From assembly GCA_016931895.1 (NCBI GenBank), contig JAFGDY010000274.1, positions 1 through 40,124 on the forward strand: a stretch of 40,124 bases of DNA. The letters run 5' to 3'. The position numbers and the translations under genes were made by a program. This document shows positions 1 to 40,124 of the stretch, in pieces. The DNA comes from Anaerolineae bacterium (GTDB lineage: Bacteria; Chloroflexota; Anaerolineae; 4572-78; J111). Position 1 is the first letter of the stretch. Every line of letters begins with the position of its first letter. The notes below the pieces were generated by a model that was not told the DNA's origin, did no database searches, and saw only the letters and a program-made list of their open reading frames with translations.

Positions 1-479
1 CCGTGAGTATCTATGATTGAGAGAATTTCGGAAATCGTGAAGACCTGGCCATGATAATCAGGCTGGTAATAGGCAGAGGGCTTATCCCGGCCAAACCAGT
101 GGGAGATCATACTATCCGGGTAAGTAAAACTCACCTCATCTTCCCGAAAGGCTGAAAGAGGGATACGTATTTCACCATGCCGGTCAGGATCAGGAGCGTG
201 TTTTACTATCCATTTGGATGCCCCCAGCACCATCGGAATCGGATAAGCCGCCCGGGGTTGCCCGCCCTTGGCCATGAACGCTTCTCGGGCCCACTGCTCC
301 GTTTGCTTTCGGTCGTGCAGATATTGAACCGGATTTTTGAATCTGGCAAAGGCAAGAGACCCTTCATATTTAACATAAAGGTCTTCCATAATTTGAATGG
401 CTTCAATATCTGGTAGGGCCGACAGACTGCGAAATGGTTCTGTACCCCGCTGGTAATAATAAGTGAGATAATCAATCAT
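1..479 (-). CDS. Unrecognised protein, 5' part only (runs off the window)
   Basis: An open frame of about 159 codons starts at ATG 479-477 and runs leftward off the window without a stop, so only the N-terminal part is visible. The product begins MIDYLTYYYQRGTEPFRSLS and later has WIVKHAPDPDRHGEIRIPLS; it is soluble, charged and rich in aromatic residues, with no signal peptide or membrane segment. I do not recognise the family. A weak purine stretch (AAGGGAAAC) precedes the ATG. The frame is preferred over overlapping frames because it is open throughout and has ordinary composition, whereas the others are Arg/Pro-rich. Function unknown. Confidence 0.6.
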   Translation of the reverse strand, partial: MIDYLTYYYQRGTEPFRSLSALPDIEAIQIMEDLYVKYEGSLAFARFKNPVQYLHDRKQTEQWAREAFMAKGGQPRAAYPIPMVLGASKWIVKHAPDPDRHGEIRIPLSAFREDEVSFTYPDSMISHWFGRDKPSAYYQPDYHGQVFTISEILSIIDTH

Positions 480-599
480 AGTTTCCCTTTTGCAGTCTGG
501 CGGCAGGGTGATATGTTTTGGCGTTTGTGATTCTTGGAGGAATGGCGCATGGCAAAGTGGAGGTTTCCTCTCCTCAGTTTACGGCCTGAAAAAAGATTC

Positions 600-645
600 A
601 GGAGTGAAAGGGTGATAAATGTCAGCAGGACATTTTTTCACTCCT
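600..645. repeat. Two-part hairpin (10-bp outer and 7-bp inner stem)
   Basis: AGGAGTGAAA (600-609) pairs perfectly with TTTCACTCCT (636-645), and AAATGTC (617-623) pairs with GACATTT (629-635) around a five-base loop; a seven-base bulge lies on the left side only. It does not end in a U-run in either direction beyond the stem itself, so terminator function is uncertain. It could be a structured leader or a binding site for either divergent gene. Confidence 0.6.
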
Positions 646-740
646 TATTCTCATTCACCGTTCAGACTCGCATTATAACAAAAGGTTTAGGACTTTTGTA
701 CCCTTGTTTCCCCTTTTTTGCCCCTATTATCTAGGTGGAA

Positions 741-766
741 TTTCCCCCTAAAGCCAATAGGGGAAA
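741..766. promoter_or_regulatory. Inverted repeat upstream of the response-regulator promoter (candidate operator)
   Basis: TTTCCCCCTA (741-750) mirrors TAGGGGAAA (758-766) with one extra C. It sits about 30 nt upstream of the -35 box at 794 and is bracketed by two copies of CCCCTATTA (721-729, 769-777). Position and symmetry suggest a regulator-binding site; the binding protein is not known. Confidence 0.35.
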
Positions 767-793
767 TCCCCCTATTACACAACCCCGGTCCGC

Positions 794-823
794 TTGGGCA
801 AGGGCCGGTAACAATGGTATAAT
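794..823 (+). promoter_or_regulatory. Sigma-70-type promoter of the response regulator, leaderless
   Basis: TTGGGC (794-799), an 18-nt spacer and a perfect TATAAT (818-823) precede ATG 830 by only six bases. Transcription would begin about at the start codon, so the mRNA should lack a leader and Shine-Dalgarno site; none is visible. Confidence 0.7.
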
Positions 824-829
824 CGCAAT

Positions 830-1885
830 ATGGAGCAAGTACGAATTCTTTTAGCCGATGACCATGCCGTGGTGCGGGCCGGCATTCGCAATGCCTTGCA
901 GGAATTACCAAACCTGGATGTGGTGGGGGAGGTGGGGGATGGTCCGGAGTTGTTTGCCGCCTTGGCCAAAACTCGGCCTGATTTTTTGCTGATAGACGTG
1001 ACCATGCCCAATTTTGAGCCAGTGTCCGCCATCCGGCAGATTCGAGCCGATTACCCGGCCATGAAAATCCTGGTGGTCAGCGCCTACGACGATGACTTTT
1101 ACGTGCAGGGTTTGTTGGGAGCAGGGGTGAATGGTTATCATCTAAAAAATCAACCTCTCAGCGATTTACGCCTGGCCGTGCAACGGGTGCTGGCCGGCGA
1201 GAAGTGGATTTCCAGCCGGTTAGTGGATAAATTGGTTAGCCCCACCGGAGGGCGGGCTGTGCCGCCTCTCACCGCGCGCCAGCGCGAGATTCTGCGTTTA
1301 TTGCAGCAGGGGTATGATAATCACACCATTGCCAAAGAGATGTGTTTGAGCGTTAAAACGGTGGAGAATCACCTCACCCGCCTCTACCGGCAACTCCAGG
1401 TGCAGAGCCGGCTGGAGGCGGTCAATTATGTGATGACCCACCCTGAAGTGCTGGCTGTATCGGGCCAGGAAGCGATGCTGGCTGTGTTCCTTCCTGAAAC
1501 GCCGGCCCGAGAGCGGGTAACCATTTTGCTGGTGGATGACAACGGCCGTTATCGGCGCCAATTGCGGCGAGTGGTCGGCAAAGCGTATCCCCAGGCGGTT
1601 ATTTATGAAGCGGAGAACACCAGAGAGGCCTTACGCTTGATAGAGGGCGCCGCGCCCCAATTAGTGTTGGTGGATGTGGTGCTGGGTGACGAGGACGGTA
1701 TTCAATGCACCCGGCGGATCAAGGCCCAATTGCCCAATGTGCGCGTCATCCTGATCAGCGCCTATCCTGACCGGGGGTTTCGCCAGTTAGGGCTGGAGGC
1801 CGGGGCGGTGGCATTTTTAGATAAAAAAGACCTGGATACGGCCACGTTGCGCCAGGTGATTGAGGATGTGATGGGCTGTGAGTGA
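830..1885 (+). CDS. Response regulator with REC-HTH(LuxR)-REC architecture
   Basis: A 351-residue signalling protein with two receiver domains flanking a DNA-binding domain. The N-terminal REC (about 4-120) has the acid pair D10/D11, phospho-acceptor D56, S84 and K106. The LuxR/NarL helix-turn-helix (about 145-203) has the usual LTARQREILRLLQQG and SVKTVENHLTRLYRQL segments. A second REC (about 229-345) has D236/D237, acceptor D282, S310 and K332/K333. NarL-type regulators normally end after the HTH near residue 210, so the C-terminal receiver is an addition. It is probably a cytoplasmic transcription factor that integrates two phosphorylation inputs. No histidine kinase is adjacent. The start is fixed by the promoter ending six bases upstream. 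Targets are unknown. Confidence 0.9.
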   Translation: MEQVRILLADDHAVVRAGIRNALQELPNLDVVGEVGDGPELFAALAKTRPDFLLIDVTMPNFEPVSAIRQIRADYPAMKILVVSAYDDDFYVQGLLGAGVNGYHLKNQPLSDLRLAVQRVLAGEKWISSRLVDKLVSPTGGRAVPPLTARQREILRLLQQGYDNHTIAKEMCLSVKTVENHLTRLYRQLQVQSRLEAVNYVMTHPEVLAVSGQEAMLAVFLPETPARERVTILLVDDNGRYRRQLRRVVGKAYPQAVIYEAENTREALRLIEGAAPQLVLVDVVLGDEDGIQCTRRIKAQLPNVRVILISAYPDRGFRQLGLEAGAVAFLDKKDLDTATLRQVIEDVMGCE

Positions 1886-1938
1886 ATTAAGATTTTTATG
1901 TGGTTTGATGAAACGAGATTGGCATGCTATATTACTAC

Positions 1939-2036
1939 CTAGTGCATCTGGCACGCTGATTGTTTGAATGTGGCTAGATTGGGCCAGTCTCAAAGACTGG
2001 CCCAATCTCAAAGCATCAGGCTGACATTTGCACTAG
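1939..2036. repeat. Nested inverted repeat between response regulator and phosphatase
   Basis: The core is a perfect 14-bp stem, GATTGGGCCAGTCT (1977-1990) against AGACTGGCCCAATC (1994-2007), with a three-base CAA loop. Around it lies a second, imperfect inverted repeat: 1939-1960 and 2015-2036 match at 17 of 22 positions, including a perfect 8-bp end (CTAGTGCA / TGCACTAG). The core could end transcription of the upstream gene, though no U-run follows. The outer arm overlaps the -35 box of the next promoter. It may instead be a small mobile-hairpin (MITE-like) remnant. Confidence 0.65.
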
Positions 2037-2056
2037 CATCATTTGGCCCGTAAAAT
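2028..2056 (+). promoter_or_regulatory. Promoter of the histidine phosphatase/DUF3090/SCO1664 operon
   Basis: TTGCAC (2028-2033), a 17-nt spacer and TAAAAT (2051-2056) lie three bases before ATG 2060. Initiation six to eight bases after the -10 box would fall at or just inside the coding start, so the transcript is leaderless or nearly so. No Shine-Dalgarno is visible. Confidence 0.55.
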
Positions 2057-2059
2057 TTA

Positions 2060-2749
2060 ATGACCAAAAAGCCAAACAAAGACTCTCGGAAGAAATCTCA
2101 ACACCATCCGCAGCCCACGACTGTTTTGTTTATCCGCCACGGTGAAAACGAGTGGAGCAAGCGTGATAAACTGGCCGGCCGAACCCCCGGGGTGCATTTG
2201 AATGAATATGGCCGCCAACAAGCCAAAGCATTGGGCAAATACCTGGCCAAAGTGAAATTGAATGCAATTTATGCCAGCCCCCTGGAAAGAACTATGGAAA
2301 CAGCCCAGGCCATTGGGCAATACCATAAATTAGAGGTTGAAGCGCGCAAAGGTTTTTTGGAAGTGGATTATGGCGCCTGGACCGGCCAAAAAGTTAAGAA
2401 ATTAGCCCAAACACCGCAATGGCCGGCCATTCAATTCTATCCCAGCGGGGCCGGTTTTCCTGATGGAGAGAGCATGTATGGCATGCAGGCCCGCTTTGTG
2501 CAAGAGATCAACAGCCTGGTGGCCCGACATCCCGGCGAGACAATTGCGGTGGTGGGGCATGCCGATTTGATTAAGGCCGCCGTGGCCCATTATTTGGGCA
2601 TGCATTTTGACCTGTTCCAGCGGATTGTGATCAGCACTGCGTCCATTACTACCATCAGCTTTACACCGCTGGGGCCGCGCGTGGTGTGCGTCAATGATAC
2701 GCATCACGTTCCGCCGCCGAACCCGGACCGGAAAAAGGGCAAAACATAA
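2060..2749 (+). CDS. Histidine phosphatase superfamily protein (MSMEG_4193-like putative phosphomutase)
   Basis: A 229-residue cytosolic protein of the phosphoglycerate-mutase-like family. The phospho-accepting motif VLFIRHGENEW places R26, H27 and G28 at the active site; the second histidine is in VVGHADL (H167), the acid is probably E101 in FLEVDYGAW, and YASPLERTMETA supplies the conserved arginine. A basic N-terminal extension of about 20 residues precedes the domain. It is first in an operon with DUF3090 and SCO1664-family genes, an order known from Actinobacteria, which argues for the MSMEG_4193 subfamily rather than glycolytic mutase. The substrate is unknown. The promoter lies unusually close to the ATG, so the true start could be slightly downstream within the extension. 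Confidence 0.85.
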   Translation: MTKKPNKDSRKKSQHHPQPTTVLFIRHGENEWSKRDKLAGRTPGVHLNEYGRQQAKALGKYLAKVKLNAIYASPLERTMETAQAIGQYHKLEVEARKGFLEVDYGAWTGQKVKKLAQTPQWPAIQFYPSGAGFPDGESMYGMQARFVQEINSLVARHPGETIAVVGHADLIKAAVAHYLGMHFDLFQRIVISTASITTISFTPLGPRVVCVNDTHHVPPPNPDRKKGKT

Positions 2750-2765
2750 ACGAAAGAGGATTTTT

Positions 2766-3302
2766 ATGGCAGGGCACCTGGTAGATTTTAATCCCGTTTC
2801 CCGGATTACCATCGGCACGGTTGGGCCGCCGGGCGAGCGCGTGTTTTTGTTGCAAGCCAGTCAAGGTAGGTCAACCATTACCCTTAAATTGGAAAAAGAG
2901 CAGGCTACCATTTTGGCCGCCAGTGTTATTGAGCTTTTGGAAGGATTGGATGAAAAGTATCCACAGATCTACTCCAAATTTGATGAGCCGCTGACCGCCG
3001 ATTTGATGTTGCAGGAACCGTTAGCCCCCTCTTTTGTGGTAGGGCAAATTGGGCTGGGTTATGACCAGGAACAGGATTTAGTGGTGGTAGTAGTCCAAGA
3101 AGTTCAAGCAGAAGACGATGTGGCCTCCGACCCCTCTGCGGCCCGTTTTTGGGCCACGCGGGCGCAGATGAAGGTTTTTAGCGAACACACCCTGGGAGTG
3201 GTGCAACAGGGACGGCCGCTTTGTCCCCTGTGCCATGCGCCGATGGATCCCGAGGGACACTTTTGCCCCAGGAGCAACGGCCACGAGAAAAAATGGGTCT
3301 AG
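2766..3302 (+). CDS. DUF3090 family protein with C-terminal zinc-ribbon motif
   Basis: A 178-residue protein of the DUF3090 family, function unknown. The start at ATG 2766 is chosen over an upstream in-frame start at 2694 because AGAGGA lies at the right distance and family members begin with a short segment like MAGHLVDFNPVSRITIGTVG. The C-terminus has C153 and C156 in CPLCHAPMDPEGHFCPR, C167 and H173, a plausible zinc-binding ribbon. It follows the phosphatase by 16 nt and overlaps the next gene by 10 nt, which implies translational coupling. In Actinobacteria the same three genes co-occur, suggesting one shared pathway or complex. Confidence 0.85.
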   Translation: MAGHLVDFNPVSRITIGTVGPPGERVFLLQASQGRSTITLKLEKEQATILAASVIELLEGLDEKYPQIYSKFDEPLTADLMLQEPLAPSFVVGQIGLGYDQEQDLVVVVVQEVQAEDDVASDPSAARFWATRAQMKVFSEHTLGVVQQGRPLCPLCHAPMDPEGHFCPRSNGHEKKWV

Positions 3303-4105
3303 ACGCTCGGCAAATCATTGACACTGTGCAAAAGCTGTCAACCGCCAACCGCCCCGAACTCGATCTCCCCTGGATTTTGGAAATGTTGTTGGAGGGAGAA
3401 ATAGCGCTACAGGGCTTGTTCCCCTGGAGTTCTAACTATACCTTTCTGGTCAGCTTGAGCCGCCAGGCGCCGCCGGAAGGATCGCTGCCCCGGCAAGAAT
3501 TGCTGGCGGTTTACAAACCATGCCAGGGCGAACGCCCCCTGTGGGATTTTCCCGAGGGCACGCTCTGCCAGCGAGAATTCGCCAGCTACCTGGTCAGCCA
3601 GATATTGGGCTGGCCGCGTATTCCCCCGGTTGTGTTTAGAGATAACGGTCCGCACGGGGCGGGCAGCGTGCAGCTTTTCATTGACGCCGATTTTGAGGCC
3701 CACTACTTTACCCTGCGCCACCTGCCGGCATTTACCGAAGCTTTTAGAAGCATGGCCTTGTTTGACTTTATTGTTAACAATGCCGACCGCAAAGGCGGGC
3801 ATTGTCTTAAAGATAAAGATGGAAAAATTTGGGCCATTGACCATGGCCTGACTTTTCACACCGACCGCAAACTCCGCACCGTAATTTGGGAATTTTCCGA
3901 CGAGGCTATTCCTCCCCCCCTGTTGAAAGACCTGGAACGTTTGCAAAGCATGCTGGATGAAACTTGTGTCTTTTACCGGGTGCTGGCGCAAGTCATCTCC
4001 CCGGCAGAAATTCGGGCTTTCAAAAAACGCATTGGCGTTTTGCTAAAAACAACTTCCTTCCCCGAATGGTCTTTGGGCCATAATGTGCCTTATCCGCCGG
4101 TATAA
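3293..4105 (+). CDS. SCO1664 family protein with PI3/4-kinase-like fold
   Basis: A 270-residue cytosolic protein starting at ATG 3293, inside the end of DUF3090. Kinase-like features: YKP (K75) as the likely ATP-contacting lysine, VNNADRKGGH (161-170) resembling the catalytic loop of PI3/PI4-type kinases, and AIDHGLTF (181-188) as the metal-binding segment. SCO1664-family proteins are annotated as conserved hypothetical with kinase relatedness; the substrate is unknown. An upstream in-frame start at 3221 is rejected because it would overlap DUF3090 by 82 nt and add no conserved sequence. The pairing of a kinase-fold with a phosphatase-fold protein in one operon hints at opposing steps on one phosphorylated substrate; that is inference. 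Confidence 0.85.
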   Translation: MGLDARQIIDTVQKLSTANRPELDLPWILEMLLEGEIALQGLFPWSSNYTFLVSLSRQAPPEGSLPRQELLAVYKPCQGERPLWDFPEGTLCQREFASYLVSQILGWPRIPPVVFRDNGPHGAGSVQLFIDADFEAHYFTLRHLPAFTEAFRSMALFDFIVNNADRKGGHCLKDKDGKIWAIDHGLTFHTDRKLRTVIWEFSDEAIPPPLLKDLERLQSMLDETCVFYRVLAQVISPAEIRAFKKRIGVLLKTTSFPEWSLGHNVPYPPV

Positions 4106-4188
4106 TTACCTCTCTCTGTTATTGACCCTGGGTTAAGTGATTTGGATGCCGCGCGGCAGAGGGTATATCGGCCGTAAACGGCGGGAGC
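4106..4188. terminator. Convergent gene ends, weak hairpins only
   Basis: The 83-nt gap between the ends of the SCO1664-family gene and the leftward antiporter-like gene contains a small palindrome GCCGCGCGGC (4148-4157) and a hairpin GCCGTAAACGGC (4171-4182). Neither is followed by a clear U-run, so terminator activity for either strand is only a guess from position. Confidence 0.25.
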
Positions 4189-5616
4189 CTAGCGAATGGG
4201 GATGGTAATGCCCCTTGATAATTCCTGCAACGGCTCAACCAAGAGCCAGGGGAAAAGCCCCAAAAGAATACAGGCGCTTGCCAATAAACCAATGAGGATA
4301 AGGAGCAGCACCGGTTCCTGCAAGCTCAGAGCGACTCTGCTTGACAGTTTTGACGGTCGCTTTTTGGGTTGGGGTAATAGAAATTTCAGGCCGCGCCAAT
4401 AGCCCATTGCCACGCCCAACCCCGCCAAAGCCAATAAGACGGGCCAACGCGAGTCAACCCCGGCTGTGGCCTGGAGCAATTGCCAGCGTAACGGAAAACC
4501 AATCGTCAGCGGCCCGCCGGCCAGGGTCAAGCCGCCGATAATCAGCCCGGCAGTCGTTACCGGCAGTCGCCGGGCCAGGCCGGTTACCTGGGCAAAACCG
4601 TCGTGCGCGGCATGCCGTTGCAGGGCCACCAGGCAGGCGGCGTTGAGGGTCAACGCCAAAGTGCGGACAATGAGGCCGGCCAAAATAGTGATCACGGCGG
4701 CCTGCCCGCCCGCGCCCAACCCGGCCAGGGCGCACCCCAGATCGTAAAGCGCGGCATAACCCAGCAATGCGCTAAAGCTGCGCTGTACGGCGGCCAGCAG
4801 CCCCCCTGCCAGGGCGGTCACTATCCCGGCCACAATCATGGCCCAGGCTAACGGCGATGAGGTCACTAGCCAGGGGAAGTTTGCCAGTAACTCTATCAGG
4901 GTTGAAAAAGCCGCCAGGGGAAAAGCAATAAGCACAAAGGCGGCAGCTGGAGGATTGGCTTCGGCGGCTACGGCCGTCAACCAGCCGTGGCCGGGAAAAA
5001 CGGCCAGCCACAAGGCAAAACCTAGCCCAACGAGCAGGGTGGTTTGTTGCAAATAGCCGGCCAGCTGCGCCCCGCCGCTGAGTTGATACCGGTCAATGCG
5101 CCAAGCGGCTAACAGAAAAAGGGGCACGGCCAACGACAGCATCACTAAAAATCGTTGCGCGGCCCGGGTTGACTCTAGCCGCCTGCCCTGAATGATAAAT
5201 ACGGCAAAAATCACGGCTACCTCAATCAAAATGGCCGTAATACCCAGGTGACCGGAGAGGCTGGCGGCCACAAAAATGGCCAGGGTGGCCAGGCCAACCG
5301 GGTGAAACGTGCGTCCCCGGCCCGGCTCACGTTTGAGCGCAATTTGGTTTTCCGGGGGCGAAATGGGCAGAGCGATCAAAAACAGAACGGCTCCGGCGGC
5401 AAACAGTATAGCCAGGGTTGTTTGCGAGAGTTGGTCTAATTCGATGGGGCGGCCCAGGATATTGGCCACAAGTCCCGGCGGCAGTCGCCAGGCTAACCAG
5501 GCAGAAAAGAGGGCTACCCCGGCGGCGACAACGGCCCCCAACCCTGTCCGGCGCAAGAGGTATACCACCGGGACAGCGGCCAGGGGGACGATAATGAGCC
5601 ATAAGGCAGGCGGCAT
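4189..5616 (-). CDS. NuoN/MrpD-like antiporter-type membrane subunit
   Basis: A protein of about 475 residues, nearly all hydrophobic helices, of the proton-translocating antiporter family (NuoL/M/N, MrpA/D, HyfB/D/F). In the numbering from the GTG at 5619, E133 in ILIEVAVIFAVFII fits the conserved TM5 glutamate, and PGHGWL (209-214) followed by EANPPAAAF fits the PFHxWxPD loop. The lysine five residues before that Pro in canonical subunits is Trp here (W204). ATG 5616 is preferred; it overlaps the upstream stop as TGATG. It is the last gene of a three-gene leftward operon of membrane proteins with no hydrophilic NADH or hydrogenase subunits. Probably an accessory or degenerate ion-channel subunit; the partner complex is unknown. 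Confidence 0.75.
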   Translation of the reverse strand: MPPALWLIIVPLAAVPVVYLLRRTGLGAVVAAGVALFSAWLAWRLPPGLVANILGRPIELDQLSQTTLAILFAAGAVLFLIALPISPPENQIALKREPGRGRTFHPVGLATLAIFVAASLSGHLGITAILIEVAVIFAVFIIQGRRLESTRAAQRFLVMLSLAVPLFLLAAWRIDRYQLSGGAQLAGYLQQTTLLVGLGFALWLAVFPGHGWLTAVAAEANPPAAAFVLIAFPLAAFSTLIELLANFPWLVTSSPLAWAMIVAGIVTALAGGLLAAVQRSFSALLGYAALYDLGCALAGLGAGGQAAVITILAGLIVRTLALTLNAACLVALQRHAAHDGFAQVTGLARRLPVTTAGLIIGGLTLAGGPLTIGFPLRWQLLQATAGVDSRWPVLLALAGLGVAMGYWRGLKFLLPQPKKRPSKLSSRVALSLQEPVLLLILIGLLASACILLGLFPWLLVEPLQELSRGITIPIR

Positions 5617-6263
5617 CACTGTTCCTCCTCCGGGGCCGCGCCTTTAGCCACAATGAGATAGCTCAAGGCCAGCGCAATCAATAAATTGATGGAGCCCCAC
5701 AGTCCGGTAATGAGCAGGCTTCGTTCGAGGGTGGTATAGAAAAGGTCAAAGCCTGTTAAAACCGTTAATAAACCGTGGCCCACTTTGAGCGGGTCCTCGG
5801 TGAGGATGAGGATGGTGAGACCGGCCAGGCTCAGCCAATAGACGGCAATGGTGAGGCTGGGCGATAGACCGGGCAGGCGAAACATCTGGCTTAAAGTGAG
5901 GGTGATCAAGATCATTAACAAGGCCGCCAACAACCTAAAGACCACGCCGGTGGGCGATGAAACCCGGTAGCGTTTGTCCTTTATTGGGGAGAAGAGCGGG
6001 GCGCTGATTGACACTTGCCGGGCCGATAAAAAGAGGATGGGGCAGATAAAGGCGCCGATCATTATTTTTAAAACGGCTATGTCGGGCCGCACCAGGCGCG
6101 AAAGGGCCAGCCCAACCAGGATGTATTGAGCCAGCAAAGCCAAAATGAGAAGACGCCAATCTCGACCTACCAAAATAAAACCGGCAGTGACAAATAGCCC
6201 TAATAAGGCGGTTTCTTGGCTGATGAATTGCAGTTGGTTTAGAATTTCTGGTAATGTTGGCAT
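5616..6263 (-). CDS. Polytopic membrane protein, possible HyfE/NuoK-like subunit
   Basis: A 215-residue integral membrane protein with about six to seven hydrophobic helices and an acidic C-terminus ending PEEEQ. Its length and location between two antiporter-type subunits resemble HyfE-type subunits of group 4 hydrogenases, which contain a NuoK-like part; the C-terminal helices (GLWGSINLLIALALSYLI) are reminiscent of NuoK TM3 but lack its membrane glutamate. I cannot confirm the family. It overlaps the downstream gene by one base. A 56-nt gap separates it from the upstream gene. Confidence 0.6.
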   Translation of the reverse strand: MPTLPEILNQLQFISQETALLGLFVTAGFILVGRDWRLLILALLAQYILVGLALSRLVRPDIAVLKIMIGAFICPILFLSARQVSISAPLFSPIKDKRYRVSSPTGVVFRLLAALLMILITLTLSQMFRLPGLSPSLTIAVYWLSLAGLTILILTEDPLKVGHGLLTVLTGFDLFYTTLERSLLITGLWGSINLLIALALSYLIVAKGAAPEEEQ

Positions 6264-6319
6264 GAAAAACTAGAAATTAGGAAACAGCATTACTTGATTC
6301 CAGGTTGAGGCAGGCCGGA

Positions 6320-7948
6320 CTATGTTTCGCGTAGAATAACGATGATGACGCCGACCAGGGCGGTGAAGAGCGCCCAGCCCAGGTAGTGCTGCCCTTCCAG
6401 AATAACGTTTGTCCGTAATATCAATTTTCCGATCCCACTCAATGATTTTTCTGCCCAGCGCAGCAGCCAACGTAGCTGGATAAATTCGGCCAGAGGGGGG
6501 ACGGGGATTTTTAGCCGGTCAGTGATATTTTTTCTGAAATACCCTAGGGCAGCGGCAGCTATCACTGAAACAACTATCGTGGCCAGGGTGGCTGGAGTGA
6601 AGTTTGCGGCTGGCCATTCTATGTGCATCAAGGCTGCCAGAACAAGCGGCCCCAAACCCGGTATCAAAAAAGGAACTGCCGCCACCACCCCGGCCACCGA
6701 GGCCATAAGCTGGCCTGGCGTAAGGGATACGGATGATAGATTTGCGTTGTTCTGCCCCAGCAGGCCGAGCCAATAACGAGCCAGTCCGCTCAAAGCCAGG
6801 GTCTGGGCCACCATCACGCCGCCTATCAGGAGAAGATTTTCCAGGGAAAAAATGGCGATCCAGGCCGGCCAATTGAGGAATAAAGGCATGCCCACCAGGG
6901 TGAAGGTAGCAGCCAGGGCCGGAGTGTAGGGCCACCATTGCCAAAGTTCCCGGCCAAAGGGCGGCCTGCCCAGGGAGGGCGTCACCCACAAAGCAGCCAG
7001 GCTCAGAATAAGGCCCACTGCATAAGCCCCGATCACCTCTTTCGATAAAGAGGCCGCCAGTAGCAGGGGCAGCAAGGTTTGGACAAGAATCAGCCGGACA
7101 AGCAACAGGGAACGTTGCCCCTGGCTTGGCTCGATCAACCAGGCCAGCAGGCCATTAAGCAGCATGGTGGTCAAAGTGAGCCAGCGCCAGATTTCGGGCA
7201 ATGATCCGGCCATGCTGCCGGCGACCAGATAAATTCCTACCGCTAATGATAATCCCCAATAAACCAGCATAGAGGAATTGTTTTTAAGATTGGCTTGTTT
7301 TTCAGCAACTGCCGCTTCAGAAAAGGGATATAGTCCCAGTCTTAGCCAGAGAGCCAGGCCCAGCAGAAATGCGCCCCACGTTGTATTTGGCAGGCTTGAG
7401 GTCAGGGTCAAGGCGCTGGCGGTTAAAATACCCAAAAAAAGGCGGGCCGCGCTCAAGTTGTAGTGCCCCTGCGTGAGCCAATAATAAACCAGGCAAAGAT
7501 CAAATACCAGCACTGCATAGTTCAGGGTCAGGTTATTGGCCGACACAAACAAAAAGTAGGCGCTTGCTCCCAGCATGAAGGCCCAGCCCTGATTGCCGCC
7601 GCCAGCCCCAGGGCGCGAAACCAGAGCGCCAACCAGCAAAACCAACAAGCTTAGAATCAAAAAGGTAAGGTTGAGCGGATGGAGTTGGATAGCCAGGGCC
7701 GCGCCACTGCCTTCTGCCGTGAAATTCCAGGCTGATAATTTCAGGCTCTCGATCAAAGCGCCCGGCCCCGCCGTGAGCCGGATGAGCAAGAATAACCCGG
7801 CCAGGACAATCAGACCGGGCGCGCCAAAATATTGGCTGGCCCAATGTCTCTGCCAGGTGGCAGGCAGCCGGGGAAGAAGGATGGACAAAACGAAAGCGCC
7901 CAATAGTAAAACGACCATCGGCGCCAGGAAAGATAAATGGGCAAACAT
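6320..7948 (-). CDS. NuoN/NuoM-like antiporter-type membrane subunit
   Basis: A 542-residue protein with about 14 hydrophobic helices, first gene of the leftward membrane operon. D150 in YAVLVFDLCLVYYWL sits where antiporter subunits have the TM5 glutamate, and LWLRLGLYPFSEA (200-212) aligns with FKxxxxPFHxW, with R203 in place of the channel lysine and Ser-Glu after PF. These are conservative or partial replacements, suggesting a diverged proton or sodium channel subunit. It may form a small membrane module with the two following genes. A promoter of its own (7958-7986) lies nine bases before the ATG with no Shine-Dalgarno, so translation is probably leaderless. Confidence 0.75.
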   Translation of the reverse strand: MFAHLSFLAPMVVLLLGAFVLSILLPRLPATWQRHWASQYFGAPGLIVLAGLFLLIRLTAGPGALIESLKLSAWNFTAEGSGAALAIQLHPLNLTFLILSLLVLLVGALVSRPGAGGGNQGWAFMLGASAYFLFVSANNLTLNYAVLVFDLCLVYYWLTQGHYNLSAARLFLGILTASALTLTSSLPNTTWGAFLLGLALWLRLGLYPFSEAAVAEKQANLKNNSSMLVYWGLSLAVGIYLVAGSMAGSLPEIWRWLTLTTMLLNGLLAWLIEPSQGQRSLLLVRLILVQTLLPLLLAASLSKEVIGAYAVGLILSLAALWVTPSLGRPPFGRELWQWWPYTPALAATFTLVGMPLFLNWPAWIAIFSLENLLLIGGVMVAQTLALSGLARYWLGLLGQNNANLSSVSLTPGQLMASVAGVVAAVPFLIPGLGPLVLAALMHIEWPAANFTPATLATIVVSVIAAAALGYFRKNITDRLKIPVPPLAEFIQLRWLLRWAEKSLSGIGKLILRTNVILEGQHYLGWALFTALVGVIIVILRET

Positions 7949-7957
7949 AGGAGTTGG

Positions 7958-7986
7958 ATTTTATCACAAGCGGGAGGGATGCACAA
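7958..7986 (-). promoter_or_regulatory. Leaderless promoter of the antiporter-like operon
   Basis: On the minus strand TTGTGC (7986-7981), a 17-nt spacer and TAAAAT (7963-7958) precede ATG 7948 by nine bases. It lies in the 67-nt gap after the glycan operon, so the membrane operon can be transcribed separately. Confidence 0.6.
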
Positions 7987-8015
7987 TATCTAAAAAGCGG
8001 AATTTGTCCCGCATT

Positions 8016-9719
8016 TTAGTTGAGGGCGCAGAGAATATAGTTGCTGTTTTCAAAAATGATTTGAGGGCATTGTTGTTTGACATACTCCACGATGCCCCTG
8101 ACAAAGGTTTGCTGTTCGGCTTGACTGACCGGTTTTGTTTCAGAGGGTTTGCGCCAGCGGGAAATAACAGCCGGGCCAATAATGAGCACATCATCTTTGG
8201 CCGGAGACATCCATTGCCGCCGGGGCAGGGGGTAAAAGATACGCCCCGTAAAGGCGGCGATTTCGGCGGATTTATAATTTTCGGGGTAAAAGACCCGGCT
8301 GGTGGAGGGAAGTTGTTGAATAACGTCTACTACAGCGGCCTGGTCGGCGCGAGGCACAATCATCCAGGCCAGGCCGATGCGAGAGCTGGCCAGGTGTTTT
8401 TGATACCAATATTCAATGAGATCGTCAGACATCAAAAAAGTAGCCGCCTGTTTTTGGCTATAGAAATTCAGGCCCAACAGTAGGGTGACCCCGACGGCTA
8501 ACGATAGGTTGAGCCAAACGGGTCGGGTTCTGGCATAACGCCACAGGATACTCCAAAGAAGAGAGAGCAGCAAGACAGCCAGAATCAAAGCGGCCCAATA
8601 ATGTCGAACCCAACCATTCTCCGATAGCAGAATAAACCATGTAGTATGAACCAACCAGCCGCCCCACAATAAAATTACCAGGTTTTGCTGTCGGGGGTGA
8701 TTTCTGAGTCGCCAGGCCAGCCAAGGCCCGGCCAGAGTGATGAGCATAAAAGTGATCAGGCTTAAGGCATGGTGGGGATGGGAGATGTCGGAGATGAGAG
8801 AGAATTTATACCACAAAAATTCAATACCTTTGACTTGCTCTCCTAAACCACTGCCGGCGAGCAGAATGACGTTAAGGCGTCCCTGACCGTGTTGGAGATA
8901 GGTGTCAAAGCCAAACTTTTGGGTGATGATGATGAGTTGAATTGTTTCCCAGATCAGGGGAAAGCATAGCAGGCTCAGGGCTGTGACCAGACCTTGTTTT
9001 AAGGTTATCCTTTTCTGGAAATATAAAATCAACCACAATAACCCCAGGCTGCTTAAAGCCAACAGCGAAACTAACTTGGCGGTAAGGGCCAAACCCCCTA
9101 TCAGGCCACTCAAGAGAAACCAGCGCAGTTTCTTTTTGTCGGCGACGGTGGCCTTGGTAAAAATTATAAAAGAAGCCAGGATACAGGTAATGGCCGGGAC
9201 TTCTCCCAAAGATTCGTAACCCAAAAAAACAGTCAAGTGGGGATAAAAGAAAAAAATAAGTTGAAAAAGAAACGCAGCCCCAAAGCCGCCTATGGAAAAC
9301 AGCAGCCAGGAAGCCAGGCTTAAAAAGGCCAGGTAGAATAACAGGGAGGCGACTCTGAATTGCCAGAAACCGCTGCCAAATAGTTTGATCATAAGCGCGT
9401 CTGGCATCACCTGAGTAGGCCCCACGGTGCCTTCGGCAAAAAAGTAAACCCGGCCTTCTTTATCTTGGATTTGAAAAAATTCCCCGTTCATGTCCAAACC
9501 TGCCGCCAGGGTAGGGTCCGACATGGTACTGACCAGGGTGGTATACGTGCCTCGTTCGGCCAGGGAGCGCGCCACGCCCAAAAACCAGCCGGAGTCGTGA
9601 TCCACGCCGCCGTAAATATTGACAAAAATAATGAGCCGCCCTAGCTGGTACACAATTATAATGGTCAGCACAGCCCATTGAAAATATTTATTTTGATAAA
9701 GGTGAATCAACTTTTTCAT
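8016..9719 (-). CDS. GT-C fold membrane glycosyltransferase (GT39/PMT_2-like), paralogue 2
   Basis: A 567-residue polytopic protein with an N-terminal membrane anchor, a first extracytoplasmic loop GGVDHDSGWFLGVARSLAE carrying the acidic residues expected at a GT-C active site, about ten more helices and a C-terminal soluble domain of about 130 residues. It probably transfers a sugar from a polyprenyl-phosphate donor to an acceptor outside the cytoplasm. ATG 9719 is chosen because the product then aligns from its first residues with the neighbouring paralogue (QNKY near residue 10 in both); an upstream TTG at 9767 would add 16 unconserved residues. TAAAAT lies seven bases before this ATG. It is last in the seven-gene glycan operon. 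Sugar and acceptor unknown. Confidence 0.8.
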   Translation of the reverse strand: MKKLIHLYQNKYFQWAVLTIIIVYQLGRLIIFVNIYGGVDHDSGWFLGVARSLAERGTYTTLVSTMSDPTLAAGLDMNGEFFQIQDKEGRVYFFAEGTVGPTQVMPDALMIKLFGSGFWQFRVASLLFYLAFLSLASWLLFSIGGFGAAFLFQLIFFFYPHLTVFLGYESLGEVPAITCILASFIIFTKATVADKKKLRWFLLSGLIGGLALTAKLVSLLALSSLGLLWLILYFQKRITLKQGLVTALSLLCFPLIWETIQLIIITQKFGFDTYLQHGQGRLNVILLAGSGLGEQVKGIEFLWYKFSLISDISHPHHALSLITFMLITLAGPWLAWRLRNHPRQQNLVILLWGGWLVHTTWFILLSENGWVRHYWAALILAVLLLSLLWSILWRYARTRPVWLNLSLAVGVTLLLGLNFYSQKQAATFLMSDDLIEYWYQKHLASSRIGLAWMIVPRADQAAVVDVIQQLPSTSRVFYPENYKSAEIAAFTGRIFYPLPRRQWMSPAKDDVLIIGPAVISRWRKPSETKPVSQAEQQTFVRGIVEYVKQQCPQIIFENSNYILCALN

Positions 9720-9763
9720 GATCAGGATTTTACCATATTCAACAAACTCAAATTGATGGCCGG

Positions 9764-11467
9764 TCAATCCAGGGCGCAGATAAGGTAATAGCTATTTTCA
9801 AAAACAAGGTGAGGACATTCTTGTTTGACCCGCTGCAAGACCGTGTCAATCAAACCTTGCCGTTCGGCCTGGCTCATGGGTTTTTCCATCAATTTGGCCC
9901 AGGGCGAAATAAGAGAGGGGCCAACAATAATAACGTCCCCTGATGCGGCCGGCATCAAGGGTCGCCGTTCAAGAGGATATAAAATACGGCCGCTAAGCAC
10001 AGCCAGCTCGGCTGATTTGTGCCCGGCGGGGTAAAATAGGCGGCCCGAGGTCGGTAATTTTTGCAAAACAGCCAGGGCAGCATCCTGCTCGGCGCGGGGG
10101 ATAATTATCCAGGGGACGCGGCTGTAGGTTGAGTCTAGATGTTCCTGATACCAGCGGTCAACCAGTTGGTTGGAGATAAAAAGGCCGGCGGCGTTGGCCT
10201 GGCCATAAAAACCAATCGCCAGTAATCCCGTGAGCAAAACGGCAAGGCTTTGATTGATCCATCTTGGCTGATGGTTGACGTTTTGCCAGGCATAAACAAG
10301 CACGAACGAAAGCAGAAAAATAGCCAGTATCAAAGCGTGCCAGTTGTGCCGCACCCAAGCGCCCTTGGCCAGGGCAATAAACCAGACCGAATGAATGAAC
10401 CAGCCTCCCCACAACAAAATCACAATATTACGCCGGGCTTCATCCCTAAAAAGACGCCACATCAGCCCCGGACCGCTGAACAAAATAACCAGAAAAACGG
10501 CGAAGGCAAAAAAGTTGTTGTTGAAAGAAATTTCTTTGACGATTAATATTTTTTGCCACAAAAAAGTAAAACTATGGGGGCCTGGCTGGCCCATACCGCT
10601 GCCGCCTTCATTCAAGAAAAAGTCAAGGTGTTGAGCCAAAAAACGCTGATATGTTTGAAAGTCAAACATCAGGGTCAAGCTGACTAATTGCATGAGTTCC
10701 CATAATAAGCGGACAGATATACAACTACCAACCAAAATCAGGCCCTCTTTGAAGGAACTACGCTTTTGCCAATATAAGATCAGCCAGGCCAAAAACAGCC
10801 CGGCCAACGACAGCAGCGCAATGGTTTTGGTGGTAACGGCCAAGCCGGCGGCTAGACCGCAGGCCATAAACCAAAGCCAGCGATATGTTTTGGCCTGGGC
10901 TGCCACCAAAAACAAAACAAACGCCAGTAAGGCGTAAGTCAGGCTAAAGATTTCGCCCATAGCTTCATAACCCAAAAAGATAAGCAGCTGGGGATAGAAG
11001 AAAAGAAAAAGTTGACACATCAGCACGGATAAAAATCCGCCAAGCCGGTAGAGCAGGGCTGAGGCCAAGATCAGCCCTAGCAAGAGGAATAGCAGCGGCC
11101 CGGCGCGGTATGCCCAAAAGCCGGGGCCAAATACCTTGATGATAATGGCATTGGGAATAACGCCGGCTGCGCCGATACTTTCGGGGAAAAAGTATATTTG
11201 CCCTTTGGCATTTTGAACCTTGTATTGGCCGTAAATATTTTCTCCGCCGCCGGGAGTTGGATCAACCATGGTGCTGACCATGGTCGCGTAAACCCCTTGT
11301 TCGGCCAGCGAACGAGCGATGCCCAAAAACCAGCCGCTATCATGCTCAACGCCGCCATAGACGTTGACAAAAACGATAATGCGGGTCATTTGGTAAAGGA
11401 TTAATATGACTATCAAGACCCACTGCGTGTATTTATTTTGAAAAAAACTGATGAGATTTTTTGTCAT
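9764..11467 (-). CDS. GT-C fold membrane glycosyltransferase (GT39/PMT_2-like), paralogue 1
   Basis: A 567-residue polytopic protein clearly paralogous to the following gene over its whole length: both share YGGVxHDSGWFLGxARSLAE near residue 40, GFW and YESLGE/YEAMGE segments in mid-protein, and LxSGRxxYPL with VIIGP/VIVGP near the C-terminus. The pair arose by tandem duplication and has diverged substantially. It is a likely lipid-linked-sugar transferase of the outer face of the membrane. The ATG overlaps the stop of the methyltransferase by four bases (ATGA), so it is translationally coupled. The 44-nt gap to the second copy is the loosest junction in the operon. Confidence 0.8.
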   Translation of the reverse strand: MTKNLISFFQNKYTQWVLIVILILYQMTRIIVFVNVYGGVEHDSGWFLGIARSLAEQGVYATMVSTMVDPTPGGGENIYGQYKVQNAKGQIYFFPESIGAAGVIPNAIIIKVFGPGFWAYRAGPLLFLLLGLILASALLYRLGGFLSVLMCQLFLFFYPQLLIFLGYEAMGEIFSLTYALLAFVLFLVAAQAKTYRWLWFMACGLAAGLAVTTKTIALLSLAGLFLAWLILYWQKRSSFKEGLILVGSCISVRLLWELMQLVSLTLMFDFQTYQRFLAQHLDFFLNEGGSGMGQPGPHSFTFLWQKILIVKEISFNNNFFAFAVFLVILFSGPGLMWRLFRDEARRNIVILLWGGWFIHSVWFIALAKGAWVRHNWHALILAIFLLSFVLVYAWQNVNHQPRWINQSLAVLLTGLLAIGFYGQANAAGLFISNQLVDRWYQEHLDSTYSRVPWIIIPRAEQDAALAVLQKLPTSGRLFYPAGHKSAELAVLSGRILYPLERRPLMPAASGDVIIVGPSLISPWAKLMEKPMSQAERQGLIDTVLQRVKQECPHLVFENSYYLICALD

Positions 11468-12252
11468 TGGGCTGAAGGTTTTGAAGCCAACTCATTGACG
11501 GCTTTATGCTTGCGGGCCATCACAAACAGCGACATGCCGATAGGCAAACTAAAACGCGGAATCAAACGCGACTCTTGTTTCATCACCCAACCCAGGATAT
11601 GGTTCATCAACTTGGGCGGCATGAAAACATCGGAGCGGGGCGTATCGTCTTCATCAGCCAGCAGCCAGTTAGTAGCCACGCGATAGGGCGCAACAAGCGG
11701 GAATAACAAGGAGTTGGCAAAAGAGATTTTTTCAACGGTAAACCCCTGTTGCTTGAGTTGAGTTTTTAAGGGTTTGGGCGCGTAACGGTGAAGAATATGT
11801 ACCGCCAGATCGTGTTGCCCTTTTAACCATCTCAGGGCCGGGAGATTCAAGAGTAAAAATCCGCCCGGTTTGAGCACCCGGTGAAATTCGACCAGAGCCT
11901 GCCGGTCGTTTGGCACGGAGCACATCACGTCAATAGAAACGGCCAGGTCAAAAGTGTTGGCGGGCATGGGTATGGCGGTAATTGAAGCCTGGGCCAGTTG
12001 TCCCTGCAAGCCGCGCCGTTGGCTAAAGTGTAAGGCCAGGCCCGACAGGTCAACGGCCCTGACCTGCCCAAACTGTTTGAGTTGGTGGGCGATAGCGCCT
12101 GTACCGCAGCCGCCGTCCAAAATCAACCAATCGGGTTGCCCCTGAGCTTGGTGCAGGCGGGTCAGAGTAGAAAAGATGAGTTGGTGGATGGCCTGATACC
12201 ACCAATGTTCATCTTCAAGCTGGTACATTATTTCATATTCGCGCGGATTCAT
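11464..12252 (-). CDS. SAM-dependent class I methyltransferase
   Basis: A 262-residue cytosolic protein beginning MNPREYEIMYQLEDEHWWYQ, a typical opening of small-molecule methyltransferases in glycan and polyprenyl clusters. The SAM-binding motif I is LILDGGCGTGA, followed by VRAVDLSGLAL (acidic loop), and motif IV resembles FDLAVSIDVM. Start 12252 is chosen because it overlaps the GT2 stop by four bases (ATGA); an in-frame extension to 12327 would run into the GT2 gene and is not conserved. Probably methylates a sugar or lipid carrier made by this operon; the substrate cannot be read from sequence. Confidence 0.85.
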   Translation of the reverse strand: MNPREYEIMYQLEDEHWWYQAIHQLIFSTLTRLHQAQGQPDWLILDGGCGTGAIAHQLKQFGQVRAVDLSGLALHFSQRRGLQGQLAQASITAIPMPANTFDLAVSIDVMCSVPNDRQALVEFHRVLKPGGFLLLNLPALRWLKGQHDLAVHILHRYAPKPLKTQLKQQGFTVEKISFANSLLFPLVAPYRVATNWLLADEDDTPRSDVFMPPKLMNHILGWVMKQESRLIPRFSLPIGMSLFVMARKHKAVNELASKPSAQ

Positions 12253-13004
12253 TGATTGGAAATCCTTACCGAGGGCGCCACAAAATCTGTTTGCAGATGC
12301 TCTTTTTTGACCACCAGCCGAAACCATAATTTGGTTAAATCCACCGCCACCCGAAATAAGCGCCGGAAATTAAAGAATTGAGAGTGGCCGTAAGCCCGGT
12401 GATAATGATGCACCGGCGCCTCGGCAATGCGAAAACCGTTATCGCCGATTTTTTTCATCATTTCCACACAAATCACGCCGCTGTCTGATTCTAATTTGAC
12501 TTTATCAAAAATTGAGCGGCGCATGATGCGGAAATCACAATCGGGGTCGCGTAATTTGAGGCCAAAGGCCAGGCGCACAAAATGCTGGTAAATTCTACCA
12601 ATAATAATGCGGTGAAGGGGGTCGTTGCGCGAGATTTTGTAACCGTTGACCAGATCAATTTCGGCGGTGAGGACCGGCATCAGCAGTTTTAACTCGCGCG
12701 GGTCGTACTGGGCATCGCCATCCGTATAAAAAACTAACTCTTTGGTGGCGTGGGCAAAACCGCTGCGTAACGCCCCGCCGTAACCTTTGTTTTGGGGGTG
12801 GGTGACAATGCGCACGCAGTCGTACCGGCGGGCTAACTCGGCCAATAATTCGCCGGTATGGTCTTTACTGGCGTCATTGACGACAATCACTTCGTAATCG
12901 TCGCTCAGCTCACGCAAGGTGAGAATGGCGGTGATGACCATGCTGGGGATGGTGCCGGCATCGTTATAGGCCGGGAAAAAAACAGAAATGCTGGGACGTT
13001 TCAT
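12249..13004 (-). CDS. Family 2 glycosyltransferase, polyprenyl-phosphate sugar synthase-like
   Basis: A 251-residue GT-A enzyme similar to dolichol-phosphate mannose synthases. It has the nucleotide-binding start ISVFFPAYNDAGTI, VVNDASKDHT with D44, the metal-binding YTDGDAQYDP (D95, D97), and the acceptor-side CDFRIMRR segment. There is no C-terminal membrane domain. It would load a sugar from a nucleotide donor onto polyprenyl phosphate at the inner membrane face, supplying a donor for the GT-C enzymes downstream. It starts five bases after the aminotransferase stop and overlaps the methyltransferase start by four bases. Confidence 0.85.
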   Translation of the reverse strand: MKRPSISVFFPAYNDAGTIPSMVITAILTLRELSDDYEVIVVNDASKDHTGELLAELARRYDCVRIVTHPQNKGYGGALRSGFAHATKELVFYTDGDAQYDPRELKLLMPVLTAEIDLVNGYKISRNDPLHRIIIGRIYQHFVRLAFGLKLRDPDCDFRIMRRSIFDKVKLESDSGVICVEMMKKIGDNGFRIAEAPVHHYHRAYGHSQFFNFRRLFRVAVDLTKLWFRLVVKKEHLQTDFVAPSVRISNQ

Positions 13005-13009
13005 TTTGT

Positions 13010-14116
13010 TTACCTTTGTTGAATTCTTTCACAAACCATTTCCAGGGCCGTTTGGCTCATTTCCGGGTATAGGGGGAGGGATAAAACCTCTTGGGCGGCT
13101 CGTTCTGTTTCGGGCAGGCTGCCCGGCCTAAAACCCAGACCGGCGTAAGCCGGCTGAAGGTGGACCGGCACAGGATAGTGGATTTGCGCGCCAAGGCCTT
13201 GCTCGCGCAGGTCGGTTAATAATTTGTCTCTCTCTTGACTCCGCACCACGTAGAGATGATAAACGTGTGTCACATCGCCCACCGGGTGGGGCAAGGTTAA
13301 ATGGGTATGGGCCAGCAGGGTAGTATAATCAGCGGCCAATTCTCGGCGTCGTTTGTTCCATGTTTCCAGGTGGCGGAGTTTAACCCGTAGAATGGCCGCC
13401 TGCATTTCGTCAAGCCGGCTGTTAGTGCCTCTAACCTGGCTCACGTATCGTTCCGCCCAGCCGTACTGGCGCAGCAAGCGCGTCTGTTCGGCCACGTCGG
13501 CGCGGTTGGTGACAATGATGCCGCCGTCGCCTGCCGCGCCCAGGTTTTTGGTAGGATAAAAGCTGAAAGCGGCGGCGTCGCCAAAAGAACCAACCATTTG
13601 CCCGCGATACCGCGCACCATGCGCCTGGGCGCAGTCTTCCACTACCGCCAGGCGGTGTTGGCGGGCCACGGTCAAAATTGCCTCAAGGTTGGCCGGGTGG
13701 CCGTACAGATGGACCGGCACGATAGCCTGGGTGCGGGGCGAAACGGCTGCCTCCACTTGGGCCGGATTCATGGTAAACGTGACCGGATCAATGTCAACAA
13801 AAACAGGGCGCGCCCCGGTCAGCTCTATGGCCGCGACCGTGGCCACGGCGGTATGGCTGACCGTAATTACTTCGTCTCCGGGGTTTACGCCCACGGCTTG
13901 CAAAGCCAGCGTGATCGCGTCGGTGCCGGAGGCTACTCCAATGGCGTGCCCTACGCCCACGTAGGCGGCGAATTCCGCTTCAAAGGCAGCCGTTTCTTTG
14001 CCCAAAATATACCAGCCTCCGGCCAACACGCGCTGAACGGCTGCGTCTATCTCGGCCCGGAGAGATTGGTATTGTTGGGCAAGGTTTACAGAAGGGACCG
14101 GCAAATTTAGCTCCAA
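13010..14116 (-). CDS. DegT/DnrJ/EryC1/StrS-family PLP-dependent sugar aminotransferase
   Basis: A 368-residue cytosolic enzyme. Family landmarks are SGTDAITLAL (cofactor phosphate binding), VPVHLYGH, VVEDCAQAHGA, and SFYPTKNLGA, in which K190 is the PLP Schiff-base lysine. Such enzymes aminate keto-sugar nucleotides, for example in amino-deoxy sugar synthesis. The gene follows the SDR enzyme with a 10-nt overlap, consistent with consecutive steps on one nucleotide sugar. The start at ATG 14116 gives the usual N-terminus (VNLAQQYQSLRAEID). Confidence 0.9.
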   Translation of the reverse strand: MELNLPVPSVNLAQQYQSLRAEIDAAVQRVLAGGWYILGKETAAFEAEFAAYVGVGHAIGVASGTDAITLALQAVGVNPGDEVITVSHTAVATVAAIELTGARPVFVDIDPVTFTMNPAQVEAAVSPRTQAIVPVHLYGHPANLEAILTVARQHRLAVVEDCAQAHGARYRGQMVGSFGDAAAFSFYPTKNLGAAGDGGIIVTNRADVAEQTRLLRQYGWAERYVSQVRGTNSRLDEMQAAILRVKLRHLETWNKRRRELAADYTTLLAHTHLTLPHPVGDVTHVYHLYVVRSQERDKLLTDLREQGLGAQIHYPVPVHLQPAYAGLGFRPGSLPETERAAQEVLSLPLYPEMSQTALEMVCERIQQR

Positions 14117-15123
14117 TAATGCTCGCCGTATTGGCGGTAATAAGCAATGGTGCGGGCCAATCCCGCGCGGAGGGGAGTGGTTGGTTGCCAGCCCAACTGA
14201 GCCTGGATGCGGGCATAAGCGCAGTACACGTCGCCCACATCAATGCGTTTGCGTTCCGGTGGAAAGGGGATCAAGCGATAACTACCCTGCCCGGCTATTT
14301 CTATGAGCAGCTCGGCCAAAGCTTTCAAGGTGATGGGCTGGTTGCAGCCCAGGTTATAAACCTGGCCCTGGCTCTGGGGGCTGGCCGCGGCGCGTAACAA
14401 GGCCTCAACCACATCTTCCACAAAGTTAAGGTCGCGGCGTTGTTCGCCGTCGCCAAAAATCTGGATTTCCTGGCCCAAGACGGCCAAACGAATGAACCAG
14501 CCGATAAAACCCTGGCGGTTATGTTTCATCAATTGGCCGGGGCCATAGGTGTTGGTCAAACGCAACGAAACCGTGTGCAGGCCGTACACCCGATGGTAAA
14601 CGGTGTGATACCACTCCCCGGCCATTTTGTTGACCCCATTAACGTCGGGCGGGTGGAGCAGATGTTGTTCGTCCAGGGGCAGGTAATCCGGCCGGCCGTA
14701 AATTTGGCGGGTGCTGGCAAACACAATTTTGACCGTAGGGTTATGATGGCGACACGCCTCCAGCAAAGAGAGTTGCGCCCGCACATTAATCTCCAGATCG
14801 GTAAAGGGATCGGTCATACTATCCAGATGGCTCACCTGTCCGGCCAAATTGAAAATGTAGTTTTGATCACGAACCAGGTAACGCAGCCCATACTCGTCGC
14901 GGATGTCGGCAATGTTGACCTGGACCCGGTCTTTGAGGTCGTGGATATTGAACAGGTTGCCGCCGTAATCGGGGATGAGCGAGTCGACCAGCAGCACCCT
15001 GGCCCCCAATTCCACCAATCGCCGGGCCAGGTTTGAGCCGATAAAGCCCAGGCCGCCGGTAATCATCACTTGTTTATTATTGAAGCAGGTCAAATAGTTA
15101 GCAGCTAATTTGTCAGTCGCCAT
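14107..15123 (-). CDS. NAD-dependent epimerase/dehydratase (extended SDR), nucleotide-sugar enzyme
   Basis: A 338-residue extended short-chain dehydrogenase. The Rossmann motif is ITGGLGFIGS (21-30), followed by VDSLIPDYGG and FNLAGQVSHL. The active-site segment is PPDVNGVNKMAGEWYH: K166 is present, but the position four residues before it, normally Tyr of YxxxK, is N162. ASTRQIYG supplies the Ser/Thr. First gene of the seven-gene glycan operon, with a promoter about 40-70 nt upstream. It probably modifies a UDP-, GDP- or dTDP-sugar for the aminotransferase that overlaps it. Catalysis is likely unconventional, or another residue substitutes for Tyr. Confidence 0.85.
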   Translation of the reverse strand: MATDKLAANYLTCFNNKQVMITGGLGFIGSNLARRLVELGARVLLVDSLIPDYGGNLFNIHDLKDRVQVNIADIRDEYGLRYLVRDQNYIFNLAGQVSHLDSMTDPFTDLEINVRAQLSLLEACRHHNPTVKIVFASTRQIYGRPDYLPLDEQHLLHPPDVNGVNKMAGEWYHTVYHRVYGLHTVSLRLTNTYGPGQLMKHNRQGFIGWFIRLAVLGQEIQIFGDGEQRRDLNFVEDVVEALLRAAASPQSQGQVYNLGCNQPITLKALAELLIEIAGQGSYRLIPFPPERKRIDVGDVYCAYARIQAQLGWQPTTPLRAGLARTIAYYRQYGEHYWS

Positions 15124-15163
15124 AATTTTTTGTCAGGCCTTAAGGGGTCGCAAACGAGGCAAT

Positions 15164-15193
15164 AGTATAATATAGAACATTCAGACTGTCTAA
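15164..15193 (-). promoter_or_regulatory. Promoter of the surface-glycan operon
   Basis: On the minus strand TTAGAC (15193-15188), an 18-nt spacer and TATACT (15169-15164) lie upstream of ATG 15123, predicting a leader of roughly 35 nt. No strong Shine-Dalgarno is visible. The -35 box is 29 bp from the -35 box of the divergent promoter at 15223. Confidence 0.6.
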
Positions 15194-15222
15194 CCGGATG
15201 ACTTTTCGATTTTATATCTTTT

Positions 15223-15251
15223 TTGGAAAAGACAAAAATGTATTGTATACT
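15223..15251 (+). promoter_or_regulatory. Promoter of the rightward GT-C gene
   Basis: TTGGAA (15223-15228), a 17-nt spacer and TATACT (15246-15251) predict a leader of about 60 nt before ATG 15317. The leader contains a small hairpin, CCGGC (15255-15259) with GCCGG (15268-15272), near the predicted transcript start. Confidence 0.65.
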
Positions 15252-15316
15252 CACCCGGCAAAAATCAGCCGGTAACATGGGGTCATCATTTTGATCCCTC
15301 AACGCCAAATTCCATA

Positions 15317-17263
15317 ATGACAAGAGTTGTTCCCCAAAAATTTCTGCCGCTTTTCATTTTACTATTGGCCTTTGGCCTGCAAACCGCTTATCTGGCCGAG
15401 TTGCGAGAACTGTTTCCCCAAAGTTTTATGGATAAGCCCTTTTGCGGAGTAGATGCCGAAGCGCACGTCCAGCGCGCTGTAGGGTTGCTGGATGGTTCTG
15501 TGCCCGGCGATAACGAGGTTTTTTATTTTATTCCCCTTTATCCCATTTATCTGGCGGCCTTAAGACAATTTTGGGAGACTGCCCTGCTTTTGCCTGTTCT
15601 GGGGCAGGCCTTGCTGCAACTGCTTGGCATTGCCGCTTTATATAGTATTGGCCGCTTAACTTATTCGCCCTTAACCGGCGCGCTGGCCGCTTTGGGTTTG
15701 GCCACGTATAACTACTATATTTTTTACCTGCCCTGTTTTGACCAGGCCCTTTTGACCACCCCTTTTTTATTATTGGGCATATTTCTGTTGCTAAAATACC
15801 ACGCCCGCCGGCACTCTCTGTATGTCTTGGGCGCCGGGATCGCCTTTGGCCTGGCCGGGTTGAGCCGGCCTACGGTTTTGCTTGTTTTGCCGGTTGCCGT
15901 TATCTGGATTTTTTGGATGCGGGCATCGGTGAAACAGGTTGCCATTGATTTTCTCTTTTTTGTTTTGCCTTTGTTGATGCTGATAGCTCCGTTTACCTGG
16001 CACAACTATCAGGCGAGCGGACGTTTGATGCTATTGTCGGATAACTTTGGGATCAATCTTTTTACCGGCAACAATCCCAACGCGCAGGGTTTTGATAGTT
16101 TGGCCCATATTCAATCTCAACCGTCCGTGTTGCGTTTTTTGGAAACAATTGAACAGGTGAAACAAGGAAAAACCACCTATCCAGCCGAAGTATTACAATA
16201 CGTGCGCGAACAGCCGCTCGATGCCCTGGCCTTAACGGCTACCAAAACCTGGCTCTGGTTTGGCGAAGCCGAACCCCGTTTGATCGAGCCGTTCTTCCCC
16301 CTGACCATCCGGCAAACGCGCATCCTGGCCCCTTTACCCCTGGCCTGGCAGGCGATGGCCCTTATGGCTCTGTTGGGCATATTGCTGGTGCGGGGCCGCT
16401 GTTGGCCGAGAACGGCTCTATTGTTGGCAATTTATGCCACGGTTAGCCTGGCCACGATTCTGTTCTTTATTCAGTTCCGGTTTCGTTTGCCCGTCATTCC
16501 TTTGGTGATGCTTTTTGCCGCTGCGCCTGTGGCCAGCGCGTCCCGCTGGAGCCGCCAGCGCCCGCAGCGATTTTGGTTGGCGCTGGGGTTATTGTTGCTA
16601 CTCACTCCCTTGACGCCGGGGCTGGGTCTTTTTGTAATATTCTTTGCCGGGTTGGGTTTCTGGCCGTATCTCAGGCAAAAACACTGGACGGGTTATCATT
16701 GGGGCGCTGCCGTGATTGGGCTTTATCTGCTGCTGGTGGGTTTATGGACTCGAGCCAATGCTTTAGCTACCGATATTTCTCAAACAATGGATATTTATTT
16801 GGGGCCGCCGCTGGCCGGCTCCAGTATTCTGGGGCAGACTTTTCGGATGGATTGTGATAATTTTAATCAGCTTGAAATTACCCTGGGCACATTTGACCAT
16901 CACCATGATCAGCCGGTTACTTTTTACCTGGCTGCTGATACCTCGACTCAAGAAATTCTTTATACAGAAACCTTTGCCGGCAACACGGTGGGGGATTATC
17001 AAAAGCGCACCTTCTCCTTTCCGTCAATTACTAACTCCGCGGGATGTACCTTTTTTTTCTTTCTCTCTTCCCCAACTGCCACTCCCGATAAGGCCATTAC
17101 GGCCAGGGGTTATTCCAGTTCACCCATTGATTATTATCCAAACGGCAGCGCTTTTGTGGGAGAGTTGGAGAATCTGCAACAGTTCCAGGCCGATTTTGCC
17201 TTTAAGGCTACCTGTGACCTTAGTTTGGCTGAAAAGATACAGGCCGTATTTACTAAATTTTGA
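15317..17263 (+). CDS. GT-C fold membrane glycosyltransferase (GT39/PMT_2-like) with C-terminal soluble domain
   Basis: A 648-residue protein with an N-terminal signal-anchor, an acidic first periplasmic loop (GVDAEAHVQRAVGLLDG) typical of the GT39 active site, about eleven membrane helices to roughly residue 480, and a C-terminal extracytoplasmic domain of about 160 residues rich in beta-type sequence and aromatic residues. Probably transfers a sugar from a lipid carrier to a protein, glycan or lipid outside the cytoplasm. It stands alone, with its own promoter, divergent from the glycan operon and convergent with the SGNH hydrolase gene. The start is the first ATG after the promoter; no strong ribosome site is visible. 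Confidence 0.8.
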   Translation: MTRVVPQKFLPLFILLLAFGLQTAYLAELRELFPQSFMDKPFCGVDAEAHVQRAVGLLDGSVPGDNEVFYFIPLYPIYLAALRQFWETALLLPVLGQALLQLLGIAALYSIGRLTYSPLTGALAALGLATYNYYIFYLPCFDQALLTTPFLLLGIFLLLKYHARRHSLYVLGAGIAFGLAGLSRPTVLLVLPVAVIWIFWMRASVKQVAIDFLFFVLPLLMLIAPFTWHNYQASGRLMLLSDNFGINLFTGNNPNAQGFDSLAHIQSQPSVLRFLETIEQVKQGKTTYPAEVLQYVREQPLDALALTATKTWLWFGEAEPRLIEPFFPLTIRQTRILAPLPLAWQAMALMALLGILLVRGRCWPRTALLLAIYATVSLATILFFIQFRFRLPVIPLVMLFAAAPVASASRWSRQRPQRFWLALGLLLLLTPLTPGLGLFVIFFAGLGFWPYLRQKHWTGYHWGAAVIGLYLLLVGLWTRANALATDISQTMDIYLGPPLAGSSILGQTFRMDCDNFNQLEITLGTFDHHHDQPVTFYLAADTSTQEILYTETFAGNTVGDYQKRTFSFPSITNSAGCTFFFFLSSPTATPDKAITARGYSSSPIDYYPNGSAFVGELENLQQFQADFAFKATCDLSLAEKIQAVFTKF

Positions 17264-17265
17264 GA

Positions 17266-17316
17266 AGCCGGTTTTCCCGGCTATTGTCTCGTTCCCAAAC
17301 TGAATTTGGGAACGAG
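17266..17316. terminator. Two hairpins between convergent genes, probable bidirectional terminator
   Basis: AGCCGG (17266-17271) pairs with CCGGCT (17277-17282) around TTTTC, and a perfect 12-bp stem CTCGTTCCCAAA (17288-17299) pairs with TTTGGGAACGAG (17305-17316) around CTGAA. Both lie in the 68-nt gap between gene ends. U-runs are lacking, but position and stability support termination on both strands. Confidence 0.55.
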
Positions 17317-17331
17317 AAGAAGAACCTGTCC

Positions 17332-18603
17332 TCAATTTTGGTTGTTGGCCGATTCTGTTTCAAGAAAATTATTTTTCATCAGCCATTGGAACAATGTTTC
17401 CGCCGCCACCCGATTGCCCTCAACAGTCCAATGTCCTTCGCCAATAAAATACAAGGGGACGCGGGCGTTAGCGGCTGAGTAGTCAACCATGGGAGTAGTC
17501 AAATCAAGATAGGCTATATCGTGGCGATCAAAAAACTCGGCCAGCCGGTGATTGGGACGGTCAACTTGCGCTTCGGCCAGGGTGGGATTGTCTCTTAAAA
17601 AAATTTCCCACTCTGCCGGTGACAGCACCGCCAACTGGACGACCGGCCAGGGACTAATGAGGGCTATGGCAAACCGGGCGCCATCGGCCTCAACTTCTTG
17701 TTGTAATTGGACCAAGGTGGCCTGGGTAATTTGATACGCTTGCTCTAACTCAAATTCCTCGTGGGGCAAGTAGAGCGCCGTATAGAAAAGGGGATAGTTT
17801 TGTCCAAATTGTTCACGGGGCCAATGGGCCACGAGGAGCGGTTCGATTTGTTGGTACAGGCGGGAGTGCTGGTAGAGCGCGCCCATTCCCTGGATCAGGG
17901 TGCGCCGTAAGAGTGAGCAATTGTTCTGTAGCCTGCTAAAGCCAGGGGCGTAGGTCAGGGGAGTGGGGTTCAGTTCGTTGTCGCACAGAGCAAGGTAGGG
18001 GGCGTAGCAGTTAAATCCTTTTATGGTCAGGGCGTTGCCGGGCAGGTTGTCGGCCAGGTCGTTGCCGATGAAAAACATCAGTACCACCAGGTCCGGGTTA
18101 TAATAACGTCCCTGTTCCCGGTAGTAGACCAGTTGTTGATTGGTGCCCCAGTTGACCACTCCGCCGCTAATTACCTCAAAGTTTTCTTCCCCCTGCCCCT
18201 GGTTGTTGAGCAGGTCTTCCAGAACCTGGTGGGTGGTTTGAGTTTCGTCCACCTGAAGGGCGTGCGTAAAAGAGTCGCCCAACACCAGGATACGAAAGGT
18301 ATGGGGCGATTTTTCCAGGGCATGTTCGGTATCGTGCATGCCCAGCGAGTTAAAGGTCAATTCCTCTTGATATTGCTCGCTCTCGATGACGCCGTGAAAG
18401 TGCGGCGTGCCGATCCAGCCGTAAGTAGGATGACAGGTAAAAAATTGCCCGGTGTCTACACTGTAGGGCGGCGGCAGCAGCAGGCGAACCGCCAACTCAA
18501 GTAACAAGGTGGTGATGCACACACTGGTTAGGGCCAACAAAATACCGGCCGATATTCTTCTGGCCCGCGAAAATTTAAATTTTGTAGATGAGGTCAATGG
18601 CAT
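17332..18603 (-). CDS. Membrane-anchored SGNH/GDSL hydrolase
   Basis: A 423-residue protein with a basic N-terminus and one membrane helix (about 17-44), then an extracytoplasmic SGNH domain. Block I is LVLGDSFTH with catalytic S111, block II glycine is in SGGVVNWGT, block III is FIGND (178-182), and the C-terminal catalytic histidine is in GEGHWTVEGN. Such enzymes add or remove acyl groups on sugars, as AlgJ/AlgX-like proteins do. Its ATG overlaps the stop of the upstream GT-C gene by one base (TAATG), so the two are coupled and probably act on the same extracellular glycan. Acceptor unknown. Confidence 0.85.
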   Translation of the reverse strand: MPLTSSTKFKFSRARRISAGILLALTSVCITTLLLELAVRLLLPPPYSVDTGQFFTCHPTYGWIGTPHFHGVIESEQYQEELTFNSLGMHDTEHALEKSPHTFRILVLGDSFTHALQVDETQTTHQVLEDLLNNQGQGEENFEVISGGVVNWGTNQQLVYYREQGRYYNPDLVVLMFFIGNDLADNLPGNALTIKGFNCYAPYLALCDNELNPTPLTYAPGFSRLQNNCSLLRRTLIQGMGALYQHSRLYQQIEPLLVAHWPREQFGQNYPLFYTALYLPHEEFELEQAYQITQATLVQLQQEVEADGARFAIALISPWPVVQLAVLSPAEWEIFLRDNPTLAEAQVDRPNHRLAEFFDRHDIAYLDLTTPMVDYSAANARVPLYFIGEGHWTVEGNRVAAETLFQWLMKNNFLETESANNQN

Positions 18604-21122
18604 TATCTCCTGGTGATCTCAATATCTCTTAGCCACAAAAAATCGTCGCCCGGTTGGCCGGCCCCGCCGGTTATTTTTAGGCGTTCCAGCGTGTCGGCCC
18701 GGTACAGGCCGATGATCAAGGGGTAGTGTCCCGGCGGCGTTTCCGGGTTGACCGGCAGGCGGAATTGACCCATCCCTCGCTGCCCGGCTCGCCAGATGGA
18801 GGTGGGCAGGCGGCAGGCTGGGTCGTCGTCTTGCTGGCCCCACAGGGTTGCGCCGTCGGTCAAATGAACAAAAGCCCGGTAATCCCTGCCCGGATTTTCC
18901 AGGGCCTGCCAGTATAGATCAAGATAAAGGGTTTCGCCAGCGGCAACAGTGGTCGTGGGCAGGTTATACCCCACAAACTTGATGGCCGAACCAAATTGAG
19001 CATCCCCTTTTTGGGTTGGTTCGGCTTGTTGGGCAAATTGGAGCGGGGTGGCCAGTTGGTCAAAAGTATCTTCGTACTTTTCCAGGGGGTAAACAGGTGA
19101 ATTGATCAGAGTTTCTGCCTGCTTGGAGAAGATGCGCAGGCGAACTTCGCCCTCTCGTTGCACTTGCCCTGTTTCAACGTATTCGGTAGAGGGCGGCTCG
19201 TCCCCGGTAGAGCGAACAAAAAAATGGGCCGGGGTATTGTAACAAGAGCGAGCCTGGCCATAGTTGTACCAGATGGGAATAATAAAATCCTCGTTTATGC
19301 TGCGAAAGTCGCCGGAAAAGTGACCTTGCGCCCGCAGGGCGCCAATTGTTTTCCAGCCTTCACGTTTGGGGTAGCCAAAATAGGTTCTTGGTTGGGGCAA
19401 GTCGTCGTAAATCATTTCCCAGTTTGAGGATTCCCATTGCGTTTGCAGCCTGGAAAAAGACGTTTCAGTTTGTAGAAAAACGGCAACATTATAAACCACA
19501 ACCAGAGTCACCAGCAGAACACCGATGATTAATCCAAAAACTTTAGCCGCAAGGCCCAGCATTGAAGGAGGACTTGTCGTCAAAATGTTTGTCCCTTTGT
19601 CCTCACGCCGCCAGCCTGTCGTTTTGCCGGTCAGAATAGCCCAGCCTGCCCCGGCCAGTAGCGCCGCGCCGGGGTAAATAATGTAAAGATGCGTGCGCGG
19701 ATCGTCTACCAAAAAAACGTAGCCGATAAAGGGCAGGCCAACCATGAGCCAGGCTGTTCTGCTCTCAAGGGAGGGAGAAAGCCAGATATAGATCAGGCCC
19801 AGCAACAGCCAGGGTAATCCGGCCAGGCTCGATGAACCGCTCTGCCAAACTTCTGGTCGCCACAGGGTAGACCCGCCTAAAAGCGCCAGACCCAGCGCCG
19901 CCCAGCGCCATTTTTGGGCAAAACCCAACGTCTGCCCAACGGCAAAACTGAGCAGGCCCAGGGCCACCAGCGGCAAGTAAAAGTGAGAACTATAATCTTG
20001 GTCCAGTCGCCGCAATAGCTTGAGGTTGTTGTAAAGGAAACCCGGCTTAACGCGCGATTCGGCCAGGTAGGAAACAGTATGCTCAAATTCAGGATCAAGC
20101 AGGTAAGGGATGTAAAAAGCGGCCAATAGAGCCAGAAAAAGAAGTACTGCCAGAACCGTGACGGCCTTGCTGGGTTGCTCTTTTATTTGCCTGTTCAGGT
20201 TAAGCCAAATCAAGTAGCCCGCAGCCGGCAGCAACAGCAGCGCGTCGAAATGAGCCAGCAGACAGGCGGCCAGCAGGATGGCGGCCGGAATTTGCAGACG
20301 GGGTTGGTTCTCTTGCCAGGCCAGGTAGAGACAATAAATTGCCAGCGGCCCCAAGAAAAAGATGAGGGCCTGGTATTGCACCATCCGCCCAAAACCAATG
20401 GCGTAGCCATTGACCGCCCACAGCAGCCCGGCGATGAGGCCCGCCGGCCAGTTGAACCAGCGCCGCCCCATGAAAAAGAGAGTAGTTGCGCTCAAGATGC
20501 TGCTGAAGGCAAAGGGGAAGCGGGCCAGAGTTTCGTCAAGGCGGCCGGTCAGCAACCAAAAGGAGACCGGCGTAAGCATCTGCGCCGGGCCTTTGCGGTG
20601 CAAAAAGAGGGCGTAATCTTCGCCTTGCAGCAGGCGCACGCCCAGCATCAGGGCTTCGGCTTCGTCCTCGTGAAATTCGGCGTAGCCTAACCGGGGCAGG
20701 CGCAGCGCGGCGGCCAAAATCACCAGGGCCACAAAGATCAAGGTGAAATTTCGGGCAACAGGAGAGCGAGTGCCGCCGCGCTGCCGCCAAATAATGATCA
20801 AGCCCCCGCCGATGAGCACATTGTTGATGATAAGTAATTGGCTGTCGGTGAGAGGGCCGGGCAGGTAAACGGCCAGCATCGCGGCCAGCGTGGTCAGGGC
20901 CAGGGACAATCCAATCGCCAGCACCAGGCGTTCGGCCATATCATCCAACCGCACCGAAAAAGCTTGCAGCCAGACCCAACCAGACAAAAAGGCCAGCAAA
21001 ATCAGGACTGCGGCATAGCGTAATTCTGGAGGGATTGGTTTGATCATTATCAAGCTATTGCCGACAATGAGCAAGACCAGTGGCCAGATATAGAATTGTC
21101 TGAGTTTGGACAAAACAGGCAC
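18603..21122 (-). CDS. Large GT-C fold membrane glycosyltransferase (GT39/PMT_2-like)
   Basis: An 839-residue protein beginning with GTG 21122, which retains the first hydrophobic helix (WPLVLLIVGNSLIMI); starting at the next ATG would truncate it. About twelve helices follow, with GYAEFHEDEAEALMLGVRLL in the first catalytic loop (HEDE acidic motif). The last 250 or so residues form a soluble extracytoplasmic region whose end looks like a beta-sandwich (LYLDLYWQALENPGRDYRAF onwards). It is probably a polyprenyl-phosphate-sugar transferase, coupled to the downstream SGNH hydrolase. No strong ribosome site is seen. Confidence 0.8.
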   Translation of the reverse strand: MPVLSKLRQFYIWPLVLLIVGNSLIMIKPIPPELRYAAVLILLAFLSGWVWLQAFSVRLDDMAERLVLAIGLSLALTTLAAMLAVYLPGPLTDSQLLIINNVLIGGGLIIIWRQRGGTRSPVARNFTLIFVALVILAAALRLPRLGYAEFHEDEAEALMLGVRLLQGEDYALFLHRKGPAQMLTPVSFWLLTGRLDETLARFPFAFSSILSATTLFFMGRRWFNWPAGLIAGLLWAVNGYAIGFGRMVQYQALIFFLGPLAIYCLYLAWQENQPRLQIPAAILLAACLLAHFDALLLLPAAGYLIWLNLNRQIKEQPSKAVTVLAVLLFLALLAAFYIPYLLDPEFEHTVSYLAESRVKPGFLYNNLKLLRRLDQDYSSHFYLPLVALGLLSFAVGQTLGFAQKWRWAALGLALLGGSTLWRPEVWQSGSSSLAGLPWLLLGLIYIWLSPSLESRTAWLMVGLPFIGYVFLVDDPRTHLYIIYPGAALLAGAGWAILTGKTTGWRREDKGTNILTTSPPSMLGLAAKVFGLIIGVLLVTLVVVYNVAVFLQTETSFSRLQTQWESSNWEMIYDDLPQPRTYFGYPKREGWKTIGALRAQGHFSGDFRSINEDFIIPIWYNYGQARSCYNTPAHFFVRSTGDEPPSTEYVETGQVQREGEVRLRIFSKQAETLINSPVYPLEKYEDTFDQLATPLQFAQQAEPTQKGDAQFGSAIKFVGYNLPTTTVAAGETLYLDLYWQALENPGRDYRAFVHLTDGATLWGQQDDDPACRLPTSIWRAGQRGMGQFRLPVNPETPPGHYPLIIGLYRADTLERLKITGGAGQPGDDFLWLRDIEITRR

Positions 21123-21264
21123 AGTTTGCTCTGAGTTTGTGGGTTGGTGTAAAAAATTAATGGCTCTTCATCCAGATTACACCATCTTATCCAAAATAGC
21201 TGCTTTGGCAAACAGCTTGTCAAATGAAATTACCTTGGAGAAAATTGACTAATCCGCCTGATTC

Positions 21265-21298
21265 GATAAGCTAAGAATTGAAAATCAATTAACTTATC
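21265..21298. repeat. AT-rich hairpin in the divergent spacer
   Basis: GATAAG (21265-21270) pairs with CTTATC (21293-21298) and AATTGA pairs with TCAATT around AAA, with one mismatch and a three-base bulge between. It lies in the 298-nt gene-free gap between the divergent genes ending at 21122 and starting at 21421. It may be a regulator site or a structured leader. Confidence 0.45.
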
Positions 21299-21308
21299 CC
21301 ATTCGACG

Positions 21309-21378
21309 GGAGATTAGGACTGGCGTGAAGGAGATTGGAGATTTCAGGTCAATAATCTCTCCCTCTCTGATCTCCAAT
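21309..21378. repeat. Mirrored short repeats, GGAGATT type
   Basis: GGAGATT occurs at 21309, 21330 and 21337 on the plus strand; reverse-complement pieces (AATCTC at 21354, ATCTCC at 21370) follow. ATTGGAGAT (21334-21342) pairs exactly with ATCTCCAAT (21370-21378). The spacer resembles those at 30653-30730 and 36445-36529 in design: a tandem-repeat arm followed by its reverse complement. Confidence 0.5.
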
Positions 21379-21420
21379 TTTCAAATAGAGAAGTTATTTG
21401 AGCGCCGTTCCTAAGAAGCT

Positions 21421-23088
21421 ATGGTACCACCCCAAACAACCCGCTTTTTCTTAATTGTCATCACGCTCTTTAGCTTTTGCCTTCGGCTCTGGGGCATTCA
21501 ATTTGGCCTGCCATTTGCTTACCACCCCGACGAACAGCAATACATTCTGCCCGCCATCGGCGTTGTTTCCGGAAATTTTCAACCCCTGGCCTACTATAAT
21601 CCAACCCTGTACCCTTATTTTATTGGCGTGGTCTACACCTTAACTTACGCGGGCCTAAAACTTTTTAACGCTTTCCCCGCTTTTTTTGACTTGAACGCCG
21701 CCTGGAGCGAGCCGATGTTGCCCTGGATTACCGGCCTGGTGTACCTGGCCCGTTACACCAGTGTGGCGATGGGCGTTTTGACCACCTTAATGGTTTATCA
21801 TTTGGGCCGGCGCGCCTACAGCCGCGAAACCGGCCTGGGCGCGGCCATCATTTTTGGCCTGGCTTTTCTCCCGGCCCGAGAAGCCCATTTTGCCGTAAGC
21901 GACGCGCCGGTGGCCCTGGGCGCGGCCGTAACCCTCTATTTTTGCCTCAACATTGTCAAACGCGCTCATCCATCTGATTATTTATGGGCGGGTCTAACCT
22001 TGGGCCTCTCCGCCGCCACCAAATATTCAGCCGGATTATTGGCGCTGCCGTTGGGCGCGGCCCATCTCCTCAGTCAAAGGTATCAACATTGGCCGGAGCG
22101 CCTCCGCCGGCTCTGGTTGGTTGGGCTGGCCGGTTTAATAGCGATTGCCAGCTATTTGCTGGTTTCCCCCTACACGTTGTGGCAACGAGAAGAATTTTGG
22201 GCCGATTTCAGTGAAAATCTTCAGTCGGCGCAAACCGGCTTTTTGGGGCTTGATCTCGATCCGGCTGGCGGAGCATTTTTTTATCTAAAAGGCTTGATCT
22301 GGGGATTTGGTTGGCCGCTGTTTGTGCTTTTCCTGGTCGCCGGGTTATTTGCCCTGTGGCGACATCGCCGCGCCGACTTGGTGTTGTTCGCCTTGCCCCT
22401 CATCGGTTTTTTCTATTTACAGCGACAAGAAATGTACTTTGTGCGCTGGTTAACGCCGCTACTCCCGCCAATGGCCGTATTGGCTGCCGAAACAATTTGG
22501 GTGGGGGTCAAACGGTGGAGCTTTTCCACCTTGTTGCGTTTCGTTCAGAATGATCCCTGGCCCAAGTTTCTGGGGTTACTGGTTATGCTTTTGTTGACCC
22601 TCCCCTCAACCTACGTGGCCTTATGCGCCGATCATGTTTTTAGCCAGCTCGACACCCGCACGGAGGCTTTGCATTGGATTAGTCAAAATATTCCGCCGGG
22701 TAGTAACCTGGCCGCCGCCGTGCTCGCGCCGCCGTGGGGGCCGCCCCTGGCCATGCCCGGTCTGAAAATTGGCCCTTATAACTTTGTCCCTGTGCCTGAC
22801 GGGGGAGTAGCCGAGGTAGACCTCCAGCAATACCGGGCCTGGGGCGTGCAATACGTTATCGCCAGCAGTTTTCATTATGCCCGTCCTCTGCGCGATAAAG
22901 CTCACCAGGCGCAACTGGCCGCCCGTATGCAGGCCCTGGATGAAAATGCCGCACTCATCGCCCTTTTTCAACCCTACGTGGCTGAATATGACGGCTTTTT
23001 TTACCATGACCAGGTTTTTGGCCCGGCCGATGATACCCTCTATCGCCGCCGGCCGGGGCCGATTATCAAAATTTATCGTTTGCCATAA
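21421..23088 (+). CDS. GT-C fold membrane glycosyltransferase (GT39/PMT_2-like)
   Basis: A 555-residue polytopic protein. The N-terminal helix is followed by FAYHPDEQQYILPAIGVV, with the HPDE motif frequent in this family's catalytic loop, then YNPTLYPYFIG and about ten further helices; a soluble C-terminal domain of about 120 residues ends the protein. Probably uses a polyprenyl-phosphate sugar donor on the outer membrane face. It is followed after 16 nt by a GT2 gene that could make that donor. AAGAAG before the ATG is a weak ribosome site. Confidence 0.85.
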   Translation: MVPPQTTRFFLIVITLFSFCLRLWGIQFGLPFAYHPDEQQYILPAIGVVSGNFQPLAYYNPTLYPYFIGVVYTLTYAGLKLFNAFPAFFDLNAAWSEPMLPWITGLVYLARYTSVAMGVLTTLMVYHLGRRAYSRETGLGAAIIFGLAFLPAREAHFAVSDAPVALGAAVTLYFCLNIVKRAHPSDYLWAGLTLGLSAATKYSAGLLALPLGAAHLLSQRYQHWPERLRRLWLVGLAGLIAIASYLLVSPYTLWQREEFWADFSENLQSAQTGFLGLDLDPAGGAFFYLKGLIWGFGWPLFVLFLVAGLFALWRHRRADLVLFALPLIGFFYLQRQEMYFVRWLTPLLPPMAVLAAETIWVGVKRWSFSTLLRFVQNDPWPKFLGLLVMLLLTLPSTYVALCADHVFSQLDTRTEALHWISQNIPPGSNLAAAVLAPPWGPPLAMPGLKIGPYNFVPVPDGGVAEVDLQQYRAWGVQYVIASSFHYARPLRDKAHQAQLAARMQALDENAALIALFQPYVAEYDGFFYHDQVFGPADDTLYRRRPGPIIKIYRLP

Positions 23089-23104
23089 CCGGGGTGAAAG
23101 AAAG

Positions 23105-23887
23105 ATGTCAGTAGTCGTGATTATGCCCGCCTATAACGCCGCCCAAACCTTAGCAGTTACTTATGAAAGCATTCCCAGGGAAGTGGTGGATAAAGTGATC
23201 TTAACAGACGACGTTAGTGAAGATGAAACCGTGGAGATTGCCCGCAAGCTGGGCTTAAAAACCATAATTCACGTGCAAAACAAGGGCTATGGCGGCAATC
23301 AAAAAACCAGTTACCTGGAGGCGCTTAAGGAGGGGGCGACCATTGTGGTGATGCTGCACCCCGACAACCAATACGACGCCACCCGGATTCCCGCGCTCAT
23401 TGAGCCAATCCGGCGTGGCGCGTATGATATGATGATTGGCTCCCGCTTTCTGGGCCGGGACACTCTGAAAGGAGGCATGCCGTTTTATAAATTCATCGGC
23501 AACCGTTTTTTGACCTGGTTGGAAAATTTGGTGCTGGGCCAGAACCTGAGCGAATATCATTCCGGTTTCAGGGCCTATAGCCGCCAGTTTTTAACCACTA
23601 TCCCCTTTGTGCTCAATTCCAATGATTTTGTTTTTGACAGCGAGGTTTTGGCCCAGGCCACTGCCTTTAATTTCAAAATTGGCGAAATTGCTGTGCCCAC
23701 CCGCTACTTCAAAGAGGCCTCCTCCATCAATTTCAAACGCAGCACGGTTTACGGCCTATCCACCGTGTGGACGATGGCCAAATTTTTGCTTTTCAAAATG
23801 GGCCTGTCCAAAAGCCCCCAATTTACCAAAACCTTGCCCCAGGTCATTAGTCGTTATCATTGGGCCGAAATTGAAAAGGGCGCATAA
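23105..23887 (+). CDS. Family 2 glycosyltransferase, polyprenyl-phosphate sugar synthase-like
   Basis: A 260-residue GT-A enzyme. It begins MSVVVIMPAYNAAQTL, has LTDDVSEDET (D35/D36), NKGYGGNQKTSY and the metal-binding MLHPDNQYD (D87, D91), then the acceptor-side SEYHSGFRAYSR. No membrane domain. Start 23105 is chosen for its position just after the GT-C stop and the purine-rich GGTGAAAGAAAG before it; longer in-frame extensions would overlap the GT-C gene. It probably makes the lipid-linked sugar used by the preceding GT-C enzyme. It differs from the GT2 at 12249 in its DXD region, so a different donor is plausible. Confidence 0.88.
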   Translation: MSVVVIMPAYNAAQTLAVTYESIPREVVDKVILTDDVSEDETVEIARKLGLKTIIHVQNKGYGGNQKTSYLEALKEGATIVVMLHPDNQYDATRIPALIEPIRRGAYDMMIGSRFLGRDTLKGGMPFYKFIGNRFLTWLENLVLGQNLSEYHSGFRAYSRQFLTTIPFVLNSNDFVFDSEVLAQATAFNFKIGEIAVPTRYFKEASSINFKRSTVYGLSTVWTMAKFLLFKMGLSKSPQFTKTLPQVISRYHWAEIEKGA

Positions 23888-23955
23888 CTGGCCGCCTACC
23901 TCAAACTGACGTATCCTCATGCCTTTCCCTGCTTCTGCTCTGCGCGGCTTCGTGG

Positions 23956-23961
23956 TATACT
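23956..23961 (+). promoter_or_regulatory. -10 box of a leaderless promoter for the DHH-CBS-nucleotidyltransferase
   Basis: TATACT (23956-23961) ends six bases before ATG 23968. The -35 region (TTCTGC at 23933-23938, 17-nt spacer) is a poor match. No Shine-Dalgarno is present, matching the other leaderless starts in this window. Confidence 0.5.
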
Positions 23962-23967
23962 AAAGCT

Positions 23968-26622
23968 ATGCACGTCATCGTCACTCATCCCAACGCAGAT
24001 TTCGACGCCATCGCTTCCTTGCTGGGCGCATGGCGGCTTTACCCTGACGCTGCGCCGGTGTTGCCCAACACGGTCAACCGGAACGTGCGAGATTTTATTA
24101 CCCTCTATGAAAATCAGCTACCCTTTGTGCGCCTGAGCGAATTGGAGCGCAAACCGATCAGCCGGGTTACCCTGGTTGATACGCAGCAGCCACCTACTCT
24201 CAAAGGGGTGGGGCCAGACACGCCTCTGCATATCATTGACCATCACGAACTGCACCAACGCCCTGCCCCGGCTACAACCGTCAGCCTGGCCGATACCGGC
24301 GCCACCGCCACCCTGCTGGTTGAACAAATCCGCAAGGCCTCTCTACCGCTCTCGTCAATCGAGGCCACCCTGTTTTTGTTGGGCATCTACGAAGACACCG
24401 GCTCGCTGACCTACGCCAATACCACCCCCCGCGACCTGCAAGCCGCTTCCTGGTTGTTGTCGGAAAAAGGCGCGCGCCTTGACATCATGCGCGAGTATCT
24501 CAATTACGCCATGAGTGACGCCCAAAAACTATTATATGAGCAGTTGGTGGAAAACCTGGAAACCCGTACCACCCACGGCCACACCGTTATCATTGGCCTG
24601 GCCAGTATTGACCGTTACGTGGAAGAAGTGAGCACCTTGGCGCATCGTTTGCGCGACTTATACCAGCCGGAAGCCCTGTTTATTTTCATTGAGATGAGCG
24701 ACCATGTGCAGATGGTGGCTCGTTCCACCAGCGAGGCCATTGATGTAGCCCATATCGCCGAGTTTTTTGGCGGCGGCGGTCATCCCCGGGCCGCGGCGGC
24801 GCTCATTAAAGAAAAATCGCTGCCCGACCTGCGTAAAGAGCTGCTCAAATTGCTGGAACTGGAAGTGCAGCCGGCCACCACCGTGGCCCAGGTAATGTCC
24901 AGGGGCGCACGTACCCTGGCCCCTACTCACACGGTGCGCCACGCCGCCGAAATGATGAACCGTTACGGCCACGAGGGTTTTCCGGTAGTTGATCCAAACA
25001 CGGGCCAAATTGTGGGCGTGCTCTCGCGCCGGGAAATTGACAAAGCTTGCCGCCACCGGCTGGAAGGCGCGGTTATCAGCCAGTTCATGAAAAAAGGTGA
25101 GTTTTTTGTCACGCCCGCCGATGGCATTGACGCCGTGCAAAAGCTGATGACCGAACAGGGTATCGGCCAGGTGCCGGTGCTCAACCACTCCGGCGGCGAA
25201 GTGATGGGCATTGTCACCCGCACCGATTTGATCAACCTGTGGCAGATGGCCAACGGCGAAGCGCCGGCGGCGCCCAACCTCACCCCGCAATTAGAAGAAG
25301 CCCTCTCGCCGCCACTGCTGCAATTATTGCGCGAGGCTGGCGAGTTGGCCGTGGGCCAGGGCGACACCCTCTATCTGGTGGGCGGGTTTGTGCGCGACCT
25401 GCTGCTGACCATGTTGGCCGAGGATGACGACGCGGCCAAAGCCAGGGTCAGCCCGCGCTTTGATCTGGATTTGGTGGTGGAAGGGGACGCCATTATGCTG
25501 GCGCGGCAGCTGAGCGAACGGCGTGGCGGGCGAGTCCACAGCCATAGCCGTTTTGGCACGGCTAAATGGATTTTGGCCGACCCTATTCCTTTTGCTCCGC
25601 CTTCCGGCGACAACAGGGCCACGCTGGCCTCGCTTGACTTTGTGACCGCCCGCACCGAATTCTATCGCCATCCCTCGGCTTTGCCGGAAGTGGAGCAAAG
25701 TTCCATCCGGCAAGACCTGCATCGCCGTGATTTTACCATCAATACCCTGGCCCTGCGCCTGGCCCCCGACTGTTTTGGCGAATTGCTTGACTTTTACGGC
25801 GGCCAGAACGATCTGGAGGTACGGCTCATCCGGGTACTGCATAGTCTCAGTTTTGTGGAAGACCCCACCCGCATGCTGCGCGCCGCCCGGCTGCTGGCTC
25901 GTTTGGAGTTTACCCTGGAAGAGCGCACCGCCGAATTATTAAAAAATGCCCTGGACCTGCTCCGCCGGGTTAGCGGCGAGCGTATTTTTAACGAATTGGC
26001 CTTGATTTTTCGGGAAAGGCATCCCGAAAAAGCTTTGGGGGAACTCGACCGGCTGGGGATTTTAGCGGCTATTCATCCCGGTCTGCTGGTTGACGAGTGG
26101 CTCATCGAGCGGGTGAAGCTGTTGCGTCACCTGGCCGAAACGCCCTGGGCTGAAATCACACCTGATACGGCGCACTATTTGGGTTTGATGTCCTTTTGGC
26201 TGGCCGGCGACGAGTTGGCCGAATTGATGCAGCGCCTGAACCTGCGTTCCGACCAGCGGGCGATGCTCAACAGCGCCTATCAAATCAGGTCGAATCGCGC
26301 GGCCATTGCCGGAGCCAAAAAAGCCAGCCGTCTCTATCAACACCTGGCCTCCACCTCCGACGACGCCCGGCTGATTGCCTGGCTGGCCCTGCAAGGCGAG
26401 GATGACGCGGTGTGCCGGCAACTGGCCCGTTTCCAGACCGAGCTACGCGATGTGACGCCAGTGATTGACGGCAACTATCTGCGGCAAGAATTCCAACTCC
26501 AGCCCGGCCCTCTCTACCGGGTCATTCTGGAAACTCTCCGTAATGCGCGGCTGGATGGCCTGGTGTCCACCCTGGCCAATGAACGGGCGCTGGTGGATCA
26601 GCTACTATCCGAACAGAGGTGA
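23968..26622 (+). CDS. DHH phosphoesterase - CBS pair - tRNA nucleotidyltransferase fusion
   Basis: An 884-residue cytosolic protein. Domains: DHH (1-160) with NADFDAIAS (D11, D13), VDTQ (D71), DHH 91-93 and D143; DHHA1 (about 205-300) with FGGGGHPRAAAALI; two CBS repeats (about 303-360 and 365-428); class II nucleotidyltransferase head (about 455-600) with GGFVRD (472-477), catalytic D499 and D501 in DLDLV, and RRDFTINTLAL; then the tRNA-binding body starting EDPTRMLRAARLLARLEF. Such proteins add A, C or CCA to tRNA 3' ends; whether this one adds CCA or only A cannot be read. The DHH half may degrade nano-RNA or dinucleotides, and CBS domains may sense adenylates. It is followed after three bases by an aldolase gene. 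Confidence 0.92.
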   Translation: MHVIVTHPNADFDAIASLLGAWRLYPDAAPVLPNTVNRNVRDFITLYENQLPFVRLSELERKPISRVTLVDTQQPPTLKGVGPDTPLHIIDHHELHQRPAPATTVSLADTGATATLLVEQIRKASLPLSSIEATLFLLGIYEDTGSLTYANTTPRDLQAASWLLSEKGARLDIMREYLNYAMSDAQKLLYEQLVENLETRTTHGHTVIIGLASIDRYVEEVSTLAHRLRDLYQPEALFIFIEMSDHVQMVARSTSEAIDVAHIAEFFGGGGHPRAAAALIKEKSLPDLRKELLKLLELEVQPATTVAQVMSRGARTLAPTHTVRHAAEMMNRYGHEGFPVVDPNTGQIVGVLSRREIDKACRHRLEGAVISQFMKKGEFFVTPADGIDAVQKLMTEQGIGQVPVLNHSGGEVMGIVTRTDLINLWQMANGEAPAAPNLTPQLEEALSPPLLQLLREAGELAVGQGDTLYLVGGFVRDLLLTMLAEDDDAAKARVSPRFDLDLVVEGDAIMLARQLSERRGGRVHSHSRFGTAKWILADPIPFAPPSGDNRATLASLDFVTARTEFYRHPSALPEVEQSSIRQDLHRRDFTINTLALRLAPDCFGELLDFYGGQNDLEVRLIRVLHSLSFVEDPTRMLRAARLLARLEFTLEERTAELLKNALDLLRRVSGERIFNELALIFRERHPEKALGELDRLGILAAIHPGLLVDEWLIERVKLLRHLAETPWAEITPDTAHYLGLMSFWLAGDELAELMQRLNLRSDQRAMLNSAYQIRSNRAAIAGAKKASRLYQHLASTSDDARLIAWLALQGEDDAVCRQLARFQTELRDVTPVIDGNYLRQEFQLQPGPLYRVILETLRNARLDGLVSTLANERALVDQLLSEQR

Positions 26623-26625
26623 TGA

Positions 26626-27561
26626 ATGAAAACATTAGGCATTGTTGTCCCCATTGTAACCCCCTGCACCCGTACCGGCGAACCGGATTTGGACGGTTTC
26701 AGGGCTGTCTGTCATTACGTTTTGGGTGCAGGTTGTCATAGTATTTTTGTGGGCGGCAGCACGGGGCGAGGTCCCTGGTTTAGCCGCCGCGACCGGGCCG
26801 GGGTCTGCCGGGCGGCAGCCGACTTTATTGGCCCCGATACGCCCTTGCTGGCCGGCTGTATGGCGACCGGACTGGACGATATGTTAGAAAATGCCCGGGC
26901 GATGGCTGACGCCGGCGCTCACCTTGCCGTGGCAACGGCGCCGGGATATTTTGATTACAGCCAGGCGGAAATAGAAACCATCCTTACGAAATTTGCCGAT
27001 GCCAGCCCCCTGCCTGTGGTAATCTATGATATTCCGGTATTTGCCAAAGTGAAACTGGATTGGGAAATGGTGCAGCGCCTGGCCCGCCATGAAAATATCA
27101 TTGGGTTCAAGGATTCCAGCGGCGACTTCAGCCGCTTCAAATCCCCCGTCAGGCTTGTGGATGAAATTCCCGATTTCCAGTTGCTGCAAGGTAAAGAGAG
27201 ATCTTTGGTTGATTCCCTGCTGGCCGGGGCAAAGGGCTTTGTCGTCAGTATGGTCCAGGTTGATGCCCGACCGTACGTGGCCCTTTATCACGCTGTGCAG
27301 GCTAAAGAAATAGCGCCGGCTCACCGGCTTCAGGCCGCCGCCAGCCGGGCGATGGACCTGTTTGATCAGGTGATAGCGCAGCGACCGGCCACCTCAACGC
27401 TATTTCATTTCCTCAATTGGGCCTTGCAACATCGCCATATCTGTAACAACATTCTGTTGCCCCACGAGGGTGATTGTCCCCAGATGATTAGTGATATGGC
27501 CGGTCAGACAATTAGAATTTACGAGGAGGCGATCCAAACAGTTCAGAGCCGGGGTGGCTGA
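26626..27561 (+). CDS. Dihydrodipicolinate synthase/N-acetylneuraminate lyase family aldolase
   Basis: A 311-residue TIM-barrel class I aldolase. The Schiff-base lysine is K162 in IIGFKDSSGD, and the catalytic tyrosine is Y134 in VIYDIP. The pyruvate-carboxylate loop, usually GTTGE or GSTGE, reads GGSTGRGPWFS, so the Glu is replaced by Arg. This places it outside canonical DapA; it may act on another 2-keto acid. AGAGGTGATGA before ATG 26626 is one of the clearest ribosome sites here and extends across the upstream stop, implying coupling to the nucleotidyltransferase gene. No lysine-pathway genes are adjacent. Exact substrate unknown. Confidence 0.85.
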   Translation: MKTLGIVVPIVTPCTRTGEPDLDGFRAVCHYVLGAGCHSIFVGGSTGRGPWFSRRDRAGVCRAAADFIGPDTPLLAGCMATGLDDMLENARAMADAGAHLAVATAPGYFDYSQAEIETILTKFADASPLPVVIYDIPVFAKVKLDWEMVQRLARHENIIGFKDSSGDFSRFKSPVRLVDEIPDFQLLQGKERSLVDSLLAGAKGFVVSMVQVDARPYVALYHAVQAKEIAPAHRLQAAASRAMDLFDQVIAQRPATSTLFHFLNWALQHRHICNNILLPHEGDCPQMISDMAGQTIRIYEEAIQTVQSRGG

Positions 27562-27571
27562 GCGCGTTCCT

Positions 27572-28069
27572 TTAAATCCCCGCCACTTTACTCCGCCGCT
27601 CCAGCAACACTACATCTCGCCACACGCCGTTCATCTGGCCAATCCGTTCTCTGACGCCCACTTCTCGAAAGCCGCAGGCTTGGTGCAACGTAAGGCTGGC
27701 GATGTTTTCGGGAAAAATGCCTGCTTGCAGCGTCCATATTCCGGCCCGTTCCGATTCGGCAATCAAGGCTTGCAGCAGCGCCTTGCCGATACCCTGCCCC
27801 CTGGCTGCCGCCGCCAGGTAAATGCTCACCTCGGCCACGCCCCGGTAAACAAACCGCCGCGACACCGGACTCAAGGCCGCCCAACCCACCACCAACCCAT
27901 TGCTTTTGGCCACCAGCCGGCAATCCGGCAAGTGGTTTTTATCCCACGCCGCCCAATCAGGGACCTTTGTTTCAAAGGTGGCCTGGCCCGTATCCAGCCC
28001 CTCCCGGTAGATGGCTTGCACGGTTGGCCAGTCTTCTGGGGGGTGCATTTTTTCTGTAGTGAAGTTCAT
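27572..28069 (-). CDS. GNAT N-acetyltransferase, phosphinothricin-acetyltransferase-like
   Basis: A 165-residue GNAT enzyme. TGQATFETKVPDWAAW is the substrate-side segment characteristic of the phosphinothricin/methionine-sulfoximine acetyltransferase group; VAEVSIYLAAAARGQGIG (RGQGIG 90-95) binds acetyl-CoA, and FPENIASLTLHQACGFREVG completes the fold. Members acetylate glutamate-analogue toxins or small amines; the natural substrate here is unknown. Last gene of a four-gene leftward operon, six bases after the PfkB stop. It converges with the aldolase gene with only ten bases between stops and no clear terminator. Confidence 0.88.
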   Translation of the reverse strand: MNFTTEKMHPPEDWPTVQAIYREGLDTGQATFETKVPDWAAWDKNHLPDCRLVAKSNGLVVGWAALSPVSRRFVYRGVAEVSIYLAAAARGQGIGKALLQALIAESERAGIWTLQAGIFPENIASLTLHQACGFREVGVRERIGQMNGVWRDVVLLERRSKVAGI

Positions 28070-28075
28070 GATTTT

Positions 28076-28933
28076 TTACCTGGGTTGGGAACCATAAAGT
28101 TCGGCCAGACGCGTTTCCACTTCCGGCAAGCTGGGGATGCTTTCCATGCCCCTTTTTTTAACGGAGAGTGAGGCGCAGGCATTGGCAAATTGGGCGGCCT
28201 GGATAAAATTTCTGGTTTCATAGTACCGGATAAAAAAAGCGGCGGCAAAGATGTCGCCGGCGCCGGTGGGGTCAACCTCCACTTCAGGCTCAACCGGCAC
28301 GTGGGTCTCCTGTCCTTGATAATACACCCGGCAGCCCTCCGGCCCTACTGTTTCCACGCCCACTTGGGCCGAGTTGAGAAAATGAGCCAGAGCAGCGCGG
28401 TCGCCAAACACATCGGCCAGGCTGAGCACCAACACGTCAATTTTTGAGAGCCAGGTTTCCAGGTGGGGGTGGGGTTGGTAGATCACTTGGTAGGCGGCGT
28501 CCTGGCCTCGCAGCCAGCCCTGCATGGTAACGCACACCAAACTATTCGGAAACCGGCCGCACAGCGTGGGCGACAACTCCTGGGCCAGGGGAGCCAGGTG
28601 GACAAGGGGCGCGTTGCGCCAGGCCGGGGGCACATCTTGGAGCGATAACGAGGCGCTGCTGGCCAGCCATTTCTGCTGCCGGACGCCATGTTGATAGGTA
28701 TTTTCAAAGGTAGTGCTTTGACCGGCAGGGATAGTGCTGAGGGTAATGCCCTCTAAGGCGGCCAGGGAGGGCAGGTCGGGGCCGTAACTGGTTACGGCGG
28801 CAGTGTGGCAGCCCAATTTGTGGGCGGTCAAGGCCGAGTAGCTGCAGGTCCCACCCAGGATAGCCCCGGTGGGCGTATTGTCTCTGGCTACGTGACCGAT
28901 GATGAGATAGGTGGGGATAGGCTTGTACACCAT
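28076..28933 (-). CDS. PfkB-family carbohydrate kinase
   Basis: A 285-residue ribokinase-fold enzyme. It opens with YLIIGHVARDN, has GGTCSYSALTAHKLG (the sugar-side GG motif), and the C-terminal signature EVDPTGAGDIFAAAFF with GAGD 224-227 and catalytic base D227. Length is normal for the family. The phosphorylated substrate (sugar, nucleoside or inositol) is not evident. It starts three bases after the lipid-kinase stop and is followed by a GNAT gene six bases on, so it is part of a tight operon headed by a response regulator. Confidence 0.88.
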   Translation of the reverse strand: MVYKPIPTYLIIGHVARDNTPTGAILGGTCSYSALTAHKLGCHTAAVTSYGPDLPSLAALEGITLSTIPAGQSTTFENTYQHGVRQQKWLASSASLSLQDVPPAWRNAPLVHLAPLAQELSPTLCGRFPNSLVCVTMQGWLRGQDAAYQVIYQPHPHLETWLSKIDVLVLSLADVFGDRAALAHFLNSAQVGVETVGPEGCRVYYQGQETHVPVEPEVEVDPTGAGDIFAAAFFIRYYETRNFIQAAQFANACASLSVKKRGMESIPSLPEVETRLAELYGSQPR

Positions 28934-28936
28934 GCA

Positions 28937-29905
28937 TCAACCTGAAGTGGAATTGGCGTAGGCTTGAAACAATCGCTCCGGCGCATTATGGGGCACAATC
29001 ACGTTGAGGGCCAGGGGCGCCACCTCAATTTCTATGGGTGTGGCCCCAATGGGGTCGGCGTCAACGTGTACGGGCAAGGTCTCTTTGGTTGACAGGCGCA
29101 GGCGCGTGGTCCGGTACAGGTGAAAATCGGGGTCTTTGACGTGCTGCCTGAAGGTAAGGCCAAGCACGTGTTTGATGGTTGAGGGCCAGCGATGGCCGCT
29201 CATCACCGCCACGTCCAGCAGGCCATCGTCCATTTTGGCTTCCGGGGCAATGCGCCAGAGCCGGCCGTAAAGCTGGCCGTTGCTGGCCAGGGCCATTAAA
29301 ACTCTCTGTTTTTCGGTGCCGTTATCTGTGGTAATGGTGGCCTGGGTGCCCATAAAGTCAAACGTAACCATCAGGCCGGCTACCACCCAACTGGCGTAGT
29401 TTAGCTCGCGCACGGGCGTAGAAGGTGATTTGGCCTGGGTAATGGCCGCGTCCAGGCCAATGCCGCACCACATCAAAAAGTAACGGCTGGCGCCATTGGC
29501 CAAATGCAAACGCCCCAAATCTATCCGGCGGCGACGGCCGGCCATAATGAGTTTGACCGCCTCGGTGACGGCGTCAAAGTGAAGGGGACTCCAGATGGGG
29601 ATACCTAAATCAGCGGCGTAAACATTGCCCGTCCCCGCCGGCACTACGGCCAGGGCGGTATTTGTGCCGGCCAGTCCATTACAAACCTCATTTATTGTGC
29701 CGTCGCCGCCCACGGCCACGGCCACCTCAAAGCCGGCCGCGGCGGCCTGTCGGCTTACCTGAATCCCGTCGTCCTTTGCTTTTGTTTCAACACGTTCAAC
29801 TTTACAGCCCTGTTTTGCCAGTTGGTTTGCCGCTTTGACCACCTGTTTTTGAAATGTGCTGCCCACCCCGCCGGCGGCGGGATTAACAATAAAGCAAACT
29901 TTCAC
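28937..29905 (-). CDS. Diacylglycerol/lipid kinase family protein (DAGK catalytic domain)
   Basis: A 322-residue soluble lipid kinase of the DgkB/YegS type. The N-terminal FIVNPAAGG and GGDGTINEV (66-74) motifs form the nucleotide-binding site, with [13 protein letters not shown] as the following conserved loop; the C-terminal half is the beta-sandwich lipid domain. It probably phosphorylates diacylglycerol or a related lipid at the membrane. The start is GTG 29905, which overlaps the response-regulator stop by four bases (GTGA), giving translational coupling. Confidence 0.88.
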
Positions 29906-30636
29906 CCCTCGCCTCCGGCCTGTTGTTTTTTAAAGTCCACAAAACGGTAGCCGATGCCCCGTTCGGTTAAAATATAGCGGGGATTGGCCGGGTCCGGCTC
30001 AATTTTTTGGCGCAGGTAGGTGATGTAAAGCCGCACATATTGGCTTTCGTCTTGGTACTCAAACCCCCATACTTTAGAAAGAATGGTTTCATGGCTAAGG
30101 GTGTAGCCTGCGTTTTGCACCAGGTGGTAAAGCAGGCGGTATTCGGTGGGGCGGAGTTTGATGGGCTTTCCGTCCACGTATACCTGCCGGTGATTGAAGT
30201 CAATCTGGAGATAATCGTCTACTTTAACCCATGATCTGCTGCCGGGGCCAGGCGAATCCATTTCGGTGCGGCGCAAGACGGCCTTGATGCGGCTGGCTAA
30301 TTCGCGGGGGCTGAAGGGTTTGGTTACGTAATCGTCTGCGCCCAGTTCCAGCCCTTTTACCTTGTCTTCTTCTTCATCGCGCACGGTCAGCATGATCACC
30401 GGCACGGTTGAGGTTTCCCGGATGATGTGCAGCGTTTCAAAGCCGTCCAGGTCCGGCATCATCACGTCCAGCAGCACCAGGTCGGGCAAGTCTTCGCGCA
30501 CCCGGTTTATGGCTTCCAGGCCGTTGCTGGCTTCAATAACCCGGTAGCCTTCCAGTTCAAGATTCATCTGCATAAAACGCCGCATGCGGGCTTCGTCGTC
30601 GGCAATTAAAATCAGTTTTGTGTCTTCTTTAGCCAT
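29902..30636 (-). CDS. OmpR/KdpE-like response regulator
   Basis: A 244-residue transcription factor. The receiver domain (8-122) has D13/D14, phospho-acceptor D57, T84 and K107; the winged-helix domain (about 138-234) has [24 protein letters not shown] and [15 protein letters not shown], closest in style to KdpE. ATG 30636 is chosen over an earlier start at 30663 because GGAAGG lies nine bases upstream and the shorter form begins as the family does. It heads an operon with lipid kinase, PfkB kinase and GNAT genes. No kinase is adjacent; the nearest is the histidine kinase at 35142-36425. Confidence 0.92.
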
Positions 30637-30652
30637 AATTATCTGCCTTCCA

Positions 30653-30730
30653 ATAACGACCAACGACGAATGACCAACGAGCCACGAATAATCAAGTTCG
30701 TCCTTCGTTGTTCGCCATCTTTTGTTCGTG
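30653..30730. repeat. Mirrored short repeats, GACCAACGA type
   Basis: The left arm (30653-30690) has GACCAACGA twice (30658, 30672) with related ACGAAT pieces; the right arm (30696-30730) is rich in TTCGT/TTCGTTG, the reverse complement of those units. The arms lie between the divergent response regulator and the von Willebrand lipoprotein, within 174 nt of gene-free sequence. An imperfect long hairpin can form. Its role is unknown. Confidence 0.5.
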
Positions 30731-30810
30731 CCTTGAGGGAACCAATTTACACTTTGGGTCGTCTTATCTGCAACAGGCGCACACCTAATATTATCTAAAG
30801 GAGATGAAAG

Positions 30811-32271
30811 ATGTCAATTCTTAAGACAACCCATAGAATAGTACGCAGTCTTGTTTTGTTGGTTTCAGTAGTATTCCTTATCTCCGCTTGCAGCTTTTGG
30901 GGCGGAGCGGCTTCTCAACCGGCGGAAAATGCCCCGGCCAGAGAAGACGCGCCCAAAGAAGCGGTGGCCGGTTATGTGGCCGAAGAACCCGCTGCCGAAA
31001 GAGCGGAGGAGGGGGGCGTTGTCCACGAGGTGGAAGTGGAGAAAGAACTGGCTGTGCCTCTGGCTACGGCGGCCCCGGCTGAACCATTAGCCCCGGCCGG
31101 CATGGCCGACAACGCGGATGAAATGAAGGCCGGCGAGGTGGAAACCTTTGCCGGAGAGGGTCGAGGCGAAGCCGTCCAACAATCCCAACCCCTCCGGGCC
31201 GGTGAGGTGGATGACAACGCCCAGTGGGACGACTACTTGCTCTATCGCCGCAACTATGGTGGCCCCTACGTGCACGACCGGGATGTGAGCGAGCGTTACA
31301 TCATTGAAGTCAAAGACGGGCAGGGCAATCCGGTGTTGGATGCTGCCGTGCGGATTTTCCTGGACGGACAGCAGCAGAACGAGGAAATTTACCGCGCTCG
31401 CACCTACGCCAACGGCCAGGCGCTATTCCATCCCCAGGCGTTGCATATTCCCGCAACGCAGGCGGATCATTTTTTGGTGGAAGTAGCCAAAGACAACCTG
31501 CTGGAACAATTCACCCTCACCCGTTTTGACGCGCAGGCGTCGAACGCCTTCACCGAGCGCTGGACGGTGACGCTGGATGCTCAGAAACATTTTAACGCCA
31601 TCAATCTGGACGTTCTCTTTCTCATTGACGCCACCGGCAGCATGGCCGATGAAATTGCTCAAATTCAAAGCACCATTTTTGATGTGGCCGCCCAGATTGA
31701 CGCCCTGCCCGGCCAACCTGAGGCGCGTTACGGGATGGTCACCTACCGCGACCGGGGCGACAGTTTTATCAGCCGGGTGTATGACTTCACCCCCGACGTG
31801 CGCGATTTTTCCAAGAATCTGAGCACAGTTTACGCCGAGGGCGGGGGCGACTATCCTGAATCGTTGAACGAGGGCCTGCACAAGGCCGTGAACCAGGTAG
31901 AATGGCGCACCGGCAACGCCGTAAAACTCATCTTTCTGGTGGCCGACGCGCCGCCTCACCTGGATTACGCCCAGGACTACGACTACGCCGAGGAGATGGA
32001 AAGTGCAGCCCGGCGCGGCATCAAAATTTTCCCCATTGCCAGCAGCGGGTTGGACGACCAGGGTGAATACGTTTTTCGCCAGTTGGCGCAATACACCATG
32101 GGCCGCTTCATTTTCCTGACCTACGAAGGCCCTACCAACAGCGGCGCGCCCGGCGACACCACCACCCATCACGTTGAGGATTATTCCGTGGAGAACCTGG
32201 ATAAATTGTTGGTGCGCTTGGTGCAGGAGGAGCTGGCCTGGCAAAATTCGCGATTGGCGCAAGGACAGTAA
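30811..32271 (+). CDS. Lipoprotein with von Willebrand factor A domain
   Basis: A 486-residue secreted protein. Residues 1-26 form a signal peptide with lipobox LISAC, so C27 is the lipidated residue. A low-complexity Ala/Glu/Pro linker (about 28-140) follows, then a possible beta-rich domain (about 160-255) and a VWA domain (about 265-480) with MIDAS motif DATGS (273-277) and VADAPPH. The VWA domain probably binds metal and a protein ligand at the cell surface. A strong ribosome site AAGGAG lies nine bases before ATG 30811. It is monocistronic, divergent from the response-regulator operon and convergent with the esterase. The ligand is unknown. Confidence 0.88.
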
Positions 32272-32287
32272 AAGAAACCGGTGGAGT

Positions 32288-32986
32288 TTATTGTTTGGGC
32301 CAATCCGGCTTTTCAGGCAAAGTCCGGCTCAAATGAGCCACAGTCCCGGCCATCATTCCCCGGACAAATTCAAGTTCATCCCGGTTAATGGTGTGGGCCA
32401 TGCCGGGATAAAGCCGCGCGGTCACCTTGCCGCCTAAACTCCGCAGCGCCGTAGCGGTATGGTGGACGCGCTCTTTGGGGATGTGAAAATCCACATCGCT
32501 GCAACCCAAAAAGATGGGCGTGCCCTTGAGCGAACCGGCGTAGTCGCGCGGCGTACCGTCGGGGCCGATCAGCCCGCCGCTCAAGCCGGCCACGCCGCCG
32601 TAACGCCGGGCGTGGCGGGCCACAAACTCCAGCGCCAGGCAGGCCCCCTGGGAGAAGCCAACGAGCATCACTTTTTCCGCCGGAAAACCGGCTTCGGCCA
32701 ACTGAGCGATCATATTTTCCAAAACGGCCAGGGCCGAGGAGAGATGCGGCTCGTTATCCGGCAGGGGGGCCAGAAAACTGTGGGGGTACCAAGTATTCCC
32801 GGCAGCTTGCGGCGCTAAATAGGCAAAGCCGGGCCGGTCAATTTCTTGAGCCAGAGTGAGAATGCTTTGGGCGGTGGCCCCCCGCCCATGCGCCAAAATC
32901 ATCACGGCCCGGGCTTGGTCAAGAGACGCTCCGGCAGTTAGTATAGGTTGGCCCTGGTGCGGGCCGGTTACGGAGATTGTTATCAT
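32288..32986 (-). CDS. Alpha/beta hydrolase, phospholipase/carboxylesterase family
   Basis: A 232-residue cytosolic serine hydrolase. The nucleophile elbow is GFSQG (S112), the acid is D166 in SDVDFHIP, and the histidine is H198 in MAHTI. ILAHGRGATA near residue 31 supplies the oxyanion loop. It resembles the acyl-protein-thioesterase/YpfH carboxylesterase group. The substrate is not evident. The gene converges with the lipoprotein gene (16 nt between stops) and is separated by about 100 nt from the RNA methyltransferase gene behind it, so it may have its own promoter; none is convincing. Confidence 0.85.
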   Translation of the reverse strand: MITISVTGPHQGQPILTAGASLDQARAVMILAHGRGATAQSILTLAQEIDRPGFAYLAPQAAGNTWYPHSFLAPLPDNEPHLSSALAVLENMIAQLAEAGFPAEKVMLVGFSQGACLALEFVARHARRYGGVAGLSGGLIGPDGTPRDYAGSLKGTPIFLGCSDVDFHIPKERVHHTATALRSLGGKVTARLYPGMAHTINRDELEFVRGMMAGTVAHLSRTLPEKPDWPKQ

Positions 32987-33090
32987 TTAAACGGTTTCCG
33001 GAAAAGGCGTAGTTTATAACTCTTATCTTGACGTGTAGGCAGGCCGGATTCTTACGTTATGTTGGCGCATTGAGTTTGAAGTTGAACTTA

Positions 33091-33969
33091 TCAATTTCTA
33101 AACATTTTTGTCGTTCTCGTTTCGTTCACCCGCAGCCATTCATACATCAACACCCCTCCTGCCACGGCCACATTTAAACTTTCGGCATGGCCGCGGAGAG
33201 GCAGGCTGACGTAATCGGTCAGGTGGATGCGCAAGGCGGGATCGAGGCCGCGGGCTTCGTTGCCCAATACCAGGGCCACCGATCCGGCCAAAACGTTGCT
33301 TTGCCAGGCGGTTTCACCTCGCGTTGCGTCTGCCCCTACCAGCCGGTAGCCTGCTTGGGCCAGCATAGGCCAAAGTTCGTCAGGGGTTTTTATCCGGGCC
33401 AGGGGCATGGTAAAAAGGGAACCCATGGTGCCGCGCACGGTTTTGGGGTCAAAAGGGTCCACGGCAGGCTCCAGCAGGATCACGGCCCGCCCATCAACGG
33501 CGTCGGCGGTGCGGATGAGCGTGCCCAGGTTGCCGGGGTCTTGCAGTTGGTCGAGGACGAGGATGAGGTTGGGGCGTGGTTGGGAGACAGGCTGGGAGAT
33601 GAGGGCCTTGAGTTCAGCCGGGGTGTATTCTAACTCACGCAGGGCAAAAATGGCGATGAGACCCTGCGAGGTGTCGCGCGCGGAGAGGGTGTCAAGCACG
33701 TTAGGCGCAACGGGGATGGGTTTGGCCCCGGCCTTGATGAGTTGGGCCAACAAGCGCGGGGCGGTGTCGCCGGAAAAGAGGGCTTCGCTGTAAAAAACTT
33801 CGCGGGGAATGATCTTGGCGCCGGCGGCAGGGGTGGTCGCCCTCATCTGAACGGCCATGCTTAGTAGTTGCAGTCCTTCCACCAAAAAACGATTTTGCCG
33901 GAGGCGGTGTTTGCGTTGGGCCAGCTTGCGGGCTTCAATGATGTGGGGATTTTTGGTAGAGGTGATCAT
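33091..33969 (-). CDS. TrmH/SpoU-family RNA 2'-O-methyltransferase
   Basis: A 292-residue SPOUT enzyme. The N-terminal substrate-binding part has FLVEGLQLL (28-36). Three SPOUT motifs follow: DQLQDPGNLGTLIRTADA with R153, LVLGNEARG (233-241), and LPLRGHAESLNVAVAGG (256-272), which builds the knotted SAM site. Such enzymes methylate a ribose in 23S rRNA or tRNA; the target nucleotide cannot be told. It begins six bases after the aminotransferase stop, making it the third gene of a leftward operon. Confidence 0.9.
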   Translation of the reverse strand: MITSTKNPHIIEARKLAQRKHRLRQNRFLVEGLQLLSMAVQMRATTPAAGAKIIPREVFYSEALFSGDTAPRLLAQLIKAGAKPIPVAPNVLDTLSARDTSQGLIAIFALRELEYTPAELKALISQPVSQPRPNLILVLDQLQDPGNLGTLIRTADAVDGRAVILLEPAVDPFDPKTVRGTMGSLFTMPLARIKTPDELWPMLAQAGYRLVGADATRGETAWQSNVLAGSVALVLGNEARGLDPALRIHLTDYVSLPLRGHAESLNVAVAGGVLMYEWLRVNETRTTKMFRN

Positions 33970-33975
33970 GGCAAT

Positions 33976-35145
33976 TCAGCGAGGCAGCGAGCGCATAACT
34001 TGTTGCAGCCGGGCCAGTGCCTCTTGCAGCCGTTCTGTTTTGGCGGCAAAAGAAAGGCGCATCCAACCTTCGCCGTTTTGGCCAAAGATGTGGCCGGGGG
34101 TGAGGGAGAGATGGGCTTTTTCCAACAGGTGGGTGTGAAAGCCGAGCGACGTATACCCCGGCGGAACGCGGAACCACACGTATAACGCGCCGTGAGGGGT
34201 GTCGGCGGCCAGGCCGATTTGGCGCAGGGCGGCCAAGCAGAGGTCCCGCCGGTTTTGGTAAATGGCGTTGCGCTCGGCCAGCCAGCTTTGCTCGCCGGTG
34301 AGGGCGGCGGCGGCCATATCCTGGATGGGTTTGGCCAGGCCGGAATCAATTTGGGTTTTAACCGTGGCCAGGGCTTTTACGGCCTCCCGCTGACCTACGG
34401 CCATGCCCACCCGCCAGCCGGCCATGTTGTAGGTTTTGGAGAGCGAGTTGAATTCAATGGCTATCTCTTTGGCCCCCGGCGCTTGCAGCACGCTGGGCGC
34501 CCGGTAGCCGTTGTAGGTCACATCCGTATAGGCCGCATCGTGGCAGAGCAAAATATCATAATGGCGGCAAAACTCAATCGCCTCGGCAAAAAATTCCAGC
34601 GTAGCCGTGGCCCCGGTGGGATTGTTAGGATAGTTGAGCCAGAGCATGCGGGCCGCCCTGGCGCTGGCCTGGGGAATGGCGGAGAAGTCGGGCCGCCAGC
34701 CCCGTTCGGGTAGCAGGTCAAACCACTCGGTGCGACCACCCGCCAGTAACGGGGCAAAGGAGTAGCTGGGATAACCGGGGTCCGGGATGAGCGACAGTTC
34801 GCCCGGATTCAGCCAGGCCAGGTGTAAGTTGACCACACCTTCTTTGGAACCGATAAGGGGGAGTAATTCGTCGTCGGCCAGTTCTACCCCAAAACGTTGC
34901 CGGTAGTAGTGGGCTATGGCCCGGCGCAGATGGGGCTGCCCGGCGTAACCGCCATAGTTGTGTTTGGTGGGGTCGTCGGCGCTGCTTTTTAAGATGTCAA
35001 GCAGCGAGGCAACCGGCGGCATGTCGGGGCTGCCGGCGTCAACCCGGATGATGTCGGCGCCCTGGGCCTGGAGGGCGGCAATCCGCTGGTTGAGCGTGGC
35101 AAAAAAATATTGCGGTAAATTTTGGGCGCGTTGGGCCGGTTTCAT
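33976..35145 (-). CDS. Class I/II PLP-dependent aminotransferase
   Basis: A 389-residue fold-type I aminotransferase. YGGYAGQPHLRRAIAHYY and IGSKEGVVNLHLAWLNPG match the LL-diaminopimelate/aspartate aminotransferase group; LNYPNNPTGA carries the substrate-carboxylate Asn, and SLSKTYNMAGWRVG contains the PLP lysine K237. It could be DapL-like (lysine and peptidoglycan precursor synthesis) or a general amino-acid transaminase; sequence alone does not decide. ATG 35145 overlaps the histidine-kinase stop by four bases (ATGA). Confidence 0.88.
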   Translation of the reverse strand: MKPAQRAQNLPQYFFATLNQRIAALQAQGADIIRVDAGSPDMPPVASLLDILKSSADDPTKHNYGGYAGQPHLRRAIAHYYRQRFGVELADDELLPLIGSKEGVVNLHLAWLNPGELSLIPDPGYPSYSFAPLLAGGRTEWFDLLPERGWRPDFSAIPQASARAARMLWLNYPNNPTGATATLEFFAEAIEFCRHYDILLCHDAAYTDVTYNGYRAPSVLQAPGAKEIAIEFNSLSKTYNMAGWRVGMAVGQREAVKALATVKTQIDSGLAKPIQDMAAAALTGEQSWLAERNAIYQNRRDLCLAALRQIGLAADTPHGALYVWFRVPPGYTSLGFHTHLLEKAHLSLTPGHIFGQNGEGWMRLSFAAKTERLQEALARLQQVMRSLPR

Positions 35146-36425
35146 GAATGATCCGCGTCCGCTTCCTCGGTTTCAAGTTTTAATTGGGCAATGCGCTCTA
35201 CATGAATTCCCGAGCGCGGCGTAACCTGGAGCGGCAAGGTAACAATAAACTTGCTGCCCGGACAATTTTTCAGGTCAAAGCCCGGGCTTTCGGCCCAGAT
35301 TTGCCCGCCGTGCGCTTCTACTAACCCCTTGGCGATGGCCAGCCCCAATCCCGGCCCGGCGCCCATAAATTTGGTCTGCCCGGTTGAATGTAAATCTGAA
35401 TTGCCCACCCGGTAAAACTTTTCAAAGATCTTGTCCCGGTCCTCCGGGGCAATGCCCACGCCGGTATCGGCGATGATGATTTGCAGACAGGCGGCTTTGG
35501 TTTTGGTCGGCGCCACTGCCTGGCCGGTAATAGTGATGTGCCCTCCATCCGGCGTATATTTGATGGCATTGTAGAGGATGTGTTTGAAAACTTGATGCAG
35601 CCGGCGCCCGTCGGCCTCAATCTCCGGGAGGGTATCCAGGTTCACTGCGGCGGTTTGGCGCCGTTCAGCCAGGGCCGTCCTCAGTTGGTCCACAATAAGG
35701 TCAAGGGTCCGTTTGAGGCTGACCGGCTCGACGATCAGGATGAGTTTGTTCATATCCAGGGCGGAGAGGTCGAGCATATCGTTGATAATAACGCCCATGC
35801 GTTCTGCGCCCCGGTTGATCCCTTCGGCCAGCGAATCGGCCTGTTTCCCCATCTCCATATCGCGCAAAATGTTCACGTAACCCTGAATAAGGGTCAGGGG
35901 CGTTTTTAATTCGTGGGCGGCAATGCTGATAAAATCGGTTTTGGCCTGTTCCAATTGAGCCAGTTCGCGGTTGGCCCGGGCTACTTCGGCGGCGTATTCC
36001 ATCACTTTTTGTTCGGATTCGGTGTACAGGCGGGAGATTTCCGAGGCGCGGGCCGCGTGAGCCAGTTTGGTTGTTTCCTGGTAAACTTCAATGGTGACGC
36101 GGGTCAGATGGACAAAAATGGCGTCAAGGTCGGCCAGCATGGCAAAAGCAGGCTCAGGGTCAATCTCCTCGCCAATGCGCTGCCAGATGCGCTGTCGCAG
36201 GCGTTGCGGGACGCCCAGCAGGTCGGTCAGCCCGCGGCCGATGGCCACGGCGTAGGTGGTTGCGCTCTCCACCACCGATTCGGCCAGCCGGGTTTCGCCG
36301 TTCAGGGCCAGATCAATGATGCCTTCGTAGAGAGCCACGTGAAAGGTATTATCTTTTTCGTCGTCAAGGTGGCCCAACATGTCGGCGTGGTCTTGTAGCC
36401 ATTGGGCCAGGCGTTTGTTTTTCAT
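35142..36425 (-). CDS. Soluble sensor histidine kinase with unrecognised helical N-terminal domain
   Basis: A 427-residue kinase without membrane segments. Residues 1-120 form an all-helical domain I do not recognise (perhaps RsbR-N-like), then a coiled coil (about 125-163), HisKA with AAHELKTPLTL (phospho-acceptor H171), and HATPase with NAIKYTPDGG, DTGVGIAPEDRDKIFEKFYR and GAGPGLGLAIAKGLVEAHGG. It probably senses a cytoplasmic signal. ATG 36425 is chosen; GTG 36434 is also possible. TACAAT lies about nine bases before the ATG. No response regulator is adjacent; the KdpE-like regulator at 29902 or the one at 830 are candidate partners. It is coupled to an aminotransferase gene. Confidence 0.88.
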   Translation of the reverse strand: MKNKRLAQWLQDHADMLGHLDDEKDNTFHVALYEGIIDLALNGETRLAESVVESATTYAVAIGRGLTDLLGVPQRLRQRIWQRIGEEIDPEPAFAMLADLDAIFVHLTRVTIEVYQETTKLAHAARASEISRLYTESEQKVMEYAAEVARANRELAQLEQAKTDFISIAAHELKTPLTLIQGYVNILRDMEMGKQADSLAEGINRGAERMGVIINDMLDLSALDMNKLILIVEPVSLKRTLDLIVDQLRTALAERRQTAAVNLDTLPEIEADGRRLHQVFKHILYNAIKYTPDGGHITITGQAVAPTKTKAACLQIIIADTGVGIAPEDRDKIFEKFYRVGNSDLHSTGQTKFMGAGPGLGLAIAKGLVEAHGGQIWAESPGFDLKNCPGSKFIVTLPLQVTPRSGIHVERIAQLKLETEEADADHS

Positions 36426-36444
36426 AAGAATCACATTGTAAAAC

Positions 36445-36529
36445 GAGAGGAGGAATCAGGAATTAGGAATTGGGGACAGGAGAACACTCCTCCTAATTTC
36501 TAATTCCTACTCTCTCATCTTCAATTCCT
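36445..36529. repeat. Mirrored heptamer repeats AGGAATT, overlapping the end of trmFO
   Basis: Three tandem heptamers AGGAATC, AGGAATT, AGGAATT run from 36451 to 36471. The opposite-strand arm has AATTTCT (36495), AATTCCT (36502) and AATTCCT (36523). GAGGAGGA-type ends and CTCCTCC pair as well. The right arm runs into the 3' coding end of trmFO, whose stop is at 36493-36495. An imperfect hairpin forms between trmFO and the histidine-kinase gene and could act as a terminator or mRNA stabiliser. Confidence 0.6.
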
Positions 36530-37842
36530 ACTTCTTTTATCATCGCTTCCAAATCCCGCAAGGCTCGCTCGGCATAAGCCTGGTAACGGGCCTGTTTGTG
36601 ACGAATATTACGTTCCAGGGGCGGCAGCAAGCCAAAATTGGCCTTCATCGGCTGAAAATCTTTTGGCTCGGCGTGAGTGATGTAGTGGCCTAACGCTCCC
36701 AGCATGGTGGTGGGGGGCAGGGTCAGGAGCGATTGGCCTTGCAGCAGCCGGGCGGCATTAATGCCGGCCAGCAAGCCGGTAGCGGCGTTGCCCACGTACC
36801 CCTCTACCCCCGTAATTTGCCCGGCAAAAAAGAGGTCGGGCCGGGCGCGCCACTGCATCGTTGGTTCCAGCAGGCTGGGCGAATTAAGGTAAGTGTTACG
36901 ATGCATCATCCCGTAGCGCATAAATTCGGCGTTTTCCAGGCCGGGGATCATTTGAAAAACCCGTTTCTGCTCGCCCCATTTTAGATTGGTCTGAAACCCG
37001 ACCATATTGTACAGCGTTCCGGCCAAATTGTCCTGCCGCAGTTGCAGCACGGCGTAAGGCCGGCGGCCCGTGCGCGGGTCGGTTAAACCCACCGGGCGCA
37101 TAGGGCCAAAGGCCAGGGCCTGCTCCCCCCGGCGAGCCAACTCCTCGATGGGCAGGCACATTTCAAAAAAGTGATTGTCTTCTTTTTCAAACTGTTTGAG
37201 TTCTATCTGTTCGGCCTGGCTCAAGGCCTTGACCAGGGCCAGGTATTCATTTTTATTCAAAGGGCAATTGAGGTAATCGCCTTCCGCCTGCTCTCCCCGC
37301 CCGTAGCGGCTGGCCCGGAAGGCAATGTCCAGATTGATGGAGTCAACTTCCACAATGGGCGAGACCGCATCGTAAAAATAGAGATACTGCTCGCCCGATA
37401 GCGCCGCAATCTCCCGCGCCAGCGCCGCAGACGTGAGCGGCCCGGTAGCGATGATGGCGGGCGTGTTGGGAATTTTTTTGACCTCTTCGCGCCGTACTTC
37501 AATCAGAGGATGGCTCTCGATACGTTGGGTCACACCCCCGGCAAACTTTTCTCTATCCACGGCCAGCGCTCCGCCCGCAGGCACAGCCGCTTCCCCGGCC
37601 ACCTGCATGATCAAGGAACCCAGCCGCCGCATTTCGGCTTTGAGCAGGCCCGGGGCGCGGTGGGGCAAATCGCTGCCCAGCGAGTTGCTGCACACCAATT
37701 CGGCCAGTTGGTCGGTCACGTGGGCCGGGGTTTGGCGCGCCGGCCGCATTTCGTATAGACAGATTGGTATTCCTTGCTGCGCCGCTTGCCAGGCGGCTTC
37801 GGTTCCGGCCAGGCCGCCGCCGATGATGGTAAGTTTTTGCAT
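36493..37842 (-). CDS. trmFO: Methylenetetrahydrofolate-tRNA-(uracil-5-)-methyltransferase TrmFO
   Basis: A 449-residue FAD- and folate-dependent enzyme that forms ribothymidine at position 54 of tRNA. The FAD-binding start [40 protein letters not shown] and the C-terminal [18 protein letters not shown] are diagnostic for the TrmFO branch of the GidA-related family. ATG 37842 is chosen because the Rossmann motif begins at residue 4 and a promoter ends seven bases upstream; an in-frame start at 37878 would read through the promoter. The last residues (EDERVGIRN) are encoded by the heptamer-repeat arm and do not look like conserved family sequence. Probably monocistronic. Confidence 0.93.
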
Positions 37843-37849
37843 ATACCTT

Positions 37850-37878
37850 ATTTTACTGTAAGAGAAAGAAATAACCAA
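37850..37878 (-). promoter_or_regulatory. Leaderless promoter of trmFO
   Basis: On the minus strand TTGGTT (37878-37873), a 17-nt spacer and TAAAAT (37855-37850) precede ATG 37842 by seven bases. Transcription should start about at the ATG. Confidence 0.65.
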
Positions 37879-37885
37879 TTATGGA

Positions 37886-37914
37886 TTGACGAAAAGCTGA
37901 CTTGACTTTACAAT
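37886..37914 (+). promoter_or_regulatory. Promoter of the TIR-SH3b-FGE gene
   Basis: TTGACG (37886-37891), a 17-nt spacer and TACAAT (37909-37914) predict a leader of about 26 nt before ATG 37947, with a possible ribosome site (GAGG) about nine bases upstream of the ATG. The -35 box is only seven bases from that of the divergent trmFO promoter, so the two may compete. Confidence 0.65.
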
Positions 37915-37946
37915 GGGGATGTATCATTTCAGACTGAGGCCCAACC

Positions 37947-39908
37947 ATGTCTCGCCAGGACGACCTGCAACGCTTAATTGCCAATTATCAGCGCCGGCTA
38001 CAAAAACTCAAAGAGCAGCGGGCCGCGATGGGCATTCATACGCCGCCTTATATTTTGACCGAAATTGAAGATACCGAGGCCGAACTGGCCAAGTTGCAAG
38101 CCGAATTGGTTCGCCTGTCAGGCCCCCGCCTGGCCGCAGAAAAAATAGCCGAGCCGGTTTCGGCGGGGCAGCCGGGGCAAATTTTCATTAGCTACTCCCG
38201 CCGGGACAAGGCTTTTGTGGAACGCCTGGCCGCCGATTTGGAGCGGGCCGGGTTTGCCACCTGGTGGGATGTTTCCCAATTGGTGGGCGGGGAGATATGG
38301 ACGCAGACCATTGAGGCCGCGCTGGCCCAGAGCCAATGCTGTTTGGTGGTTCTCTCGCCTAACTCGGTTCAGGCGGAATGGGTGCGCAAGGAGTATCTTT
38401 ACGCCGAAGCCCTGAAACTGAAAATTGTCCCCCTTGTTCACAAAACTTGCCGGATTCCACTGGCCTTGACCGGCTTGCAATATCTTGATTTTCAAAGGGG
38501 CGATTATCAGGAGAGCCTGCGCCAATTGCTGGCCTGTCTTGGCGCGGAATTGGTTCTCCCCCCGCCGGGGGGAGCGAGAGGGGGGCAACCGCCCGGCCTG
38601 CTACAGAAGTTCCTGGCCTTGGCCCGCGACCCGTTGTGGCAGATGATTGGCGCAGCCGTGGCTATCTTGGCCCTGGCCTGCGGCGTTTGCGCCTTTCTGG
38701 TTGAAAGATTCACCCCGATTATGGCCAACCCAACGCCGACCACCGTGGTGATGGCTACCACAGATACGCTCACTTTAACCCCTGTTGCTACTCTGTTACC
38801 TGTTACCTTGTCCCCCACTCCAACAGCTACCGATACTCTCATCCCCCCTACTGGTACAACCCCCCAACCACCCATTCCCACCGATACCCCCATTCCCCCT
38901 ACCAAAACTCCCTTCCCAACCCCAACCCCAACCCCCACGCCCTACCTCCGCGTCAATACTGACAAAATGAACGTGCGGGCCGGGCCGGGCACAGAGTACA
39001 ATGTTGTGGGCGAGGCCAAACAAAATGAAACCTACGCCGTGGCCGCCCAAACCCAAACCGGCGACTGGCTGCGCCTGACCGGGCCGGCGGAACGCTGGCT
39101 GGCCGCCGACCTGGTGGAACTGTTTGGCGCAGCTGCCGTGGCCGCGTCCATTCCCCCCACCCCCACCGCCCCGCCCATACCCGCCGGAATGGTGTTGGTC
39201 CCCGCCGGGCCGTTTGAAATGGGTAGTGATAATGGTCAAGACGATGAAAAACCTATCCACACTGTTACCCTGGACGCTTTTTACATTGACCAATACGAAT
39301 TGACCAACAGCCGCTACGCCGCCTGCGTAGAGGCGGGCGTTTGCGCGCCGCCTTCCTCCACCAGATCCTCTACCCGCGATAGCTATTACGGCAATCCCGA
39401 ATATAATGAGTACCCGGTTATTTACGTTAATTGGGAGCAGGCCCAAACTTATTGCCGGTGGCGCGGGGCCAGATTGCCCACCGAAGCCGAATGGGAAAAA
39501 GCCGCGCGGGGCGTGGATGGCCGCGCCTATCCCTGGGGAAATGATTTTGATGGTAGCCGACTTAATTTTTGTGATAAAAGTTGCGGGTTTGATTGGGCCG
39601 ATAAAAATTATGATGATGGATATGCTGATACCGCCCCGGTAGGTTCTTACCCAATCGGAGCCAGTCCTTATCAGGTTTATGACATGGCGGGTAATGTTTG
39701 GGAATGGACCGCCGACTGGTATGCGTCCGATTATTACGCCAATTCGCCGCCCGAAAATCCCCCCGGCCCGGCCTCCGGTGAATATCGCGTGGTGCGTGGG
39801 GGCGCGTGGAGCAACAATTCTCTCAGCGCGCGCGCGGCCGCTCGTTACGGGTTCGCGCCGGCCAGTAGTAACTACGGTCTTGGTTTTCGTTGCGTCCGCT
39901 CACCATGA
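37947..39908 (+). CDS. TIR - transmembrane - SH3b - FGE-like receptor protein
   Basis: A 653-residue multidomain protein. Order: coiled coil (about 3-57); TIR domain (78-198) with [15 protein letters not shown] and EWVRKE, where E149 matches the NADase glutamate of SARM1 (WVHKE); one membrane helix (about 232-252); Pro/Thr-rich linker (255-333); bacterial SH3 domain (334-393, [17 protein letters not shown]); FGE-sulfatase/C-type-lectin-like domain (about 411-652). The TIR faces the cytoplasm and SH3b/FGE face outside. True formylglycine oxidase needs a Cys pair in the RxxRGGS region; here [18 protein letters not shown] has none, so the domain is probably binding only. The C-terminus resembles retroelement-diversified proteins. 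Likely a surface sensor that triggers NAD-consuming or signalling TIR activity; inference. Confidence 0.9.
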
Positions 39909-39910
39909 CT

Positions 39911-39948
39911 CTGGAATGCTGAATACTGAAATACTGAAATTCTGAATC
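39911..39948. repeat. Short tandem repeats CTGAA(A)TN downstream of the TIR gene
   Basis: Five 7-8 nt units run head to tail: CTGGAATG (39911), CTGAATA (39919), CTGAAATA (39926), CTGAAATT (39934) and CTGAATC (39942). They begin three bases after the TGA stop. Unlike other repeat-bearing spacers in this window there is no mirrored arm in view. Confidence 0.6.
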
Positions 39949-39969
39949 GGCAAAATTTAAACCGCAGCC

Positions 39970-40045
39970 TGTCATTTCGAGCGCAGCGAGAAATCTCCTT
40001 AAGGCGTGTCAACTAAAGGAGATTTCTCGGCCTACGGCCTCGAAG
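39970..40045. repeat. REP-like hairpin element (GTCATTTCGAGCGCAGCGAG type)
   Basis: CGAGAAATCTCCTT (39987-40000) pairs perfectly with AAGGAGATTTCTCG (40016-40029) around a 15-nt loop. The left flank GTCATTTCGAGCGCAG matches a dispersed intergenic repeat type I know from several phyla, usually ending in the mirrored CTGCGCTCGAAATGAC. Here the right flank reads GCCTACGGCCTCGAAG instead, so the outer arm is degraded. It may terminate transcription of the TIR gene. Confidence 0.6.
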
Positions 40046-40124
40046 CAACTGTGATTTAATTTTATCAAAAACGACGCACATCAAGCCGGCGACCAGGCTT
40101 GTCGGGTGCGAACCATTGCATTAA
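40046..40124. other. Window end, no supported gene
   Basis: The last 79 nt show no recognisable feature. On the minus strand a 19-codon open tail (ending at TGA 40067-40065) enters from the right edge and could be the end of a leftward gene, but it is too short to judge. Confidence 0.3.

Follow-up and report, generated by a model that had tools for sequence, protein, structure and literature searches.

Several described proteins resemble the one considered here. Treponema TvpA (2y3c) and Thermus TaqVP, two variable proteins of diversity-generating retroelements (DGRs), have a C-type-lectin domain of the FGE (formylglycine-generating enzyme) subtype and carry their variable segment C-terminally, as does our protein; TaqVP likewise lacks the FGE catalytic residues (PMC6328139). 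A report on Thiohalocapsa PB-PSB1 describes DGR-diversified sensors belonging to the conflict systems of multicellular bacteria (PMC10907252). Remote variable proteins of cyanobacterial DGRs share with our protein a C-type-lectin (CLec) fold and a position away from the reverse transcriptase (RT); some carry TIR-like domains, and transposases lie nearby (PMC7517822). DGR targets have also been reported to be followed, after their variable region, by a GC-rich hairpin or cruciform (PMC3240598).

The window—the whole stretch of DNA analysed here, 40,124 bases in length—is a complete contig from an Anaerolineae bacterium, whose 6.06 Mb genome is assembled in 320 contigs and is 97.4% complete. An earlier note on this sequence proposed that the TIR-FGE protein encoded at its right end looks like a DGR target whose binding face may be actively diversified. 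The first part of this proposal is supported in that the protein belongs to a family with proven DGR targets, TIR-FGE fusions included, and its gene carries a CTG array after the stop; the second part, active diversification of the gene, is unsupported. On balance, we favour the reading that this is an orphan DGR variable protein, with a binding face that is probably now fixed.

A TIR-FGE protein at the end of a contig

The features of the gene and its downstream region are listed in Table 1. The TIR domain contains the conserved helix-C glutamate expected of the fold (E149, within EWVRKE), and is predicted from its sequence to be a TIR effector; in the arrangement W145-x3-E149, this residue fits the place of the TIR catalytic glutamate. 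A Pro/Thr linker lies between the hydrophobic stretch and the SH3_3 domain.

Table 1. Features of the TIR-FGE gene and the contig end (window coordinates).
Feature	Position	Strand	Basis or detail
CDS of 653-aa TIR-TM-SH3-FGE protein	37947..39908	+	
TIR_2 domain, residues 79-195	38181..38531	+	Pfam PF13676, E=8.7e-29
Probable transmembrane (TM) helix, residues 231-253 (hydrophobic stretch [23 protein letters not shown])	38637..38705	+	From the sequence
Bacterial SH3 domain (SH3_3), residues 341-390; borderline	38967..39116	+	Pfam, 25.7 bits vs cut-off 27
FGE-type C-type-lectin fold domain (FGE-sulfatase), residues 414-651	39186..39899	+	Pfam, E=2.4e-65
Variable-region-like tail	39789..39899	+	Template AAY-equivalent positions 622-624, 627, 632, 634, 636, 637, 640, 642-644
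Periodic CTG array, 5 units, directly after stop	39911..39944	+	Units at 39911, 39919, 39926, 39934, 39942
Dispersed palindromic (REP/MITE-like) repeat	39967..40044	+	Tens of genome matches
Repeat common to six other contig ends; mobile-element end interrupting the palindrome	40045..40124	+	Assembly breaks here

The model of the FGE domain (pLDDT 93) matches FGEs in the PDB and, ranked lower, the DGR variable protein TvpA (fold match rank 45; sequence match E=3e-18). The protein thus has a C-type-lectin/FGE fold with the variable segment at its C-terminus, and targets confirmed by their templates are homologous to it. In the alignment, the FGE catalytic cysteine pair is missing at and near both positions, and Cys649 is the sole cysteine within the last 100 residues, so that binding is a likelier role for the domain than catalysis.

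Beyond the stop codon, the sequence from about position 40045 (~80 bp) is identical at seven contig ends: that of the window contig and those of C32, C190, C261, C248, C246 and C150. At these ends it adjoins palindromic REP-like repeats. This shared end is probably a mobile element that targets such palindromes; our guess is that it is IS110/IS621-like. Rfam returned no match for positions 39700-40124. Upstream of the gene, trmFO and a histidine kinase gene (35142-37878) are also adjacent to each other in several relatives. Within the stretches examined, no TIR-FGE homologue lies beside trmFO in these relatives; there is therefore no syntenic orthologue for comparison, and this suggests that the TIR-FGE gene was gained in the present lineage.

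Reverse transcriptases and templates in relatives and in this genome

Class-level relatives contain genuine DGRs that target FGE proteins homologous to the window protein. In several of them, matches to the RT family PF00078 adjoin FGE homologues, and the FGE 3' end occurs again within the locus, in a copy that differs from the gene almost solely at the copy's adenines. Mismatches at template adenines versus other positions number 20 and 6 at locus L076, 20 and 6 at L077, and 27 and 6 at L083; a DGR RT adjoins these targets, and L083 is a TIR_2+FGE target with its own RT and template. The usual order is target, RT, template; the RT lies within about 100-160 nt, and most templates are found 1.6-2 kb downstream of the variable region (nearer in L087 and L019). 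The target architectures include TIR-FGE (L083), caspase-FGE (L136, L093), NACHT-FGE (L089, L087) and kinase-FGE (L019). One target (L029/L197, G002:C337) lies on a different contig from the template that it matches (that of L076, G002:C298; 24 adenine versus 2 other mismatches), and hence targets without an adjoining RT are real in this FGE family. In a tree of FGE domains from which the tail was excluded, the window protein falls in a group of 14 rows with three template-matched targets (SH-aLRT 91); the same group holds two further genes with CTG arrays.

Two loci depart from the usual layout. At L199 (G041:C73), a single template (8242-8382) seems to be used by two FGE targets of the same contig, with variable regions at 7557-7696 and at 152-277; the stretch examined contains no RT, and the DGR RT of that genome is on a different contig. 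At L126, two FGE targets, with variable regions ending at 6660 and 10286, flank one RT, and template matches lie about 1.9 kb downstream of the first target and 1.7 kb upstream of the second. This arrangement suggests either that both use one template or that one has been copied into the other.

A DGR-RT profile was made from ten of these RTs. It gives DGR RTs at least 289 bits and other RTs at most 134 bits, and as a positive control it detects a DGR RT in 63 of the 298 genomes of the class. In the genome of the window (G000), it finds no match at E<=10, and PF00078 likewise has none. The same-genus genome G001 also has no DGR RT and encodes a TIR-FGE protein (L196) with a CTG array; its RTs, considered as RTs acting in trans, were rejected with scores of 130 and 44 bits. 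Protein L196 itself (G001:C22, 3262-4737) is 57% identical in its N-terminal part and has an NNY-type tail. The template search in G000 combined BLAST with two A-tolerant patterns, which permit A at the presumed substituted sites and up to 3 mismatches; all return solely the gene itself. Comparison with other species' templates yielded 25 adenine and 21 other mismatches at best, which we do not regard as a match. The second FGE gene of this genome with a CTG array (L187, on contig C109) likewise lacks an adjoining RT, and a search of the genome for its template was negative.

The earlier note had expected the RT and template just beyond position 40124. Neither was found in the genome, an absence that the note had named as one of two findings to count against its reading and that holds as far as the assembly goes. 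The window protein can thus not be assigned to a functioning DGR and, since no same-species template is at hand, adenine mutagenesis in the gene's past is something that we infer. Even so, an RT-template cassette situated between repeats could be missing from an assembly of this kind, in which the contig breaks 216 nt past the stop. This leaves room for the alternative that diversification of the gene continues, driven by an RT and template that lie in the gap or in other sequence missing from the assembly. The contig ends in a repeat soon after the stop, and relatives have their RT and, further on, their template downstream of the target; remote targets occur; and the tail codons described below lie within the range of confirmed targets. 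We nevertheless consider this alternative unlikely: a profile that detects DGR RTs in 63 of 298 genomes of the class finds none here or in the same-genus genome, neither CTG-array FGE gene has a template, and the palindrome and the mobile-element-like end, both within 140 nt of the stop, take the place that the RT has in relatives.

Codons of the tail and the CTG array after the stop

The protein ends in [40 protein letters not shown]. The earlier note described the residues and coordinates of this tail correctly (39789-39905), and added that codons at 14 positions between the fixed residues (625-627, 634-637, 639-645) are nearly all NNC or NNT. The 11 codons that it listed are indeed of this type; its list omits CTT (645) as well as GGG (635) and GCG (637), the latter two of which break the rule. 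Both could be reached from template codons (AGG and ACG, respectively), and AGG is present at position 635 in the genuine templates of L077 and L078.

For a comparison on equal terms, 12 test positions were set without reference to the window, as those at which half or more of the 16 confirmed templates from relatives carry AAY. The window gene has NNY at 11 of these 12, and all 18 scorable confirmed DGR targets have NNY at 11 or more. However, the same level is reached by 25 of 128 homologues in whose locus no template was detected, and a test of synonymous codon choice in the window tail is not significant (p=0.53). The pattern is compatible with adenine mutagenesis, but by itself gives no more than many FGE tails do: it is a necessary, not a sufficient, mark of a DGR target, and after the comparison with the 128 homologues, codon composition was dropped as proof of DGR targeting. 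Homology to confirmed targets and the flanking sequence carry more weight. The nearest full-domain homologues, L017 (64%) and L018 (63%), have non-NNY codons at the test sites that are not DGR-like.

A second mark lies outside the coding sequence. In confirmed targets, a run of CTG units at 6-10 nt spacing occurs immediately 3' of the stop, and in many cases a GC-rich hairpin comes next. At least four CTG units follow 13 of 19 confirmed targets versus 5 of 128 FGEs without a template (Fisher p of about 1e-10, a guide only, as the sequences are related), and 2 of 943 other ORF ends, one of these two being a TIR-FGE gene from the same genus. The array was defined on this first set of targets and held in a second, consisting of 15 targets located via their RT: 11 have at least four units and all 15 have at least three (one member, L223, shares its tail with L130, a first-set target, and does not count as independent). 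The window contains no other five-unit CTG run on either strand. L018, among the closest homologues, has the array despite its codons. The hairpin seen after L077, L019 and L130 is absent 3' of the window array (z=1.12, versus -2.40 for L077 and -2.85 for L130), and the genuine target L076 is also without one.

Within the genome of the window, a five-unit array also follows the stop of the L187 FGE gene (G000:C109, 1843-3249, minus strand), which adjoins NACHT and caspase-like genes. A check of the DGR literature, which was not exhaustive, found no mention of a CTG array after the stop; we use it as a lineage feature found in this analysis rather than as a literature criterion. We tentatively propose, while holding the opposite to be somewhat more probable, that Chloroflexota DGRs recognize their targets through the array, which would be an undescribed cis-element, and that in genomes from which the RT has been lost it persists as a scar marking orphaned, frozen receptors, the TIR-FGE protein of the window among them.

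That the domain is an ordinary FGE-like one, never a DGR target, and resembles targets in its tail since variation in these loops is common to all FGE/C-type-lectin proteins, would sit well with the codon results, the nearest homologues and the missing RT and template, but is improbable given how strongly an array directly after the stop is tied to confirmed targets, with which the gene also groups in the tree.

A probable orphaned receptor and its described counterparts

Most likely, the window protein has DGR targets among its ancestors and functions in the same way, as a TIR receptor that binds through a C-type-lectin face. As read from its domain order, it would probably be a membrane receptor, in which a cytoplasmic N-terminal TIR effector is followed by (i) one transmembrane helix, (ii) the Pro/Thr linker, (iii) the SH3 domain and (iv) the C-terminal FGE-type domain. 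The last of these, without the FGE catalytic cysteines, would serve as the binding face; we infer that it senses a ligand and that the TIR output is of the NADase type. In ancestors of the protein, a DGR RT would have copied a template into the gene's 3' end while misreading adenines; the CTG array after the stop, usually together with a GC-rich hairpin, would have belonged to the target context. Both RT and template would since have been lost in this lineage, or were never carried along. With these gone, the hairpin missing and mobile repeats at the RT position, the binding face is probably fixed and evolving as part of an ordinary gene.

Sensors that couple a TIR domain to DGR diversification are candidates for bacterial immune receptors whose diversity is programmed, and an orphan receptor shows the outcome of losing the diversification machinery. 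The CTG array offers a sequence mark for finding remote or relict targets without a template and, if needed for retrohoming, would be a new part of the DGR target site.

Set beside known systems, the window domain has the fold of the formylglycine-generating enzymes (2q17, 6muj, human SUMF1), at 34-37% identity in structural alignments; unlike theirs, its tail carries no cysteine at either catalytic position or close to it. TvpA and TaqVP are single-domain proteins, to which the window protein adds a TIR domain, a probable transmembrane helix and SH3, with no RT or template in its genome. The cyanobacterial remote targets are linked to their DGR by a template in the same genome (PMC7517822); none was found for the window gene. 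The Thiohalocapsa PB-PSB1 system (PMC10907252) differs in that the window comes from a Chloroflexota-type organism with no intact locus left in its genome, and the accessible part of that report makes no mention of a CTG array. There are two likenesses: firstly, CLec/FGE sensors are tied to TIR, NACHT/STAND, CHAT or kinase domains, as the one in the window is to TIR; secondly, decay is of the same kind, with degenerate loci and MITE-like arrays in place of RT genes.
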